The notes beneath the pieces are model-generated. The model had not been told where the DNA came from and ran no database searches. It saw nothing but the letters and a program-made list of their open reading frames with translations. Positions 1-64,000 of a DNA stretch of 64,000 nucleotides are shown here, in pieces. Positions within the stretch are counted from its first letter, which is position 1. Each line of letters opens with the position of its first letter. Made by a program: the position numbers and the translations under genes. This DNA comes from Aeropyrum sp. (GTDB lineage Archaea; Thermoproteota; Thermoprotei_A; Sulfolobales; Acidilobaceae): assembly GCA_015523465.1 (NCBI GenBank), contig WAKF01000077.1, forward strand, positions 1 through 64,000, in the 5' to 3' direction.

Positions 1-180
1 GAGAGTGAGCCGGACCGCGACAGCATAATAGAGGCGGTAAGGAGGGGTGAGGTGAAGCCCACCTACGGGCTACCCACACTACGGGGAGTCGTAGACAGCC
101 TAGTCTGGAGCCTAGAAAGGAGCATAACAGGGCTAAGGACCTACCTCCAAGGGAAACAAGATAAAAGGCGGTCTCGGTAA
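1..180 (+). CDS. C-terminal end of an unidentified protein (partial)
   Basis: Frame 1 is open from the window edge to a TAA at 178-180, giving the last 59 residues of a protein whose start lies outside. The piece runs ESEPDRDSIIEAVRRGEV and then TYGLPTLRGVVDSLVWSLER, ending in a basic tail. Codon choice (agg, ata, cta) matches the other genes here, so it is probably real. The ORF track omits it because it has no start. The tail is faintly like the end of archaeal PHP-type phosphoesterases, but no catalytic motif is in view, so I do not assign a function. Confidence 0.6.
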   Translation, partial: ESEPDRDSIIEAVRRGEVKPTYGLPTLRGVVDSLVWSLERSITGLRTYLQGKQDKRRSR

Positions 181-281
181 TACCAGCGTCAACCTATTAA
201 CTAGGCGGCTTTCCATCTTGGTTTGAAGAGTAGAGCTTTTACAGTTATGACTTAGACTTAAACTATGTGATTCTAGATGGT

Positions 282-956
282 TTAGGACTGAGTTATCTTC
301 ATTACTAGCTTTCTGAAGTCGTTAAAGCTTATCACATAGATAAGCCGTTCCACATTAGGGCTTTTTATTATGTAACCTTCTCTCCTTACCTGGTCTAAGG
401 ACTTCCAGAGATCGCTATTTAACTCCGCCTCGGCCCGGATTATGTCAGTATCGTCGCTCACTATTATCATGGGCGACGCCATTAAGTATTCTGAGCCGCG
501 CGCCCTTACACGGTAGAATGAGTAGCGGGCATAAGCTATGGCTGCATACTTCAAGACCTCCTTATCCTCGGGGTCCACTACTCTCTCGCTCCAGCTAGTA
601 GCTAGGCTGCTATAGAGGGCTCTGTGAGGAGGGCTTAGAGCCCCTGCAATCCACTCGTATATAATGACCAGCCATCCCTCCTTCACAGTCGTTATTATCT
701 CTAGCAGTACGTTTAAGGAGGCTATTTTAGGGTCTAATCCGCTTCCACAGGACCTTAGGGTGCTATTAAGTATCAACTCTAGACTTCTTCGGTGCTGAGG
801 CTCTCCAGTACTTAGCTTAATCACCCCTCGGCTTAGGAGTACTCTGAGCCTGCTGTATCTGCCGTCTGGCAGCAGTCGGTGGCTCGTTATGCTGCAATAG
901 AGCCTGGCAAGGGCGTTCGTGTCTAGGAAGGCGTGGGGGTAGCTAGAGGTCTGCAA
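282..956 (-). CDS. PIN-domain-like nuclease, candidate toxin
   Basis: The 224-residue protein begins at TTG. It has the marks of a PIN-fold metal-dependent RNase: an N-terminal acidic strand (FLDTNALARLY, Asp12), a middle segment VDPEDKEVLKYAAIAYARY, and a late acidic cluster IVSDDTDIIRAEA. These fit the usual spread of PIN active-site acids, though the protein is longer than a typical VapC of about 130 residues. Its start overlaps the end of the upstream 943-1494 gene by 14 nt, so the two are translated together in antitoxin-then-toxin order. Base composition is more AT-rich than its neighbours, which would fit horizontal transfer. PIN membership is read from motifs only; it could also be a housekeeping RNase. 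Confidence 0.6.
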   Translation of the reverse strand: MQTSSYPHAFLDTNALARLYCSITSHRLLPDGRYSRLRVLLSRGVIKLSTGEPQHRRSLELILNSTLRSCGSGLDPKIASLNVLLEIITTVKEGWLVIIYEWIAGALSPPHRALYSSLATSWSERVVDPEDKEVLKYAAIAYARYSFYRVRARGSEYLMASPMIIVSDDTDIIRAEAELNSDLWKSLDQVRREGYIIKSPNVERLIYVISFNDFRKLVMKITQS

Positions 957-1494
957 TTAGCCCTCTCTCCTCTAATTCCCTTATCTCCCTCTTAGCTGCT
1001 ATGAGTGCTGCCACTCGGGCCCCGTGGAGTAGGGCCTTCGCTCTCGGGTCGTCTATGCCTAGGAGCCTGTTAACCTCAATTTCAAGCTTCCTGGATGGGA
1101 GCCCGCCGTAAGCCTCTGCTACCTCGTCTAGGAGCCTTGCTAGGTCCTCCCTCAGGACCTCCCTGGCCAGGCGCTCAGCCGAGCGGCTCAGCCTGTAGTA
1201 CCTGGCTCTGCCGCCCGTGTGCTCTAGCTCCTCTAGGAGCCCCCTGAGGGTCATGAGGTCTATTAGGTCTAGGACCTGCCTGCTAAACACTCCCTTGAAG
1301 TATATCACGAAGTCTAGGCTCAGCCTGGGCTCCTCTAGGAGGCCTGTAGCCCTCCCGCCCTTAAGCCTCGCGTAGCTGGCTAGGAATAACAGTTTCATGA
1401 GCCTAAGTCTACCACCCCTATAGACTCCGTCCCGGTCTGCAAGCCTGTGCATGAGGTAGAGGATCGCGGCCTCCTCCCTGCTAAGCCCAGCCAC
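943..1494 (-). CDS. Panacea/SocA-like (DUF4065) candidate antitoxin
   Basis: The 183-residue protein has a layout recalling DUF4065/Panacea (SocA-like) domains: an N-terminal helix pair with RLMKLLFLASY, then an aromatic stretch FVIYFKGVFSRQVLDLIDLM followed by a GLLEEL helix, where the family usually shows a Y-x-GPxS-x-x-V-like segment. The C-terminal half (about 110-183) is helical and charged. Panacea domains are known as antitoxin modules paired with many unrelated toxins. Here the partner would be the overlapping PIN protein. A perfect 12-bp palindrome about 20 bp upstream of the start could serve self-repression. The family call rests on pattern alone; a small winged-helix regulator is the main alternative. 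Confidence 0.5.
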   Translation of the reverse strand: MAGLSREEAAILYLMHRLADRDGVYRGGRLRLMKLLFLASYARLKGGRATGLLEEPRLSLDFVIYFKGVFSRQVLDLIDLMTLRGLLEELEHTGGRARYYRLSRSAERLAREVLREDLARLLDEVAEAYGGLPSRKLEIEVNRLLGIDDPRAKALLHGARVAALIAAKREIRELEERGLIADL

Positions 1495-1512
1495 CCCATC
1501 AACCCTTAAATA

Positions 1513-1524
1513 CCGGTTAACCGG
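1513..1524. promoter_or_regulatory. Perfect palindrome CCGGTTAACCGG in the antitoxin promoter
   Basis: CCGGTTAACCGG is a perfect 12-bp inverted repeat 19 bp upstream of the 943-1494 start. TATA-like ATTTAAG and TTTAAAT elements lie on either side on the minus strand. Its position fits an operator that controls the Panacea-PIN pair. Confidence 0.4.
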
Positions 1525-1702
1525 GGATTAACTTAAATTCATTTAAAGGCTACAACCCTTTAATACCAGGCCATACCACTTAAACAGTAATACCATCAGC
1601 ACTCTAAAGAACCAGCGTTAATCCCTTCCCTTCACCTTAGTGAAAGGCGAGTAGCCCTGGTAACTTATAAGCGAGGCGGCTCCCACAGCGTGTTTTAAGG
1701 GT

Positions 1703-2458
1703 TTGGTCGTGGCTGAGGTCTTGGTGCTTGTGCATAGGAGTTGCGCTTCTAGCTATAAGCTCTACAAGGAGTTACTTTCCCGGGGGCTCCTTGGGAGGGT
1801 CCGGCTGGTGCCTGTTAGGGGCCCTGAGTATGGGGGGAGGCTGGTGTGGAGTGTCCCCTGGCTACTCTATAATGGGGAGCCTGCCGGCTCAGACCCCCTA
1901 GACCCGGGGGTTGTTGAGGCCGCTGTGGAGGGGTCTGGGCTGGAGCCTCCAGCGGACCCTGTAGAGGCCTTCATGGAGGCGGTCCTCCATAGCAGTGCCG
2001 CTTCTAGCCTGGTGGCGTTGAACTATAGCCTCGAGCCGGTTCTCTCGGAGGACCTAGCCAAGGCGGCTCTACACACACCCCTGACGGGCGTTGACCCGAG
2101 GGAGGTCCTGGCTAGGGTTAGGGCTGAGGCTGGGGGGCTGGTGGAGGAGTGGAGTGTTAAGATTGGGAGGGCCCTAGCGATGGGGTTTGTGAGGGAGCTT
2201 TGGTGGTCTCGGGGCGGTAGCCTGGGCCCGGAGGATGTTGAGAGGGCTGTGGAGGGAGGCCTCTTCAGGCTATGGCTACTCGCCAAGGCTAGCCTCGGTA
2301 GGTCCGGGCTCCCAGGGGACCCCAGGTTCAAGCCTAACCCTATAGTTGAGGAGGCTGAGTCCTTCCTCTCGAGGGTGGGGTCTATACTTGCTGGGAGGGT
2401 TGAGAGGGAGCAGAGGGAGATTTTGGGGGATGAGGAGTGGGGAAAAATAGCGGGTTAG
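1703..2458 (+). CDS. Thioredoxin-fold-like protein
   Basis: The 251-residue protein begins with a beta strand and a reactive-looking turn, VLVLVHRSCASSYKLYKELL, then a second strand and a VPWLLYNGEPAG segment. This matches the opening beta-alpha-beta and cis-proline region of thioredoxin/glutaredoxin folds. Only one cysteine (in SCAS) is present, so it would not be a dithiol oxidoreductase. Residues 85-251 are helical and resemble nothing I recognise. A TATA-like ACTTATAAG near 1665 places transcription start close to the TTG at 1703 or the GTG at 1709. The stop overlaps the end of the convergent acyl-CoA synthetase by 4 nt. Function unknown. Confidence 0.6.
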   Translation: MVVAEVLVLVHRSCASSYKLYKELLSRGLLGRVRLVPVRGPEYGGRLVWSVPWLLYNGEPAGSDPLDPGVVEAAVEGSGLEPPADPVEAFMEAVLHSSAASSLVALNYSLEPVLSEDLAKAALHTPLTGVDPREVLARVRAEAGGLVEEWSVKIGRALAMGFVRELWWSRGGSLGPEDVERAVEGGLFRLWLLAKASLGRSGLPGDPRFKPNPIVEEAESFLSRVGSILAGRVEREQREILGDEEWGKIAG

Positions 2459-4203
2459 CCCTCGCCCTCCACCAGCACGTTGTAGTACTTGTCTCTTAGC
2501 GCCCTCTTATTGATCTTGCCCACGCTAGTCTTAGGCAGGTCGTCGACGAGTATTACCTTGTCTGGGAGCCACCACTTAGGTATCTCACCCTTCTCCACGT
2601 AGTTCTTGAGAAGGTACTCCCTAATCTCCTCCGTCGTAATCTTATCCTCCCAGCCCTGCCTGGGCACTATTAGGGCTACGGGCCTCTCACCCCACTTCTC
2701 ATGCTTAACCCCTATAACGGCGACCTGGGCTACCCCTGGGTGGGTGCTTATGGCGTCCTCAAGCCTCACACTACTAATCCACTCTCCCCCACTCTTAATC
2801 ACGTCCTTAAACCTATCAACGATCTGCACGTGCCCGTCTGGGTACCATACTGCTACGTCTCCCGTATGGAACCAGCCTCCCCTCCAGGCCTCCTCTGTCT
2901 TGCCTGGGTCTAGGTAGTACTCTGGGGTTATCCAGGGGGCCCTCACTACTATCTCGCCCATAGTCTTCCCGTCCTTGGGGACGGGCTCCAGGGTCTCCGG
3001 GTTTACTACCCGCAGCTCTACTAGTGGTATGGGCCAGCCCGTCGAGAGTAGTAGGTCCTCGGCTTTATCCCTGTGCCTTGGAGGCACGGTTGCTAGGGTT
3101 AGTATGGGCGCTGTCTCGGTCATGCCGTAGCCCATCATGACCTTGATGCCCTTTCTTCGGGCGGCCTCGGCGAGGCCTCGCGACATCGCTTGGCCTCCTC
3201 CCACGAAGAGGAGGCCGCTTAGATCTACGCCTGCTTCTTCGGCCGCTACTAGTAGCATGTAGAGTATGGTTGGCACTCCAGCCGTTACGGTCACCTTCTC
3301 CGACTTTATGAGCTGTAGGATCGCCTTGGGGTCGAACCTCCCGGGGAACACTTGCTTCGTGCCTAGTAGGGTTGCTATGTATGGGAGCCCCCAACTGTAT
3401 ACGTGGAACATGGGGACTATGTGGAGTATGACGTCCTCGCTCGTAACCTTATAAGGCCCTAGGGTGGCTAGCTGGAGTGCCCCGCTGAGGGCGTGTAGCA
3501 CGATCATCTTGTGAGAGTGGTAAGCCCCCTTAGGTAGCCCCGTAGTCCCGCTAGTGTATCCCATAGCGGCGGGCCTATCCTCATCGAGGTCGGGCCAGTC
3601 GAAGCCGCCCATGTTCTCTTCTATCAGGTCCTCGTAGTGGTGGACCCTAGCCTCCCCGATCCTCTCCGGGACGCTCTCGGCGTCAACTACTATTACGTGC
3701 TCGATCGTCTTTATCTTGGGGACTATGGCCTCGGCGAGCTTCATGAAGTCGTTGTGGACTATCACTACCTTATCCCCAGCATGGTTCATGATATATGCGA
3801 TCTCGCTGGGCGCAAGCCTAACGTTGACCGGGTGGAGCACAGCCCCCATCATGGGCACCGCAAAGTACGTCTCGTAGTGCCAGTGCGTGTTCCAGTCAAG
3901 GGTTGCAACCCTATCCAGCCCTCTAACGCCCAGACCGCTTAGAGCCCTAGCTAGGGCCTGCATCCTTCTAGCAGCATCCTTGAAGGTGTACCTAAACACA
4001 CCCCGGGAGGTCCTATAAGCTATCTCCATTTCGGGGAAGAGATCGAGAGCTCTATCGTATATAGTCTTGAGGGTCACGTCATAGCCAGGCCTCTTAGGAA
4101 GCCTCTCAGGGAGCACTATAGGAACACCCCTTAACAGGTATCGCCGGGAAACTATGGAGGCTTTAAGGCTTATAAGAATACTAAAGGAGCGCCTATCTAG
4201 CAT
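2455..4203 (-). CDS. Acyl-CoA synthetase (AMP-forming, fatty-acid type)
   Basis: The 582-residue enzyme of the ANL superfamily activates a carboxylic acid to its acyl-adenylate and then to acyl-CoA. The phosphate-binding loop is YTSGTTGLPKG, followed by MGYGMTETAP (adenine site), the WFHTGDVAVW hinge region with RFKDVIKSGGEWIS, and the C-terminal catalytic lysine in KTSVGKINKRALRDKYY. Length and the N-terminal LPERLPKRPGYDV segment match medium/long-chain fatty acyl-CoA ligases. The ATG at 4203 lies 25-30 nt after a TTTATT element, so the transcript would be leaderless. With the acyl-CoA dehydrogenase, enoyl-CoA hydratase and ETF genes elsewhere in the window it suggests aerobic acid oxidation. 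The chain length of the substrate cannot be read from sequence. Confidence 0.9.
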   Translation of the reverse strand: MLDRRSFSILISLKASIVSRRYLLRGVPIVLPERLPKRPGYDVTLKTIYDRALDLFPEMEIAYRTSRGVFRYTFKDAARRMQALARALSGLGVRGLDRVATLDWNTHWHYETYFAVPMMGAVLHPVNVRLAPSEIAYIMNHAGDKVVIVHNDFMKLAEAIVPKIKTIEHVIVVDAESVPERIGEARVHHYEDLIEENMGGFDWPDLDEDRPAAMGYTSGTTGLPKGAYHSHKMIVLHALSGALQLATLGPYKVTSEDVILHIVPMFHVYSWGLPYIATLLGTKQVFPGRFDPKAILQLIKSEKVTVTAGVPTILYMLLVAAEEAGVDLSGLLFVGGGQAMSRGLAEAARRKGIKVMMGYGMTETAPILTLATVPPRHRDKAEDLLLSTGWPIPLVELRVVNPETLEPVPKDGKTMGEIVVRAPWITPEYYLDPGKTEEAWRGGWFHTGDVAVWYPDGHVQIVDRFKDVIKSGGEWISSVRLEDAISTHPGVAQVAVIGVKHEKWGERPVALIVPRQGWEDKITTEEIREYLLKNYVEKGEIPKWWLPDKVILVDDLPKTSVGKINKRALRDKYYNVLVEGEG

Positions 4204-4271
4204 GTGACGGGGGTAGGACCTACGCTCAGAATAAAGGCTTACACGTGAATGAAGGCATAGAGGGCGGCATA

Positions 4272-4982
4272 ATGTCGTCGGGGGAGAGGGCCTGGAGGTA
4301 CATAGAATCTGCTAGGAGAGCCCTAGAGAGCTTACGCAAGACATTCGCCCATCCTAGCTGCGAGATAGACGTCTCTAAGCTAATAGACGCTGCTGAAAGG
4401 TACATCAGGGACGCAGAATACTACTATGCGCGTGGCGACTACGAGACCGCGCTTGCATCGGCAAGCTACGCAGAGGGCCTGATAGACTCCCTCAAGTACC
4501 TGGGGCTAGTCGAGCCTAGATGGCCTGGCAGGGGGGAGTTAGAGAGGAGGGTCCTCGTCGGGGGTACCTTCGAGATACTCCATCCCGGCCACATAGAGTT
4601 CCTTAGAAGAGCATCCAGCCTAGGAAAGCTCTACGTAGTAGTGGCTAGAGACTCTACTGTCGAGAAGCTGAAGGGTAGGAGGCCTATATTAGATGAGGAT
4701 TCAAGGCTTAAGGTAGTGTCCTCCGTGAGGCACGTTTACGAGGCATTCCTTGGGAGCGAGAGAGATATTATGGATAGCGTGGAGAGGGTGAAGCCTGACA
4801 TAATATTCCTAGGCCCCGACCAAGCCTTCGACGAGGAAGAGATAGCTTCGAGGGCTGAAGAGAGGCTGGGTTACAGGCCTCAGGTGGCTAGGATGGGTGG
4901 GGGTAAGATAGGCTTTTCAGGGGGTTTGAAGAGCGTCTCGGACGTCGTGGCTAGGATTTGCCGTGAGAGGTGTAGGACCTAA
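4272..4982 (+). CDS. DUF357 domain fused to cytidylyltransferase (RibL-like)
   Basis: Residues 1-90 are two long helices (a DUF357-like domain) ending GDYETALASASYAEGLIDSL. Residues 95-236 form a nucleotidyltransferase: GGTFEILHPGHIEFL carries the HxGH nucleotide-binding motif, followed by VVVARDSTVEKLKGRRP and FLGPDQAF. Archaeal proteins of this kind include RibL, which adenylates FMN to FAD using CTP or ATP, so flavin cofactor synthesis is the best guess. The ORF track starts at GTG 4245, but a TATA-like AATAAAGG at about 4230 puts transcription start near 4256, so I prefer the ATG at 4272 (236 residues). The gene is divergent from the acyl-CoA synthetase and shares its short promoter region. 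Confidence 0.75.
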   Translation: MSSGERAWRYIESARRALESLRKTFAHPSCEIDVSKLIDAAERYIRDAEYYYARGDYETALASASYAEGLIDSLKYLGLVEPRWPGRGELERRVLVGGTFEILHPGHIEFLRRASSLGKLYVVVARDSTVEKLKGRRPILDEDSRLKVVSSVRHVYEAFLGSERDIMDSVERVKPDIIFLGPDQAFDEEEIASRAEERLGYRPQVARMGGGKIGFSGGLKSVSDVVARICRERCRT

Positions 4983-5059
4983 CTAGCGATATAGCCGGAC
5001 CCGGCATCAAAAACGCCATTTAACCTTTGAACCCTAGAAGATAAGGCGGGTAGTAGGTC

Positions 5060-5359
5060 TTGGCATCTAGTAAAAGCCAGGGTTACATTAGGGTTGAGGA
5101 CCTGCTCCAGAGGAACGTTTTCGACGTGGACGAGGACCCCCATATAATAGTCCCCTCAGGGAGGGACGAGCAGGAAGGCCTCCCTAAGAAGGCTCTAACA
5201 CTCCTATGCCCTGCTATGTGCTACGTTGAGGTGGGCGATAGGATAGTATTCAGCTATGAAGGATGCCTCGAATGCGGGCTCTGCAGGGTTCTCGGTTGGG
5301 GTAAGATTAAGTGGGGTTATCCTAGGAGCGGCAGGGGAATTCAATACAGGTTCACGTAG
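5060..5359 (+). CDS. fixX: FixX-type ferredoxin
   Basis: The 99-residue ferredoxin-like protein has the FixX layout: an N-terminal VEDLLQRNVFDVDEDPHI, then ALTLLCPAMCYVEV, then GCLECGLCRVL. Cysteines 69, 72 and 75 with Cys50 are the likely ligands of one [4Fe-4S] cluster. FixX passes electrons between FixC (ETF:quinone oxidoreductase) and the quinone pool during acyl-CoA oxidation. Its partners EtfB-EtfA-FixC lie 34 kb away rather than next door. Translation begins at TTG 5060. An upstream TTTAACCTTTGAAC stretch may hold the promoter. Confidence 0.85.
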   Translation: MASSKSQGYIRVEDLLQRNVFDVDEDPHIIVPSGRDEQEGLPKKALTLLCPAMCYVEVGDRIVFSYEGCLECGLCRVLGWGKIKWGYPRSGRGIQYRFT

Positions 5360-5426
5360 AGAAGCTGGCTAGTTAGCCCGCTATTTCAAGCTTTACCCGC
5401 TGGAGGTCTAGCCCTACTATAGTGGA

Positions 5427-6224
5427 GTGGATGCTATGCAACTGGCTAGCTGGAGGCTGCTCGCAAGAACCGTGAAAAACGCTGACATAGTAGTGGAAGT
5501 GCTAGATATAAGGGACCCCATGAGCACTAGGAGCCAGCGGCTTGAAAGGATGGTAGAACTTCTAGACAAGAAGCTACTCCTAGTCCTCAACAAGTCCGAT
5601 CTAGTCCCGAGGGGCGTTGCCGAGAAGTGGAAGAGGATCCTAGAGGGTATGGGCTACGATGTAATGTACGTCTCAGCCCGGCACAGACTAGGCACAAGGA
5701 TGCTACGGGGGTGGATTAAGGCTTCAGCAGAGATAAAGCCGTTCACGGTAGCCGTAGTAGGCTTCCCCAAGACCGGGAAGTCGAGCATAATAAACGCCCT
5801 AAGGGGGAGAAAGGGGGCCTCTACGAGCCCCATACCAGGGAGCCCCGGCTACACTAAGAGCATACAGTTACTAAAGGTGGAGGAGGGGTTCTACATGATC
5901 GACACCCCCGGCGTGATCCCAGTCGAGGGAGGATGGCCCGAGGCGATCATAAGAGGCAAATCCCCCGAGGAGCTAAAAGACCCTGTAACACCCGCCCTAA
6001 GCCTTATAGAGAAGATACTGAGGTACAATCCAAGGGCTTTCATGCAGGCATACGGTATAGAGGAGAAGGAGCCCCTCAAGATACTGGAAGCACTGGCGGT
6101 GAAGAGGGGGTGGTTCTACAAGCTAACCAAGGAGCCCCTAATAGAAGAAGCTGCCAGGACTGTTATAAGGGACTACCACAAGGCTAAGATCCCATTCTAC
6201 GTCCCCCCGGAGGAGTACCTCTAG
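5427..6224 (+). CDS. Circularly permuted GTPase, YlqF/RbgA-like
   Basis: The 265-residue protein has its GTPase motifs in permuted order. G4 (LVLNKSDLVP, about residue 51) comes first and a G5-like VSARH follows. Then come the P-loop VVGFPKTGKSS (about 112) and the G3 motif MIDTPGVIP (about 153). This order defines the YlqF/RbgA/YjeQ superfamily, whose members assist large-subunit ribosome assembly. The C-terminal helical part (FMQAYGIEE to the end) is typical of the YlqF group. GTG 5427 and ATG 5436 are both usable starts. It lies 67 nt after fixX and may share its transcript. Confidence 0.85.
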   Translation: MDAMQLASWRLLARTVKNADIVVEVLDIRDPMSTRSQRLERMVELLDKKLLLVLNKSDLVPRGVAEKWKRILEGMGYDVMYVSARHRLGTRMLRGWIKASAEIKPFTVAVVGFPKTGKSSIINALRGRKGASTSPIPGSPGYTKSIQLLKVEEGFYMIDTPGVIPVEGGWPEAIIRGKSPEELKDPVTPALSLIEKILRYNPRAFMQAYGIEEKEPLKILEALAVKRGWFYKLTKEPLIEEAARTVIRDYHKAKIPFYVPPEEYL

Positions 6225-6300
6225 CGGGATGAAGATCCATGCAGGCCCGGAGGCCCGGTCCCCGGCGGGCTGATGAAGACGAGGGACTACCCGCTGACCG
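6224..6300 (+). ncRNA. Possible C/D-box small RNA (weak)
   Basis: The spacer between two convergent genes carries ATGAAGA (6229-6235), CTGA overlapping a TGATGAAG (6270-6278) and a final CTGA (6294-6297), flanked by GCGGG and CCG that could close a short stem. The order resembles C, D', C' and D boxes of an archaeal methylation-guide RNA. The first guide gap is too long and the C boxes are imperfect, so chance is a real possibility. Confidence 0.2.
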
Positions 6301-6301
6301 T

Positions 6302-6928
6302 TTAAAAACCTTGTAGGACCTCCCTTTCCCTTGCTGTCGTAGCTTTGATGCTCTTCGCAGCATTGCCGAGCCTTTCTATGGAGGTTTTGAGGAGTATTAG
6401 GAGCCCTAGGGTCTTTACAGCGTTGAAGGCTAGAGGCCCTAGAGCTGCTCTGGGCTCGAATATGGCTAGGGGTAGCGTTATGATGAAGAGGGCCATCCCC
6501 CCTATGAATAGCTTGGTGCCGGTGGCCGAGAGCGGCTCTAGGTCCCTGTAAAGCTTTACCCCAACGCCGAGCTCGGCGAGGTAGACTATAGCTATGAGGA
6601 AGGGGGCTGCCTGCCTGGTGGCATCACTGAGTGTTAGTAGGAATGCTATGCCAGCCCCCGCTATTCCCGGGGGGAGTAGCCTTGACGCGGCCCGCCTAGC
6701 GTTGACTGTGAAGGCTAGGAGCCTCCGGTATACTATGTAGGCTATGGCGATGAGGGGTATGAAGAGTAGTGATGCTGGGGGAGAGAAGACGTAGGAGACA
6801 CCCCTAAAGTAGACTAAGGCTAGTAGCAGCTCTATTATGACAGCCGCAGCTATGCTAGCTGCAAACACGTCCCTAGCAGCCCTAAGACCCTCAAGGTTAT
6901 CGTAGCTCAACTCGTACACCGCAGTCAA
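6302..6928 (-). CDS. Multi-pass membrane protein of unknown function
   Basis: The 208-residue protein has about six hydrophobic segments: AASIAAAVIIELLLALVYF, LLFIPLIAIAYIVY, GIAGAGIAFLLTL, PFLIAIVYLAELGVGV, LFIGGMALFIITLPLAIF and AVKTLGLLILL. A basic cytoplasmic tail follows. No transporter or enzyme motif stands out. Its first codon overlaps the end of the enolase gene by 4 nt, so the two are co-translated on one message. That is likely compact gene packing rather than a shared role. I do not recognise the family. Confidence 0.65.
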   Translation of the reverse strand: MTAVYELSYDNLEGLRAARDVFAASIAAAVIIELLLALVYFRGVSYVFSPPASLLFIPLIAIAYIVYRRLLAFTVNARRAASRLLPPGIAGAGIAFLLTLSDATRQAAPFLIAIVYLAELGVGVKLYRDLEPLSATGTKLFIGGMALFIITLPLAIFEPRAALGPLAFNAVKTLGLLILLKTSIERLGNAAKSIKATTAREREVLQGF

Positions 6929-8247
6929 AAATGCTTTACAAGCCTTTTTAGCCTGAAGCCAGAGTAAGCTGCTGAGGGGCCAAGGAGAGATTCTATCTCC
7001 AATAGCCGATTATACTTGGAGGTCCTTTCACTCCTAGCAGGGGCGCCAGTCTTTATCATTAGGGCTTCCACAGCGACCGAGAGATCGGCTATGAAGGGGT
7101 CCTCGCTGTCACCACTTCTATGACTCACTACCACCGCCATACCTCGGTCCCTAGCAGCGGTGACTGCGTCTAGAGCCTCTGTAAGGGTTCCAGCCTGGTT
7201 TACCTTTACTAGGAGCCCCGTAGCAGCCTTACCACCCCTCTCCTCAACCAGCGCCCTATTAGTGACTAGGAAGTCATCACCCACTATGATAGCCTTCTCC
7301 CTGAAAGCCTCCACAGCGGAGGCAAACCCCTCAACATCGTCCTCGTGGAAGGGGTCTTCAAAGTATACTATAGGGTAGTCACCCCTCAACCGTTCATAAT
7401 ATGATAGTAGGTCCTCCCTTGAGAGCCTCCTTCCACCGACAATATACACTCCCTCCCTGTAGAACTGGCTAGCAGCCGCATCTATGCCTAGAGCCACTTC
7501 CTCGCCAAGCTTGAAACCTGCGCTCTCGATCGCCTCTGTGAGGGCTTGTAAAGCCTCCTCGGCACTCTTCATTGGAGGCGCAAACCCTCCCTCGTCGCCC
7601 ACGTTAATCGAGAAGGAACCGTACTTCTCCTTTAAGGACTTCTTAAGCGTGTGATAGATCTCCACAGACCATCTAAGAGCTTCTTCGAAGTTGGGTGCAC
7701 CGTGAGGGACGATCAGGAATTCCTGGAAGTCTAGCTCGTTGCCAGCATGAACCCCCCCGTTTATCACGTTTAGAATCGGGATTGGTAGTAGCCGGGCTTG
7801 AGGGCCCCCAAGATACTGGAATAGCTCTACCCCCAACTCCATAGCCGCAGCCCTAGCGTTAGCTATGCTGACTGCGGTAGTCACATTACCTCCTAGCCTC
7901 GACTTCGTCGAGGTCCCATCTATCTCCCTTAGAAGCGTGTCCACATAGCTCTGGAGCCTCGAGTCAACTCCTACGAGCCTAGGTCCTACTAGCTCGTTTA
8001 GCCTAGCTACAGCTAGCTTAACCCCCTTGCCAGCCCATCTACGCCCTCCATCCCGCAACTCTACAGCCTCCCTGCCACCTTTGCTTGCCCCGCTGGGTGC
8101 TATAGCCCATCCAGTAGAGCCCCCCCTAGTGTATACGTAGGCCTTCACAGTAGGGTTGCCCCTACTATCCAGGACTTGCAGCCCCCTAACCCTCTCTATA
8201 AGGAACCTGTTGTCCACAGCCACTCTATCCCACCCTAAACCCTCCAA
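6925..8247 (-). CDS. eno: Enolase
   Basis: The 440-residue glycolytic enzyme interconverts 2-phosphoglycerate and phosphoenolpyruvate. Conserved blocks include VLDSRGNPTVKAYV, the NVINGGVHAGNELDFQEF segment, VGDEGGFAPP, Mg-binding VYFEDPF and GDDFLVTN, the lysine in LVKVNQAGTLTEAL, and SHRSGDSEDPFIADL. The track starts at TTG 8247. A GTG eight codons later (RVAVDNRFLIE) sits behind a GGGTGGG-type ribosome site and is an equal candidate. The gene is divergent from trkA, and minus-strand GATAAAACTC near 8290 could be its TATA element. Substrate-binding and metal residues look complete. Confidence 0.97.
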   Translation of the reverse strand: MEGLGWDRVAVDNRFLIERVRGLQVLDSRGNPTVKAYVYTRGGSTGWAIAPSGASKGGREAVELRDGGRRWAGKGVKLAVARLNELVGPRLVGVDSRLQSYVDTLLREIDGTSTKSRLGGNVTTAVSIANARAAAMELGVELFQYLGGPQARLLPIPILNVINGGVHAGNELDFQEFLIVPHGAPNFEEALRWSVEIYHTLKKSLKEKYGSFSINVGDEGGFAPPMKSAEEALQALTEAIESAGFKLGEEVALGIDAAASQFYREGVYIVGGRRLSREDLLSYYERLRGDYPIVYFEDPFHEDDVEGFASAVEAFREKAIIVGDDFLVTNRALVEERGGKAATGLLVKVNQAGTLTEALDAVTAARDRGMAVVVSHRSGDSEDPFIADLSVAVEALMIKTGAPARSERTSKYNRLLEIESLLGPSAAYSGFRLKRLVKHF

Positions 8248-8312
8248 CGCAGCCTCCGGCTAACCCAAAATTAGGCGGCGAGAGTTTTATCAGTGTAGAC
8301 AGGGCGCTGGGG

Positions 8313-8978
8313 TTGAGGGTTCTGATTGTCGGTGCTGGCAGGGTGGGGAGTGAGCTGGCTAAGAGGCTTAGTGAGACCGGCCACTCGGTTACAGTGGTGG
8401 ATAAGGATGGCACTAAGATAGACCTCCTAAACGAGGAGGCTGACGTTGAGGGGATAGTGGGTGACATCACGGACCCCAGGTTCTACCATAGAGAGCTTGA
8501 TCTCGGTATATTTGATGCGGTGATAGCGGCCACCGATAAGGACGAGGTAAACATATTCGTGGCTGCTATAGCCAAGATCAGGGGTGTAAGGAGGATCTAC
8601 GTGAGAGTTAGGGCTAGCGAGGCCCTACCTATACTAAACAGCCTGGGCATCTACGACGCAGTAGTAGAGCCCCAGATAATAGCAAACCTGCTCTACTCCA
8701 TGATAGAGGGCCGCACAGCACCAGTAATAATAACCTCGAGCCTCTCGGGAGACTACCATCTTGTAGCGACAGTCGTTAAGAGGTATAGCGCAGTGAGGGG
8801 TAGGAGGCTCGAGGAAGCGTTAAAAGCTTATGACCTAGAGGATAAGGTTAAGGTGATAGCAGTCTACGACGGATACAGGATCCTAGAGCCTGACGAGGCA
8901 GGGGTTCTAGAGGACGGGTATATAGTGATAATGCTGGTTAAAGAGGAGGCCATGAAAGAGCTAAACGAGATATTCTAA
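8313..8978 (+). CDS. trkA: TrkA-type potassium-channel regulatory subunit (RCK)
   Basis: The 221-residue protein opens with a Rossmann RCK_N domain, VLIVGAGRVGSELAKRL, with an acidic VVDKD that favours NAD(H). A TrkA_C-like domain follows (about 140-221, ending in EDGYIVIMLVKEEAM). Such proteins bind nucleotide on the cytoplasmic face of K+ uptake channels and gate them. No TrkH/Ktr membrane subunit lies nearby. GAGTTTTATC at about 8281 is 25-30 nt before the TTG start at 8313, so the message appears leaderless, which also fixes this start. Confidence 0.88.
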   Translation: MRVLIVGAGRVGSELAKRLSETGHSVTVVDKDGTKIDLLNEEADVEGIVGDITDPRFYHRELDLGIFDAVIAATDKDEVNIFVAAIAKIRGVRRIYVRVRASEALPILNSLGIYDAVVEPQIIANLLYSMIEGRTAPVIITSSLSGDYHLVATVVKRYSAVRGRRLEEALKAYDLEDKVKVIAVYDGYRILEPDEAGVLEDGYIVIMLVKEEAMKELNEIF

Positions 8979-9058
8979 ACAACAAGGATACTCAAGTGGC
9001 ACGGGCGAAAGTAAAAAATCCTTGAAATAAAAATCTATTACTCGGGGGAGAAGCCCCT

Positions 9059-9244
9059 ATGGTGCTACCTTCAAGCGTAGGGCCCCTGGAACTAGCAATA
9101 ATATTCGTTATACTCCTAATTATATTCGGCCCTAGGAGGCTAGTAGACCTAGCCAGTAGCCTCGGAGAAGCAATTAGGGCGTTTCGGGAGGGTGTAGAGG
9201 GTAAGACTGAGGAAAGGAGGGAAAAGGAGAAGGAGGAAAAGTAG
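9059..9244 (+). CDS. tatA: Twin-arginine translocase subunit TatA
   Basis: The 61-residue protein has the TatA/E signature: a short N-terminal membrane helix LELAIIFVILLIIF, the hinge FGPRRLVDLA, an amphipathic helix (SSLGEAIRAFREG) and a lysine/glutamate-rich tail. TatA polymers form the pore through which folded proteins with RR signal peptides cross the membrane. It starts at ATG 9059 after an AT-rich promoter stretch, AAAAATCTATTA. tatC lies just beyond, but on the opposite strand, tail to tail, so the two are not one operon. Confidence 0.92.
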   Translation: MVLPSSVGPLELAIIFVILLIIFGPRRLVDLASSLGEAIRAFREGVEGKTEERREKEKEEK

Positions 9245-9300
9245 CCTAATATTGAAGTCCTATGAAAGGATAGCCGAGAACGACGTAGTGTGATGGGAGA

Positions 9301-10128
9301 CTAGAATCCGGGCTGTCTCCTACTCCTACCTCCAAGCCAAGCCGCCACTCTCAATGATATGTATAGGGGTAGGGCTAAGATCAGCATGCCTAGCCCCGTC
9401 CCGTCAGGCGTCACTACAGCAGCGAGCACAAGTACTACAACGAATAGAAGCTTTCCTTTATCCCCTGACATGATGTCAGGACTCACGATCCCGTATCTAA
9501 CTAGCATGTATAGTAGTATGGGGCTTTCGTAGAGCAGTCCCAAGCCTACTACAGCTATCATGGTAGTCGTTATTATCCTATTTACGTCGGCGAAGGCTAC
9601 AAGCTTGTCACCGAACACTGCCGCTGAAGTGAGGAAAGCGAACTGGAAGCCCAGAGGGAGTACTACTTTAAGTGCTATAACTACACCCATAGCGAAAAAG
9701 ATTACAGAGGTTGCACCGAGAGCCTTGAGCATTAACCTTTCATGGGGGTATAGGGCTGGCTTTAGAAAAGCGTAGATCTCCCAGGCTATTACAGGGCTAG
9801 CTAGTATAAGGCCTAGTAGGAGGGACGACTTAACTAGCACTAGCAGGCCCGTGAAGGGGCTGCTCTGAATAAGAGAGACCTCGACAGTCACACCGAAAGC
9901 GCTAACCTTCTCGGGAACCACCTGGTCTAGAAGCCACCTAGTAAATGCGATGACGAAGGGCGTGTAGGGGTCTAGGCTAGCAGGCACTACGCTAGCCACC
10001 AGGGAAGCCGCTACAACGGCTATAGCAGCCTTTCTCATCCTCTCAAGGAGCTCTACAAGGTGATCCCAGAGGGGAGCCTCATATTCTTCAACGTACTCTT
10101 CAGCCCTAGCAGACCCCATCCCCCGCAC
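9301..10128 (-). CDS. tatC: Twin-arginine translocase subunit TatC
   Basis: The 275-residue integral membrane protein has the TatC N-terminus, ending APLWDHLVELLERMRKAAIAV, where family members read HLxELRxR and the acidic residue is used in binding the RR signal peptide. About six membrane spans follow, including SSLLLGLILASPVIAWEIYAFLKPALYPHER, a family hallmark. It recognises Tat substrates and recruits TatA. Alternate starts exist within the first five codons (MRGMGSA). It is convergent with tatA, separated by 56 bp with no clear terminator hairpin. Confidence 0.93.
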   Translation of the reverse strand: MRGMGSARAEEYVEEYEAPLWDHLVELLERMRKAAIAVVAASLVASVVPASLDPYTPFVIAFTRWLLDQVVPEKVSAFGVTVEVSLIQSSPFTGLLVLVKSSLLLGLILASPVIAWEIYAFLKPALYPHERLMLKALGATSVIFFAMGVVIALKVVLPLGFQFAFLTSAAVFGDKLVAFADVNRIITTTMIAVVGLGLLYESPILLYMLVRYGIVSPDIMSGDKGKLLFVVVLVLAAVVTPDGTGLGMLILALPLYISLRVAAWLGGRSRRQPGF

Positions 10129-10341
10129 CCATATCCAGATTCCTTTCGAAACCTAACCCAGATACTATATCAAGTGTGAAACGGGTAATCCCTTTTCGCT
10201 CGGTGGTAATTAAAGCCGAGGCTTATGAGGGAGGGATTATGTGTGGGTTGACACTGGCTTGTTACTTTATAAAGAGTCTAGGAGTTGATATGAAGCCTTG
10301 GTTAATAGGCTACGTTGAATAGACTAGTTTTTAGAGGCTAA

Positions 10342-11184
10342 GTGCATTCTATATATGGGGTTAGGGGTAGAGGGCGCGTGCCTGTGGAGTTTATAGCTAT
10401 GCAGGTTGCTATACCCGCTGCAGTCGCACTACTTATTGTGTTGATACTCCTCTCAATGAGCATTAAGGTCGTTAAGGAGTATGAGAGGGCTGTAGTATTC
10501 AGGCTTGGCAGGCTCCTTGGAACTAAGGGCCCTGGGCTCTTCTTCATAATACCCTTTATAGACACGCTAGTGAAGGTAGACCTTAGGATAGTTACTGTTG
10601 ACATACCCGAGCAGCGTACTATAACGAGGGATAACGTTACCGTCGGAGTAGATGCTGTCGTCTACTACAAGGTATTCGACCCCGAGAAGGCTGTGACCAG
10701 GATCGAGAACTACCATTACGCCGTCGTCATGCTAGCTCAGACTACGCTGAGAGACATAATCGGCCAGGTAGACCTAGACGACCTGCTTACTAGGAGGGAC
10801 GAGATTAATAAGAGGCTTCAGGAAATTCTCGATGTGCTCACGGACCCCTGGGGCATTAAGATAACGGCTGTGACCATAAAGGAGGTTAAGCTCCCAGAGT
10901 CTATGCTCAGGGCTATGGCTAAGCAGGCAGAGGCCGAGAGGTGGAGGAGGGCTAGGGTTATCGAGGCCGAGGGTGAGAGGCAGGCTGCTAAGATAATGGC
11001 TGAGGCTGCAAGCTTCTACGAGCAGCACCCCGTAGCTCTGCGCCTCAGGGAGCTTCAGACCCTCATAGAGGTGGCTAAGGAGAAGAACCTTGTGGTAGTG
11101 ACCCCCGTGCAAATGGGCGACGCTAACCTAATGGGTATGATGGTAGGGATGCAGAGAGCAGGAGGGGTCGTTAGAGAGGAGTGA
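10342..11184 (+). CDS. Stomatin-like SPFH-domain protein
   Basis: The 280-residue membrane protein has one N-terminal span (AIPAAVALLIVLILLS), an SPFH/band-7 domain (about 50-200: EYERAVVFRLGRL, GPGLFFIIPFID, VVYYKVFDPEKAV) and a C-terminal coiled-coil (EAERWRRARVIEAEGERQAA). Prohibitin-like proteins of this type oligomerise into membrane scaffolds. It is 17 nt upstream of the NfeD protease gene, the conserved archaeal stomatin/NfeD pair in which the protease can cleave the stomatin C-terminus. The start could be GTG 10342, or GTG 10378 or 10384, or ATG 10399. A TATA-like TTTATAAAG sits at about 10275. Confidence 0.9.
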   Translation: MHSIYGVRGRGRVPVEFIAMQVAIPAAVALLIVLILLSMSIKVVKEYERAVVFRLGRLLGTKGPGLFFIIPFIDTLVKVDLRIVTVDIPEQRTITRDNVTVGVDAVVYYKVFDPEKAVTRIENYHYAVVMLAQTTLRDIIGQVDLDDLLTRRDEINKRLQEILDVLTDPWGIKITAVTIKEVKLPESMLRAMAKQAEAERWRRARVIEAEGERQAAKIMAEAASFYEQHPVALRLRELQTLIEVAKEKNLVVVTPVQMGDANLMGMMVGMQRAGGVVREE

Positions 11185-11201
11185 AGTGAGAGGATGAGAC
11201 T

Positions 11202-12653
11202 ATGGGTCTTAAGCGTACAACTCTTTTTCTGCTGGTAATCCTCGTTACAGCGGCTCTATACTCTATGGTATCGGTTGCTCAGGAAGACGCTGAAACCGCC
11301 ACGCAGGCCCAAAGGGAGGAGCCGGGGAAGCTTAATGTTGAGAGACTGATAGCAGAGTGTCGTAACGTAGCTTCCGAGGTTAGATATGGGCTAGTCGAAG
11401 GGGGCGGTTATGATAGGGTTGTAGGTCCTACCGTGATCGTCGTTAGAATTGAGGGTACCATAGGAGTGGCTATGAGAGACTACCTCCTAGACGCTATCAG
11501 ATACGCCGAGGAAAGAAACTCGCCCCTGATAGTAGAGCTTAACACTCCAGGCGGCCTGCTAGACCCCACCTTCGACATGGTCGTTGCTATCTCCGAGGCT
11601 AGGGTCCCGGTGATAGGCTACGTGGTGGATAAGTGGGCTGAGAGCGCTGGGACTATACTGTTGATGTCGACTCACGTAGCTGCTATGGAGCCCGGCACCA
11701 TAATAGGCTCTGTGCAACCCGTCATCTACGACCCGGCTAGCGGCTCCTACAGGCCCCAGCTTGAGCCTAAGATAATAAACCCTATAGTGAAGATGCTCTG
11801 CGAGCACGGAGCTACTCGGGGGAGGAACCCGGAGGCTCTGGTGCGCTTCGTCATATATAATGACAACTACACTGCCAGGGAGGCCCTGGAGAAGGGTGTC
11901 ATAGACCTCATAGCCGAGAGCAGGGAGGACCTTATAGCCCAGCTAAACGGCAAGATAGTGGCACTCCCCTCTGGAGGCAGGGTTAAGCTAGAGTTAAACG
12001 GCAGTATAGAAGAGTATTCTCCAAGCATCAGGATTAGGCTCCTCCACATCATATCAGACCCCATAGTCTCAGGGCTTCTACTAAGCCTCGGAGCCCTAGC
12101 GCTTCTCTTCAGCATCGCAAGCGGCAACTTCCCAGGGATAGCTGTAGGCGGGTTCCTACTCCTACTAGGCCTTCTAGGCTCGGGCTTTAACCCCAACATA
12201 ATAGCCCTCCTCCTACTACTTGGCGGGGCCGTGCTGGTATTCATAGAACTCTACACTCCAGGCTTCGGCCTTGTAGGGGGCACGGGCATCCTAATGCTAG
12301 TCTTGGGCCTAGCCTTAATGCCCATAAGGGGTGAGGGCCTAGCTGTTAGCGAAGAGTATGCAGATACCCTAGTGCTGCTAGTATACGCCATAGGCCTCTC
12401 GATAGGAGGGTTCACGGCCTTCAGCGTATATAAGGTTGTAAAGGCTAGGAGAGCACCGCCCAAGCTCTGGAAGCTCGAGGGCGCCGAGGGAGTGGCCCTA
12501 GACGATATACCGAAAGGAGGAGAAGGCTTCATAATACTCGAGGGAGAGTACTGGAAGGTAGTAGCAGTAGATGACGTAAAGAAAGGCGACAAGGTGGTAG
12601 TAATAGGCAAGGAAGGCCCCCTCCTAAAGGTTAAGAAGAAAGTGGAAGAGTAG
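11202..12653 (+). CDS. NfeD-family membrane serine protease (stomatin partner)
   Basis: The 483-residue protein has a signal sequence (RTTLFLLVILVTAALYSMVSVAQ). A ClpP-like serine protease domain follows, with VVRIEGTIGVAMRDYL, ELNTPGGLLDPT and the nucleophile in WAESAGTILLMSTH. GSVQPVIYDP and a downstream NYTAREALEKGVID stretch complete the domain; the general-base lysine is expected there. About four membrane spans come next (SGLLLSLGALALLFSIAS onward) and then a C-terminal OB-fold NfeD domain ending KGDKVVVIGKEGPLLKVKK. Known archaeal relatives cut stomatin. The close spacing to the stomatin gene means one operon. Confidence 0.9.
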   Translation: MGLKRTTLFLLVILVTAALYSMVSVAQEDAETATQAQREEPGKLNVERLIAECRNVASEVRYGLVEGGGYDRVVGPTVIVVRIEGTIGVAMRDYLLDAIRYAEERNSPLIVELNTPGGLLDPTFDMVVAISEARVPVIGYVVDKWAESAGTILLMSTHVAAMEPGTIIGSVQPVIYDPASGSYRPQLEPKIINPIVKMLCEHGATRGRNPEALVRFVIYNDNYTAREALEKGVIDLIAESREDLIAQLNGKIVALPSGGRVKLELNGSIEEYSPSIRIRLLHIISDPIVSGLLLSLGALALLFSIASGNFPGIAVGGFLLLLGLLGSGFNPNIIALLLLLGGAVLVFIELYTPGFGLVGGTGILMLVLGLALMPIRGEGLAVSEEYADTLVLLVYAIGLSIGGFTAFSVYKVVKARRAPPKLWKLEGAEGVALDDIPKGGEGFIILEGEYWKVVAVDDVKKGDKVVVIGKEGPLLKVKKKVEE

Positions 12654-12721
12654 AAGACTTCTAACACGTTATAAATTCCACCCTACATTTTAATATAATT
12701 TTAGAGCATGAGGGTGTAAAC

Positions 12722-13654
12722 GTGGTGGGTAAAGGGTGTTCTTGTAAAGTAGCGCATCTAGTGCTCGTCGGTACCTCAACCCTAAGGAACTTTGCAGGCG
12801 CGCTCACCCGGTGCTTCGAGAGGGGGGACTGCTCAGCGTTGGGCCTATCCCCTATGGAGGCACGCGAGCTATACGAGGATGCTCGGGTTTGTCTCGAGGC
12901 TGCAGTTAAAGGGGGTGATAGCGAAGCCTGTAAGACTCTCATAACTTCAGGGAATCCTGTGTTCAAGGTGCTAGTAGACTTCATAGCTATCAATCCCCGG
13001 AGAGCGTCTGCAGAGTTAAATTCGATGTACAACGTCCTCGAGCGTGGATGTAGTGGCGTGGAGAAGGTAGTCTTGTACTCTACAGATACCCACGTAGGAG
13101 AGGCTTCAGCTAGGGCTGTGAAAAGCTATATCAAAAGCCGATGTGAGGGCTTAGAGGTAGAGGTGAAAAGGGTTGACGAGCTGGGAGTATCTCCGAGACT
13201 TCTGTGGAAGGGGCTTGCAAGGCTTGCTGTCGAGGTGAAGAGGACTGCGGAGGACCTACAGAGAAGGGGAGTTGCTGTTGCGTTAAACCTTACGGGCGGG
13301 TTCAAGCCCGAAGGGGGCTTCGCCCTCATAACCTCGTTCCCGTGGATCCACGCAGTCTACTACGTTCACGAGTCATTCCGCGAAGTGGTGGTTATTCCAG
13401 CTTTAACGGTCGAGGATGTAAAGCTTATTGTAGAGTCTGGAGCCTTAAGAGGTAATATTATCGATTTAGAAGGGGCTTCAAAGGCTATACCCAAGGCCTC
13501 AACAAGGCTATGCATGATAGCTAACGCAATAAAGAGCGTCGCACCAGAACTTGTAGAAGAGTGTGAATGCAGTTGCCTCACCGAGGATAAAAGGGGTGTA
13601 ATCAGGATTAGCCCTCACTTATCGGGGCTGCTCATAGATGTAGCTTCGGCTTGA
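12722..13654 (+). CDS. APE2256-family CARF protein, candidate ring nuclease (Crn1-like)
   Basis: The 310-residue protein starts with a CARF-type strand and loop, LVLVGTSTLRNF (residues 13-24), and carries LNLTGGFKPEGGF at 189-200, the signature of the APE2256/TIGR02619 CRISPR-associated family. In that family the loop serine or threonine and the lysine of the GGFK motif act in cutting cyclic tetra-adenylate, the second messenger made by type III CRISPR complexes. Both positions are present here (Ser/Thr about 18-20, Lys195). A C-terminal domain (about 245-310) ends in a cysteine-rich CECSC. No cas gene or CRISPR array is in the window, so it stands alone. It has its own promoter (GTTATAAATT about 12670). 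Ring-nuclease activity is inferred from the family. Confidence 0.8.
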   Translation: MVGKGCSCKVAHLVLVGTSTLRNFAGALTRCFERGDCSALGLSPMEARELYEDARVCLEAAVKGGDSEACKTLITSGNPVFKVLVDFIAINPRRASAELNSMYNVLERGCSGVEKVVLYSTDTHVGEASARAVKSYIKSRCEGLEVEVKRVDELGVSPRLLWKGLARLAVEVKRTAEDLQRRGVAVALNLTGGFKPEGGFALITSFPWIHAVYYVHESFREVVVIPALTVEDVKLIVESGALRGNIIDLEGASKAIPKASTRLCMIANAIKSVAPELVEECECSCLTEDKRGVIRISPHLSGLLIDVASA

Positions 13655-13737
13655 CACGTAATGTAATTGCGTTTTACCTTATAACGCTTAAATATGAATT
13701 CGGCTGTAGTTTAGCATTCGAGTTTGGTGGGATTTTG

Positions 13738-13938
13738 GTGGGTGAGAGGAAGAGCCTGGTAGTTACAGCAGCATTTATACTGCTCTACGCCGCCCTCTAC
13801 CTCTACTATATATTCCCGAGCGTCAACTCGCCTGACCCGGTATTTTTAGGGTTAAGTAAGGCGTTGACGTACTCGCTATTCATTTGGGTGCTTCTCATGG
13901 CTGTCATAGTCGCCGCCTACATCTACGTGTGGAGGTGA
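13738..13938 (+). CDS. Small two-span membrane protein paired with a sodium symporter
   Basis: The ORF track starts at 13651, but a strong TATA-like GCTTAAATATG lies inside that ORF at about 13687. The real start is therefore probably GTG 13738 (or TTG 13735), giving about 66 residues. Two membrane helices are clear: LVVTAAFILLYAALYLYYIF and YSLFIWVLLMAVIVAAYIYV. Small proteins like this (DUF485/DUF3311-like) often sit just before sodium:solute symporters and are thought to be accessory subunits. The stop codon lies inside the ribosome site of the symporter gene 8 nt downstream, so the two are translationally linked. Confidence 0.7.
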   Translation: MGERKSLVVTAAFILLYAALYLYYIFPSVNSPDPVFLGLSKALTYSLFIWVLLMAVIVAAYIYVWR

Positions 13939-13946
13939 AGGGTGCT

Positions 13947-15482
13947 ATGGCTAATCCTACTATCGTTACTGCTATAGTGTTTATCTATGTTCTGGGTATG
14001 CTAGCCATCGGTTATATAGCATGGAAGAGGTTTAGAGGGACTATAGAGGACTTCTATCTAGCCAGTAGGACTGTGGGGGGCCTTGTCCTCTTCCTCACTC
14101 TCGCGGCCACGTATCATAGCGCCTTTGCATTCCTCACAAGTGTAGCGGTATTTTCATCCTCTGGAGTCTCGTTCTGGATAGCCAGCATGGCTTGGACTAC
14201 GCTTGCCGCAGTAGGCGGCTATGTCCTGGGGAAGAGGTTTTTCCTTCTAGGCAAGGCTAGGGGTTTCATAACCCCTGCAGACCTGCTAGCAGACTTCTAC
14301 AATAGCGAGGCTATAAGGGTAGTAACAGCTCTCCTTCAAGCGCTATTCGTGATAGGCTACATTGTAGTGCAAGCTATAGGCTTGGGGATTATATTGAGCA
14401 TTGCCTCGGGGGGAGCTATAAGCTATGAGCTAGCGAGCCTTATATTCGTCGCTATAACGGCTTTCTACCTAGTCCTGGGAGGCAACAGGGCTGCATTTTG
14501 GACTGACGCTCTCCAAGGCGTCTTGATGTACGTGGGGATATGGATAGTAGGGTTTTTCGTCCTATTCAAGTTCTTCGGGGGCCCCACAGGCCTCTTCGAC
14601 TCGGTACGGGAGGTCAACCCTGACTTACTGAAGCTTAACTGGGGGCCGGGGCTTTTCACTAGCTTTATACTAGCCTTCAGCTTCGGCATCATACTACTAC
14701 CTCACCTATGGCTTCGCTACTACAGCGCCATCGACGTGAGAGCCATTAAAATCGGGAGCGTCGGGATGGCACTCTACATCAGCAGCTACTACATACCAGC
14801 AATGATAGTAGGCCTCGCCGCTGCTGTATTCAACGTTACAGGCCTCTCCCTAGGCGGTGAGAAAGTTTTAGAGCCAGGCTTCATAAAGAGCCTATCGGAC
14901 GCCTATGGTAGCCGCGATGCGGTCATGGCTTACATGATCTACACGCTCACCCCCTCGATACTAGCTGGTATCCTGCTGGCGGGGGCTGCCTCAGCGGCTA
15001 TGTCAACCCTTGATAGCCTTCTAGCGGCTACAGCAATGGTCCTCACCCGCGACGTATACCAGAGGTACATTTCTCCGAGAGCTAACGAGTCACAGCTAGT
15101 AATAGTATCTAGGCTCCTAGTAGCGGCGTGGGCCGTCATAGGCTATATACTAGCTATTACCAAGCCGGGCTTGATATTCGATATTGTCGCTATAGCCGCT
15201 AGCGGGGGCCTCCAATTCCTAGTGCCAGCAGCCCAAGCGGTATTCCCCCGAAAAGTCTACGTAACCGGTACTGGAGCTCTGGCAGGAATAATAGTGGGTA
15301 CAATAGTAACAATACTCCTAACCAACAGGTTCCCCTTTGCAGAAGCCCTAGGGCTACCAGCACTACACCCAGCACAAGCGGGGGTAATCGGCCTGGTATT
15401 CAACGCTATCGTAGCTGTAATAGTGTCTCGGCTTATGCCGAAGCCTGTTAAGAGTGAGGAGTACTCGAAGATAGTAGGGTGA
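13947..15482 (+). CDS. Sodium:solute symporter (SSS family)
   Basis: This is a transporter of about 511 residues with roughly 13 hydrophobic spans. SSS-family marks include the N-terminal DFYLASRTVGGLVLFLTLAATYHSAFAFLT, GARGFITPADLLADFY-like loop and AGAASAAMSTLDSLLAATAMVLTRDVYQRY, where family members place the second sodium-site serines. I chose ATG 13947 because GGAGGTGA ends 8 nt before it; the longer track start (13884) overlaps the small membrane gene in another frame. The substrate cannot be read, but a solute, sugar or carboxylic acid is usual. The convergent HyuB gene ends 5 nt after it. Confidence 0.9.
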   Translation: MANPTIVTAIVFIYVLGMLAIGYIAWKRFRGTIEDFYLASRTVGGLVLFLTLAATYHSAFAFLTSVAVFSSSGVSFWIASMAWTTLAAVGGYVLGKRFFLLGKARGFITPADLLADFYNSEAIRVVTALLQALFVIGYIVVQAIGLGIILSIASGGAISYELASLIFVAITAFYLVLGGNRAAFWTDALQGVLMYVGIWIVGFFVLFKFFGGPTGLFDSVREVNPDLLKLNWGPGLFTSFILAFSFGIILLPHLWLRYYSAIDVRAIKIGSVGMALYISSYYIPAMIVGLAAAVFNVTGLSLGGEKVLEPGFIKSLSDAYGSRDAVMAYMIYTLTPSILAGILLAGAASAAMSTLDSLLAATAMVLTRDVYQRYISPRANESQLVIVSRLLVAAWAVIGYILAITKPGLIFDIVAIAASGGLQFLVPAAQAVFPRKVYVTGTGALAGIIVGTIVTILLTNRFPFAEALGLPALHPAQAGVIGLVFNAIVAVIVSRLMPKPVKSEEYSKIVG

Positions 15483-15487
15483 AGCCT

Positions 15488-17194
15488 CTAATAACCTCTC
15501 CTTTCATCTAACCTATTTTTCTGGGAAGGCTTGTAGCCATAGTACTTTGAAGCTTGTTCTAGAGTTACCCTACCCTCCCGTAGGTCCTTCTCCACGAGGC
15601 TTTTAGGCCTTAGCCGGGGATCTCCCCAGCCGCCTCCCCCAGCCGTCTTGATTACTATCATGTCTCCGCTGTTTAATGACACTGTAGCCTTGCTAGGAAG
15701 CTTCTCCACCCTTCCATCACCCCTAACCACGAGGTACTCAGCAGGCTCCCCTGGAAGACCTCCTTGGAGACCCCAAGGCCTGAGCTTGACCCTCTCGCCC
15801 GTGATAGTGACCCTCACGTTATCCTCTAGCACAGCAAACGCCCTGATAACGCCCAGACCCCCCCTATACCTCCCAGGACCTCCACTACCATCCCTCAGCT
15901 TATACTGTATGAATAGTACTGGGTAGCTAGACTCAAGCACCTCTATAGGGGTATTCATGGTGTTTGTCATGTTAGTGTGCACGCCATCAACCCCGTCGCA
16001 GCACGGGCGCCCACCGCTGCCACAGGCTATAGTCTCATAGAAAGCCCAGCCCCTGCCACCTACAGCCACGTTATTCATGCTACCACATGACGCCGCTGGC
16101 ACCTTGGAGGGGAGTAGTTGAGCTAGGGCTTTGTACACTGCATCAACAATCCTCTGGCTAGTCTCCACGTTACCTGCAGAAACCGGAGCCGGCCTGACAG
16201 GATTTACTAGTGTACCCTTCGGAGCCCTTATCTCGATAACCCTCTCAAACCCCCCGTTCATGGGCATCTCGGGGTCTAGTATCGACTTGAGGGCGAATAA
16301 GGTTGCAGCTACTGTTACGCCAAACACAGCGTTTATGGGAGCATCCACCTGAGGACTAGTGCCCTCAAAGTCCACCTTGACGGAATCCCTCCTAAAAGAC
16401 ACCCTAGCCCTAATCCTGACAAGCCCATCTCCCAGCTCTAGGTAGTCCTCGCCGGTAGCGGAGCCCTCTATCCCCAGCTCCCTCACGGTATTCCTAGTAT
16501 AGGCTTCCACGTAGTCTAAGGCCCATGACCACGTATCTAAGAGGGTACTCACACCATACTTCTCAGCAAGCTTCCTAACCGCTACTTCCCCCACGTTGAG
16601 AGAGGCTAGCTGGGCTTTGAGATCACCTGAAACATATCTGGGGGTCCTCACGTTTGCCTGGAGAAGCCTTATCACGTCCCTTCTAAGCCGGCCCCTTTCA
16701 ACTAGCTTGGTGGGCGGGATAACGATCCCTTCTTGCACAAGTTCTACAACATTGCCTCCAATGCTACCTGGTACTTGCCCTCCAACGTCAACATGGTGGG
16801 CTTTATTAGCTACAAACGCTATTAGCCTGCCGAGGTAGTAGACGGGCTTTATCAACATAATGTCGTTGAGGTGGGTGCCGGCTATGTAGGGGTCGTTAAC
16901 TATTACAACGTCGCCTTCCTCCATACTCAATCCAAGCCTTTCCGCCTCCCTCATGACATTCTTAAGGCCTACAGCCATGCTACCCAGGTGTACCGGGATA
17001 TGCTCAGCCTGCGCGACAAGCTCCCCATCGGGGGTTAGGATCGCACAGCTAAAGTCTAGCCTATCCCTAATATTAGGGCTGTATGAGGTTCTCTTCAACA
17101 CAACACCCATTTCTTCTGCAGCAAAGATGGCGGCGTGGAGTATGACGTCCCTAATGCCGCCCTCAGACCTTAACCCTGATCTCTCCATAATCAC
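15488..17194 (-). CDS. hyuB: Hydantoinase B/5-oxoprolinase, HyuB-type subunit
   Basis: The 568-residue subunit of an ATP-dependent hydantoinase, 5-oxoprolinase or acetone-carboxylase-like enzyme. Family blocks seen are LKRTSYSPNIRDRLDFSCAIL, AEHIPVHLGSM, VVIVNDPYIAGTHLNDIMLIKPVY, KAHHVDVGGQVPGSI and the glycine-rich end GSGGPGRYRGGLGV and TAGGGGWGDP. It acts with HyuA, whose end it overlaps by 32 nt (ATG 17194) or 26 nt (ATG 17188). The pair opens a cyclic amide such as hydantoin or 5-oxoproline with ATP. The exact substrate is unknown. It is last in a minus-strand run from HyuA. Confidence 0.92.
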   Translation of the reverse strand: MIMERSGLRSEGGIRDVILHAAIFAAEEMGVVLKRTSYSPNIRDRLDFSCAILTPDGELVAQAEHIPVHLGSMAVGLKNVMREAERLGLSMEEGDVVIVNDPYIAGTHLNDIMLIKPVYYLGRLIAFVANKAHHVDVGGQVPGSIGGNVVELVQEGIVIPPTKLVERGRLRRDVIRLLQANVRTPRYVSGDLKAQLASLNVGEVAVRKLAEKYGVSTLLDTWSWALDYVEAYTRNTVRELGIEGSATGEDYLELGDGLVRIRARVSFRRDSVKVDFEGTSPQVDAPINAVFGVTVAATLFALKSILDPEMPMNGGFERVIEIRAPKGTLVNPVRPAPVSAGNVETSQRIVDAVYKALAQLLPSKVPAASCGSMNNVAVGGRGWAFYETIACGSGGRPCCDGVDGVHTNMTNTMNTPIEVLESSYPVLFIQYKLRDGSGGPGRYRGGLGVIRAFAVLEDNVRVTITGERVKLRPWGLQGGLPGEPAEYLVVRGDGRVEKLPSKATVSLNSGDMIVIKTAGGGGWGDPRLRPKSLVEKDLREGRVTLEQASKYYGYKPSQKNRLDERRGY

Positions 17195-19202
17195 CCACGC
17201 TCCCTTTAGACCCCGGGGGGAGGTAGAGGGTTGAGTCCTTAAAGACCACTAGCGCAGGGCCTTCAACAGAGTCCCCAGGACCGAGAGCCTCAGCTTTATA
17301 CAGTGTAGCATCAACCCACTCTCCCGAAAGGTATATCCTAATGGAGCGTGTAGGACCTCCTCCGCCCCCACTACCTTTCTTTTTGAGGAGGGAAAGAGGC
17401 TTCTCAGTAACTCCTATAGCCTCTACCCTAGCGGCTGCAATTTCCACGGGATCCTCGGGACTGTAGAAGCCATATCTGCTTTCGAAGAGGGTTTCGAATA
17501 AGCTCCTAGCTTCCCCGAGCCCTCTATAAGGAATCTCGATCGATTCTAGCTGCCCCTTATACCTCATTTCAAGGCTTCTTGCCAAGACAACCCTATCCTT
17601 TTCGACACCCATAGAGTCCATAGCCTCCAAGGCCTCAGCCTCTAGGCCCGCGAACACCTCGTCTAGATACTCTTCCGATACCTCATCCAACTCCATGTTT
17701 ATGGGGGCTACTAGAATCTTCTTGTAGTCGCTGAGCAATAGGCCTAGAGCGGAGAAAACCCCTGGATATGGAGGCACTATGACTTCTCTCACACCGACCT
17801 CCCTCGCTATATCGACAGCGTGTAGGGGGCCTGCACCGCCGAAGGCCACCATAGACATCTCTGAGGGGTCAAGCCCTCTCTCTACAGTGACGAGCCTTAC
17901 AGCCCTAGCCATGACTGTATTGGCAAGGTCTACTACGGCCTGCGCTGCCTCGAAGGGGGATGTGAAGCCGGCCTTCCTCGCAAGGGACTCTAGGGCCTTG
18001 ATAGCTAGCTCCCTAGAGATCTTTACAAGACCGCCTGCAAGCTCCTCAGGCAGCCTACCTAGGACTGCGTTGGCATCGGTTATAGTAGGCTCGCTCCCGC
18101 CCCTACCATAGCAGGCGGGGCCGGGATCTGCTCCGGCGCTAAGAGGACCTATCCTTAAGGCACCGCCCCTATCCACCCAGGCGATAGTCCCGCCGCCAGC
18201 ACTAACCTCAGCCAGGTCTATGAAAGGGTACCTCACAGGGTACCCGCTACCCCTAACAAGCCTCCCCATGTGAACCTTACCCCCGACCTCGTAGACCTCG
18301 GTATAGTATGGTCTCCCGTTAACCACGCTACCAGCCTTGGCAGTCGTACCTCCCATGTCGAAGGATACGACGTTTTCAACACCTAGGAGGCGGGAGTAGG
18401 TTGCAGAGGCTACTACCCCAGCGGCAGGCCCGCTCTCAATGAAGGCTGCTGGCACCCTCAACGCTTCTTCAGGGGTAGCTAAGCCTCCATCACTCTTCAT
18501 GACTAGTAGCTTACCGTGGAAACCCCTAGACTCCAGCGACCTCCTAAGAGCCTCTATATACTGTGATAGGAGGGGCTTGAGGACTGCGTTTACCACAGTA
18601 GTGCTAGTCCTCTCGTACTCTCCAGGCCTGGGATCAACATCGCTACTCAAAACTACCTGAGCCTGAGGACACTCATCTCGAATAGCCTCGGCAACCATTA
18701 TTTCATGCCGGGGATTAGCATAGCTGTGTAAGAGCGATACGGCGAATACCACGTTATCTCCACACTCCCTCCCAGCAACAGTTCTAACGTACCTTATGTC
18801 GAGGGCCTCGACCTCTTCACCCCTATAGTTGAGCCTCCCAGGTACTCCATACCTCAAGGTCCTCGGCACTAGAGGCTCAGGCTTATTAAAGTAGGGGTCG
18901 TATAGGCTAGGCCTATTCTGCCTCCCAATCTCTATCACATCCTCGAATCCCTGGTTAGTAAGGAGGACGACTTTAGGCTTCTCCAAATGAACTTGACCGA
19001 AGAGTAGGTTTGTGCCTAGCGTAGTGGCTGTAACAAGCTCCCTTAGCTGCCGTAAATCGGCGTTGACATTATCGAGCGCCTCCACTACACTCTTCCAAGG
19101 CTCCCTAGGCCTTGTTAGGACCTTAGAGATCCTAATCCCACCTCTATCAACATAGACTACGTCTGTGAACGTACCTCCAACGTCAACTCCAGCCCGAGGC
19201 AA
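17163..19202 (-). CDS. hyuA: Hydantoinase A/5-oxoprolinase, HyuA-type subunit
   Basis: The 679-residue ATP-binding subunit starts at TTG with [16 protein letters not shown], the phosphate-1 motif of the actin/HSP70-like fold. Other family blocks are [57 protein letters not shown] and [16 protein letters not shown]. It phosphorylates the substrate ring so that HyuB can open it. A TAACCCcGGGTTA inverted repeat sits 8-20 bp before the start. It overlaps HyuB and follows the enoyl-CoA hydratase by about 90 bp, so it probably has its own promoter. Confidence 0.93.
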
Positions 19203-19290
19203 AACCCTGCTAACCCCGGGTTAAAATCCGTAGAACATTCTCTCTAATCAGCCTTTCCATAGCCCCCCAAAGGCCTTAAGCTCTATCCTG

Positions 19291-20022
19291 CTACCTCAGC
19301 TTCTTCTCGAGGAACAGCCTCATCCTCTCCTTAGCCTCACCCCCGAGGACAAGACTCTCTAGCGACCTGAGTAGCGTGAGGGCTTCCCCCACCCCCTGAA
19401 GGCTAGCAGCTTTAATTATACTCAGCGCCTGCTGCGGCACCCTCGAAAGCTCCCGAGCAACGTCCAAAGCTCGAGGAAGGGGATCGCCGTCAACCACCTC
19501 ATCCACTATACCCAGAGCCATAGCCTCCTCGGCGCTGAATAGCCTCCCGCTCAACGCTAGAGTCCTAGCCCTCTTACCTCCAAGCTGTAATAGGCCTACC
19601 GTGAGCAGCAGGGGCGGGACTAAGCCTATCCTAGACTCGGGGAAGCCTATCAAGGCGCCCTTATAGGCTACAACATAGTCCATAAGCAGTAGGACCTCGG
19701 CCCCGCCACCTACAGCCACTCCATTGACAGCAGCTACGACAGGCCTCCGGCAGGCGGCGAGAGCAGTAACAGCTTTCTCTAGAGAGTGGAAGAACCTTGA
19801 AGCCTCGATAGGGTCCTGTAGCCCGTGCATCTCACCTATGTCATCGCCCGAGCTGAAAGCCCTCCCAGCACCAGTAACGACTATTGCGGAAGCGCTCCTA
19901 CACGCTTTATTGAGGGCTTCAGCTAGGCTAAGCCACATGCCCGATGTCATGGCATTAAGCTTTTCAGGCCTGCTAAGCCGTAAGAGTGTGAGTCCGTCAA
20001 GCTCTTCATAGGCTACGCTCAA
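19291..20022 (-). CDS. Enoyl-CoA hydratase/isomerase family protein
   Basis: The 243-residue crotonase-fold enzyme is near the usual 255-residue length. It shows SRPEKLNAMTSGMW, the oxyanion-hole segments GAGRAFSSGDDI and AAVNGVAVGGGAEVLLLMDYVVA, and GFPESRIGLVPPLLL, plus the later LFSAEEAMALGIVDEVV. The likely reaction is hydration or isomerisation of enoyl-CoA in acid oxidation. A glutamate sits in the GGGAE position. In the usual second-glutamate segment the reading is FPESRIGLVPP, so both acids seem present. It fits with the acyl-CoA synthetase, acyl-CoA dehydrogenase and ETF genes in the window. Substrate unknown. Confidence 0.88.
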   Translation of the reverse strand: MSVAYEELDGLTLLRLSRPEKLNAMTSGMWLSLAEALNKACRSASAIVVTGAGRAFSSGDDIGEMHGLQDPIEASRFFHSLEKAVTALAACRRPVVAAVNGVAVGGGAEVLLLMDYVVAYKGALIGFPESRIGLVPPLLLTVGLLQLGGKRARTLALSGRLFSAEEAMALGIVDEVVDGDPLPRALDVARELSRVPQQALSIIKAASLQGVGEALTLLRSLESLVLGGEAKERMRLFLEKKLR

Positions 20023-20077
20023 AGCTACCAGCCGGTTAGTGGGGGTGGAGAAGAGGGGATTTCTAGGGGTGAGGGGG

Positions 20078-21241
20078 CTAGAACTTTACAAGCTCGGGGA
20101 ACGGTATCTCTAGCTCTTCCAGCACGCCGGAGAACCTGCCTATACCTTCCATCACCAGGCTCACTATCTCCTCGTCCCTTAGCCCCCGACTCCTAAGGTA
20201 GAAGAGTATGTCCTCTCCGAGGCTAGCCACTGCAGCCGAGTGCCCGGCCTTAGTGACCTCTCCAGTATGGATCTCTAGGACCGGGACCGCGTATCCCTTG
20301 CCCTTCTCGCTGAGTAGGAAAACGTAGCTCTCAACCTCGGAGCTAGCCCACCTAGCACTCTCCCCTAGCATTGCAACGCCTCTCTGAGCCAGGTAGCCGT
20401 CCCCTATAACCACGCCCCTGCTCCTTACAACACCCTCGCTCTCCGGGCCGTAGTGGAGGGCGCTCAGTATAAAGTCTGTGGCTGTGGAGGGCCTGGCTAT
20501 GTTGCTAGCCCTGCTCTCTAGCTTAGCCAGTCTACCTTTAACGAGGTTGTCTTCTTGGAGCCTAGTCATCCTACCGCCGGACACTAGGAACCTCTGGTCG
20601 ACTTCGGCTTGCTCTCCTATCTCAGTAGCCTTGAGCAGGTAGACGGCGTGTTCACGCTTGTGGAGGGCTAGTGTTACTAGTTTAACCTTAGCCCTAGGTC
20701 CTACCCTCGTCTCCACAACTACAGTCTTCAAGGCCCGGGAGGACCCCGCGTAGTCAACGTATATGATCTCGCCGCTAGCACCCTCCCCAACATCGAATAG
20801 TATATGGTGCCCCGTGTAACCGTCGCCTCCAAGACTAACCACTACTAACCTACCAAACTCGGCTCCAGGGTCTACGGTAACCCTAACGCCCAGATTCCAC
20901 CTCCAAGCGTGGTATGCCTGCATCTTGTTAGCGACTTTAATGAGGCTCCAAGGCTGCAATCCGTCCCCCAGGTTTGCAGGATCTATAGCTTCAACCTCAA
21001 CTGAAGGAGGTATGTGTCCTTCCAGCCTAACACTAGTCCCAACATAGACTCTAGGCGCTTCAGGCAAACTTAGAAAGCCTGGTAGAGCGTCCTCCGTGCT
21101 TGAATACTCCAGGTCGAAGAGTTCCTGGTACACCTTCCAGTTCGTATAGTACCTTACTGTAGGCGTGTCCGCTATGGGCTGGAAGGGGAGGGTCTCGAGG
21201 AGCCTACGGTATTCCTCTCTAGCAGGCGCCACCGCCACCAC
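20078..21241 (-). CDS. sufD: Fe-S cluster assembly protein SufD
   Basis: The 387-residue SufB/SufD-family beta-helix protein is shorter than SufB and lacks its extra N-terminal domain. The C-terminal part HTGEVTKAGHSAAVASLGEDILFYLRSRGL matches the family block where SufD keeps a histidine at the SufB-SufD interface. SufD forms the SufBC2D scaffold on which a [4Fe-4S] cluster is built. It starts 29 nt after the sufB stop, with CTCCAAAAG on the plus strand reading as a CTTTTGGAGG ribosome site. It is the last gene of the suf cluster. Confidence 0.88.
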   Translation of the reverse strand: MVAVAPAREEYRRLLETLPFQPIADTPTVRYYTNWKVYQELFDLEYSSTEDALPGFLSLPEAPRVYVGTSVRLEGHIPPSVEVEAIDPANLGDGLQPWSLIKVANKMQAYHAWRWNLGVRVTVDPGAEFGRLVVVSLGGDGYTGHHILFDVGEGASGEIIYVDYAGSSRALKTVVVETRVGPRAKVKLVTLALHKREHAVYLLKATEIGEQAEVDQRFLVSGGRMTRLQEDNLVKGRLAKLESRASNIARPSTATDFILSALHYGPESEGVVRSRGVVIGDGYLAQRGVAMLGESARWASSEVESYVFLLSEKGKGYAVPVLEIHTGEVTKAGHSAAVASLGEDILFYLRSRGLRDEEIVSLVMEGIGRFSGVLEELEIPFPELVKF

Positions 21242-21270
21242 TACACACCTCCAAAAGAAGTTGTGAGGGG

Positions 21271-22701
21271 CTAGCCAAAGGCTCCATACTCGCTAAACTC
21301 TAGTTGTACCACCTTAGTGAGCACAGTGGCGTACTCGAATGGGAGCTCTCTCAGCACGTCCTCCAGGAATCCGAGCACTATCAGGCTCTTAGCCTCATCC
21401 TCGGTAAGCCCTCTGCTAGTTAGGTAGAAGAGCTGCTCCTCCGTTAGTCTGCCTGTGGTGGCCTCGTGGTTTACGCTGGCTGTAGGCTCGTCTACCTGGT
21501 TGTGTGGGTATGTGTGGGCCTTGCTCTTATCGTCTAGTATGAGCGACTCGCACTCCACGTTAGCGGTAGCGTTCCTAGCACCCCTCACTACCCTCACGAT
21601 CCCCCGGTAGACGTTTATGCCTCCGTCAGCGCTTATCGTCTTGTTAATGATCTGGCTCCTAGTGTTCCTGCCTACGTGTATAACCTTGCTCCCGCTATCC
21701 TTCAAGTAGGGTCCTTTAGCTATCGTGACGACAGCGCTCCTAGTAGCGCTGTTATCGCCTCTCAGCACAGTGCTGGGGTAGACGTAGGTTAGCTTGCTCC
21801 CAATACTACCCTCAACCCAGTCAACCCTAGCGCCCTCCTCTGCTATAGCCCTCTTATTGTTCAAGTTAATCACGTCCTTACTCCAGTTTTGCACTGTTAT
21901 TATCTTGACGGTAGCGTTTCTGTGAGCATATGCCTCGACCATGCCATCGTGGAAGCTAAACCTAGAGAGCCTCGGGGCACTGCAGCCCTCAATCCACTCC
22001 ACGTAGGCGCCCTCATCAGCTATGATAAGGCTATGCTCGAACTGGCCCTCACCGCTCCTACCTATCAGGAAAAAGCTCTCTATAGGCTCTCTAATCTTCA
22101 CGCCCGGCGGGACGTAGATGAAGGTGCCGCCACTCCACAGAGCCCCGTGTAGGGCTGCAAACTTGTGGTCGCTTGGCGGGAATATCCTCATAAAGTACCT
22201 CTTCACAAGGTCCGGGTACTTTTGCACAGCCTCCTCCATAGGCAGGACTATAACGCCCTTCTCCTCAAGGTACTTCTTGATCCTAGCGTAGACCGTCTCA
22301 CTGTCAAACACGCCCACCAGGCCCGCAAGGAACCTGGCCTCCAGCTCGGGCAAGCCTAGCCTCTCATAGTATTCTCTTATCTCCTTGGGTAGCTCATCCC
22401 AGCTAGCAGCCCTCTCAGTCTCAGGCTTAGCGTAGTATACCATCTCGTCTAGGTCTAGAACCTCGATCCCGGTAAGCCACTTAGGCCAAGGAAGCTTGTA
22501 GAACAGCTCCAGGCTCCTAAGCCTAAGCCTTCTCATCCAGTCAGGCTCCTTCTTAATCCTGCTTATCTCCTCAACCATGCTCCTCGTAATCTTACCCCTA
22601 ATCTCCACTTCAGTGCGTATAGGCCTCTCCCTCCCCAATAGCTGCTCTGCCAAGTCTACATCCTTGAGGAGTTCTTTCTTGAGTTCGGCCATGTCGCCCA
22701 T
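21271..22701 (-). CDS. sufB: Fe-S cluster assembly scaffold SufB
   Basis: This is a 476-residue scaffold from ATG 22701, which I chose because GGAGGTG ends 8 nt before it; the track starts three codons earlier at GTG. Blocks typical of SufB are FPPSDHKFAALHGALWSGGTFIYVPPGV, FEHSLIIADEGAYVEWIEGCSAP (with the Cys considered a persulfide acceptor), NRRSQIINKTIS-like TRSQIINKTISADGG and the end HEATTGRLTEEQLFYLTSRGL. With SufC and SufD it assembles Fe-S clusters. The 16-bp palindrome just upstream is almost the same as one before sufC, so the gene likely has its own regulated promoter even though sufC is only about 50 bp away. Confidence 0.95.
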   Translation of the reverse strand: MGDMAELKKELLKDVDLAEQLLGRERPIRTEVEIRGKITRSMVEEISRIKKEPDWMRRLRLRSLELFYKLPWPKWLTGIEVLDLDEMVYYAKPETERAASWDELPKEIREYYERLGLPELEARFLAGLVGVFDSETVYARIKKYLEEKGVIVLPMEEAVQKYPDLVKRYFMRIFPPSDHKFAALHGALWSGGTFIYVPPGVKIREPIESFFLIGRSGEGQFEHSLIIADEGAYVEWIEGCSAPRLSRFSFHDGMVEAYAHRNATVKIITVQNWSKDVINLNNKRAIAEEGARVDWVEGSIGSKLTYVYPSTVLRGDNSATRSAVVTIAKGPYLKDSGSKVIHVGRNTRSQIINKTISADGGINVYRGIVRVVRGARNATANVECESLILDDKSKAHTYPHNQVDEPTASVNHEATTGRLTEEQLFYLTSRGLTEDEAKSLIVLGFLEDVLRELPFEYATVLTKVVQLEFSEYGAFG

Positions 22702-22717
22702 AAGCCCCACACCTCCC

Positions 22718-22733
22718 TTTAACCCACGTTAAA
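22718..22733. promoter_or_regulatory. Palindrome TTTAACCCACGTTAAA before sufB
   Basis: This 16-bp inverted repeat (arms TTTAAC/GTTAAA) lies in the sufC-sufB spacer, 16 bp before the sufB ATG and next to its ribosome site. It differs by one base from the element before sufC. The position near the expected transcription start fits a repressor site. Confidence 0.5.
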
Positions 22734-22751
22734 CATATGCGCTAGGGGGGC

Positions 22752-23528
22752 TTAAGCGCTAATACTACCTTTCTCCTTAGCCAGCTTAGCCTTCAAGTAG
22801 GCGTATCCCTTCTCCTCCACGAGCTGGGCTAGCTCTGGGCCGCCCGTAGCGGCTACCCTACCATCTAGTAGCACAGTAACCCTGTCAGGCTTGACGTAGC
22901 CTAGTAGCCTCGCGTAGTGAGTTATCAGTAGCACGCCCTTACCTGACTCCTTAAGGCTCCTTATATAGTCAGCTACAATCCTAAGCCCGTCTATATCTAA
23001 GCCCGAATCGGGCTCGTCGAATATCACTATCTTTGGCTCGAATAGGATGGCCTGCATTATCTCGCTCCTCTTCTTCTCTCCCCCGCTAAACCCAACGTTA
23101 ACCTCCCTCTGCAGTATCTCCTTGGGGAGCCCCAGCTTAGTGGCAACCTCGTACATGCGCTTGATAACCTTGGGGTCCTTAGGCCTAGTCAGGTCCTGGG
23201 CTCCCAGCCTCTTATTAGTATACGTTATTATGAGGCTACTCAGCCTCACTCCGGGAACCTGAGGGGGGTCCTGTTGGGCGAGGAAGAGCCCTTTAAGGGC
23301 CCTCTCCTCCGGTGGCAGGTCCTTAATGCTCTCTCCATCCAATAGTATATCTCCCTCTAGCACCTCGTAGATCTCCCTCCCCATTATCACATAAGCGAGG
23401 CTACTCTTACCGCTACCATTAGGCCCCATAATAACGTGGATCTCGCCATAGTCAACCTTCAAGTTGACATTCCTAAGTACGACCTTATCCCCGACCTTAG
23501 CCGTGAGATTAACAACCTCGAGGCCCAT
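22752..23528 (-). CDS. sufC: Fe-S cluster assembly ATPase SufC
   Basis: This ABC-type ATPase of 258 residues has Walker A GPNGSGKSSLAYVIMG, Q-loop FLAQQDPPQVPGV, ABC signature VGFSGGEKKRSEIMQ, Walker B KIVIFDEPDSGLDIDG and switch histidine LLITHYARLL. The GGEKKRxE signature is the mark of SufC. It is soluble and drives shape changes of the SufB-SufD scaffold. The track ORF begins 19 codons earlier, but ATG 23528 has GGGGGATC just upstream and begins with MGLEVVNLTAKV as family members do. A GGTATATTAG TATA element near 23575 and the palindrome at 23541-23556 lie in the longer ORF's first codons, which supports the shorter form. Confidence 0.95.
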   Translation of the reverse strand: MGLEVVNLTAKVGDKVVLRNVNLKVDYGEIHVIMGPNGSGKSSLAYVIMGREIYEVLEGDILLDGESIKDLPPEERALKGLFLAQQDPPQVPGVRLSSLIITYTNKRLGAQDLTRPKDPKVIKRMYEVATKLGLPKEILQREVNVGFSGGEKKRSEIMQAILFEPKIVIFDEPDSGLDIDGLRIVADYIRSLKESGKGVLLITHYARLLGYVKPDRVTVLLDGRVAATGGPELAQLVEEKGYAYLKAKLAKEKGSISA

Positions 23529-23540
23529 GAAAGATCCCCC

Positions 23541-23556
23541 TTTAACCCAGGTTAAA
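23541..23556. promoter_or_regulatory. Palindrome TTTAACCCAGGTTAAA before sufC
   Basis: This is a perfect 7-2-7 inverted repeat, TTTAACC-CA-GGTTAAA, 12 bp before the chosen sufC ATG and about 25 bp after a TATATTA element, so it should cover the transcription start. Including the preceding CCC, 18 of 19 bases match the element before sufB. Confidence 0.55.
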
Positions 23557-23660
23557 GGTGGAGTGGCGAGGCTAATATACCTCACAGGCCCAACGAGATT
23601 TGAAGAATCAAAAAAATTTAATTGCTATCATATTACAGCGAGTTATACCAGCAAGACTCC

Positions 23661-26600
23661 CTAGCCTTCCCCGCTTCCCATCCTCTTCCTAGCCTCTTCG
23701 ATTAGGTCCTCTGCCTCCTCTATCAACTTCTTAGCCTCCTCCACTAGCTGTTTAGCCCTCTCAACATCACCGGCCTGAAGAGCTCCCTCAGCCTCTCCAA
23801 GCTTCTGCATGGCGTCAGCGAGCTTCTGCATAGCCTCTTCTAGGAGCTTCTGAGCCTCATGGTCACCCTTCCTCCTAGCATCCCTTAGCAGCTCTCTAGC
23901 CTCCTCCATCAGGCTCTCGGCTTTCTCTCTCAGCTCTTCTATAGTCTTCGTCAGCTCGTCTTCAACAGACTCCTCCAGCGCCTTCTCGGCCTCTTCTATG
24001 ATCTTCTCGGCCTCCTCCACCATAGCCTTAGCCTCCTCCAGCTTCTCCTTAGCCTTCTCGTAGTCACCATTCTCCAATGCGTCCTTAGCCTCTTTCAGAG
24101 CCTCCATAGCCTCCTTTAGAAGGTCCATAGCCTCTCTCAGCCGCTCCGCGATGTCGCTTCTCCCCTTCTCCTCGGCCTTCCTTAGTAGTTCTGCGGCCTT
24201 CTCCATCAACTCCCTAGCCTCTTCCATTAGCTCTTCTATAGCCTTCGCAAGATCCTTTACAGCCTCTTCCAGCCTCATTCTAGCCTCCTCTAAGAGCCTC
24301 TCAGCCTGGTCTAGTAGCTCGTCTGCAGCCTCCACTAGCTGTTTAGCCCTCTCAACATCGCCATCTTCTAGGGCGGCTCTCGCCTCTTCCAAGTTATCTT
24401 CAGCCTTGCCAATAAACTCTAGAGCCTTACTGGCTAGCTCTTCCGCGACGCTGTCGCCAGCGTCCCTCGCAGCCTGTAGGACATCTTCGGCTTCCTTCCT
24501 CAGATTCTCAGCCTTCCTCGACAGCTCCTCGATCTCCTTCTTAACATCCTCAACCCTCTCCCTATGCTCTCTTAAAGCCTCCTCAGCCCTCTCTAGCATG
24601 TCATCCGCCTTCGACACCATCTCCTCGGCAGCGCGGATCATACTCCAAGCCCCGTCATAATCCCCATTCTCAGCGGCTTCCAACGCATCCTCCAGCATCC
24701 CCTCGGCCTCATCGAGCATCTCAACAGCCTTCTCCACGAGCCTCAGAGCCTCCTCAGCACCAGCCTTCTCAGCCTCCTCCCTGATCTCCCCGGCCTTCTC
24801 CCTAAGCTCGCTTATCCTCTCCCTAACCTCCCGAACCTTCTCCTCAACCTCCCTAAGCTTCTCCGCCTCGCTTATCTTCTCTCTAGCCTCCTCAACCAGC
24901 TTCTCCGCCCTGTCTAGGAGCTTCTCCGCCTCTTCGAGAAGCTTCTCCGCCCTCCCCCTATCACCTTCATCAAGGGCCTTAAGAGCCTCCTCTACCAAGC
25001 CTTCTACCTCCTCTAGCGTAGACAGAGCCTCTTCAAGTAGGTCTACGGCCTCGCTAGCACCAGCATTCCTAGCCTCATCTAAGAGCCTCTCAGCCTCGAC
25101 CCGCAGCCTCTCAGCTTCACCCTTAATCTCGGCGGCTTTCCTCTTCAGCCTATCCTTCTCCTCCTCCACCGCCTCCTCAAGCAGATACTTGGCTTTAGCT
25201 AGCATCTTCTTAGCCTCAGCCAGCGCCTTCATAGCCTCCTCCAAGCTCTTAGCCGCAGAGTCTAGGTCGCCAGAGTCTAGGTAAGACGAGGCCTCTTCAG
25301 CCAGGCTAATAGCCTCCTCCGCGAGCCTTACAGCCTCCTCCGCAGCATCCACCGCATCGCTAGCTCCAATCTCCTCGGCCTCGGCCTTCACCTCGAGGGC
25401 TTCACTCCTCACTTCCTCAGCTTCCTCCATAACCTCCCTTATAGCCTCTCTCAGAGCCCCAGCCTTCTCCGCCCTCTCTTCTAACATCATCTCAGCTTCC
25501 TCCATCATCTTGGCAGCCTCCTCGACTAGACTCCTCGCCTCCTCGATGTACCCTCTAGCCACGTCTATAGAGCCCTCCTTCACTGCAGCCTCAGCATTAT
25601 CGAGAACCTCCTCAGCCCTATCCAGCAAGCCTAAGGCCTCTTCCACTAGCCTTTTAACATCGCCGTCAACTCCCTCCTCCTCCAGCTCCTTTAACAAGTC
25701 CTTTGCCTCCTCTCTCAGCTCTCTCACGGCCTCCCTTAGCTCCTCTATAGAGTTTAGGACCTCCTCGGCTTTCTCAGCTTTCACACCCTTAACCTCGATC
25801 TGGGCTGCCAGCACGGCCTCCCTTGCCTCGTCTATGAGGCGGAGAGCCTCTACGGCCTTCTCTAGAGCCTGACTCGTGTTACCATTATCAAGGGCTTGCC
25901 TAGCTTCGTCGAGCAACTGGTTAGCCTGGGACAATGCATCCCTAGCCTCCCGTAGGAGTTCCAGAACCCCCTCATCGCCTAGGTCTCTGGCAGCGGCTTC
26001 CAGCTCCTCTACCTCCTTCAATAGCCTCTCTAGAGCGGCCTCTGCAAACGCTATAACAGGCTCAGGGCTTCCAGCCTCCTCTATGAGACTATACACCTCC
26101 TCTCTAGCCTCCTCAACAAGCACCTCAGCCCTCTCAACTAAACCCTTAGCTTCGCCAACCTTACCCTGAGCTAGGACCTCCAGAGCCGTATCCATCATCT
26201 CAACAGCCTTCTCCAGCTTAGCTAGGGCACCCTGAAGCCTCCCCTTGACATCCTGAGGAGCGTCCTCTAACGCTGTGGAGGCTAGATTCGAGAGTTCTAG
26301 GGCGTAGGTCCTGAGGGCTGCAGCCTTCTCTGATACCTCTATAGCCTCCATTGCAGCGCCCATCCTAGCCTCACGATAGGCTTCTAGTGCAAGCTCGTAA
26401 GCGTCTCTAGCAATGCTATAAGCTTCCCTAGCAAGCTCTAAGGCCTCCCCGGGCCTACCCTCCTCGAGGGCCTTCACCGCCTCCTCTAGGATGGACTTAG
26501 CCCTCTCTAATAAGTTCCTAGCCTCCGTTATGGCCTCAGAAGCCTCCCCGCCCTCTATAACTTCCTCAGCCCTCTTTAACGCCTCGAGGGCCTTCTCAAG

Positions 26601-28052
26601 CATCCTTTGAGCGTCTTTCAGCGCCTTCTCAGCCTTCTTAGTAGAATCTTCGTGGACCTCGACCAGGGCTTTAGCAGACTCGATTAGGTCCTCAGCCAGG
26701 TCTAGAGCCTCCTCAGCATCCTCCACTAGATCCTCTGCATCGTCAATCCTCCCCTCTTCAAGGGCTTTACGTGCTTCCCCAAGCAGGTCTAACGCTTTAT
26801 TAACATATTCTCTAGCCCGCCCTAGAATCTCAACCGCCTCCTCAACGTTCATGTCAGAAGCTGTCCTCTCTAATTCACCTATGAGTTCTTGGAGCCTTGA
26901 AGCCTCAGCCTCCAGCCTGTCAATATCGTCCTGGAGATCTCTTTCTTTGCCTTTCGGGCTCAACATTTCATCTACAGCTTCAACGAGGCTTTCAGCAGCC
27001 CTCACAAGCCCCTGGGCACTACCTACAAGCTTTACAGCCTCCGCGTAACGACCTTCCTCCAGGGCTTCTTCAGCTCTAGCTACGAGCTCTTCAGCCTCGT
27101 TTACGTGTTTCTCAGCCCTCTCTAATAGAGTCTCGGCACCCTTACCCTGGGGCGGGTTCTTAACCAGGATCTCCCTCAAGGCTTCTATCCTCGCCTTTAC
27201 ATCGCTTATCCTAGCCTTAACCTCCTCTATAGCCTCCCTTATACTCGGCGGCAGTGCCTCCTCAGCCTTGCCTGCTGAGCCTCCTTTCACTGCGGTCTCA
27301 GCTACCAGGATGCTAGTCTTAGCAGTCTCCAGAACCGAGATTGCTGTCTCAACGCCTATCAAAGCCTCTTCGGCTCCCTCTTCCTTGAGCTTCTCTCTAA
27401 CCTTCCCTAATACCACTATAGCCTTCTCAACGCTCTCTCTAGCCTTTTCGAGGGCTTCTAGGGCATCGCCTTTAACAGCATGTTCGACTGCAGCCTCGGT
27501 GACGACCTCAGCCGCATCCATCCCCGCCTGAGAAGCTAGTAGGGCCTCTACGCGGGCAAGCTCCTCTAAAGCAGTTAGCGGGTCGCCTTCGGCAGCCTTC
27601 TTTAGAGCCTCAGCTATCCCCCTAAGCTCCGGGATTCCTCGAGACTCTGCAATGGCCTCGAGGACCTTGGCAGCCCTCTGTAGAACCTCGCTTGCTAGTC
27701 TAGTCTTCAGTTCCTCTCCCCTAGTGGACTCTGCAAGAACCTCCCGGACCTTGGCGAGCACCTCTTCTCCCCGGGAGGCTAGGTCTCTAGCTTTCTCGGG
27801 CGGAATTGTAGTGGGGTCGGCGCTTAAGATCTCGTCTACAACAGCCCTCTCGTCCTCGCTAAGGGTTTCTAGAACGTGTGGAGCAGTCTCTACAATGCTC
27901 TTAAACACTCTCTGTAGTACTGCCACCTTGAGAGCGTCAATCCCCACGCTTTCAGGCTCAGACTGTGCTAGGCTGTTCGTCACGGGTAAGGCTAGGTTTA
28001 GTATTAGCATAGCCAGCAGGGCTAAGGCCCAGGCGCTCCGCAGACCGCTCAC
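23661..28052 (-). CDS. Giant secreted helical-repeat (coiled-coil) protein
   Basis: The 1463-residue protein has a signal peptide (SAWALALLAMLILNLALPVTNSLAQ) and then almost nothing but Lys/Glu/Ala/Leu helix. I count about 13 recurring turns of the form L-x-x-GD-x-x-x-A-x-x-LV, for example LEEGRYAEAVKLV, LDEGDRGRAEKLL, LENGDYEKAKEKL and LQAGDVERAKQLV. Alternate turns such as GASEAVDLLEEA and GDHEAQKLLEEA lie between them, so the unit is about 100-110 residues with four helices. I see no cysteine, no C-terminal anchor and no enzyme motif. GTG 28052 follows GGAGGGTGAG and is buried in a hairpin. It faces a membrane regulator gene. A cell-surface spacer, filament or envelope-stabilising role is only a guess. 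Confidence 0.85.
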   Translation of the reverse strand: MSGLRSAWALALLAMLILNLALPVTNSLAQSEPESVGIDALKVAVLQRVFKSIVETAPHVLETLSEDERAVVDEILSADPTTIPPEKARDLASRGEEVLAKVREVLAESTRGEELKTRLASEVLQRAAKVLEAIAESRGIPELRGIAEALKKAAEGDPLTALEELARVEALLASQAGMDAAEVVTEAAVEHAVKGDALEALEKARESVEKAIVVLGKVREKLKEEGAEEALIGVETAISVLETAKTSILVAETAVKGGSAGKAEEALPPSIREAIEEVKARISDVKARIEALREILVKNPPQGKGAETLLERAEKHVNEAEELVARAEEALEEGRYAEAVKLVGSAQGLVRAAESLVEAVDEMLSPKGKERDLQDDIDRLEAEASRLQELIGELERTASDMNVEEAVEILGRAREYVNKALDLLGEARKALEEGRIDDAEDLVEDAEEALDLAEDLIESAKALVEVHEDSTKKAEKALKDAQRMLEKALEALKRAEEVIEGGEASEAITEARNLLERAKSILEEAVKALEEGRPGEALELAREAYSIARDAYELALEAYREARMGAAMEAIEVSEKAAALRTYALELSNLASTALEDAPQDVKGRLQGALAKLEKAVEMMDTALEVLAQGKVGEAKGLVERAEVLVEEAREEVYSLIEEAGSPEPVIAFAEAALERLLKEVEELEAAARDLGDEGVLELLREARDALSQANQLLDEARQALDNGNTSQALEKAVEALRLIDEAREAVLAAQIEVKGVKAEKAEEVLNSIEELREAVRELREEAKDLLKELEEEGVDGDVKRLVEEALGLLDRAEEVLDNAEAAVKEGSIDVARGYIEEARSLVEEAAKMMEEAEMMLEERAEKAGALREAIREVMEEAEEVRSEALEVKAEAEEIGASDAVDAAEEAVRLAEEAISLAEEASSYLDSGDLDSAAKSLEEAMKALAEAKKMLAKAKYLLEEAVEEEKDRLKRKAAEIKGEAERLRVEAERLLDEARNAGASEAVDLLEEALSTLEEVEGLVEEALKALDEGDRGRAEKLLEEAEKLLDRAEKLVEEAREKISEAEKLREVEEKVREVRERISELREKAGEIREEAEKAGAEEALRLVEKAVEMLDEAEGMLEDALEAAENGDYDGAWSMIRAAEEMVSKADDMLERAEEALREHRERVEDVKKEIEELSRKAENLRKEAEDVLQAARDAGDSVAEELASKALEFIGKAEDNLEEARAALEDGDVERAKQLVEAADELLDQAERLLEEARMRLEEAVKDLAKAIEELMEEARELMEKAAELLRKAEEKGRSDIAERLREAMDLLKEAMEALKEAKDALENGDYEKAKEKLEEAKAMVEEAEKIIEEAEKALEESVEDELTKTIEELREKAESLMEEARELLRDARRKGDHEAQKLLEEAMQKLADAMQKLGEAEGALQAGDVERAKQLVEEAKKLIEEAEDLIEEARKRMGSGEG

Positions 28053-28073
28053 CCCGGCTCACCCTCCGGGGTG
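28050..28073 (-). promoter_or_regulatory. mRNA hairpin enclosing the start codon and ribosome site
   Basis: On the minus-strand message CACCCCGG (28073-28066) can pair perfectly with CCGGGGTG (28057-28050). The 8-nt loop AGGGTGAG is part of the GGAGGGTGAG ribosome site, and the GTG start codon lies in the 3' arm of the stem. Such a stem would limit translation of the giant protein unless melted or unfolded. Confidence 0.5.
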
Positions 28074-28118
28074 GTGTGAGGGGGTACCCTCCGCATTAAG
28101 AACCCCCTGGAATGTGGG

Positions 28119-28140
28119 GTGGAACCGTTCCACAGGCCTG
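28119..28140. promoter_or_regulatory. Operator candidate with repeated GGAAC half-sites
   Basis: GTGGAACCGTTCCAC (28119-28133) is a perfect 7-1-7 inverted repeat and is followed by the palindrome CAGGCCTG and another GGAAC. The site lies between the divergent giant-protein and membrane-regulator genes, in the leader downstream of a minus-strand TATATAAC box near 28180. It is a good candidate for binding by the adjacent winged-helix protein. Confidence 0.45.
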
Positions 28141-28253
28141 GAACGCAGAGTAGCCATGTATTCTAGGTGGTCTTCCACGTTATATAGCCATTGTGGTGGG
28201 ACCTCGCTTTTTAACCGGTATATTGGGGGGAGTGGTTTAAACGGGGATCCTCT

Positions 28254-29282
28254 GTGGACGGGTCCGCTTTGAGGTTTGCTGTGGCCGCGCTTGGACTCGC
28301 ATTACTAGCCCTTACTTGGAACGCTGTAGGCGCCTGGGGAGAGGCTATTGGTAGTGCCGAGATTAGTATAGCCTCTGACGGCGTTGTAGAGGTTAAGCTT
28401 GAAGCCTCCGTAACTCCGGGTCTAAACGAGATCCCGCTACCTGTAGAACCCGTGCCAACTACTATACTAGTAGAGATAGACGGTACCATAATACCGCCGC
28501 TCTATGTAGAAGGAGTGTTATACGTGCCTAGCGAGGGCGAGGGTGTGGCCAAGGTGTCTTACATAGCTAAGGTCGAAGTGACTGACGGCATTGTAAGCTT
28601 CAATGTGAACCCTAGCGGCGAGGTAACCCTTATTGTTGACCCCCAGGTGATACTGCTAAGCCTCCCCGAGGGTATCACTGGTTACGACATAGGCAGTAAC
28701 GGGAGCCTAGTGATAAAGTTTACAGGACCGTCAGTCATAAAGTTCACTCTATCACAGGCAGTAACAACACCCCCGCCACCAACGGGTGAAGTAACGACTA
28801 CAGAGGCCACCCAGCAGCAAACTACTATGACCGAAACAGCAACTCCAGGAAGTGAGGGTGAGGGAGAGGAGACAAAAACGCCGCCTCCAAGTCCTACTCC
28901 GCAGCCAGCTACGACACCCACCACGCAAGGTGAGGACGGGAATAGGGGGCTACTAGTCATAGCAGCCCTAGGTGCTCTCTCGCTCCTAGTAGCCGGGGGT
29001 GCTGTATACCTGCTATTAAGGTCTAGAGGTGGTCGCGGCGGTGGGGAGGTTGAAACGGCTATACTAGAGCCGGGGGAGCTCGACCAGACGGATAGAGAGA
29101 TAATAGAGGCTCTCAAGAAGGCTGGCGGCGAGGTCCTACAGTCTGAGTTACAGAGGATGCTAAACATGCCTAAGTCCACTCTCTGGAGGAGGCTTAGGAG
29201 GCTTAGGGAGATGGGGTATATTGACATTGTGAGGGAGGGGAAGACTAATAGGGTTAAGCTTCTCAGGGAGCCGGGGGACTAG
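28254..29282 (+). CDS. Membrane-anchored winged-helix regulator with extracellular domain
   Basis: The 342-residue protein has an N-terminal signal segment (FAVAALGLALLALTW), then a beta-rich outside domain (about 35-165). A Thr/Pro-rich linker of about 60 residues follows, then one membrane span (GLLVIAALGALSLLVAGGAVYLLL), and then a cytoplasmic winged helix (about 275-335: REIIEALKKAGGEVLQSELQRMLNMPKSTLWRRLRRL, wing DIVREGKTNRVKLL). The fold order is that of a one-piece sensor and DNA-binding protein working from the membrane. Both GTG 28254 and TTG 28269 are possible starts after TTTAAAC at 28236. It is divergent from the giant helical-repeat gene, which makes that gene its first candidate target. 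The signal sensed is unknown. Confidence 0.8.
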   Translation: MDGSALRFAVAALGLALLALTWNAVGAWGEAIGSAEISIASDGVVEVKLEASVTPGLNEIPLPVEPVPTTILVEIDGTIIPPLYVEGVLYVPSEGEGVAKVSYIAKVEVTDGIVSFNVNPSGEVTLIVDPQVILLSLPEGITGYDIGSNGSLVIKFTGPSVIKFTLSQAVTTPPPPTGEVTTTEATQQQTTMTETATPGSEGEGEETKTPPPSPTPQPATTPTTQGEDGNRGLLVIAALGALSLLVAGGAVYLLLRSRGGRGGGEVETAILEPGELDQTDREIIEALKKAGGEVLQSELQRMLNMPKSTLWRRLRRLREMGYIDIVREGKTNRVKLLREPGD

Positions 29283-29309
29283 CACTTAACCTGCTCCTAC
29301 CACTGAGCC

Positions 29310-29325
29310 TTTAAACCCGCGTTAA
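29310..29325. promoter_or_regulatory. TTTAAACCCGCGTTAA element upstream of citrate synthase
   Basis: TTTAAACCCGCGTTAA lies about 70-85 bp before the likely citrate synthase start and resembles the suf palindromes with one added base. It could simply be a TATA element (TTTAAA). I record it because the match is close, but it is weak evidence of shared control. Confidence 0.2.
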
Positions 29326-29393
29326 GGCGGCGGGGCTTCAGTGTTTTGCCTGATAGATAAGATTCCTCCGCAATCCATATATGAAGTGGATGG

Positions 29394-30593
29394 GTGTGGT
29401 GGTCCTCCTTGGCGCAGCAGCCCGAGTGTAAGGTTGAGGGCAACTATATTGTCGTCCCCAAGGGCCTCGTTAACGTTATAGTGGATGAGACTAAGGTTAG
29501 CGGTGTGGACCCTAAGGGAGAAGCTACTATCTATAGAGGTTATACCATAGAGGATATAGGGGAGCACGCCACCTTCTACGAGGCAGCCCACCTTATACTC
29601 TACGGTCAACTGCCATGCGACGACGAGCTTAAAGAGATAAAAAGGAAGATCGACGCTTACAGGGGTCAAGTCCCGGAGAAGCTGTTCGACGCCCTGAAGC
29701 TGCTACCCCCCACCCACCCCATGTATTATGGCATTTTCGGTGCTAGCTTCCTAGGCCAATACTACGCTCCCGAGTGGAAGTTCGACCCTGACTTCCTCTA
29801 CGACCATGCGCTAAGGCTCATAGCACAGTTACCCGTGATCTTCGCTGCGGGCTGGCACCTAGCCCATAATGGGACCTTCTACAGGCCCGACCCTAGTAAG
29901 GATCATGCATGGGATGTGTTGAGGATGATCGTGGGGAGGGAGCCTAGCGACATTGAGGCTAGGGCGTTTGAGTCAACCCTAGTACTCTACATGGATCACG
30001 GGTTCAACGCTTCAACTTTCACGGTTAGGGTTATAGGCAGCACGCTAAGCGACCTCTACAGCGCCGTCGCAGGGGGGATAGCTGCTCTCAAGGGCCCCCT
30101 ACATGGCGGTGCTAATGAGAAGGCTATGGAGATGCTTCTTGAGGCTAGGAGGATTGCGGAGGAGAAGGGTGTGCCTCTCGAGGAGTACATTGAGGAGTAC
30201 ATTAAGGAGAAGCTTGCCAGGAAGGAGAAGATCATGGGGTTCGGCCATAGGATCTACAAGATCCACGATCCCAGGACGGACGTCGCAGCCAAGTACGTGG
30301 CTAAGCTGAAGGACGGGGAGTTCTGGCTCAAGGTGCTAAAGAAGGCTGAGGAGGTAATGTGGAAGGAGAAGAAGATACCCTCTAACATAGACCTCTACAC
30401 AGGCGTCCTTTACTACCAGCTAGGCATACCGATACCAATGTATACGCCCATATTCGCTATGGGTAGAGTTGTAGGGTGGAGTGCCCACTACATAGAGCAG
30501 GTGCTCAACAACAAGCTTATAAGGCCTACAGAGAAGTATACTGGGCCCGTAGGGCTAAAGTATCAGCCTATCGAGGTTAGGTGTAAGAGGTAA
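29394..30593 (+). CDS. gltA: Citrate synthase
   Basis: The 399-residue enzyme condenses acetyl-CoA with oxaloacetate. Visible blocks are GLVNVIVDETKVSGVDPKGEATIYRGY, LYMDHGFNASTFTVRV, LKGPLHGGANEKAMEML, GFGHRIYKIHDPRTDVAAKY and MGRVVGWSAHYIEQ. These hold the catalytic histidines and the aspartate usually found after the GHR motif. Length suits the dimeric archaeal type. The track begins at GTG 29394, but TTG 29409 (LAQQPECKV) behind GGTGGTCCTCC is an equal candidate. It links acetyl-CoA from acid oxidation or the E1/E2 complex to the citric acid cycle. Confidence 0.95.
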   Translation: MWWSSLAQQPECKVEGNYIVVPKGLVNVIVDETKVSGVDPKGEATIYRGYTIEDIGEHATFYEAAHLILYGQLPCDDELKEIKRKIDAYRGQVPEKLFDALKLLPPTHPMYYGIFGASFLGQYYAPEWKFDPDFLYDHALRLIAQLPVIFAAGWHLAHNGTFYRPDPSKDHAWDVLRMIVGREPSDIEARAFESTLVLYMDHGFNASTFTVRVIGSTLSDLYSAVAGGIAALKGPLHGGANEKAMEMLLEARRIAEEKGVPLEEYIEEYIKEKLARKEKIMGFGHRIYKIHDPRTDVAAKYVAKLKDGEFWLKVLKKAEEVMWKEKKIPSNIDLYTGVLYYQLGIPIPMYTPIFAMGRVVGWSAHYIEQVLNNKLIRPTEKYTGPVGLKYQPIEVRCKR

Positions 30594-30603
30594 CAGCCCC
30601 CTA

Positions 30604-31709
30604 CTACCCCCCGACACTCTTTTTCCTCCAGGCCCTCGGATAAACCCCCCTCTCAATTATTATCCTCGATGGCTTAACGGCGATTCCCCTCTTAGCCTCA
30701 AGCATCTCATCCCAGCCTAACTCAGCTACTCCCAGCCCCACCAGCTCGCCCTTAAGGGTTAGCATAGCCACGAGGTCGCCCCGGGAAAAGCCTTCTTCCA
30801 CCGCTGCTACACCAGGGACTGCGAGCTGAGCACCGTGAGCCAGGCTATCTACAGCCGTATCCCTTACCACCACCTTCGGTATGTGGCACACGCTAAGCTC
30901 TCCAGGCACGACCACCCTCCTAAGCATGTCGTCACTCCCCTCCTCCCTCCACCTGTAAATGGCCTCTGCTAGGTCCTGCATACGAACTAGGAGGCCGCTA
31001 TCCTCGCTGAAGGGCCCGGTTCTAGTCCTCCTAAGCTCCCTCATATGCGCTCCAACTCCGAGCACGAGGCCGATGTCCCAGCACAGCTTCCTCATATACG
31101 TGCCAGCGTCGCAGTCAACCCTCAAAATCGCGAACCTCTCGCCATCATACTCAACCAACTCGATCTTATAGACCCTACGGGTCCTAAGCGCCCTCTTAAC
31201 ACTACTCCTCAACGGGGGCCTCTGGTATATCTCCCCTTCAAACTCCCTCAAAACACTCCTAAGCCTATCCTCAGGCACAGGCCTATGCAACTGCATAACA
31301 CACACATACTCCTTAGTGGAGTGCATGACAGTCCCTATAATCCTCGTCATCCTCTCCAGGGCCACGGGGAGTACTCCGGTAACCTTAGGATCACCCCGCC
31401 CCCCGCCCTTGAGGGGTAGGGGGGCTCTAGGGTCCCCCCGTGGCCCGCCCTCTTTAGCCCTAGCATCTTCTTGACCCACGCTACTACTTCGTGGCTGGTT
31501 GGGCCTGGAGGTTTATCTAGTACTATGAGGCCGTACTGGATGTACTTATCTAGGGGTCTCCTCCAGGGTATGTGGCCGTATTTTGGGTCTGTGGGCTCTT
31601 CTACTTTGAAGTGTATCTTCCTCTCGTTCCCGCATATACTCTTAATCTTCTCGATGAACTTGAGCCCCTCGGCCGTAGCATCATATTCCTCTGCCATACC
31701 CGCTCTCAC
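30604..31709 (-). CDS. cbf5: tRNA/rRNA pseudouridine synthase Cbf5, split by an intron
   Basis: The track shows two overlapping ORFs in different frames (30604-31479 and 31347-31709). They are one gene: exon 1 ends ...AGHGGTL and exon 2 begins [12 protein letters not shown], rebuilding the TruB/Cbf5 catalytic motif [14 protein letters not shown]. Removing 35 nt (about 31392-31426) joins exon 1 (31427-31709) to exon 2 (30604-31391) and gives 356 residues. The catalytic Asp95 codon is split by the junction. The domains are an N-terminal archaeal extension, the catalytic domain (about 58-250) and a C-terminal PUA domain ([17 protein letters not shown] to the end). Cbf5 is the catalytic protein of H/ACA guide RNPs. 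Introns in crenarchaeal cbf5 are established knowledge. Confidence 0.92.
31392..31426 (-). other. Archaeal mRNA intron in cbf5 (35 nt, ends approximate)
   Basis: The inserted minus-strand sequence AGCCCCCCTACCCCTCAAGG and onward to CGGGGTG shifts the frame and replaces Asp-Pro-Lys by unrelated residues unless it is removed. A length of 35 nt is the only one that leaves one codon between ACC (Thr) and GAT-CCT (Asp-Pro). It can fold back through CCCCCC/GGGGGG, as expected for a substrate of the tRNA splicing endonuclease. By hand I could not place a perfect bulge-helix-bulge, so the borders may shift by up to about three bases. Confidence 0.8.
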
Positions 31710-31823
31710 CCCCGGGACTCTAAGTTTTGTCGGGAGGCCTCAACTCTTAAGGCCCTCATGCATGGGTACCTGGTGGAGCTTATTTCCTGGGGTTGCTAGT
31801 GGTATTCTACTTGAGGGGGTTGG

Positions 31824-33182
31824 ATGGGGGAGTATCACGGTTATACTGGGATCGTGGCTGAGGTCCTTAGGAAGGCTGGAGTGAAGCCCGGCGACCTCGT
31901 GAGGATTAGGAGGGGCGATGGGGCTGAGTTCGAGGGCGTGCTCATGCCTCGCTATAGCCTCTCTCCGGGCCCCTACGTCGTCGTTAAACTTAGGAATGGC
32001 TACAACGTGGGGGTTAGGGTGGATCCTTCCACGTCTATAGAGAGGGTTGGGGAGGTGCCTCGAGGCAAGCCTGGGGAGCCTATGCCTCTCGTGGAGGGCC
32101 CCCTCAAGCCTCCCAGGGAGAGGGTTATGATTGTTGGCGCTGGGGGTACTGTTGCTAGTAGGATAGACTATGAGACGGGGGCTGTGAAGCCCTACCTATC
32201 CGTAGACGAGCTGTCACTGAGCGTCCCGGAGTTGTGGCGGTACGCTGACATCGATGCCATGCAGGTATTCCAGATCCTTAGTGAAGATATGAAGCCGAGC
32301 ATGTGGTCTAGGATCGTGGATGAGGTTGCGAGGGCTATAGAGAGGGGTTATGACGGGGTAGTTGTGACGCATGGGACAGACACTATGGCATACACGGCTG
32401 CAGCGCTAGCATTCGCATTCCACAAGGGCCTCCCAGTCCCGGTAGCCCTTACCGGGGCACAGAGGAGTAGTGATAGGCCTAGCAGCGATGCAGCCTTCAA
32501 TCTAACAGCCGCAGTACTAACCGCAGCCCGAGCCCCCTTCGCTGAAGTAGTGGTTGTAATGCACGGGGAGACCGGGGATAGCTATGCATTAGCGCATAGG
32601 GGCGTTAGGGTTAAGAAGATGCACTCTAGCAGGCGGGATGCATTCCAGAGCGTGAATGCCCCGCCCTTGGCGAAGGTCCTACCCTACGAGGGGAAGATAG
32701 AGATGATCGATCAAAGGTATAGGGAGCGTGGCAGGGAGGAGCTAGTCGTTGAAAACGGGTTCCACGAGAGGGTAGCTCTCATAAAGCATTTTCCGGGCGA
32801 CATAGCCTCCGTTATAGACGCCCTCGTTGACAAGGGGTTTAAGGGTATTGTGATCGAGGGGACGGGCTTCGGCCACGTGAGCAGCGACGCTATAAAGAGC
32901 CTTGAGAGGGCTAGGGAGGAGGGTGTCGCAGTGGCTATTGTAACCCAGACCATATTCGGTAGGGTTAACCTTAACGTATACAGTACGGGGAGGATGATGC
33001 TGGCTGCAGGGGTCATACCCCTGGAGGATATGACTGCTGAGGCGGCTTATGCAAAGCTATCATGGGCTCTAGCCAGGGCCGAGAGCCTTGAGGAAGTTAG
33101 GAGGATCATGCTGACAAACCTTGCCGGGGAGATGAGCGGGAGGCACCATCTCAGGCTCTATACCCACACAGGGAGGTGGTGA
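31824..33182 (+). CDS. gatD: Glu-tRNA(Gln) amidotransferase subunit D
   Basis: The 452-residue asparaginase-like subunit frees ammonia from glutamine (or asparagine) for GatE. An N-terminal beta-barrel domain (about 1-90, GDLVRIRRGDGAEFEGVLMPRY) is specific to GatD. The asparaginase domain has MIVGAGGTVASRIDYETGAV (first Thr nucleophile), the VVTHGTDTMAYTAAAL block (second Thr with Asp) and a later IEGTGFGHVSSDAI. It acts as an archaea-specific GatDE heterotetramer that makes Gln-tRNA(Gln). ATG 31824 follows GAGGGGGTTGG. gatE starts 4 nt after its stop. Confidence 0.95.
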   Translation: MGEYHGYTGIVAEVLRKAGVKPGDLVRIRRGDGAEFEGVLMPRYSLSPGPYVVVKLRNGYNVGVRVDPSTSIERVGEVPRGKPGEPMPLVEGPLKPPRERVMIVGAGGTVASRIDYETGAVKPYLSVDELSLSVPELWRYADIDAMQVFQILSEDMKPSMWSRIVDEVARAIERGYDGVVVTHGTDTMAYTAAALAFAFHKGLPVPVALTGAQRSSDRPSSDAAFNLTAAVLTAARAPFAEVVVVMHGETGDSYALAHRGVRVKKMHSSRRDAFQSVNAPPLAKVLPYEGKIEMIDQRYRERGREELVVENGFHERVALIKHFPGDIASVIDALVDKGFKGIVIEGTGFGHVSSDAIKSLERAREEGVAVAIVTQTIFGRVNLNVYSTGRMMLAAGVIPLEDMTAEAAYAKLSWALARAESLEEVRRIMLTNLAGEMSGRHHLRLYTHTGRW

Positions 33183-33186
33183 AGGC

Positions 33187-35109
33187 GTGCCTGGGCTAGA
33201 CTATAAGGCCCTGGGAGTCAAGGTAGGCCTCGAGATACACCAACAGCTTGACACAACGCATAAGCTGTTCTGCGAGTGCCCGGCAGAGCTTACCGATGAT
33301 GAGGGAGACGTGTTCCTTAGGATGCTCAGGCCTACTAGGAGCGAGCTGGGTGACGTGGACCCCGCAGCCCTCTTCGAGTGGAGAAGGGGAAGAATGTACC
33401 GCTACCACGCTCCCCCAAGCCATACATGCCTTGTGGAGGCCGACGAGGAACCCCCTCACCCTATTAATAGAGAGGCTGTTGCGATCGCCCTTGGAGTTGC
33501 TATGGCTTTGAGATCGACGATAGTAGACGAGATCCACGTTATGAGGAAGACTGTAATAGATGGGAGCAACACCAGCGGATTCCAGAGGACTGCAATAGTG
33601 GCCCTAGGGGGCGCCATAGAGGTTGGCGGGAAGACCGTGCCAATCGAGACTATCGTGGTGGAGGAGGATGCTGCGAGAAAGCTTGGCGAGCAGGGTAGGA
33701 TCGTGGACTACAAGCTAGACAGGCTAGGAATACCCTTGATAGAGATTGCTACGGCGCCCGTCATAGAGACTCCAGAGGAGGCTAAGAGGGTGGCTCTAGC
33801 CATTGGCAGGCTCCTAAGGCTCACGGGTAAGGTTAAGAGGGGCCTTGGGACTATAAGGCAGGACCTAAACGTGAGCATTAGGGGAGGGGCTAAGACGGAG
33901 ATCAAGGGGGTCCAAAGGCTAGAGCTTATTCCTAAGGTGGTGGAGAACGAGGTCCTAAGGCAGGTTAGGCTCCTTGAGATCAAGGATGAGCTGAGGAGGA
34001 GGGGGCTTACAGAGGAAGCACTAAGGGAGGTTAGGCCTGTAGATTTGACAGGCCTGCTTAGGGCGTCTAAGAGCCGGGTTATAAAGAGGGCCTTAAAGAG
34101 TGGAGGGAAGGTTCTAGGAGTAAAGCTACCGCTTATGCATGGTATACTGGGCCGCGAGGTAATGCCTGGAAGGAGGTTTGGGGGAGAGGTCGCAGACTAC
34201 GCTAGGTTCTGGGCGGGCGTAGCGGGAATCATACACAGCGACGAGCTCCCCGGCTACGGGATAACCGAAGAGGAGATAGAAAGGATAGCCGAGGTCCTGG
34301 GCGTCGTTAGAGGGCGTGACGCGTTCGTGCTGGTGGCAGATAGCGAGGAGAAGGCTAGAAAGGCCATTGACGTGGTGATCTGGAGGGTTAAGATGGCACT
34401 CGAGGGGGTACCGGAGGAGACTAGGGCCGCCCTGGAGGACGGTACTACAAGGTATATGAGGCCTAGGCCGGGGAGCGCTAGGATGTACCCGGAGACAGAC
34501 ATACCCCCGCAGCCCGTGACCCAGGACCTACTTGAAGAGGCTAAGAGGTACGTCCCCAAACCGCCAGACGCTGTAGTCAAGGAGCTAGTAGAGAGATACG
34601 GACTCTCGAAAGACCTAGCGGAGGCTGTAGTCGATGATGAGAGGTTTAGGGTTATAGTGGAGGCCCTAGAGAGGTTTAAGGGATCCCTAGAGCCCAGCTA
34701 TGTAGCCGGATTCTTCATAGTAACGCTTAGAGGGCTTAGGGGTGAGGGGCTAGACACCGATAGTATCCCCGATGAGAAGCTGGTAGAGGTTCTAGAGGCT
34801 GTTGCTAAGGGTGAGGTTGCCAGAGAGGCTGCAGAGAGCATCGCAGGCTATCTAGCGAAGAACCCTGAAGCTAGCGTAGACGAGGCCGTCGAGGCCCTAG
34901 GCCTGAGGAAGATGGGGAGGGAGGAGGTTGAGAAAGTGCTAGAGGAGATTGTAGCCCAGCTCAGGGATGAGATATTAAAGAGGGGTGAGAGGGCTATGGG
35001 GCTAGTCATGGGAAGGGCGATGGCCAAGCTTAGGGGAAGGGCTGATGGGAGGCTAGTGGCAGAGGTTGCCAGGGAGAAGATCAGGGAGGTCCTAGCTAGA
35101 AGAGGCTAA
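33187..35109 (+). CDS. gatE: Glu-tRNA(Gln) amidotransferase subunit E
   Basis: The 640-residue GatB/GatE-family subunit transfers ammonia to the misacylated Glu-tRNA(Gln) after activating the glutamate with ATP. Family blocks include VGLEIHQQLDTTHKLFCEC, MRKTVIDGSNTSGFQRTAIVA, GLGTIRQDLNVSIRGGAKTEIKGVQ and DTRYMRPRPG-like TTRYMRPRPGSARMYPETDIPP. The AspRS-type insertion of GatE (about 280-420) is present, unlike in bacterial GatB, and a C-terminal YqeY-like helical tail recognises tRNA. It starts at GTG 33187 and is co-transcribed with gatD. No gatA/B/C genes are seen. Confidence 0.95.
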   Translation: MPGLDYKALGVKVGLEIHQQLDTTHKLFCECPAELTDDEGDVFLRMLRPTRSELGDVDPAALFEWRRGRMYRYHAPPSHTCLVEADEEPPHPINREAVAIALGVAMALRSTIVDEIHVMRKTVIDGSNTSGFQRTAIVALGGAIEVGGKTVPIETIVVEEDAARKLGEQGRIVDYKLDRLGIPLIEIATAPVIETPEEAKRVALAIGRLLRLTGKVKRGLGTIRQDLNVSIRGGAKTEIKGVQRLELIPKVVENEVLRQVRLLEIKDELRRRGLTEEALREVRPVDLTGLLRASKSRVIKRALKSGGKVLGVKLPLMHGILGREVMPGRRFGGEVADYARFWAGVAGIIHSDELPGYGITEEEIERIAEVLGVVRGRDAFVLVADSEEKARKAIDVVIWRVKMALEGVPEETRAALEDGTTRYMRPRPGSARMYPETDIPPQPVTQDLLEEAKRYVPKPPDAVVKELVERYGLSKDLAEAVVDDERFRVIVEALERFKGSLEPSYVAGFFIVTLRGLRGEGLDTDSIPDEKLVEVLEAVAKGEVAREAAESIAGYLAKNPEASVDEAVEALGLRKMGREEVEKVLEEIVAQLRDEILKRGERAMGLVMGRAMAKLRGRADGRLVAEVAREKIREVLARRG

Positions 35110-35221
35110 ATTCCCCGGGCTTTTATTGTGAGGGTAGGACCTCAGCAATCGCTCCCCCTATCACAGCCCTGCAAGGCTCTTCAAAGGCCAATTCACATCA
35201 TCGGCCCCGACATCAACGTCG

Positions 35222-37087
35222 TTATATTGGGAGGGTCTGGAGGGCTATTATGCCTACGAGGCTTGTTATCAGTAGGAGTAGTGATGCGTGTATGAAGCCA
35301 CTAGCCACAGTTCCATCCCTGATCTTCCCGGCTACGATGCCCATAAGCCATGAGTTGAATATTGAGCCTAGTAGCAGGAACAGCGCTATCTTAGCCAGCT
35401 CCTCCTTCTCGGTAATAACGCTCACGCTAGCAAAGCCCGCTCCTATTGTGCCCGCCCCCTCGGGCGTTATCGTCTGTAGCGTCTGAGTTATGAATGATAA
35501 GATTAGTATGCTCGAGGCAGTTACTAGTATAGCCCCTAGGTAAGGCATTAGGATGTACACCCTCAGCTTCCTCTTCAACTCTTCTTCCAGAAGTACGAGG
35601 CTATGTGTGAACCTTGCCAGAGTCTCAAGCACGTCAGGACTGCCACCGCCTAGCTCGATGGAGTCCACTAGAAACCTCATAGTGGAGAGTACAACCCAGT
35701 CTCTCACCCCCTTTACAGCACCCCTAACGGCCTCCTCGATGTTGAGGCCCAGCCTAACCCCGGTAGCCATCCTTCTGACTATCGGGTTTAAGGGTCCATA
35801 GTCCCTTATACTCACGTTCTCGATGCTTCTCTCAGGGCTCAGACCCGTCTTTCTAACCTCTGTAAGGTCTCTTAGGAAGTTGGCTAGCGCCAAGCCTAGG
35901 CCTCTGTGCCTGCGCGCTACTATTATGTAGGCGATTGCTGGGGGTATGCTGAAGGCTAGTAAATATGCGTCGAGGGTGATCACACTCTTAACTATAAAGG
36001 CCTTATCGTAGGTTACAGTGCCTGCAAAGATCGTTATAACGCCAGTTAGTATCATAGCGGCCGTGCCTACGGCTAGCGAGAGAGGTATGCTATAGTAGAT
36101 TATGGCTTTATAATAGGCTGTCACCTTTACAGGGCTCTTAGGCTGGGCCCTGTGGATTAGATACAACATGACGAGGGTGGTGAAGGGTAGGAAGACGAAG
36201 GAGAATAGTATCATCTGGGCAACGCCGCCAAAGACTCCCCCTTGCCCTCCTCCCAGCACACTACTTATAGTGAAGAACACGTAGAACGCTATCACGGCTA
36301 TAACTGCTACAGTAATATAGATTTCAGTGTAGAGGCTTACACGGTCGGCTATAGCCTTAATATCGCTAAGACGGGACTCGAATATATCGTTAGCCTTTAT
36401 CTCAAGGTAGTGTACAACGTCACCCCCAATCTTTACCGTCGTAGTATAGCCTAGCATGAGGTCCCTATACCTATGGCTGGGATGATAGATCGCGTTGTCT
36501 TCGACAGCGTCTAGAGGATCCCTCCCAAGGAGCTTAATGTTCCTCAGTATTAACTGGGCCTCTCTCCTCACAGCACTAAATATCTTAAGCTCTGCAACCC
36601 TTGAAAGCACCACACTAATAGGAACCCTAGCCCTAGACATTGTAGCCAGGTATACTGCAAAGAATGGTAGCTCAGTATCTACGCCCTCCTTTCTCTCGGA
36701 TATCTTGAGGGAGGGGTAGAGTAGGAAGAATGCTAGCACTATTACCGGGAGCATCATGAGGATGAAGATGAGTGATGCCTTTATGGGCAAGCTAACACCG
36801 CTCAGGGCTATCCAGATTGAGAAGTAGAATGCTAATAGGAAGGTAGTTACTGTTGCTAAAACCATTCTAGAGGCGTATAAGTGAGGATACGTGGTGATAC
36901 CAGCCCTCCTAATCGCCTCTTCCAGCTCAAAGTTCCTTACAACCCACCTACCTATCCCTCCAAAATAATTGACAGCAATATAGTCTACCACGTCCATAAG
37001 GCCGGGCCTGGGCCTCTCAACCCTATACCTACGCTCTTCAACTCGCCTACGCCTTCTAAGCCTTGCTAAGACGCCGGACAAAGCCAC
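35222..37087 (-). CDS. Type IV pilus/secretion membrane platform protein (TadC/FlaJ-like, double domain)
   Basis: The 621-residue membrane protein carries two copies of a type II secretion F/TadC-type domain. Domain 1 runs about 55-340 (helical cytoplasmic region EGVDTELPFFAVYLATMSRARVP), and domain 2 about 345-621 (RDLTEVRKTGLSPERSIENVS). Each is flanked by hydrophobic spans such as TYTEIYITVAVIAVIAFYVFF-like TEIYITVAVIAVIAFYVFF and LLLITSLVGIIAL. Such proteins anchor the cytoplasmic ATPase of pili, archaella or secretion systems. It starts 34 nt after the ATPase gene stop, so the two form an operon. No pilin or prepilin peptidase is nearby. Confidence 0.85.
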   Translation of the reverse strand: MALSGVLARLRRRRRVEERRYRVERPRPGLMDVVDYIAVNYFGGIGRWVVRNFELEEAIRRAGITTYPHLYASRMVLATVTTFLLAFYFSIWIALSGVSLPIKASLIFILMMLPVIVLAFFLLYPSLKISERKEGVDTELPFFAVYLATMSRARVPISVVLSRVAELKIFSAVRREAQLILRNIKLLGRDPLDAVEDNAIYHPSHRYRDLMLGYTTTVKIGGDVVHYLEIKANDIFESRLSDIKAIADRVSLYTEIYITVAVIAVIAFYVFFTISSVLGGGQGGVFGGVAQMILFSFVFLPFTTLVMLYLIHRAQPKSPVKVTAYYKAIIYYSIPLSLAVGTAAMILTGVITIFAGTVTYDKAFIVKSVITLDAYLLAFSIPPAIAYIIVARRHRGLGLALANFLRDLTEVRKTGLSPERSIENVSIRDYGPLNPIVRRMATGVRLGLNIEEAVRGAVKGVRDWVVLSTMRFLVDSIELGGGSPDVLETLARFTHSLVLLEEELKRKLRVYILMPYLGAILVTASSILILSFITQTLQTITPEGAGTIGAGFASVSVITEKEELAKIALFLLLGSIFNSWLMGIVAGKIRDGTVASGFIHASLLLLITSLVGIIALQTLPI

Positions 37088-37121
37088 CTTAAATCCCCCG
37101 GCCTTTCTAACCTCTAAACCC

Positions 37122-38816
37122 TTAGATCCTGTATGCCTCTAGCTCCTTAACGGCTCTCTCATACGTCTTCTCGGGGTTCATATAGTACCTGAATATGACT
37201 TCTGCCACTTTATCGTAGCTCCTTATACCTGCAATCCTCATCCACTCAAGTATGATCCTCCTCCTTTCTAAGTCATTTATCAGGTCCTCGAAGGTCACGC
37301 CTGCAAGCTTACTTACCTCGCTGAGTAGGTGGCTTCTCTCGAATTCGTGTTCGTGTTCTTTAGTGTATGGGTTCCATCTTGCAACCTCCCGGTAGACTCC
37401 ATAGTCCACGATCTCCCAAAGGTTCGTTATCCTCCTTGCGATCTGGTAGGAGCCGTCTGGGTTGAGGATCCTAACTCTCTTAATTGCTAGGGCGAATTTC
37501 AGCAAGGGTATGTAGCTCGGCGGTATATTCATCGGGGGGCTTGTCAACCTCTTAACCATAGCCTCTACGTCCTCAGAGTGGATCGTAGTTAGGCCTCCGT
37601 GACCTGTAGCCATAGCCTGGAAGAGAACGTAGGCCTCCTCACCCCTAACCTCACCCACTATTATCACGTCCGGCCTATACCTCAAGCTAACCTTGACTAG
37701 GTCGTAGAGTGTTACCTCACCTATCTTCTCTACCCCAAGCCCGTAGCTAGGCCTGGAGGCCAGTTGAACCCAGTTCTTGTGAGGTAGCTTAAGCTCAGGG
37801 GTATCCTCTATAGTCACTATCTTGATGTTGGGCCTGAATAGCGTGGCTATGGCGTTTAACGTCGTAGTCTTACCCGAGCCCGTCACACCCATTATTATCC
37901 CTGGCATCTTATAGTCCATAGCGATCCAGAGGTACGCTGCCATATAGGATGAAAGGGTGCCATAGTCTATAAGGTCTATTATGCTTAGGGGCTTCTCCTT
38001 GAACTTCCTTATAGTGAATGTAGAGCCGGAAGTGCTCACTTCGCGTTTGAAGGTCACCGCGAGCCTGTGACCCTCGGGGAGTATAGCGTCTACTATGGGG
38101 AACGCCACGCTCACGTGCCTCCCAGCCTTGTGAACCAGCCTGAGTACAAGCTTATCCAGCTCCTCGTCAGAGGAAAACACAATGTTGGTCGGGAGGCTCT
38201 CATACTTCTGGTGCCAAACGTAGATGGGCCTACCCACCCCGTCGCAGCTTATATCCTCAATATAGGAGTCCTTCATCAGCACGTGGATAGGCCCATATCC
38301 TATGGTATCCCTCGTTATATAGTAGAGTATCTTGCCCCAGCTCACCTGGGGGTAGATACCTCCAAACCTTATCCTGTATATGCTTACGATCCTCTTAATC
38401 TGCCCTATGAAGTAGTCGCGCTCCCACTCATACCTCTCAACCCCCTTAACTTCCTCAGTAGGGGTAGGAGGCAGGGGCTTGAGCTCCCAGTTCAAGATCT
38501 CCATTATCCTCTCGTAAGCCCTCCTCTCCTCAGGGGTCATCTCAAGCTCGTCTACAAAGTACACGTAGGAGCCCGAGTTCTTGTCCTCGAGGATCAGCAC
38601 TCTAGCCCAAGGATCCTCGATGACATAGTCTTCTATTATGTTGTACGAGGCTTCAAGCTTAAGCTCCTTACGGCTCCTAGCAGCCTCAATATCTTTCCTA
38701 CGCTCTTTGAGCTCTCTCTCAACAACGGTATCTATATCCTCAACTTCATCACTAACCTGCTTCTCGGCACCCCCCTTAAAGATCCTCGGCAGAAGCCTTC
38801 TCAGGGGCGGGGCCAT
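37122..38816 (-). CDS. Type II/IV secretion or pilus assembly ATPase (GspE/TadA family)
   Basis: The 564-residue hexameric motor ATPase has Walker A IIMGVTGSGKTTTLN, an aspartate box KIVTIEDTPELKLPHKNWVQL, Walker B RYRPDVIIVGEVRGEEAY and a His box GHGGLTTIHSEDVEAM. The N-terminal about 120 residues are charged and helical. It powers extension of a pilus, archaellum or secretion filament together with the downstream double-domain platform. Subfamily (Aap, Ups, archaellar or other crenarchaeal pilus) cannot be settled here. ATG 38816 lies close to an AT-rich region (ACATTAAAATAG) that may be its promoter. Confidence 0.92.
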   Translation of the reverse strand: MAPPLRRLLPRIFKGGAEKQVSDEVEDIDTVVERELKERRKDIEAARSRKELKLEASYNIIEDYVIEDPWARVLILEDKNSGSYVYFVDELEMTPEERRAYERIMEILNWELKPLPPTPTEEVKGVERYEWERDYFIGQIKRIVSIYRIRFGGIYPQVSWGKILYYITRDTIGYGPIHVLMKDSYIEDISCDGVGRPIYVWHQKYESLPTNIVFSSDEELDKLVLRLVHKAGRHVSVAFPIVDAILPEGHRLAVTFKREVSTSGSTFTIRKFKEKPLSIIDLIDYGTLSSYMAAYLWIAMDYKMPGIIMGVTGSGKTTTLNAIATLFRPNIKIVTIEDTPELKLPHKNWVQLASRPSYGLGVEKIGEVTLYDLVKVSLRYRPDVIIVGEVRGEEAYVLFQAMATGHGGLTTIHSEDVEAMVKRLTSPPMNIPPSYIPLLKFALAIKRVRILNPDGSYQIARRITNLWEIVDYGVYREVARWNPYTKEHEHEFERSHLLSEVSKLAGVTFEDLINDLERRRIILEWMRIAGIRSYDKVAEVIFRYYMNPEKTYERAVKELEAYRI

Positions 38817-39043
38817 TCATTTCAACCCATCTATTTTAATGTGAGCCGAAATAGTAACTTAAGCGTTCCGTACCCCTTGTAAAAAGCGCATTTAACCTCT
38901 CGAGCGAAACCGTTTTTAAACCTCGTTTTATGTTGGAGCCCGATATGCATGGGTAGTGAGGAGGGTTAAAGCTTATAGGACTTGCAGGTTGACAGAACAA
39001 ATATCCCGAAGACAGGGGATGTGAGAGCCTATTATATTAGCGT

Positions 39044-39535
39044 GTGGAAGCCTGGTGGGAATTTATGAATGGGAGTCTATTACTGGAAAAGGCTGTGTGG
39101 CAGGAAGTCTTTGACGCAGCTAGGGAGATTTACATGAAAGTTTTCAGAGGGCCTGACGACTGGGATAGAGTTAAGGTCTTCCTGGCATATAAGATAGCCG
39201 GCATCCTTAGAAAATATTTCATGACAGTCAAGCGGATCGCCCTCCTCGACTTATCCGGAGGCGAGTGTGTTGAGGGCGAGAGAGGGAGTTTTGACATTGA
39301 TATTATTGTGGAGGTGGGTAGTGAGGCTGAAGCTTATGCTTTGGCTAGTCTGGAACCTATCATAGATAATGCTTTGAAGGAGGCGTTTGTCTTTACCGTT
39401 AGTGAGAGTGTCTACAGGGAGCTGCTTAAAAAGTATGGTAGAGGCCTTAACCATAATATAGTTGAGTTTCACATAAACGATAGCTACGTGTTGAAACTTG
39501 CAAACAGTAGCTCGTGCCCTCCTATAGAGCTGTGA
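39044..39535 (+). CDS. Hypothetical protein, possible nucleotidyltransferase-like fold
   Basis: I do not recognise this 163-residue protein. The first 60 residues are helical (WQEVFDAAREIYMKVFRG, VKVFLAYKIAGILRKYFM). Then ERGSFDIDIIVEVGSE resembles the second-acid strand (D-x-D-x-x-V) of nucleotidyltransferase folds, though the GS motif that should come first is only SGGECVEGERGS. The C-terminal part has mixed helix and strand (HNIVEFHINDSYVLKL). It starts at GTG 39044 or ATG 39065. A TATA-like TTTTTAAACC lies 130 bp upstream, which would leave a long leader, and a nearer ATTATATTAG lies at about 39031. It has no functional link to its neighbours. Confidence 0.55.
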   Translation: MEAWWEFMNGSLLLEKAVWQEVFDAAREIYMKVFRGPDDWDRVKVFLAYKIAGILRKYFMTVKRIALLDLSGGECVEGERGSFDIDIIVEVGSEAEAYALASLEPIIDNALKEAFVFTVSESVYRELLKKYGRGLNHNIVEFHINDSYVLKLANSSSCPPIEL

Positions 39536-39632
39536 AGGCCTTTAAAGTGCATGCATAGCTTGGTGTAGACTCGATCTTCTATTGCTTCTTAATCCTCTTC
39601 CCGGAAGCACAAGTCTATTGGGGCTAGGCGGT

Positions 39633-40496
39633 TTGCCCCTTAGGATAGCCGTTGGGGTTAAATGGGTTCCCAACACGCAGGCAGTCAGGATTGACCCTAA
39701 GACGGGCACTCTCATTAGGCAGGGTGTACCGAGCATAATAAACCCTAACGACCTCTCAGCAGTAGAGCTGGCATTAAGGCTCAGAGACGCTTATGGGGGC
39801 GAGGTCCTAGCGGTCTCAATGGCTCCCCCACCAGCCGTTAAGGGCTTAGAGGCTCTCATAGGCATGGGGGTCGACTACGCCTACCTGTTCTCGGATAGGG
39901 TCTTCGCGGGTGCTGATACACTAGCTACAAGCTACGTACTAGCTCAGGGCATAAGGTTCATTGAAAAGGAGAGGGGCAGGGTAGACTTGCTAGTGTTTGG
40001 GCAGGAGACCATAGATTCTAGCACAGCCCACGTACCAGCTCAGACTGCAAGCTGGCTTGGATGGCCCTACATATACTATGTTAGGAGGGCCGAGCTGGTG
40101 GGCGACGGCGTGTTGAGGGTCGAGAGGTTTATTGAGGGTTATGTAGAGGTGTACGATCTACCTTTGCCGGCTGTAGTTTCTGTCGCTGCTAGGTCCTACA
40201 AGCCGCGTCATGTAACCCTTTCGGGGAAGGTTAGGGCTAAGGTTGAGAGGCCCATAAGGATCGTGTCTAATAAGGAGTTGGGGCTTGACCCTAGGTGCGT
40301 GGGGCTGAAGGGTAGCCCAACTATAGTGGCTAGGGTAACCTACCTACCCGAAGTTCCCAGGAAGAAGGAAGTCTACGTAGCTAAGGACCCAAGGGACGGT
40401 GCTAGGTGGCTTCTCAAAAAGCTGCTAACAGACCCTGAGACGAGGGACGTGATTCTCTCCTACCTCTGGGGTGGGAAAGGTGGCGGCAGGACTTGA
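39633..40496 (+). CDS. etfB: Electron transfer flavoprotein beta subunit
   Basis: The protein begins PLRIAVGVKWVPNTQAVRID, the classic EtfB/FixA opening. It carries the AMP/adenine-nucleotide fold seen in NPNDLSAVELALRLRDAYG and ALIGMGVDYAYLF, and the FGQETIDSSTAHVPAQTASWLG signature. It pairs with EtfA to bind FAD and accept electrons from acyl-CoA dehydrogenase. The track ORF starts at TTG 39582, but family members begin at this strand, so TTG 39633 (287 residues) is preferred. CTTTAAAG near 39541 may be the promoter. It overlaps etfA by 26 nt. Confidence 0.92.
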   Translation: MPLRIAVGVKWVPNTQAVRIDPKTGTLIRQGVPSIINPNDLSAVELALRLRDAYGGEVLAVSMAPPPAVKGLEALIGMGVDYAYLFSDRVFAGADTLATSYVLAQGIRFIEKERGRVDLLVFGQETIDSSTAHVPAQTASWLGWPYIYYVRRAELVGDGVLRVERFIEGYVEVYDLPLPAVVSVAARSYKPRHVTLSGKVRAKVERPIRIVSNKELGLDPRCVGLKGSPTIVARVTYLPEVPRKKEVYVAKDPRDGARWLLKKLLTDPETRDVILSYLWGGKGGGRT

Positions 40497-41592
40497 CTGC
40501 TCCAAGCTTTGCCCCGAATGGCCTTGCGAGAGTCCCGGCGATTTTAAGGGGGTCTGGGTTGTAGCAGAGCTCGTCGACGGAGAAGTATCAGAGCCTAGCC
40601 TCCAAATGCTGACTCCGGCTAGGAAGATCGCGGAGAAGCTTGGAGACCCCGTTACTGGGGTCATCGTAGGACCTCCGGGAGCTGAGAAGGGGGCGGAGGA
40701 GCTTATTAAGAGGGGCGCGGATGAGGTCATAGTAGTCGAGCATGAAGGCTTGAGCGAGTACTACCCTGAGGTGTACGGTGAGGTTATAGCGAGGCTCGCA
40801 GCCGAGAGGAAGCCCTCAGTGATACTTCTAGCAGCTACTGCTAGGGGGAGGGAGATGGCCCCTTACATAGCCAACACCTTAAGGGCTGGGATCACTGCTG
40901 ATTGCACAGACTTCGAGGTAGACGAGAAGACTAGGGACGTTCTCATGATTAGGCCTCCATTCGCAGCCATAATGCTAGCCTACATTAGGACCCCCTTCCG
41001 GAGGCCTCAGATAGGTACTGCGAGGCCCAACGTATTCCCGGTACCCCCAAGGGACGAGTCTAGGAAGGGGAGGGTTGTCAGGGTTGAGGTCGAGCCCCCA
41101 AAGCCAAGGGCTAGGCTTGTTTCGAGGAAGCGTATAGGTAGGAGGGAGACACCCATAGAGAAGGCTGACGTGATAGTAGCTGGCGGTAGGGGGCTTGGGG
41201 GCCCTGAGGGCTTTAAGCTCCTCGAGGAGCTGGCTTCCCTAATAGGTGGTGTCGTAGCTGGAAGTAGGAAAGCTGTCGATGCTGGATGGATAGAGGCTGA
41301 CAGGCAGGTAGGCCTCACAGGGAAGACCGTGAAGCCCAGGCTATACATTGCAGTCGGGATAAGCGGGTCGGCCCAGCACATGGTGGGTGTGAGGGAGGCT
41401 AGGAGGATAGCTGCGATAAACATAGACCCTGAAGCGCCGATAGCCTCGCAGGCCGACTACACTGTGGTAGGGGATTATAGGGAGATCATCCCAGCCCTTA
41501 TAGATGAGCTTAAGAGGCTTAAGGAGGAGGGTGCAAAGTATCTCGAAGAACTCCTAGCAGGGGAGGTTGTAGTAGTAGAGCCTGAAAGGTAG
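40471..41592 (+). CDS. etfA: Electron transfer flavoprotein alpha subunit
   Basis: The 373-residue subunit carries the FAD-binding domain: VVAGGRGLGGPEGFKLLEEL, GASRKAVDAGW-like GSRKAVDAGWIEADRQVGLTGKTVKP and YIAVGISGSAQHMVGVREARRIAAINIDPEAPI. The N-terminal half has the EtfA alpha/beta domain with RARPNVF-like TARPNVFPVPPRD. An N-terminal cysteine cluster, CSKLCPEWPCE (residues 10-20), is an extra feature I would not expect in a simple ETF, and could hold a metal or cluster. It overlaps etfB at its start and is followed by fixC 13 nt later. GTG 40471 or GTG 40480 may start it. Confidence 0.93.
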   Translation: MGKVAAGLDCSKLCPEWPCESPGDFKGVWVVAELVDGEVSEPSLQMLTPARKIAEKLGDPVTGVIVGPPGAEKGAEELIKRGADEVIVVEHEGLSEYYPEVYGEVIARLAAERKPSVILLAATARGREMAPYIANTLRAGITADCTDFEVDEKTRDVLMIRPPFAAIMLAYIRTPFRRPQIGTARPNVFPVPPRDESRKGRVVRVEVEPPKPRARLVSRKRIGRRETPIEKADVIVAGGRGLGGPEGFKLLEELASLIGGVVAGSRKAVDAGWIEADRQVGLTGKTVKPRLYIAVGISGSAQHMVGVREARRIAAINIDPEAPIASQADYTVVGDYREIIPALIDELKRLKEEGAKYLEELLAGEVVVVEPER

Positions 41593-41605
41593 GAGGTGGA
41601 AGGCT

Positions 41606-42919
41606 GTGGGTGGAGTAGCCGGGGCCGGTGGCACGAGCTATGACGTAGCCGTAGTCGGCGGGGGGCCTGGAGGCCTTACTGCGGCTTACCTGCTAGCCAA
41701 GTCAGGGTTTAAGGTTATAGTGCTTGAGAGGGGTCGCGAGCCCGGGGCTAAGTCCCTCTTTGGAGGAAAGGTTTATGCAGCTCCTCTCAGGGAAGTGTGG
41801 CCTAGACTCGACAAAGAGGCTCCCGTTCATAGGTGGGTGGGTGTTGAGAGGTTTAGCGTGTCATGGCAGGGTAGGGTTGTGACGCTAGAATATAGGCTTG
41901 GTAGGAGGGTTGCCTTCACCACCCACCTACCAGAGCTTGTAAAGTGGATGGCTCGGAAGGCTGAAGAGTCTGGTGCTCTCGTGGTAGACGAGGTCGTGGT
42001 AGACGAGATCCTTGTTAAGGATGGGAAGGTGGTGGGGGTTAGGAGCGGAAGCGACGAAGTACATGCTAAGGTAGTAGTGGACGCTGAGGGAGTAAATAGG
42101 CTGCTCCTCGAGAAGCTGGGGCTAGCCGGTCCCCCCGACCCTCGTAGGCTCGCTCTGGGAGTTAAAGAGGTTCTTAGGATGAAGCCTGATGCTATAGAGG
42201 CATCTTTCGGGCTAGGTAAGGGTGAGGGCCTTGCCTGGCTTGTACTGGGGGACGTGACTCAGGGGCTCCCTGGAGGAGGCTTCATATATACCATGAAGGA
42301 TACTGTTAGCGTTGGGATCGTGCTGAGGGTTGCCAATGCGGCCGAGGCGGCTGAGAAGGGCTTGTTGAGGGAACATGTTTACAAGCTGGTCGAGTCATTC
42401 AGGCTACACCCCTACTTCTCAAGGCTATGGGGGGATGCTGATGTTGCCGAGTATGGTGCTAGGCTGGCGATCGAAGGTGGTCTGGGCTACATGCCTAGAA
42501 GGCTTGTAGCCGATGGACTGGTTGTAGTGGGTGATGCTGCAGGGCTTCTACTCAACACTGGTTACACGATCAGGGGTGTAGACTTCGCTGTGGCTAGCGG
42601 GAGGATGGCGGCTGAAGCCATAGCCAGAGCCCTCGAGCTGGGTGACACCTCCGCTGAGACGCTTAGAGACTATGAGGCTAGGCTTAAGTCTAGCTTCGTG
42701 TACAAGGAGCTTGTGAGGCACAAGTCCATAGAGGATGTGATGTCAGACCCCTGGTTCTTCTCTAAGCTTCCAGCCATCCTAGTCGACGCACTCTCACAGA
42801 TGTTCGAGGCTGACTATGAGGAGCCTACACCGCTAGAGGCTATTCTAGAGGCTGGTAGGAAGCATAAAGCCCCCCTGCTCCTACTACTAGCTAAGATGCT
42901 AAAGCTGGCAGAGGTCTAG
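41606..42919 (+). CDS. fixC: ETF:quinone oxidoreductase-like flavoprotein FixC
   Basis: The 437-residue geranylgeranyl-reductase-type flavoprotein has the FAD-binding YDVAVVGGGPGGLTAAYLLAKSG, VVLERG-type IVLERGREPGAKSLFGGKVY, and the second FAD-binding motif VVVGDAAGLLLNTGYTIRGVDFAVASG. In FixABCX complexes FixC takes electrons from ETF and passes them through FixX to quinone. It follows etfA by 13 nt from a GTG start, so etfB-etfA-fixC form one operon. The matching FixX ferredoxin is at 5.1 kb. No other redox centre is seen in the protein. Confidence 0.9.
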   Translation: MGGVAGAGGTSYDVAVVGGGPGGLTAAYLLAKSGFKVIVLERGREPGAKSLFGGKVYAAPLREVWPRLDKEAPVHRWVGVERFSVSWQGRVVTLEYRLGRRVAFTTHLPELVKWMARKAEESGALVVDEVVVDEILVKDGKVVGVRSGSDEVHAKVVVDAEGVNRLLLEKLGLAGPPDPRRLALGVKEVLRMKPDAIEASFGLGKGEGLAWLVLGDVTQGLPGGGFIYTMKDTVSVGIVLRVANAAEAAEKGLLREHVYKLVESFRLHPYFSRLWGDADVAEYGARLAIEGGLGYMPRRLVADGLVVVGDAAGLLLNTGYTIRGVDFAVASGRMAAEAIARALELGDTSAETLRDYEARLKSSFVYKELVRHKSIEDVMSDPWFFSKLPAILVDALSQMFEADYEEPTPLEAILEAGRKHKAPLLLLLAKMLKLAEV

Positions 42920-42980
42920 TCGCTCCAACGCAGCCAGAATAACAACCTTAACCACTAACCAATATTCTCGGTGGAGGATA

Positions 42981-44123
42981 GTGGCTAAGCTCCTAATGAT
43001 CCCAGGCCCTACACCAGTAGCCCCTGAGGTCCTACTCTCCTCCGCAGCTCCAGTAATCTCCCACACCTCACCCGAGTTCGACGAGATACACTCCGACGCC
43101 CTAAGGATGCTAGCGAAGGTGTTCGAGACCAAAGGGCCGATAGTCTTGCTACCCGGCAGTGGTAGCCTAGCTATGGAGTTCGCTTCTAGGAGTATAGTTG
43201 AAGAGAGGGGCGAGAAGGCCCTGGTATTAAAGGCCGGGTACTTTGGAGGCTACCTAGAGAAGGCTCTCAGGGCTGCGGGGGCCGAGGTTAAAGTGGTGGA
43301 GGCCCCCCTGGGTAGGGGGTTTAGGAGTGAGGACCTAGCGAGAGCTTTGGATGAGAGTGGCGCTAGTATAGTGGCTTTCCAGCACGTAGAGACTAGCACC
43401 TCCGTAGCCAATCCTGTAGGAGAGCTGGCAGGGGAAGCTAAGAGGAAGGGGGCTAAGGTCCTGGTTGACGGAGTTGCATCTATCGGAGGCATGGAGATGA
43501 GGATGGAGGAGTGGGGGGTGGACGTGTGCCTCACCGGAAGCCAGAAGGCCCTATCAACCCCCCCGGGCCTAGCGATCGTAGCCTACTCGTCGAAGGCTAA
43601 ACGCCTCCTAGAGAGGGATGGCGAGGGGCTATACTTCGACTTCAAGGCTGTGGCTAGGGAGATGGAGTCTACGAGGAACTACCACTTCACTCCAGCAGTT
43701 AACCTGGTTATTGCCCTCAGGGAGAGCCTTCGCAGGATCCTCTCGGAGGGGCTTGCCGAGAGGTATAGGAGGCATAAGGTCCTAGCGAGGGCTGTGCAAG
43801 CCGGCGTCGAGGCCCTGGGCCTCAAGATCGTGGCTGAAGAAGGGTTCCGGGCCGACACAGTAACAGCTATATGGCTCCCCGAGGGGATACAGTGGCCTAA
43901 GCTATACGCTGAAATGAAGGCTCGCGGAGTAGAGATAGCTGGAGGCTTAGGGGAGCTTAAGGGTAGGATCTTCAGGATAGGCCACATGGGCGAGGTCGAC
44001 GCAAACGACGTGACAGCCACCCTCGCAGCCCTCGAGCGGAGCCTGAGAAGGCAAGGGTACAAGGTCGAGCTTGGAGTCGGCGTTAAGGCAGCGCAGGAAG
44101 TACTCGCCGAGGAGGGTTTCTAG
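42981..44123 (+). CDS. Class V aminotransferase (alanine-glyoxylate/serine-pyruvate type)
   Basis: The 380-residue PLP enzyme begins with LLMIPGPTPVAPEVL and keeps FQHVETSTSVANPVGEL, the aspartate in LVDGVASIGGMEM and the PLP lysine in CLTGSQKALSTPPGLA. Such enzymes transfer amino groups between alanine or serine and glyoxylate or hydroxypyruvate. The substrate cannot be fixed from sequence. It begins at GTG 42981 about 60 bp after fixC and could be co-transcribed. Its stop overlaps the end of the convergent upp gene by 4 nt. Confidence 0.9.
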   Translation: MAKLLMIPGPTPVAPEVLLSSAAPVISHTSPEFDEIHSDALRMLAKVFETKGPIVLLPGSGSLAMEFASRSIVEERGEKALVLKAGYFGGYLEKALRAAGAEVKVVEAPLGRGFRSEDLARALDESGASIVAFQHVETSTSVANPVGELAGEAKRKGAKVLVDGVASIGGMEMRMEEWGVDVCLTGSQKALSTPPGLAIVAYSSKAKRLLERDGEGLYFDFKAVAREMESTRNYHFTPAVNLVIALRESLRRILSEGLAERYRRHKVLARAVQAGVEALGLKIVAEEGFRADTVTAIWLPEGIQWPKLYAEMKARGVEIAGGLGELKGRIFRIGHMGEVDANDVTATLAALERSLRRQGYKVELGVGVKAAQEVLAEEGF

Positions 44124-44761
44124 TCGCCTAATGCCCTATCACCGGCATCCCCTAACCCTGGTACTATGAAGAACTTTTTATTAAGCTCCGGGTCGACGGC
44201 GAGAGTGTAGACTGGCACGTCAGGGTGCACGGCCCAAAGCCTTTCAAGGCCCTGTCTAGCGGCTATCACAGAAGCCACTATAACCTTCCTAGCACCTCTA
44301 GCCTTGGCTATATCGACAGAAGCCACTGCGGTACCCCCCGTAGCCAGCATAGGGTCGGCTATGACCGTGAGCCCATCAAGCTTCTCGGGTAGACGGACAT
44401 AGTAGACCTCAACCCTGACATTCTCCCCCTCTTCAACCCTCCTAGCCGCTATCAAGCCTATCCTGGCGAAGGGGAGTGCCTCGACTATGCCTTCAACTAA
44501 GGGTATGCTAGCCCCCAGAACCCCCACTACGTGTAGGTCCTCCCCCGGCTCCAGCTCTACAGCCTTAGCTTCAAGGGGGGTTGTTACCTCAACATCACGC
44601 CACTCAAGCTCTCGGGATATGTAGGCTCCTAGGAGTAATCCGGCAGCCCTTAAAGAGCTACGAAACTCCACGTAGCCGGTACTCTTATCCCTTAACCGTC
44701 TGAGAATATACCTTGCAAGGGGTAGGGAGTCGCCTAGGACCTCCAGCTTGCCTCCCATCAC
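44120..44761 (-). CDS. upp: Uracil phosphoribosyltransferase
   Basis: The 213-residue salvage enzyme makes UMP from uracil and PRPP. The PRPP-binding loop is VIADPMLATGGTAVASV, and the C-terminal uracil-binding block reads FIVPGLGDAGDRALGD, where family members read YIVPGLGDAGDR. The N-terminus has the dimer arm with RDKSTGYVEFRSSLRAAG. The start may be GTG 44761 or ATG 44758. The gene follows the E2 gene by 38 nt on the same strand, so it may be read from the dehydrogenase operon, though no functional link is obvious. Confidence 0.95.
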   Translation of the reverse strand: MMGGKLEVLGDSLPLARYILRRLRDKSTGYVEFRSSLRAAGLLLGAYISRELEWRDVEVTTPLEAKAVELEPGEDLHVVGVLGASIPLVEGIVEALPFARIGLIAARRVEEGENVRVEVYYVRLPEKLDGLTVIADPMLATGGTAVASVDIAKARGARKVIVASVIAARQGLERLWAVHPDVPVYTLAVDPELNKKFFIVPGLGDAGDRALGD

Positions 44762-44799
44762 GGAGCCTCAAAAAGGGTGTTATGGCTGGAGGGTTTAGC

Positions 44800-46071
44800 T
44801 TATTCGAACTCCTCCTCCGAGGCGAATATGAGGGCTGGGTTTTCGAGCATCCTCTTAACCTCTACGAGGAACCTAGCAGCGTATCCGCCCTCTATAACTC
44901 TATGGTCGAAGCTTAGCGATATGTAAGCAAGCCTCCTAGGCTTAAGCTCCCCCTCGACGAAGACCGGCTTCTCAACGGCCCTGTGTATCCCTAGTATGGC
45001 TACGTTTGGCGGGTAGATTACGGGGAAGCCTAGGACACTCCCTATGCTACCCACGTTAGTCACCGTGAACGTGGCCCCCGTCACGTCGTCTGTGGAGAGC
45101 TTCATCTCCCGAGCCTTACTCGCAAGTTCCTCAAGATCCCTAGCTATCCTGAAGAGCCCCTTCCTATCAACATCCTTAATGACGGGTACGACAAGCCCAT
45201 GAGGAGTGTCAACGGCTATTCCAAGGTTAACCCTCTTCTTAACAACAATCTCCATCCTCTCCTCGTCTAGCTCAGAGTTCATCAAGGGATACTTCTTCAA
45301 CGCCCGGGCCACAGCCTTCAGTATGAACGGTAGTATAGTTAGCCTTACACCCTTAGACTCAGCCTCCCTCCTAAGACTCTCCCTAAGCCTGAAAAGCTCT
45401 GTCAAGTCAACCTCCTCGGCTAGATAAGCGTGTGGTATCCTAGACTTAGACTCGCTCATCGTCTTAGCCATGATCCTCTTAATCCCCCTAAGAGGCACCC
45501 TCTCCTCCTCTACAGCCTCAACCTTAACAGCCGGAGGCTGAGGTTGCGGTGGTGGAGGCGCCTTCAGCTTCTCAGCAGCCCTCCTAACGTCCTCCTCAGT
45601 TATAGCCCCCCGGGGCCCGGTACCCTCTATCTCCTCTAGCTTAACGCCTAGCTGCCTGGCAAGCTTCCTCACTCTCGGGGGCGCCCTTATGAGTCTTCTC
45701 GGCCTCCTCACAGCTACTGCTTCTAGTCGGGCTTCAGCCCTAGCTGGAGCTTCCTTCGCCTCCGAAGGCTTAGCTTCAGGCTTCTCTTCTCTAGCGGGTA
45801 CGGGTGCTTCTTCTTCAACCTCGATCTCTACGAAGGGCTGCCCTACTTGGACTACGTCTCCGGGCTTCGCTAGGAGTTTCACTACCCTTCCCGTGTATGG
45901 CGAGGGGATCTCCATCGTGGCCTTGGCGGTTAAGACTTTAACCATAGGCTGGAACTGCTTTATCCTGTCGCCCTCCTTGACGAGCCACTCTACAATCTCA
46001 GCCTCGGCAAGCCCCTCCCCAAGGTCGGGTAGCTTGACCTGTATGACCCTACCCACACTAGTCACCCCCAC
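44800..46071 (-). CDS. 2-oxoacid dehydrogenase E2 (dihydrolipoamide acyltransferase)
   Basis: The 423-residue E2 has three domains. The lipoyl domain is about 10-85 (KLPDLGEGLAEAEIVEWLV, lipoyl lysine 50 in LTAKATMEIPSPYTG). The E1/E3-binding domain is about 128-165 (APPRVRKLARQLGVKLEEIEGTGPRGAITEEDV), set between Ala/Pro/Glu linkers. The catalytic domain is about 190-423. Two residues are unusual. The lipoyl lysine is preceded by Ala where Asp is normal (DKA). The active-site block reads SFDHRVIEGGYAARF, with Glu in place of the usual Asp of HRxxDG. It is the last gene of the E1alpha-E1beta-E2 operon. Its acyl group may be acetyl or branched. Confidence 0.92.
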   Translation of the reverse strand: MGVTSVGRVIQVKLPDLGEGLAEAEIVEWLVKEGDRIKQFQPMVKVLTAKATMEIPSPYTGRVVKLLAKPGDVVQVGQPFVEIEVEEEAPVPAREEKPEAKPSEAKEAPARAEARLEAVAVRRPRRLIRAPPRVRKLARQLGVKLEEIEGTGPRGAITEEDVRRAAEKLKAPPPPQPQPPAVKVEAVEEERVPLRGIKRIMAKTMSESKSRIPHAYLAEEVDLTELFRLRESLRREAESKGVRLTILPFILKAVARALKKYPLMNSELDEERMEIVVKKRVNLGIAVDTPHGLVVPVIKDVDRKGLFRIARDLEELASKAREMKLSTDDVTGATFTVTNVGSIGSVLGFPVIYPPNVAILGIHRAVEKPVFVEGELKPRRLAYISLSFDHRVIEGGYAARFLVEVKRMLENPALIFASEEEFE

Positions 46072-46077
46072 AAGCTG

Positions 46078-47064
46078 CTACCACTCCATAACCTCCATGA
46101 GGGCCCTGTAGATCCTGGCTACGTTGGGCATATAGAGCTTCTCGTGTACCAAGGGGAATGGAGTGTCGTAGCTTGCAACCCTCTTCACAGGCCCCCTCAG
46201 AAGGTCTATATGGTTCTCCGCTATGTAAGCTGAGATCTCGGCTCCGGGCCCGAGGGTCTTCCAGGCCTCATGCACTATAACTAACCTTCCGGTCTTCTCT
46301 AGGCTCGAGACCACTAGGTCCTTATCCCAGGGAAAGAGGGTCCTGAGGTCTATTATCTCGACACTCCATCCACGCCTCTTCTCGGCTAGCTCTGCGGCCT
46401 TCTCAGCAACATAGACCATCGCACCCCAAGTCACCAGGGTCACGTCGTCGCCCTCCCTCACGACCCTACCCTTGCCTAGAGGTATTGTGTAGTCGTCCTC
46501 AGGCACTTCCTCCCTCACGGTCCTATAGACGCTCTTCGGCTCGAGAAATATGACTGCGTCGTCAACCCTAATAGACTCCTTAAGCAGCCCCTTAGCGTCG
46601 TAGGGCCTGGAGGGCATGACCACATAGAGCCCCGGAGTGTGTATGAAGTACGCCTCGTTGCTCTGGCTATGATGCATCCCGCCCCTAATGCCGCCGCAGC
46701 ATGGCCCCCTTATCACTAGGGGCACCTTATACATGCCAGCGCTCCTAAACCGCATCCACGCGGCATTGTTCACTATCTGGTCGAAGGCCTCGTATATGAA
46801 GTCTATGAACTGTATTTCTGCTACAGGCCTCAACCCGTACATGGCCATGCCTATAGCCACGCCAACTATACCCATCTCGGTGAGCGGTGTATCTATAACC
46901 CTCTCTTCCCCGAACTCCTCTATAAGCCCCTCAGTTACAAGGAAAACCCCGCCCATCCTTCCCACATCCTCCCCTAGCACCACTACCCTAGGATCCCTCC
47001 GCATCTCCTCCCGCAGAGCCATGTTTAAGGCTTGAACCATGTTGACCCTAGGCAACACCCCCAC
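46078..47064 (-). CDS. 2-oxoacid dehydrogenase E1 beta subunit
   Basis: The 328-residue subunit matches the transketolase-central and C-terminal domains: VNMVQALNMALREEMRRDPRVVVLGEDVGRMGGVF, DTPLTEMGIVGVAIGMAMYGLRPVAEIQFIDF, SQSNEAYFIHTPGLYVVMPSRPYDAKGLLKESIR and VVHEAWKTLGPGAEISAY. With E1 alpha it decarboxylates a 2-oxoacid on thiamine diphosphate and passes the acyl to E2 lipoate. ATG 47040 (MVQALNM) is as likely a start as GTG 47064. It is 9 nt after the E1 alpha stop and 6 nt before E2. Confidence 0.94.
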   Translation of the reverse strand: MGVLPRVNMVQALNMALREEMRRDPRVVVLGEDVGRMGGVFLVTEGLIEEFGEERVIDTPLTEMGIVGVAIGMAMYGLRPVAEIQFIDFIYEAFDQIVNNAAWMRFRSAGMYKVPLVIRGPCCGGIRGGMHHSQSNEAYFIHTPGLYVVMPSRPYDAKGLLKESIRVDDAVIFLEPKSVYRTVREEVPEDDYTIPLGKGRVVREGDDVTLVTWGAMVYVAEKAAELAEKRRGWSVEIIDLRTLFPWDKDLVVSSLEKTGRLVIVHEAWKTLGPGAEISAYIAENHIDLLRGPVKRVASYDTPFPLVHEKLYMPNVARIYRALMEVMEW

Positions 47065-47073
47065 CCCCAGGGT

Positions 47074-48264
47074 TTACTCTTCAAGCTCTATGCCAAGCTC
47101 CTCAGCTATCTTCAAGCTCTCCTCGAACTCCTTCTTCTCCTCCTCGAGGACCCAAGGAGGCCTCTCATATACGTTCTCGAAGAATACGTCCTTAGGGAGG
47201 CCGGGCTTCTGTAGGACCTTCCTCACTATCTCCTCCACTCTAGAGTCCCACTCCTCCTCAAGCTGTAACGCCTCCTTTTCGGTTAAGACGCCTTGGCTCT
47301 CCAGGAACTTCCTATATCTCCTTAGAGGCTCGTACCTCTCAGCAATCTTAACCTCTTCCTCCCTCCTATACCTCGAGGGGTCGTCTGCCGTCGTGTGGGC
47401 TCCTAGCCTGTAGGTTACTGCTTCTACGAGGGTAGGTCCTTCCCGCCTCCTAGCCCTCTCGATGGCTCTAGAAACTATGCTATATACTGCTAGGACGTCG
47501 TTACCGTCAACCCTGATCCCGGGTACCCCGTAGGCTAGCGCCTTGACGGCGAATGATGGAGCCGCTGTCTGCCTCTTCGTAGGAACGCTTATCGCCCACT
47601 GGTTGTTTTGCAGCACATACACTACTGGAGCCTTAAAGACGCCGGCGAAATTTAGGCCCGTATGGAAGTCTCCCCGGCTGCTAGCTCCGTCGCCGAACAT
47701 GGCGACGACTACAGTGTCATGACCTAGTATCTTAGCGGCTATAGCGGCCCCCGTTGCCAGGGGGATCTGGTTGCCTACGGGCACGGGGGCAGGGACTATA
47801 TTGTACTTCCTGTTACCGTATATAGCGAAGTCGCTACCCTTTAGAGGGTCGTCTATAGTATTCATAGCCCTATCAAGGATCTCCTCTTCACTCATGCCTC
47901 TAACAATGTAGGCGCCAAGCTCCCTATAGCTCGGGAAGAGCCAGTCGTGGGGCTTCATAGGCTTCGCTGTGCCTACAGCCGTCGCTTCTTGCCCCCTATT
48001 TGGTGCATGAAGGGCCACTTTACCCATCCTCTGTAGCTTAAGGAGCCAGCCGTCTAGAACCCGGGCTCTCACCATGTACTCGTATATCTCAGCCAACTCC
48101 CTGTTAGTAAGCTTGGGTAATAGGGACTCGTCTACGACCCGCCCCTCCTCGTCTATAGCCCTCTTAAACCCCAGAGCCTCCCTTAGCATGCCGCTATACT
48201 CTTCCAAGACCCTGGGGGGGAGAGGCTTGAATGGGAGGTCTACATCGCCTAGAAGCGAGGTCAC
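47074..48264 (-). CDS. 2-oxoacid dehydrogenase E1 alpha subunit
   Basis: The 396-residue subunit has the thiamine diphosphate motif VVAMFGDGASSRGDFHTGLNFAGVFKAPVVYVLQNN and the phosphorylation-loop region AHTTADDPSRYR. The GRGQEATAVGTA-type opening is NRGQEATAVGTAKPMKPHDWLFPSYREL. The likely substrates are pyruvate or branched 2-oxoacids. No E3 (dihydrolipoamide dehydrogenase) or lipoate-attachment gene is in the window. GTG 48264 lies behind TGAGGGGGCC. Upstream a GGGGCG/CGCCCC palindrome and TATA boxes are shared with the divergent translin gene. Confidence 0.93.
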   Translation of the reverse strand: MTSLLGDVDLPFKPLPPRVLEEYSGMLREALGFKRAIDEEGRVVDESLLPKLTNRELAEIYEYMVRARVLDGWLLKLQRMGKVALHAPNRGQEATAVGTAKPMKPHDWLFPSYRELGAYIVRGMSEEEILDRAMNTIDDPLKGSDFAIYGNRKYNIVPAPVPVGNQIPLATGAAIAAKILGHDTVVVAMFGDGASSRGDFHTGLNFAGVFKAPVVYVLQNNQWAISVPTKRQTAAPSFAVKALAYGVPGIRVDGNDVLAVYSIVSRAIERARRREGPTLVEAVTYRLGAHTTADDPSRYRREEEVKIAERYEPLRRYRKFLESQGVLTEKEALQLEEEWDSRVEEIVRKVLQKPGLPKDVFFENVYERPPWVLEEEKKEFEESLKIAEELGIELEE

Positions 48265-48305
48265 AGGGCCCCCTCAATATCTGCTATAAGGGAGGGTCTA
48301 TAAAT

Positions 48306-48321
48306 GGGGCGTGATCGCCCC
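48306..48321. promoter_or_regulatory. Palindrome GGGGCGTGATCGCCCC between divergent promoters
   Basis: This perfect 6-4-6 inverted repeat sits between two TATA-like elements, TCTATAAATGG and CCTATAAATTC, that point to the E1 alpha operon and the translin gene. It is a good operator candidate for either. Confidence 0.4.
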
Positions 48322-48340
48322 CTATAAATTCCCGGTGTCC

Positions 48341-49018
48341 ATGATGGGCCTAGAGGAAGTTAAGCCTGCATTCAACCGGGACCTACTTAGGAGGGTTATC
48401 CGGGAGGCCGACGCCTGGCTCTCCGAGAGAGATAAGGTTAGGGAGGAAGCTATCAGGATCGCCAGGGACGTTAACAGGTACTCCGGCTGGGCTGTTACAG
48501 CGGTGCATAAGGGAGACTTTGACGAGGCACTCTCACACCTCTCCAAGGCCTCGGAGGCGGCTAAGAGACTCTTAGAACTCGTCTCTCCCTACCCGGAGCT
48601 AGCTAATGCGGGCTTTGCAGCCTCAGCACTAGCTGAATACGCTGAAGCTTCTATCTTTGTCGGTGTTGTGCTAGGCCGGGGACTACCCACGCCGGAGGAC
48701 CTAGGAGTAGGCTACGTAGCCTACCTCCAGGGGCTCGGCGACGCTGTGGGCGAGTTTAGGAGGCTTGCTCTGGAGTTTGCCAGGCGTGGCGAGATAGAGG
48801 TTGCTTGGAGGCTGTTAGAGGCTATGGAAGCCATATACCTAGAGTTAAGGGCCCTAGACTACCCCGAGGCCCTGGCGCCGGGTATAAGGCATAAGGCCGA
48901 CGTAGCTCGGAGGCTGGTAGACGATACCAAAGCCCTCCTCATAGATGTCGAATACGTCTCGAGGCTCCAGGCAGCCCTGAGGGAAGCTGAAAAGAGGGGC
49001 TCGGCTGAAAAAACCTAG
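48341..49018 (+). CDS. Archaeal translin homologue
   Basis: The all-helical protein is about 225 residues from ATG 48341. I place the start there because CTATAAATT lies inside the longer track ORF. Translin-like features are the opening READAWLSERDKVREEAIRIARDVNRYSGWAVTAVHKGD, where bacterial and archaeal translins show a similar first helix and a second with E/R, the AEYAEASIFVGVVL segment, and GVGYVAYLQGLGDAVGEFRRLALEFARRGE. Translin binds single-stranded nucleic acid and with TRAX acts as an RNase; some archaeal relatives have active-site acids. Activity here is not known. Confidence 0.7.
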   Translation: MMGLEEVKPAFNRDLLRRVIREADAWLSERDKVREEAIRIARDVNRYSGWAVTAVHKGDFDEALSHLSKASEAAKRLLELVSPYPELANAGFAASALAEYAEASIFVGVVLGRGLPTPEDLGVGYVAYLQGLGDAVGEFRRLALEFARRGEIEVAWRLLEAMEAIYLELRALDYPEALAPGIRHKADVARRLVDDTKALLIDVEYVSRLQAALREAEKRGSAEKT

Positions 49019-50472
49019 CTTCCCCTGGTGAACGTGATGGCTACAACCTTCACCTCGGTCATCTCCAGCATTGAATCCCTGACTCCCTCCCTCCCGATAC
49101 CGCTCTTCTTAACTCCGCCGAACGGGAGAGAGTCCCACCTTAGCCTTGTAGAGTCGTTGATAATCACGCCTCCAGCCCTAATCTCCCGGGCTAGCTGGAG
49201 CGCTCTCTCCAGGTCCCTAGTGAATATGGCTGCCTGGAGCCCGTACTCAGTGGAGTTAGCCAGCTTTACAGCCTCCTCGTCGCTTGAGACTACAGCTATG
49301 GGGGCTATAGGGCCGAAGACCTCCCTCCTCATAACCTCCATCTCAGGCCCAGCATCTTCCACGACGGTTATCGGGTAGAAGCTCCCCGGAAGCCCAGGCT
49401 TCTCAACGAGCACCCTAACCCTGCCACCCTTCCCCCGGGCATCCTCAACGAACTCGTCAAGCCTCCTCACTGCGTCACCGCTGATCACGGGCCCCACATC
49501 AGTATCCTCGCTTAGGGGGTCGCCTAGCCTCAGCTTGGAGGCTAGCTCCTCGAACAGCCTGACAAACTTATCTGCCACCTTCTCGTGGACTATTATCCTC
49601 TTAGCAGCGTTGCAGTTTTGACCGGCGTACTCGTAGCGGGCCCTTACAGCTATTCTGGCAGCCCTCTCCACGTCTGCATCGTCTAGCACTATCATGGGGT
49701 CTGAGCCCCCCAGCTCCATTATAACCCTCTTCCCCCGGGCTACCGCTGTAGAAGCTATCTTCAAGCCCACCTCGGTGGAGCCCGTGAAGGTTATGAGCCC
49801 TATATCCTCGTTCTCCACAAGCTCACTCCCGATCTCCCCACTAAACCCCGTGACGACTCTGACAGCGTTCTCAGGCAAACCAGCCTCTATGAGAGCCTCC
49901 CTAAGCTTGAGAGCGCTTAGTGGCGTTGCAGCGCTCGGCTTGACCACTACGCTGTTACCAGCAGCTATAGCCGGGGCCACCTTATGGGCCATACTGTTAA
50001 CGGGGAAGTTGAAGGGGAGTATAGCTGCCACCACGCCGATAGGCTCTCTAACAGTCATTACAAGCCTGTTCTCGTTCCCCGGAGGGTACTCGTAGGCGTC
50101 GACCCTGTGAACTCTACCCTCAAGCACTATTGGAGCCTCCTCGGCCGCCTGCCTAAAGACCCTGGAGGCTCGTAGGACCTCCACCCTAGCATCCCTAATA
50201 GGCTTCCCAGCCTCGAGGGCGAGGAGTCTCGCGAACTCCTCCCTCCTCTCGTCAAGTATCTCGGAGACCCTCCTAAGCACCGCAGCCCTCTTATACAGGG
50301 GCATCTTGGAGACTTCCTCAAACCCCTCGACAGCCCTAGAGATCTCCTCCCTCACCTCACCCACAGTCATGGCGGGAACCTTGCCTACGAGCTCGCCCGT
50401 AGCGGGGCTCCTAACCTCTATTACCCTCTCCAAACCGGCGCACCCCAAGATAGGACCTAACCCAGCCCGCAC
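49015..50472 (-). CDS. NAD(P)-dependent aldehyde dehydrogenase
   Basis: The 485-residue ALDH has the cofactor loop ITFTGSTEVGLKIASTAV, the general-base VIMELGGSDPMIVLDDADVE, the catalytic cysteine in YEYAGQNCNAAKRIIVHE and the C-terminal SLPFGGVKKSGIGREG. The neighbourhood does not fix a substrate. The QNCNAAKR block resembles lactaldehyde/succinate-semialdehyde dehydrogenases more than the archaeal GAPN reading that I remember. It overlaps the translin end by 4 nt, convergently. The start may be anywhere in the first 15 codons; LERVIEVRSPATGELVG is where the family begins. Confidence 0.93.
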   Translation of the reverse strand: MRAGLGPILGCAGLERVIEVRSPATGELVGKVPAMTVGEVREEISRAVEGFEEVSKMPLYKRAAVLRRVSEILDERREEFARLLALEAGKPIRDARVEVLRASRVFRQAAEEAPIVLEGRVHRVDAYEYPPGNENRLVMTVREPIGVVAAILPFNFPVNSMAHKVAPAIAAGNSVVVKPSAATPLSALKLREALIEAGLPENAVRVVTGFSGEIGSELVENEDIGLITFTGSTEVGLKIASTAVARGKRVIMELGGSDPMIVLDDADVERAARIAVRARYEYAGQNCNAAKRIIVHEKVADKFVRLFEELASKLRLGDPLSEDTDVGPVISGDAVRRLDEFVEDARGKGGRVRVLVEKPGLPGSFYPITVVEDAGPEMEVMRREVFGPIAPIAVVSSDEEAVKLANSTEYGLQAAIFTRDLERALQLAREIRAGGVIINDSTRLRWDSLPFGGVKKSGIGREGVRDSMLEMTEVKVVAITFTRGS

Positions 50473-50527
50473 TACCCACTAGATCTAGCTATCCTAGCCT
50501 GCTTTAACACTAGATCAAGGCCCACGT

Positions 50528-50983
50528 TCACTCGGACACGTCAGCCACTATAGACTCAACAGTCTCTAGCAGCTCGCCTGGCTTGAACTCGAGCAGCGTC
50601 ATCTCGTCGCCGCCCCCTCCATAAGCTACACTCATAGAAGCTACACGGCTATCAACGATCACCCTAACACCCTCGGGGAGAGCGACTGGAGGCACTCCTC
50701 CAGCCGGGTAGCCTGTGAGCCCCACCACCTCTCCCCTCCTAGCGAGCCTACACTCCCCCGCAATCCTGGCAACCTTGTCGAGGCTGAGCCTCCGGTCTCC
50801 AGGGATTATGGCAGCGTACACTCCACCCTCACACACTAGGACGAGAGTCTTAACGATAAGTGACGCATCCACGTCTAGCTGGCTCGCAGCTTCAGCTACA
50901 GTCCTAGTAGGCCCCGGCATAGTTATGAGCCTCCACCCCAACCCCTTCTCCCTAATCCACGCCTCAACCCTCTCCCTACCCAA
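50528..50983 (-). CDS. YbaK/ProX-type aminoacyl-tRNA editing domain protein
   Basis: The 151-residue free-standing editing domain reads MPGPTRTVAEAASQLDVDASLIVKTLVLVCEGGVYAAIIPGDRRLSLDKVA, with the invariant lysine in IVKTLVL and the later GLTGYPAGGVPPVALP that forms the active-site wall. Such proteins remove wrongly attached amino acids from tRNA (YbaK acts on Cys-tRNA(Pro), ProX on Ala-tRNA(Pro)). Which tRNA is served here is not known. It is a single gene between ALDH and a beta-repeat protein. Confidence 0.9.
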   Translation of the reverse strand: MGRERVEAWIREKGLGWRLITMPGPTRTVAEAASQLDVDASLIVKTLVLVCEGGVYAAIIPGDRRLSLDKVARIAGECRLARRGEVVGLTGYPAGGVPPVALPEGVRVIVDSRVASMSVAYGGGGDEMTLLEFKPGELLETVESIVADVSE

Positions 50984-51087
50984 CGCTTATGCACCAGTCC
51001 CACCCCATTGTAGCGTCATACAAAATATAATGCTAGATGCTAGCGTAGGTCCTACCATGCCCGCCTGAGCACACGTGTATTGCCGGG

Positions 51088-51864
51088 TTATAGTAGGCGT
51101 ATAGTGCTCGTGTCAGCCTTGACCCTCACCTTAACCCTAACCCTGGGCTCGCCCTCAGCCCTCCTCTCTACCAGCAGCCTAGTACGCCTCAGGTTCTCCT
51201 CCTCCACCTCATAAACCTTGTCGCCCTCAAACTCCGCCCTGAAGCTGGAGGCGTCGGCCTCCAGGTCCACCCAGTACTCGCCCTCCTCTACAGGCGTAAC
51301 ATAGACTTTAGCAGATGATACGTCAAGGCTTGCATATACTCCGCCACCCGGTAGCAGAGGGGCTTCCACCTTAATGCCGCTAGCGTCGGATTTAATGCTA
51401 AGGTACTCGAGGGGCCTAGCCCTCGCCTCCACCCTAACGTTACTTGCATCCGCAACTATCCCTACAGCCTTCATTGGAGCCTCAACCTCGATGTCGGCTG
51501 CCTCGGCAATGAGCCTAGCCAGCCTCTTACCCTCATACTCCTCCAACATTAGCTTGACCTCACCCGTCTCTACCTTAAACCCTGAAATCTTAACCCTCCC
51601 CGGAGGGCTCTCCCTAACCCTAACATTGCTAGCCCCAGCCTCGACTAGGAGTACTACAGGCTCCTCCACTTCTACCTGGGACTCCACCTTAACCCTACCC
51701 CTCTTCCAGAAGCCCGTAGTAGCCTTCACAGCCTCTGATATCCCCTCCCAGACAGCCGATGTGACCTCAGCCACCACATCGCCTATGACGCTAGTTATCT
51801 CGTCGTAACGCTCTCCCAGCCAGTAGATCCTAACGTCAAACCCCCTACGACGCCTACCCCTCAA
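51088..51864 (-). CDS. Beta-repeat protein (DUF4097-like)
   Basis: The protein is about 258 residues. TTG 51864 forms a TTGA overlap with the stop of the upstream gene and has GGAGGTGG 6-7 nt before it, so I use it rather than the longer track start. From residue 70 on it is a series of short beta strands with repeated A-S-x-[V/I]-x-V-like corners: ASNVRVRES, ADIEVEAP, ASNVRVEAR, ASGIKVEAP, SSAKVYVTP, ASSFRAEF and TSTIRLL. This is the pattern of DUF4097/adhesin beta-solenoids. It has no clear signal peptide, but an N-terminal amphipathic helix may touch the membrane. It is last in a four-gene minus-strand operon with an HTH regulator. Confidence 0.65.
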   Translation of the reverse strand: MRGRRRRGFDVRIYWLGERYDEITSVIGDVVAEVTSAVWEGISEAVKATTGFWKRGRVKVESQVEVEEPVVLLVEAGASNVRVRESPPGRVKISGFKVETGEVKLMLEEYEGKRLARLIAEAADIEVEAPMKAVGIVADASNVRVEARARPLEYLSIKSDASGIKVEAPLLPGGGVYASLDVSSAKVYVTPVEEGEYWVDLEADASSFRAEFEGDKVYEVEEENLRRTRLLVERRAEGEPRVRVKVRVKADTSTIRLL

Positions 51865-52112
51865 CCCCCACCACCTCCCTTGAATACACGCCTCCAAGAC
51901 CTTCTGGAGGCTAGGCGGCCCGCTCCTAGAGGGCTTGGAAGCCCTAGCTTAGAGAGGGCTCCGTCATACTCTCTGATAAGATCCTCCGCGAGGCCTTGGG
52001 GGAGACTCCTAACCTTGACCCGGAACCTAAGCCTGCTCGATATCCTCCACGACTTCAAGGCGAAGTATAGTCTTAAGTATAGTGCTATGAACCTCGCCGC
52101 CAAGGCTAACAC
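51861..52112 (-). CDS. Small membrane-associated protein
   Basis: The protein is 83 residues if it begins at GTG 52112, one base after the HTH gene stop. The track form starts at TTG 52169 (102 residues) and overlaps that gene by 56 nt. An ATG at 52160 is also possible. Hydrophobic residues fill the N-terminus (LALAARFIALYLRLYFAL), which would span or lie on the membrane. A basic tail with SWRRVFKGGGGG follows. I recognise no family. Its place between regulator and beta-repeat gene is like the small membrane gene of bacterial PadR-HAAS-DUF4097 loci. Confidence 0.5.
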   Translation of the reverse strand: MLALAARFIALYLRLYFALKSWRISSRLRFRVKVRSLPQGLAEDLIREYDGALSKLGLPSPLGAGRLASRRSWRRVFKGGGGG

Positions 52113-52113
52113 C

Positions 52114-52575
52114 CTACACCCCAGAGCCAGGGCCCCTAGAATCTCTGCCGCCCTCCTCATCGCCCGCAAGCCTTATCACCATCCTCCTACCCCTCCTCTC
52201 AACTTCAACAACGCCGAGCTCCTCAAGCCTTCTAACCCTCTCCCTTATAACACTCCTAGAAGCAGTCCCCCTCAACCTCCTAACCTCCCTTTCCAACCCC
52301 CTAAGCGTCATGGGCCCGTTAACAGCTAGAGCCTCTACTATAGCCCTCGCTATCCCATCGTCGGCAACCTCGCCCTCAACACTAGATAGGACCTTTGCTA
52401 TCCTCTTAGCGGCCGCAACAGCTTCCTGAGCTGGGATGGCAAATGCAGTTGCAACCTCCATAGCTAGCCTAGCCTCGTCACCCGCCATACCAACGATCCT
52501 CTCAAGCCGTTCAAGCTTCTCCAATACCCTCGAGAGCATTCTCTCTAGCCTCTCAAGTCTATCTTCAAGGCTCAC
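52114..52575 (-). CDS. Coiled-coil plus winged-helix DNA-binding protein
   Basis: The 153-residue protein opens with a coiled coil (DRLERLERMLSRVLEKLERLERIVGM), then a helical middle with PAQEAVAAAKRIAKVLSSVEG. A winged helix follows at about 85-140 (IARAIVEALAVNGPMTLRGLEREVRRL, recognition SRSVIRERVRRLEELGVVEVERRGRRMVIRL). It is likely a transcription regulator that dimerises through the coiled coil. It is the second gene of the operon and the small membrane gene follows directly. Confidence 0.75.
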   Translation of the reverse strand: MSLEDRLERLERMLSRVLEKLERLERIVGMAGDEARLAMEVATAFAIPAQEAVAAAKRIAKVLSSVEGEVADDGIARAIVEALAVNGPMTLRGLEREVRRLRGTASRSVIRERVRRLEELGVVEVERRGRRMVIRLAGDEEGGRDSRGPGSGV

Positions 52576-52602
52576 ATTATAGGCGCCCCCTAGGGCTTAA
52601 TC

Positions 52603-53007
52603 CTACTTCTCCTCCTTCTTCCCAGCCTCCTTGAATATGGTGGTGATCAGGTTTGCTGGGTTGAACGATTGAACCCTAGCCTTAAAGTACTCCCTTGTCA
52701 TCTCAGAAGCCATCTCCTCCGGCATTCCACTCTCCTTCAGCTTCCTGTAGAAGGCGGCTACCTCCTCGCCCAGCTTCGAACCATCCATAGCCGAGAGCAT
52801 GGTCTTCATGATCCTGTCTATAGGCTCAGTCAGATCCTTAAGGAACTTCGACACCACATCCAAGACCTCCTTCAACTCCTCAACCTCGCTCCTAGACCTC
52901 CTATCCTTTTCCTCGCCAACCTCGACCTCAACCTCTCTAGCCTCCCCCGAGGAGCGGGTAAACCTTTCCACGAGCCTCCTAGCCTCCTCCCTCCTCTCTC
53001 CACTCAA
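52603..53007 (-). CDS. Small charged helical protein of unknown function
   Basis: The 134-residue protein has a charged, probably unfolded N-terminus rich in Arg/Glu. A helical core of about 80 residues follows (ELKEVLDVVSKFLKDLTEPIDRIMKTML, EEVAAFYRKLKESGMPEEMASEMTREYFKARV), ending in a lysine/glutamate tail. It contains no cysteine or known motif. A 27-bp gap separates it from the HTH gene, and it heads the operon. Opposite lies alaS. I do not recognise the family. The GMPEEMASEMTREYF segment is a common helix-turn pattern in archaeal small helical proteins. Confidence 0.6.
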   Translation of the reverse strand: MSGERREEARRLVERFTRSSGEAREVEVEVGEEKDRRSRSEVEELKEVLDVVSKFLKDLTEPIDRIMKTMLSAMDGSKLGEEVAAFYRKLKESGMPEEMASEMTREYFKARVQSFNPANLITTIFKEAGKKEEK

Positions 53008-53153
53008 CGCATATCAGCCTCCACTACACTAGCTATTAGTGGTTCAAAGTATTCACGCTTAACACTTGAGGGTGGGCCACTGCAGGTCGCATGGGCGTGG
53101 CGGAAAGCTTCTCTTTAAGCACCCCTCAGAGCATTATAGTGGGGGTGTGTGGG

Positions 53154-55904
53154 TTGGTCCAAGTAGACCCTTCAGAGTATAGGCTGGAGTTCTTCAGGGA
53201 GATGGGGTTTGAGAGGAGGGTTGGTAAGAAGTGTAGGGAGGCCTATTGGACGCTAAACCCCGAGTTCACTGAGCCCCAGGACGCTCCGTGCGTCGAATAC
53301 TGGTTTAAGGACATACCATCAACAAGCCCTATGACCGTTGGGGAGGCTAGGGAGGCGTTTCTCAGGTTCTTCGAGGAGAGGGGTCACGCTAGGGTTGAGC
53401 CCCGGCCTGTAGTGGCTAGGTGGAGGGAGGACCTCTACCTGACGATAGCCAGTATAGTAGTGTTCCAGCCACACGTGACTAGCGGCCTAGTACCTCCACC
53501 CGCGAACCCCCTGGTGATCAGCCAGCCTAGCATAAGGCTCGAGGACATTGATAACGTGGGTCTCACCATAGGAAGGCACCTAACCAGCTTCGAGATGGCG
53601 GCCCACCACGCATTCAACTACCCCGACAAGCAAGTCTACTGGAAGGAGGAGACTGTGAGGTACGCATTCGAATTCTTCACAAAGACCTTGGGGATACCTG
53701 AGGATATGATCGTGTTCAAGGAGTCCTGGTGGGAGGGCGGGGGTAACGCGGGCCCGAGCTTCGAGGTAGCTGTGGGCGGCTTAGAGCTAGCTACCCTAGT
53801 CTTCATGAAGTTCCGAGTAGTGAATGGAGGGTACGAGGAGATACCCCTAAAGATAGTGGATACGGGCTATGGGGTTGAGAGGCTAGCGTGGTTCACCCAG
53901 AAGACCCCCACAGCCTTCCACGCTGTCTACGGGGACCTCGTAGACAGGTTTAGGAGGAAGCTAGGTGTCCCCGAGCCTGACGAGGCCCTGCTATGGGCTG
54001 CCCATAAGGCTGCGGGCTCCCTAGACCCCGAGGACCCTGAGAGCGTTAGGTCCTACTACGCTAGGGTAGCCAGCGCGGCTGGCATGGCATTCGAGGAGGT
54101 TAAGTCTGCGCTTGAGAGGGAGGCCCGGCTCTACAGCATACTAGACCATACTAGGACCCTAGCCCTCATGCTCGCTGACGGCATAGTGCCCAGCAACTCC
54201 GGGGAGGGCTACCTGGCTAGGCTCGTAGCTAGGAGGACTATGAGGCAGATGGCTGCTCTCGGGGCTGAGGATGCAAGCCTCGTCGACCTCGTCGAGATGC
54301 AGGTTGAGGCTTGGAAGAGGGACTTCCCCAGGCTAGCGGCCAATAGGGACTACGTGCTAGACGCTACCCAGCTTGAGGAGGAGAGGTTCCGCGAAGCACT
54401 TAGGAGGGGGCTTCAGGTGGTAGCTAGGGAGCTTAGGAGGAAGGGAAGCCTAGGCCTCCAGGACCTGGTTAGATTCTACGACACCTATGGAGTGCCCCCG
54501 GAGATGGTTGCCGAGGCAGCTTCACAATTCAACGTCAAAGTCGAAGTGCCCCACAACTTCTACTCTATAGTAGCCTCCATGCACAGAGGGCCCGAGAGGA
54601 TTAGGGGCTATGGGTTCGAGAAGGTAGAGCTCCCAAGGGAGGTGGTGGAGTGGGCTTCAAGGTTCTCTGAGACCCGGAGGGTATTCCACGAGGACCCCTA
54701 CGCCAAAAGCCTCAAAGCTAGGCTCCTAGGCTCTATGGGAAGGTACCTGGTCTTCGACGCCACCATATTCTACCCTACAGGGGGAGGCCAAATACACGAT
54801 ACAGGCTACATAGTGGTGGGGGGTCGTAGGTATAGGATCGTTGATGTGCAAAAGGTTGGCGAGGTTATAGTGCACGTGGCTGACAGGGATGTAGCGGCTG
54901 AGCCTGGGGAGGAGGTTTACATGGAGCTAGACTGGGAGAGGAGGTACGCTATAATGAGGCATCACACAGCCACCCACGTACTAATAGCGGCTGCCAGGAA
55001 GGTCCTGGGGAGCCACGTGTGGCAGGCTGGTGCTGAAAAGACTGAGGAGAAAGGTAGGCTAGACATAACCCACCACAGGCCCCTTACGAAGGAGCAGGTT
55101 CGGAGGATTGAGGGGGAGGTTAACAGGGTTATCAGGGAGAGGAGGAGGGTTTGGGAGGAGATGGTTGAGAAGAACGTTGCCGAGGAGAAATACGGGTTCA
55201 CGATATACCAGGGCGGCGTGCCGATGGAGAGGAGGCTGAGGCTAGTATTCGTTGAGGGCTGGGACGTGGAGGCGTGCTTCGGGACTCATGTCAGGAACAC
55301 CGGTGAGATCGGCGGGTTTAAGATAATAAGCGCCCAGAGGATCCAGGATGGAGTTGTTAGGCTAGAGTACGTTGCGGGAGATAGGGTGGCTGAATACGCT
55401 GCAACCCTCGAGGAAAGGCTAGCCAGGGTGGGCGAAGCCTTAGGAGCACCCAGGGGCATGGAAGTTGAGAGGGCTGAGAGCATGAAGGAGATGGTAAAGA
55501 CAATGCAGGAAGCGTTAAAGAGCTATAGGGAGGCCTGGGTAAAAGCCCTGGCAGAGAAGGCGTTGAAAACCGAGCCGATGGCTGGCGCTAGGCTGCTAGT
55601 GGAAGAGTCTCCGGAAAAGGATAGGAGAGCCGTGCAAGACGTCCTAAGGACTCTCACAGAGAGGGTGGAGGACCTGGTTGCAGCTATCATTGTGAGAGCA
55701 GGCGACAGCACTATAGTTGAGATGGCTGCGGGAAGAAAAGCTGCAGGCAGAATTAATGTGCCGGAGCTTGCTAGGAGGCTTGCTGAGGCTCTGGGCGGTA
55801 GGGGCGGCGGGCGTGGCAGCTATGCCTCAGTTAGACTACCCGGTAGTCCTCCTAGGGAGAGGGTGGCTGAGGTCCTACAGGCAGCCCTCCAGGCTGGAAG
55901 CTGA
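53154..55904 (+). CDS. alaS: Alanyl-tRNA synthetase
   Basis: The archaeal-type AlaRS has 916 residues if it starts at TTG 53154 (VQVDPSEYRLEFFREMGF is the usual opening); the track start is 21 codons earlier. It has a zinc-like start GKKCREAYW and DAPCVEYWF, and the aminoacylation core RPVVARWREDLYLTIASIVVFQPHVTSG with GIDTGYGVERL-type KIVDTGYGVERLAWF. The editing domain keeps HHTATHVLIAAARKVLG and VEACFGTHVRNTGEIGGF, which hold the zinc-binding HxxxH and C-x3-H residues. A C-terminal oligomer/C-Ala part ends GRGGGRGSYASVR. It charges tRNA(Ala) and hydrolyses Ser/Gly errors. Confidence 0.96.
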   Translation: MVQVDPSEYRLEFFREMGFERRVGKKCREAYWTLNPEFTEPQDAPCVEYWFKDIPSTSPMTVGEAREAFLRFFEERGHARVEPRPVVARWREDLYLTIASIVVFQPHVTSGLVPPPANPLVISQPSIRLEDIDNVGLTIGRHLTSFEMAAHHAFNYPDKQVYWKEETVRYAFEFFTKTLGIPEDMIVFKESWWEGGGNAGPSFEVAVGGLELATLVFMKFRVVNGGYEEIPLKIVDTGYGVERLAWFTQKTPTAFHAVYGDLVDRFRRKLGVPEPDEALLWAAHKAAGSLDPEDPESVRSYYARVASAAGMAFEEVKSALEREARLYSILDHTRTLALMLADGIVPSNSGEGYLARLVARRTMRQMAALGAEDASLVDLVEMQVEAWKRDFPRLAANRDYVLDATQLEEERFREALRRGLQVVARELRRKGSLGLQDLVRFYDTYGVPPEMVAEAASQFNVKVEVPHNFYSIVASMHRGPERIRGYGFEKVELPREVVEWASRFSETRRVFHEDPYAKSLKARLLGSMGRYLVFDATIFYPTGGGQIHDTGYIVVGGRRYRIVDVQKVGEVIVHVADRDVAAEPGEEVYMELDWERRYAIMRHHTATHVLIAAARKVLGSHVWQAGAEKTEEKGRLDITHHRPLTKEQVRRIEGEVNRVIRERRRVWEEMVEKNVAEEKYGFTIYQGGVPMERRLRLVFVEGWDVEACFGTHVRNTGEIGGFKIISAQRIQDGVVRLEYVAGDRVAEYAATLEERLARVGEALGAPRGMEVERAESMKEMVKTMQEALKSYREAWVKALAEKALKTEPMAGARLLVEESPEKDRRAVQDVLRTLTERVEDLVAAIIVRAGDSTIVEMAAGRKAAGRINVPELARRLAEALGGRGGGRGSYASVRLPGSPPRERVAEVLQAALQAGS

Positions 55905-56015
55905 AGGGAGGCAATTGCAGTTGATATAAGTTTAAGCCCATAACCAACCCTAGTTTCAAGCACCTGTGCTGGTGAATAGTGCTAACCCCTCATTTACGCT
56001 TTTGGGTGGAACGTC

Positions 56016-57215
56016 GTGGTCTTCCCCTTCTCCAGCATCACAGACTTTAGCATAAAGCTCGATGAGGAGCACGAACTCTTCAGGAAGGCTGTAAGAGAGT
56101 TCGTTGAGAGCAAGGTGATGCCCCGGTGGCAGGAAATAGAGCGGGAGAATAGGATACCCGAGGATATAATAGAGGCAATGAAGGAGCAGGGCTTCTTCGG
56201 CGTGGGGATACCAGAAGAGTATGGCGGGCAAGGCGGGGGGCAACTCACCACAGCCATACTGGTAGAGGAGGTCTCGAGGGCTGTGCCAGCCCTCGGGGTA
56301 ACCCTAGGCGTCAACCACCTCTTCGTAGTCCCCATACTCCTCTTCGGCAGTGAGGAGCAGAAGAAGAGGTACGTCACGCCTATAGCCCAGGGAGAGGCTA
56401 GGGGGGCCCACGCCAACACCGAGCCCACTGGGGGTAGCGATGTTGCTGGCATCCAGACTAGGGCTCGGAGGGTTAACGACCACTATGTGATCACCGGGAG
56501 GAAGGTATTCATAAGCGGGGCTGGGGATGCAGACTACCTCGTCGTATCCGCTAGGACCTCTCCTCCCAGGGAGGATAAGAGGTGGTGGGGTATCAGCGTC
56601 TTCATAGTAGAGAAGGGCTACCCAGGGCTCAAGATCGGGCAGCAGTTCAAGGTTATGGGGATGAGGGGGGAGCAGCCATACGAGGTTATACTAGACGAGG
56701 TTAAAGTGCCGGCTGAGAACCTAGTGGGGCCTGAGAACGAGGGATTCAAGGTTATAGTGACGACTTACGACCACACGAGGATAGGGATAGCAGCGCAGGC
56801 GGTAGGGATAGCGCAGGCGGCCTTCGAGAAGGCGCTAAACTATGCACTGCAGAGAGAGACCTTCGGGCAACTGCTTATACAGCACCAGATGATAATACAG
56901 AAGCTCGCGGACATGTACATGAGGCTCGAGGCGGCCCGGCTGCTGACGTACTGGGCCGCAAGCCTAGCTGATCAGGGTAAGAAGGAGTTCATAGTGGCTG
57001 CCAGCCTCGCTAAGGCTTTCGCAACAGAGGCTGCAGAGTGGATTGCAAGGCAAGCTATACAGATCCACGGAGGCTATGGGGTCGACGTGGAGACGGGGGT
57101 TGAAAGGTACCTGAGGGATGCCATCATAACCACGATCTACGAGGGGACCAATGAGATACAGAGGTTGACGATAGTAAGGCAGCTAGTTAGGCAAGCATTC
57201 GGCCTGAAGATATAA
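56016..57215 (+). CDS. Acyl-CoA dehydrogenase
   Basis: The 399-residue flavoenzyme opens LDEEHELFRKAVREFVESKVMP, as the family does. FAD-binding blocks are ANTEPTGGSDVAGIQTRA and VITGRKVFISGAGDADYLVVSART, with RETFGQLLIQHQMIIQKLADM, GGYGVDVETGVERYLRDA and the catalytic-base glutamate in TIYEGTNEIQRL. It forms the alpha-beta double bond of acyl-CoA and passes electrons to EtfAB. GTG 56016 gives a usual-length enzyme. It stands after alaS with about 110 bp of spacer, in which I see no other gene. Confidence 0.95.
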   Translation: MVFPFSSITDFSIKLDEEHELFRKAVREFVESKVMPRWQEIERENRIPEDIIEAMKEQGFFGVGIPEEYGGQGGGQLTTAILVEEVSRAVPALGVTLGVNHLFVVPILLFGSEEQKKRYVTPIAQGEARGAHANTEPTGGSDVAGIQTRARRVNDHYVITGRKVFISGAGDADYLVVSARTSPPREDKRWWGISVFIVEKGYPGLKIGQQFKVMGMRGEQPYEVILDEVKVPAENLVGPENEGFKVIVTTYDHTRIGIAAQAVGIAQAAFEKALNYALQRETFGQLLIQHQMIIQKLADMYMRLEAARLLTYWAASLADQGKKEFIVAASLAKAFATEAAEWIARQAIQIHGGYGVDVETGVERYLRDAIITTIYEGTNEIQRLTIVRQLVRQAFGLKI

Positions 57216-57239
57216 GGGTTTTAAATGCTGCTTACCCCT

Positions 57240-57950
57240 TCAACCCCCCGCTATAAGCTTGCCCAGGCCTAGAGGGTCCGATAGGACCTCGGCGTCCTCG
57301 CTGGGCCTCCATGAAGGCATGTTGGTGAGAGCGTAGGCCTCGCTGGGCGATAGGAGTAGAGGCTCCAGCCCCGGGGGTAGCTTTGGAGACTCCCTCTCAA
57401 TCCTCTCCAGGGGCTCCAGGTCCTCGTACTCGGCGTCAATGACTATGAGTGTAGAGGAGAGCCTTACTATAGTGGCCTCCCCGCCCCTCTCCCCCACATA
57501 TTTCCTCAACCTAGCAGCAGCAGCCCCAGCCATGTTATAGGCTTTGGGGGCGCCCTTCTCAATACAAGCCCCAGCCCCCTCTACTAGGGCTAGCGACGCC
57601 TCCAAGGCTCTCATAGCCTCGGCCTTGCTAGGCCCCCCGCTACCATAGTATAGGATGAGGTAGAGGTTAAGGTCGGAGACTAGCCTGTTAAGGTAGTCTA
57701 ACGTGTAGGCATGACCTTCCACGCCCTCAAGGCACCCTGGAGCGCTTATAGCCATCAAGCTCAGCGGCCACGACCCTGGAGCACTAATGCCGCCAGCTTC
57801 TAGGAGAGCCTCTAAAGCCTCCCTCGCGGCCTTCCACGACTTTATGATAGCCCACCGGAAGTTATCAAAGTACACGTCACTCCAAGCAGACTTCAAAGTG
57901 TCCCTCGCAACATTCATCCTAGCAGAGGCAAAGCCTCTACCAGACAACAC
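57240..57950 (-). CDS. Hypothetical helical protein, possible HEPN-like N-terminus
   Basis: I do not recognise this 236-residue protein. The first 50 residues (RDTLKSAWSDVYFDNFRWAIIKSWKAAREALEALL) have the helix and spacing of HEPN-like domains, but no R-x4-6-H motif is clear. The middle (residues 75-150) is helical with Gly/Ala, and a SSTLIVIDAEYEDLEPLERI strand-loop follows. It ends in Pro/Leu-rich loops. It is convergent with the acyl-CoA dehydrogenase and divergent from the metallo-beta-lactamase gene with 24 bp between starts. Codon use is normal. Confidence 0.5.
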   Translation of the reverse strand: MLSGRGFASARMNVARDTLKSAWSDVYFDNFRWAIIKSWKAAREALEALLEAGGISAPGSWPLSLMAISAPGCLEGVEGHAYTLDYLNRLVSDLNLYLILYYGSGGPSKAEAMRALEASLALVEGAGACIEKGAPKAYNMAGAAAARLRKYVGERGGEATIVRLSSTLIVIDAEYEDLEPLERIERESPKLPPGLEPLLLSPSEAYALTNMPSWRPSEDAEVLSDPLGLGKLIAGG

Positions 57951-57974
57951 CCCTCCACCCCCTCATAGTGGGTT

Positions 57975-58967
57975 ATGGACGGGCTACTACGTATAGTGTT
58001 TCAGGGTTCCACGCAACCCTCTCCCGAGAGGTGGCCTTATATGGGGAGGCTAGAGGTTAAGGTCCTAGACGGGACGCCACCACCGTTCACAAGAATGATA
58101 TCCCCCTACCTCCTAATCTGCGGCGACGAGGCCATCATGATCGACTCTGGCTCTAGGACCTCGGCCGAAGCGTTGGTGGAGCAAGTTAAGGGCGAAGGTG
58201 TCAGGCTGAAGGCTATAGTGCTCACTCATATACACCTAGATCATGGGGGAGGTGCTGGAAGCCTATACAGGCTCCTTGGCAGCGTGGAGAAGGTCCTAGT
58301 CCACCCCCGGGGGCTACGCCACCTAGTAGACCCTTCCAGGCTGTGGGAGGCCTCTAGGTCCTATCTAGGCCCCTACGCCGACTACTTCGGAAAGCCGGAA
58401 TCCCTGCCTGAAGGTGTCGTTGAAGCTCCAGATGATGGAGCTTCAATTGCCTTCTGCGGCGACAGGCTACGGATAATCTATACCCCCGGCCATGCGAGCC
58501 ATCACATGAGCATGCTGCTCGAAGGCGAGGGCATACTATTCACCGGCGACTCGGCGGGCGTCTCAGTAGTGGACGACTCTGTGAGGGTTGAAGTCCCCAC
58601 TAACCCTCCGCCCTTCAAGCCCCTCCTATACTATGAGAGCCTCCTCAAGATGATCAGGCTGGGGCGGGGTGTAGTGGAGAAGGTAGCCTTGGGCCACTAC
58701 GGCTTCAGAGACGATGGGCTAGGGTACCTTGAAAGGCACGCCAGGGACATTATAAGGTGGTTCAAGATGGCATACGAAGCAGTATCTCGGGGCGCCTCAG
58801 ACCCTGGGGCGCTAGCTGAGGTCCTGGCAAGGGAGTTGGAAGAGGCTTCACGAGGGTACAAGTCTAGCAACCCGATAGTTAGAGAGTTCTTCTACATGGG
58901 GGCGGTGAACGGCCTGCTAGACGCAGCCCTTAGAAAGGAGCCCCTACCTCAGGTGGCGTACACTTGA
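57975..58967 (+). CDS. Metallo-beta-lactamase-fold hydrolase
   Basis: The 330-residue protein has the metal motif VLTHIHLDHGGGAG (HxHxDH), a third ligand histidine in YTPGHASHHMSMLLEG, the bridging aspartate in ILFTGDSAG and a late histidine in LGHYGFRDD. It is thus a two-metal hydrolase of the glyoxalase II group. The substrate is unknown. Residues 235-330 add a helical C-terminal domain like that seen in LACTB2/lactonase relatives. It overlaps the Dph6-like gene start by 4 nt, so they are one operon. It begins at ATG 57975. Confidence 0.88.
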   Translation: MDGLLRIVFQGSTQPSPERWPYMGRLEVKVLDGTPPPFTRMISPYLLICGDEAIMIDSGSRTSAEALVEQVKGEGVRLKAIVLTHIHLDHGGGAGSLYRLLGSVEKVLVHPRGLRHLVDPSRLWEASRSYLGPYADYFGKPESLPEGVVEAPDDGASIAFCGDRLRIIYTPGHASHHMSMLLEGEGILFTGDSAGVSVVDDSVRVEVPTNPPPFKPLLYYESLLKMIRLGRGVVEKVALGHYGFRDDGLGYLERHARDIIRWFKMAYEAVSRGASDPGALAEVLARELEEASRGYKSSNPIVREFFYMGAVNGLLDAALRKEPLPQVAYT

Positions 58968-59584
58968 GGGTTGCACTGCTGTCAGGCGGCAAGGACTCGC
59001 TCTACGCTGCAATGCACTATTGGCCTCCCGACGTGGGCCTAGTCCTCCTCTACAAGTTCCCAGAGCCTAATCCTCACCTGGAGAACCTTGGTAAGACTGT
59101 GGAGACCATAACCCTCACAGGCGCCCCAGTAGTCGTAGCCAGGCTACCCAAAGGGAGGGAGTTCGAGGCTACCGTCACGGTACTCGAGAAGCTGGGAGCT
59201 AAGGAGATTGTGGCTGGGGATGTCTACATAGAGGACCACCTAAGGTATATGGAGAAGCTTGCCGGGACCGTCGGAGCTAGGCTCAGAGAGCCCCTCTGGG
59301 GTCTAGACCCCGGAGAACTTCTCTACAAGATAGTCGAGGCGGGCATTAAGGCTCTAATCATAGGGGCTCGGGGCGGGGCTAGGAGACTCATTGGCATGGA
59401 GCTTAGCTTAGCTACTGTGGACTCACTTGTAAGTGAGGCTAGGAGGGGCGGCTGGGACCCGCTGGGGGAGAGGGAGGAATATCATACTATAGTCTTAGAG
59501 TCCCCGGTCCACGCGGAGAGGCTGAGGTTCGAGGTCCTTGGAAGGGTTAATATAGGGAGTGTAGGGTACTTGAAGCTGGGTTAG
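58964..59584 (+). CDS. Diphthine-ammonia ligase-like ATP pyrophosphatase (Dph6 family)
   Basis: The 206-residue protein has the PP-loop motif VALLSGGKDSLYAAMHY, IVAGDVYIEDHLRYMEKLA, EPLWGLDPGELLYK and a C-terminal GEREEYHTIVLESPV, all found in Dph6 (MJ0570/ATPBD4 family). Dph6 amidates diphthine on elongation factor 2, the final step of diphthamide synthesis. Dph2 and Dph5 are not in the window. TTG 58964 overlaps the upstream stop. The family assignment is strong, the exact reaction less so. Confidence 0.88.
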   Translation: MRVALLSGGKDSLYAAMHYWPPDVGLVLLYKFPEPNPHLENLGKTVETITLTGAPVVVARLPKGREFEATVTVLEKLGAKEIVAGDVYIEDHLRYMEKLAGTVGARLREPLWGLDPGELLYKIVEAGIKALIIGARGGARRLIGMELSLATVDSLVSEARRGGWDPLGEREEYHTIVLESPVHAERLRFEVLGRVNIGSVGYLKLG

Positions 59585-59657
59585 GGTCTTAAAGCTTAAA
59601 ACTCCGCAGTCATACTAATCCGTCTTGAACGGTCCTGAAGGCGTAGGTGGCGCCGTC

Positions 59658-60260
59658 ATGGCTAGCAGGTTGGCTACAGCCACCATAATCCTGGGCCTGG
59701 CAGCCATCGTAGTCCTAGTAGGCATCGCATCCATAAAGGTGAGCCAGGCCCAGCTAAGCGAGGAAGAAGCCCGGAGCCTGTTCGAGAAGCTAGGGTGCAC
59801 GGCATGCCACGTAGGAAACCAGCCCCTAGCTCCGGCTCTTAAGTGGGAGTTGATCCTCCAGGAACTCCAGAAAGTGCAGACAGAGTACGGCGGCGACCTA
59901 GACAAGTTCGCCCAGAGCATAGAATACTATGGAGGCAGGAAGTTCCAGAGCTGGCAGGAGCTCATCCAGCAGATGGCAGCCAACGTAGGGAGGAGCCCCG
60001 ATGACCCCGAGATAAAGCAGATATTCGAGTTCTTCGCCTCCTATACTGGAGCAGCCCCAGCAGAGCCTCAGGAAACCCAGACCCCGGCCGAGACTCCGGC
60101 CGAGACAGCCACTCCCGCCCCAGCCCCACCAGCCGAAGAGACTCCTAAGGAAGCCCCCAAGGAAGAGGCTAAGGGCATACCCTTCGGCCTAGCCCTAGCC
60201 ATAACAATAGTCATAGTAGCAGTTGTAGTGGGAGCAATATACATGGCAACCCGCAGGTAG
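59658..60260 (+). CDS. Membrane-anchored monohaem cytochrome c
   Basis: From ATG 59658 (200 residues; AGGTGGCG upstream) the protein has an N-terminal span TATIILGLAAIVVLVGIASI and a haem-binding CTACH in FEKLGCTACHVGNQPLAPAL. A domain of about 100 residues follows, then a Pro/Ala/Glu/Thr linker of about 45 residues and a second span, FGLALAITIVIVAVVVGAIYMA. A distal methionine ligand may be QQMAANVGR, but this is not certain. It would sit outside the membrane and carry electrons to the CuA oxidase encoded 1.4 kb on. A TTAAAGCTTAAAAC element near 59590 may be the promoter. TTG 59625 is an alternative start. Confidence 0.85.
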   Translation: MASRLATATIILGLAAIVVLVGIASIKVSQAQLSEEEARSLFEKLGCTACHVGNQPLAPALKWELILQELQKVQTEYGGDLDKFAQSIEYYGGRKFQSWQELIQQMAANVGRSPDDPEIKQIFEFFASYTGAAPAEPQETQTPAETPAETATPAPAPPAEETPKEAPKEEAKGIPFGLALAITIVIVAVVVGAIYMATRR

Positions 60261-60340
60261 CCCCTTTAACGCTTAAAGCCTACCTTTTTTAGAGCCCGAC
60301 ACCAGGAAACATTATACTTCATAACCTAGTAATTGGAGCC

Positions 60341-60760
60341 TTAAATCCTTAAAGACCGAGTATTAGGCTCGAGTCTAAGCCTCCCAACGACCGTATCAAA
60401 CCTCAGACTACCCAGAGGGGGGGAGAGGCGGAGCACCCCAGCGAGCCCGTCGGGCCTCGTCACGACCAGCCTGCCGTACAAGCTATCACGTGAAGCCAAC
60501 AGCCCGTAAGCCCTCTCGGTAATGTAGCTCTCGCCCTCGACAAGGCTAACACTATCACCCACATCGTACACGCCCACAGGATAATACCTACTATACACCT
60601 CCACCAGAGGCCTATCACCCTCAACCACAAGCAACCCCAGCTTACGCAGGAAACCAGGCCCCTCAAGCCTCAACAATACTAGATGCACTACCCTACTATC
60701 CACCAAGCTCTGACGCCGCAGAAGAACCCCACGCTCTAATGCACTTATCACAATGGACAC
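60341..60760 (-). CDS. Hypothetical protein in the zinc-ribbon operon
   Basis: The 139-residue protein is mostly beta strand with conserved-looking VHLVLLRLEGPGFLRKLGLLVVEGD and YYPVGVYDVGDSVSLVEGESYIT. The final part is a second beta block (LYGRLVVTRPDGLAGVLRLSPP). It has no cysteine, no membrane span and no motif that I can name. It starts at GTG 60760, overlapping the zinc-ribbon gene by 13 nt, and is the third gene of this minus-strand operon. Function unknown. Confidence 0.6.
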   Translation of the reverse strand: MSIVISALERGVLLRRQSLVDSRVVHLVLLRLEGPGFLRKLGLLVVEGDRPLVEVYSRYYPVGVYDVGDSVSLVEGESYITERAYGLLASRDSLYGRLVVTRPDGLAGVLRLSPPLGSLRFDTVVGRLRLEPNTRSLRI

Positions 60761-61059
60761 CTATTACCCGCGTATATTTCTCTTCCACAGCCTAAACATA
60801 GCACGTAGATCTCACCGGAATGACAGTAGACAGCCCATAGAGTTTCCCTCCCGCAGGTCTTACATGTAAGATTCTCGAATGCTAAGATCCCCCTATTACC
60901 AGCATATAAGTCACTTTTGCATCCCGGGCATACAACGTATAAGCTTCCGGAGTGGTTGTAGATTATTTGATCCATAACGGTCTTACACTTGTTGCAATAC
61001 GCTCTTACGACCCGGGGGACTTTGAGCTTTGCTGGCGTTATTGGTAGCTCGGCCGTCAC
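60748..61059 (-). CDS. Duplicated zinc-ribbon protein
   Basis: The 103-residue protein carries two copies of a CxxC zinc ribbon. Copy 1 is YCNKCKTVMDQIIYNHSGSL then YVVCPGCKSDLYAGNR. Copy 2 is TCKTCGRETLWAVYCHSGEI then YVLCLGCGREIYAGNR. The shared HSGxxYVxCxGC and YAGNR show a tandem duplication. Each copy should bind one zinc, with four cysteines. It might bind nucleic acid or a protein. GTG 61059 comes 2 nt after the stop of the 61062-61343 gene and overlaps the start of the 60341-60760 gene, so three genes form one operon. Confidence 0.75.
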   Translation of the reverse strand: MTAELPITPAKLKVPRVVRAYCNKCKTVMDQIIYNHSGSLYVVCPGCKSDLYAGNRGILAFENLTCKTCGRETLWAVYCHSGEIYVLCLGCGREIYAGNRCPL

Positions 61060-61061
61060 GG

Positions 61062-61343
61062 CTAGTACTCCCTCCTCCTCATGAACCTATCTAGGACCTC
61101 CAGCGCCTCCCACACGTTATCGGACGTGTAGGAGATGCAGCCGACTCTGGCAAGCACCTGGCCAATCCTTGCCACGTCAAGATGGCCCACAGCTTTGAAG
61201 AGTGGTAGTAGCTGGGAGTTCCTCCTTATACACTCTATGACTATCCGCTCGAAAGCCTCGATTACCCTTTCTCCGAGGCCGGCTGATATGAGGGCTCTCC
61301 TAATATCATGCCTTAGCCTTTCTAACTCGTACTCACTACTAAT
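61062..61343 (-). CDS. Small helical protein, probably started at ATT
   Basis: This reading frame is missing from the ORF track. It gives 93 residues, beginning ISSEYELERLRHDIRRALIS and ending EALEVLDRFMRRREY, with normal codon use throughout. The frame has an in-frame TGA just upstream and no ATG, GTG or TTG until about residue 52. But a strong GGAGGTGA (61357-61350) ends 6 nt before ATT (61343-61341), and GTTTAAAAG (61386-61394) on the other strand gives a TATA box about 22 nt before the expected transcript start. The other two frames at this place close at once. It is probably the first gene of the zinc-ribbon operon. ATT starts are rare but known (infC in bacteria). Confidence 0.6.
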   Translation of the reverse strand: MSSEYELERLRHDIRRALISAGLGERVIEAFERIVIECIRRNSQLLPLFKAVGHLDVARIGQVLARVGCISYTSDNVWEALEVLDRFMRRREY

Positions 61344-61569
61344 CTCGCCTCACCTCCGTAATTATTATAATTGTACCGGGTGGATGTTTAAAAGTTTTAC
61401 GGTTATGTTACTTTAGAGTAGTGTTTATGATAGTCCTTACATATATCTACCTGTGTTGTTTAGGGTTTAAAGGGTTTCTATATGGTTATCCTGTTTTAGG
61501 CAAGATTGAGATCAGGATCAGACTTATAAGCTGTTATACACTATTAAATCCATATCCGAGGGGGTCTTC
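61344..61569. promoter_or_regulatory. Divergent promoter region of the zinc-ribbon and oxidase operons
   Basis: This AT-rich spacer has no believable gene; the 61421-61627 track ORF has unlike composition and overlaps the oxidase subunit. The minus-strand CTTTTAAAC (61394-61386) serves the ATT-start gene. ACTTATAAG near 61523 is about 45 bp before the ATG of subunit IIa, followed by CCGAGGGGGTC as its ribosome site. Confidence 0.6.
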
Positions 61570-61713
61570 ATGGGCTCCGGGGAGAAGGAAGGGGAAGCTG
61601 AAGCTGGTAGGGGCGCCCTCTTCATAATGGTCCTCTGGGCCTTCCTCCTCGTCATAATGTGGGTTAGCATATTCCTCATAATGGTGTCGAGGGGGTTATA
61701 CAGTGGTGCGTGA
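61570..61713 (+). CDS. Short membrane subunit IIa of CuA-type oxidase (47 residues)
   Basis: Too short for the track, this gene encodes 47 residues. A charged Gly/Glu start (MGSGEKEGEAEAGRG) is followed by one membrane helix, ALFIMVLWAFLLVIMWVSIFLIMVS. ATG 61570 follows GAGGGGGTC, and its stop overlaps the coxB start by 8-11 nt, so they are translated together. Short single-helix subunits are known in ba3-type oxidases (subunit IIa), where the helix replaces the missing second helix of subunit II. The CoxB here has just one span, which fits. The assignment is by position and topology. Confidence 0.7.
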   Translation: MGSGEKEGEAEAGRGALFIMVLWAFLLVIMWVSIFLIMVSRGLYSGA

Positions 61714-62296
61714 AGCAGGCATAATATACGAGTACATCTGGGTTGGCATCATTATAGCGGTCCTGGCGGGCTTCGCGGCCAGCCTAGGCTACTACAGCTT
61801 CGCTATGAACGTGAACCCCGCGTGTAAGGCGTATAAGGCTACCGAGGACCTACTCTCCCTCATAAGGGAGAACGCTCAGAAGGGCGGCGTGGTGGAGGAG
61901 GCGCCCGGCATCTATAAGGTCTACATTATAGGCAGGCAGTTCGTCTGGATACCCTCTGAGATCGTGCTAAAAGACCCAAGACAGGTCACATTCTACATAG
62001 TTTCAGAGGACGTCATACACGGCTTCGAGATCGCCGGGACTAACGTGAACTTCATGGTGTTCCCAGGCTACGTGGCAGAGTTCACATGGTACCCTCCCAG
62101 CGACATGAAGGGGGAGTTCCTCATAGTTTGTAACGAGTACTGCGGGGTGGGTCACCAGTTCATGAAGGGCAAGCTAGTGATCGAGAGGAGCGCCCAAGCA
62201 CTCTCAGAAGAAGAGGAAGGTTATGGCTTCATAGAAGAACTCTTAAGGGACATTATTACGCTAACCACGTCTCTAGGAGCCATATCTAGCAGGTAA
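61703..62296 (+). CDS. coxB: Haem-copper oxidase subunit II (CuA domain)
   Basis: The 197-residue protein has one N-terminal span, GIIYEYIWVGIIIAVLAGFAAS. A cupredoxin domain follows with the first copper ligand histidine in SEDVIHGFEIAGTNVNF and the CuA motif VCNEYCGVGHQFMKG (Cys, Glu, Cys, His and Met ligands, all present). It accepts electrons, probably from the nearby cytochrome c or a cupredoxin, and passes them to subunit I. No subunit I is in the window. GTG 61703 or GTG 61706 is the start, inside the upstream stop. A C-terminal tail beyond the domain is acidic and ends at residue 197. Confidence 0.95.
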   Translation: MVREAGIIYEYIWVGIIIAVLAGFAASLGYYSFAMNVNPACKAYKATEDLLSLIRENAQKGGVVEEAPGIYKVYIIGRQFVWIPSEIVLKDPRQVTFYIVSEDVIHGFEIAGTNVNFMVFPGYVAEFTWYPPSDMKGEFLIVCNEYCGVGHQFMKGKLVIERSAQALSEEEEGYGFIEELLRDIITLTTSLGAISSR

Positions 62297-62389
62297 GCTA
62301 CATGACCGAGTACACCTTTACCGATTCTAACCGTTATTTTAAACTTTAAAAAGCCATTTCCTTGGATAGTTAGGAGGGATGTAAAGGAG

Positions 62390-63139
62390 ATGCGAGCAAA
62401 GTATCTTTTGGTAGCGGTAGCCGCTCTAGTCCTCGGCTTCGTAGTTAGCGCTGCTGTAGGCTTTCTTCTCTCTGACTATGTATTCAGGCATGCAGACGTC
62501 CCCGAGGCTAACGAATATGCGGGTGTGGTGGAACTCAACGTTCCTGTAGCCGAGATACAAGCCCGTTCTACAGCAGGGGAGGTTGTGGTACCTATTAAAG
62601 GCAAGGTGAATATCGTCTTGCCCCAGTATGTCCATTGCCCCGATATCTGTCATTGGGAGACTAGCATACTAGCCTATGTCCTCGAGAAACTCATAGAGGA
62701 GGGGCTCCAGGACGAAGTTGTTATAGTGACTCTCGGTGTAAACCCCTACTATGAGACCCTAGAGGACGCTCAGAACTACCTTCAAGCACGGGTCGGCAAG
62801 ATGATGGAGAAGGGCGTGACTTGGATCTGGGTTCAAGACGACTTGGAGGTCATGAAGAAGCTCTGGAAGGAGTATAGATTTGCTGTGAAGCCCTACTGCG
62901 TGAAAGAAGATGGGAATGTGGTGGACCTCCCGGTGGATTTAACTAAGGAGGAAGTTGAGAAGTACCGGCGAGAATGCGAGTTTCTAGGGATAACGCATAC
63001 GGGAGGCTTTGCCATAATAGATAAGAAGGGGATCTACCGGTACTTTATAGCGCCTACAAGCGAAGGTTGGGTTGAGGGGCAACAGGGGGTAGCCGAGGTG
63101 ATATATTCTAAGGTTAAGGCCTTGATAGAGGAGGGGTGA
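62390..63139 (+). CDS. Sco1/SenC-type copper chaperone
   Basis: The 249-residue protein has an N-terminal anchor (YLLVAVAALVLGFVVSAAVGFLL) and then the thioredoxin-like Sco domain: copper-binding VHCPDICHWETSILAYVLEKL (CPDIC), a VTLGVNPYYETLEDAQNYLQA strand and ITHTGGFAIIDKKGIYRYF with the third ligand histidine. Sco proteins load CuA of subunit II. It lies 93 bp after coxB with its own TTTTAAACTTTAAAAAG promoter and TAGGAGGGATG ribosome site. It is followed by a thioredoxin-CcdA gene. An insertion (CVKEDGNVVDLPVD, about residues 172-185) carries an additional cysteine. Confidence 0.92.
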   Translation: MRAKYLLVAVAALVLGFVVSAAVGFLLSDYVFRHADVPEANEYAGVVELNVPVAEIQARSTAGEVVVPIKGKVNIVLPQYVHCPDICHWETSILAYVLEKLIEEGLQDEVVIVTLGVNPYYETLEDAQNYLQARVGKMMEKGVTWIWVQDDLEVMKKLWKEYRFAVKPYCVKEDGNVVDLPVDLTKEEVEKYRRECEFLGITHTGGFAIIDKKGIYRYFIAPTSEGWVEGQQGVAEVIYSKVKALIEEG

Positions 63140-63146
63140 AGCTAGA

Positions 63147-64000
63147 ATGGGAGGTAGCTCGAGGCTTAGACTCGATAAAGCTCGGCCTGCCTCCGACAAG
63201 TCCATGCTATTGAAGCTTACCCTCTCAATATTCACTCTAATGGTCTTTGCAAGCCTCGTCCTAAGCTCCACGCCATCTGCAGACCTCCCCAGGATAACGT
63301 CGCCAGACGAGTACTGGCGGGCTGTAGGTAGCGGCGGCAAGGTGCTGATGTATTTTAGCCAGGCAGCATGCCCTGGCTGTAAGAAGATAGAGCCCTCCAT
63401 AGCTAGGTTCGCCTCAGAGCAGAGCGAGGTTAAGGTGTATAAGGTTGACTTGGACGCCATAGCGGAGAAGTACGGTTATAGGGGGCTTATAGACTTTGTC
63501 AGCGAGATGGGCGTGAGGGGCACTCCAACCCTTATACTATATGTTAATGGGAGGGAGGTTGCAAGGCACGAAGGCACCTTCGGCTTCGGAGACCAGTACG
63601 AGCCTCTTAAGAGGTTCGTTGAGTCCTCTCTTCAAGGCGACACTGAGAATCTCTCAACAGGGACTGTCACTACAGGGCTGGAGGTCCTTGCAAGGACGAC
63701 TACGCCAGCCCAAGTAACCCTAACCCTGCTAGCAAGCCTAGCCTTCGGCCTTATAGCTGCAGTCTCTCCATGCAGCCTCCCAATGGTAGCAGCTTTCGCA
63801 ACCCTCAGTGACGAGTCACGGAGGTTTAGGGGGTTCGTCGCGACGCTAGCCTCTGTAGCTGCGGTGGCCTTTGCAGGCGGCTCCATATTCGCCCTTATAT
63901 ACGTAGTAGGAGACGCCCTAGTACCCTTTATAAGCCCAGGTGTCCTCCTAATCTTCGCGGCCTCAGCCTTCATAATAGCATGGGGCCTTATGAGCCTGGC
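63147..64000 (+). CDS. Thioredoxin-like domain fused to CcdA/DsbD membrane domain (partial)
   Basis: Not in the track because it runs off the window (284 codons seen). From ATG 63147 there is an anchor LTLSIFTLMVFASLVLSS. A thioredoxin domain follows with VLMYFSQAACPGCKKIEPSI (CPGC) and VRGTPTLILYVNGREV. After a short linker comes a membrane domain with SLAFGLIAAVSPCSLPMVAAFA, whose SPCxLP is the mark of CcdA/DsbD. The order, thioredoxin first and then CcdA, is unlike DsbD. It would pass reducing power from the cytoplasm to the outside, and could keep the Sco and CuA cysteines reduced. At least three more CcdA helices should lie beyond 64000. Confidence 0.85.
   Translation, partial: MGGSSRLRLDKARPASDKSMLLKLTLSIFTLMVFASLVLSSTPSADLPRITSPDEYWRAVGSGGKVLMYFSQAACPGCKKIEPSIARFASEQSEVKVYKVDLDAIAEKYGYRGLIDFVSEMGVRGTPTLILYVNGREVARHEGTFGFGDQYEPLKRFVESSLQGDTENLSTGTVTTGLEVLARTTTPAQVTLTLLASLAFGLIAAVSPCSLPMVAAFATLSDESRRFRGFVATLASVAAVAFAGGSIFALIYVVGDALVPFISPGVLLIFAASAFIIAWGLMSL

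Follow-up and report, generated by a model that had tools for sequence, protein, structure and literature searches.

A divergent gene pair in Aeropyrum, encoding a membrane-anchored winged-helix regulator and a very long secreted helical protein, is kept with a putative operator array across many families of Thermoproteota. The pair, the operator, its register to the promoter and its spread are established here by computation. We propose that the membrane protein is probably a dedicated one-component activator of the adjoining secreted helical envelope protein, with its binding to the operator being a prediction. The locus lies in a 64,000-nucleotide stretch of an Aeropyrum sp. contig (WAKF01000077.1), which we call the window, where the two genes diverge from a 201-bp spacer (28053-28253). 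A preliminary description of this DNA had reported the two open reading frames, the length of the spacer, the palindrome GTGGAACCGTTCCAC within it and an extra GGAAC, all of which our open reading frame calls and the sequence reproduce.

The regulator and its secreted neighbour

The regulator gene (28254-29282, forward strand) encodes 342 residues. In the structure model a signal helix (residues 4-26) is followed by an extracytoplasmic beta domain (residues 32-166, 28347-28751, pLDDT ~95), a disordered linker rich in Thr, Pro and Glu (residues 170-232, 28761-28949), a single membrane-spanning helix (residues 233-259, 28950-29030) and a cytoplasmic winged helix (residues 278-336 of the model; HTH_24/DUF7343 at 29079-29261) with the recognition segment PKSTLWRR. 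The model thus describes a type-I membrane protein with one span besides the signal peptide and a C-terminal winged helix, in agreement with the topology first suggested (beta domain outside, Thr/Pro linker, span, winged helix inside). Pfam searches match HTH_24 with an E-value of 1.3e-11 and DUF7343 (PF24034) with 31.4 bits, above the curated cut-off of 27.6; DUF7343 is matched by 12 of 14 family members at E-values up to 0.1. Transmembrane transcription regulators (TTRs) are defined by a single polypeptide that joins a DNA-binding domain to one or more membrane spans; the regulator has both parts, and its orthologues show hydropathy peaks.

Archaeal DUF7343 proteins share the C-terminal winged helix; the outside domain differs here in having no Pfam match, either in the regulator or in the family members. 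To our knowledge, no target or operator has been described for archaeal proteins ending in DUF7343. In Foldseek the outside domain shows a likeness to the N-terminal beta domain of M1 aminopeptidases/LTA4H (E-value 1e-4, TM-score ~0.25 of the whole query) that is too weak to assign function. Of the 229 genomes of the class, 50 contain a profile match to the outside domain.

The neighbouring gene (23661-28052, reverse strand, GTG start) encodes 1463 residues, which the open reading frame, the repeat spacing, a helical model and orthologues together define as a secreted all-helical protein. Its N-terminus forms a signal peptide region (residues 1-30, 27963-28052, with ...NSLA-QSEP resembling a typical cleavage site, cleavage predicted) around its one hydrophobic segment; no second such segment was found in the sequence. 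Next on the same strand come a conserved non-repeat helical domain (about residues 31-276, 27225-27962), which aligns with shorter partner proteins from other families, and 12 three-helix repeats of ~98-101 residues (23664-27224) that carry a turn motif, (E/D)-x-G-(D/R), near residues 330, 430, 528, 627, 720, 821, 924, 1026, 1126, 1226, 1325 and 1423. Residues 31-700 were modelled as all-helical (pLDDT 85), with helices of ~63-64 residues alternating with helices of 28-29 residues in the repeat part. Sequence, model and relatives bear out the secreted helical neighbour of the preliminary description. Its epithet "giant" suits the window protein and does not extend to the family: Aeropyrum congeners span 739-1625 residues through repeat number, partner helical proteins outside the genus have 332-1083, and the large size is, judged from these sequences, a lineage-specific repeat expansion.

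Family searches with the giant returned generic coiled-coil matches only in Pfam and NCBIfam, no significant structural match with Foldseek, and in profile searches almost exclusively designed helical bundles. It shares ~100-residue repeats and long fused helices with EzrA/spectrin-type three-helix repeat proteins, and its period and helix pattern fit the spectrin-type layout, for which the structural search gave no significant match. The Pfam EzrA model scores 37.8 bits, below its curated cut-off of 39.6, which leaves the giant outside that family, and EzrA is cytoplasmic whereas the giant is secreted. EzrA is matched by 6 of 13 relatives at E-values up to 0.01; the weak EzrA and DUF1771 matches of the giant disappear in shuffled copies, so that heptad order, not composition alone, lies behind them. 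CpxP/Spy proteins are helical too; neither their LTxxQ motif nor a Pfam match to their family was found in the giant. The Sulfolobus S-layer stalk SlaB (PMC6911244) is likewise secreted and has a coiled-coil part that sets the distance from membrane to S-layer, but SlaB is also membrane-anchored and contains beta-sandwich domains, and neither feature was seen in the giant sequence or in the model of residues 31-700. By analogy, the giant may serve as a sub-S-layer rod or spacer, as SlaB does, or as a chaperone-like protein.

Conservation of the pair

The preliminary description was to be abandoned if orthologues in relatives were never neighbours. We made this comparison, and found the divergent pair in 5/5 congeneric genomes and the pairing again, in either orientation, over many families and in a second class of Thermoproteota. 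The two genes diverge in Aeropyrum and in several further families, and run in the same direction in others. Gene calls, start codons, TATA boxes and the class "helical secreted" (secreted, helix-rich, at least 300 residues, no further membrane spans) were set by simple rules of our own; many of the genomes are MAGs, and several start codons in relatives are uncertain.

Among the fetched loci, a helical secreted gene immediately adjoins 25 of 44 regulators that have both outside domain and winged helix, against 14 of 356 control genes (other genes of at least 300 residues, more than two places from the regulator) that fit the same definition; the statistics on the pair, like those on the sites below, ignore kinship, and relatedness inflates their significance. 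Eight of these 14 control genes lie at most two genes from a membrane-bound winged-helix regulator with a below-cut-off outside domain; another four (L157, L165, L173, L177) have next to them, or no more than ~1.4 kb away, a beta-domain match that fails the winged-helix filter. Outside the class, where loci were found by the outside domain alone, each of the 11 close family members adjoins a helical secreted gene, counting two that just miss the numerical definition (L187, L189) and one cut by a contig end (L184); among more distant members (L194-L202) the pairing is mostly absent.

Some regulators have no helical neighbour, and the helical genes L092 and L096 sit apart from the family's regulator within the same genome. 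In several Acidilobaceae, the regulator beside the helical gene has a diverged outside domain.

The operator array and its register

In the window, the putative operator consists of the palindrome GTGGAACCGTTCCAC (28119-28133), a further GGAAC half-site (28140-28144) and a degenerate, promoter-proximal half-site GGAAT (28109-28113) whose slot came from the register analysis described below. The last of these lies 11 bp upstream of TTCTTAAT, the probable TATA-like box of the giant gene (28095-28102, reverse strand), which follows a G-rich BRE-like GGGGG and has a visible counterpart in six Aeropyrum spacers. For the regulator gene, CTTTTTAACC (28207-28216, forward strand) is a putative TATA-like element, and the strand of the giant also carries a strong CTATATAA (28187-28180). 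A scan for bacterial promoters and terminators found nothing. The hairpin that had also been described is present as an 8-bp stem over the giant's start codon (28050-28073, reverse strand; -25 kcal/mol, z -1.5). It is absent from orthologous leaders, so we rejected it as a control element and regard it as probably incidental.

Comparison of the six orthologous Aeropyrum spacers ranks GGAAC/GTTCC first among 5-mers (30 occurrences). The palindrome GGAAC(N0-2)GTTCC is found in 6/6 of these spacers at only 3-6 copies per Aeropyrum genome, which places it beyond chance, and the exact GTGGAACCGTTCCAC occurs once in the 1.80-Mb assembly. We considered a wider regulon through the other palindromes and set it aside: the copies are few, and the two inspected lie inside coding genes, one TBP-like and one for methylmalonyl-CoA mutase. 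Upstream of 35 non-Aeropyrum helical genes, GGAAC is again the most enriched 5-mer (58 against 11.2 expected), with GAAAC second (59 against 16.3). Site enrichment and conservation over many families thus back the claim of an operator in the spacer.

The half-site varies with the recognition segment of the regulator. With expectations computed locus by locus, GGAAC occurs 23 times against 1.9 expected in Aeropyrum loci, whose recognition segments are PKST or PKTT, and 52 times against 10.2 in non-Aeropyrum loci not of PKAT type, whereas PKAT-type loci have 24 GAAAC against 4.3 expected and no GGAAC. Because a tree needs ~2 changes to account for the Ala type, this correlation is suggestive only, and may reflect one or two events. 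The lineages also differ in GC content, and Thr-type regulators pair with either half-site.

Sites upstream of the helical genes keep a fixed distance to the promoter. With starts and TATA boxes picked blind to the sites, these peak, relative to the TATA box, at -14, -23/-24, -34 to -36 and ~-45 and show strong 10.5-11 bp phasing (n = 90); none falls between -11 and -5 in 41 helical genes. A site at -15 to -12 is present in 20/41 helical genes and in 18/919 others. Held-out loci outside the class, treated by the same rules, all have a site at -22 to -25 (11/11), which repeats the phasing; the exact site fills the -15 to -12 slot in 2/11, and most others have degenerate ATTCC-like versions there. 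In archaea, sites upstream of BRE/TATA mark activators and downstream sites mark repressors (PMC4158304). The array has the activator-type arrangement, upstream of BRE/TATA in a fixed register, which points to activation rather than repression.

Proposed mechanism and relation to known systems

From the adjacency of the genes and the weak correlation with the recognition helix, we infer that this regulator binds the array. As an activator, it would cross the membrane a single time, its beta domain sensing on the outside and its winged helix lying in the cytoplasm, and a dimer would bind the phased GGAAC/GTTCC half-sites (GAAAC/GTTTC in some lineages) directly upstream of its neighbour's BRE/TATA. 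Bound regulator would then activate the neighbouring gene, probably by aiding TBP/TFB, and the exported product would form a long helical-bundle rod between membrane and S-layer, with the role of an envelope spacer or of a chaperone-like protein. The helical protein could also act in feedback on the outside domain, in the way that CpxP restrains CpxA; this step is speculative, as are the signal sensed by the outside domain and the task of the helical protein. The surface sensing of the preliminary description finds no support in our analysis; its filament is compatible with the results and likewise unsupported by them.

A palindrome between divergent genes is also the classic layout of self-regulation, and the regulator might instead act from the shared spacer as a repressor of its own gene and the helical one, until an outside signal relieves the repression. 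If the CTATATAA on the giant's strand were used, the palindrome would lie downstream of the start site, in the leader, which favours repression, and in one genome (G003, locus L057) GGAACGTTCC is found also just upstream of TTTTAACA before the regulator. We nevertheless consider repression improbable: the sites of the 41 helical genes gather upstream of the TATA box and leave -11 to -5 free, the array precedes the helical gene in co-directional loci, and archaeal repressor sites typically lie downstream of BRE/TATA (PMC4158304). That the regulator mainly uses the helical product as its cofactor or ligand, in the style of ToxS-ToxR or CpxP-CpxA, with the operator as a feedback loop tuning signalling, is a possibility we lean against. 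The linkage is tight whatever the orientation, a partner protein goes with some of the described membrane-bound regulators (PMC10269533), and cpxP is divergent from cpxRA, its product inhibiting CpxA through the periplasmic domain (PMC6737893). ToxS-like partners are small, however, whereas a rod of 1463 residues whose repeat number varies resembles a product made in bulk, and the operator is kept at some helical genes away from the regulator (L096).

The same locus, where a helical gene has the array and no adjoining regulator, would suit a different, soluble transcription factor acting on the GGAAC array, with the membrane regulator linked for another reason; binding by the regulator is, after all, a prediction. 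We find such a factor quite improbable. A palindrome this close to unique in each genome makes a global factor unlikely, and the half-site type partly follows the recognition helix. Last, unrelated neighbours with operator and hairpin as chance sequence would explain the lack of hairpin conservation and nothing else; the conserved neighbours and sites, together with the enrichment, the register and the held-out loci, refute this reading for practical purposes.

The preliminary description knew of no system with this pair. Since one-component regulators with an HTH in a membrane-bound protein are already known (PMC10269533, PMC6396743), this holds for the pair, the operator and the target, which are undescribed, and not for the type of regulator. 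TTRs such as ToxR (with ToxS) and CadC share the inside DNA-binding domain, the span, the outside domain and sometimes a functional partner (PMC10269533). The Aeropyrum protein differs in its C-terminal winged helix and type-I topology with signal peptide, and in having a long secreted helical protein as partner; the passages of the survey that we searched name neither its outside beta domain nor its target (PMC10269533). ArnR and ArnR1 of Sulfolobus acidocaldarius, two membrane-bound HTH proteins of a crenarchaeon, activate surface-structure genes and bind boxes with inverted repeats (PMC6396743), but they have an N-terminal HTH, a HAMP-like and a sensor domain and two C-terminal spans, and their targets are the archaellum and pili. 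The regulator has neither the N-terminal HTH nor the two C-terminal spans that mark the ArnR family. In the Cpx system (PMC6737893), as here, envelope sensor genes stand divergent to a gene whose secreted product they control; Cpx differs in using a kinase and a response regulator, and CpxP/Spy are small and have no sequence relation to the giant. As analogies, then, ToxR-ToxS and Cpx-CpxP/Spy offer a comparable layout and are not homologous to the Aeropyrum pair.

On a broader reading, which we offer tentatively and think rather unlikely as a whole, the pair would be a widespread envelope-homeostasis circuit of Thermoproteota: the activator would read the sub-S-layer space with its outside beta domain and cause a spectrin-like rod to be made when needed, which would bind that domain and so shut off its own synthesis, with repeat number evolving quickly to fit each species' envelope. 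In the literature we found no description of the pair or of crenarchaeal envelope-stress or envelope-length control of such a type, and none of the expression of the A. pernix locus; we know of no described crenarchaeal system of either sort. A concrete, conserved regulator, operator and target, present in Aeropyrum and many hyperthermophile lineages, make envelope sensing and remodelling in such archaea directly testable, and a promoter array whose TATA register is kept across classes is a useful case for archaeal activation.

Composition of the secreted helical proteins

The helical proteins of Aeropyrum are strongly acidic, with 388 D/E vs 211 K/R residues in the giant (window 23661-28052), and they carry just 0-2 N-glycosylation sequons (the giant included), compared with 9-26 per protein among the non-Aeropyrum partners in the compared set of related loci (L062-L094). 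Partner proteins from three non-Aeropyrum lineages (L062:8885-10516, L064:8383-10686 and L081:8029-9462) end in His-rich C-terminal tails (e.g., HHKEHHEEHHKEHD), a composition that suggests metal binding; these tails are absent from the Aeropyrum versions.

Start-codon stem and split synthase gene

The GTG start of the giant sits in the 3′ arm of a perfect 8-bp stem in the sequence (window 28050-28073, minus strand), and SD-like GGAGGGTGAG lies within the 5′ arm and loop. A counterpart of this stem was looked for in relatives, and none was seen.

A TruB/Cbf5-like pseudouridine synthase is divided between two overlapping ORFs (window 30604-31709, minus strand), and the same split was observed at L057:4773-5901. 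In crenarchaea, an intron is often present in archaeal cbf5 genes.

Possible sensor-only genes and helical genes outside the pair

Two genes (L066:9845-10747 and L095:7057-7959, one of which adjoins a regulator/helical pair) encode an outside beta domain and membrane span, with no winged helix found in searches; they are possibly sensor-only paralogues. Helical genes are also sited elsewhere than the family's regulator within the same genome (L096:6431-8149 and L092:7086-8405). Four phased GGAAC/GTTCC sites, candidate operator half-sites, are retained at the L096 gene, and their position away from the regulator hints at action in trans.
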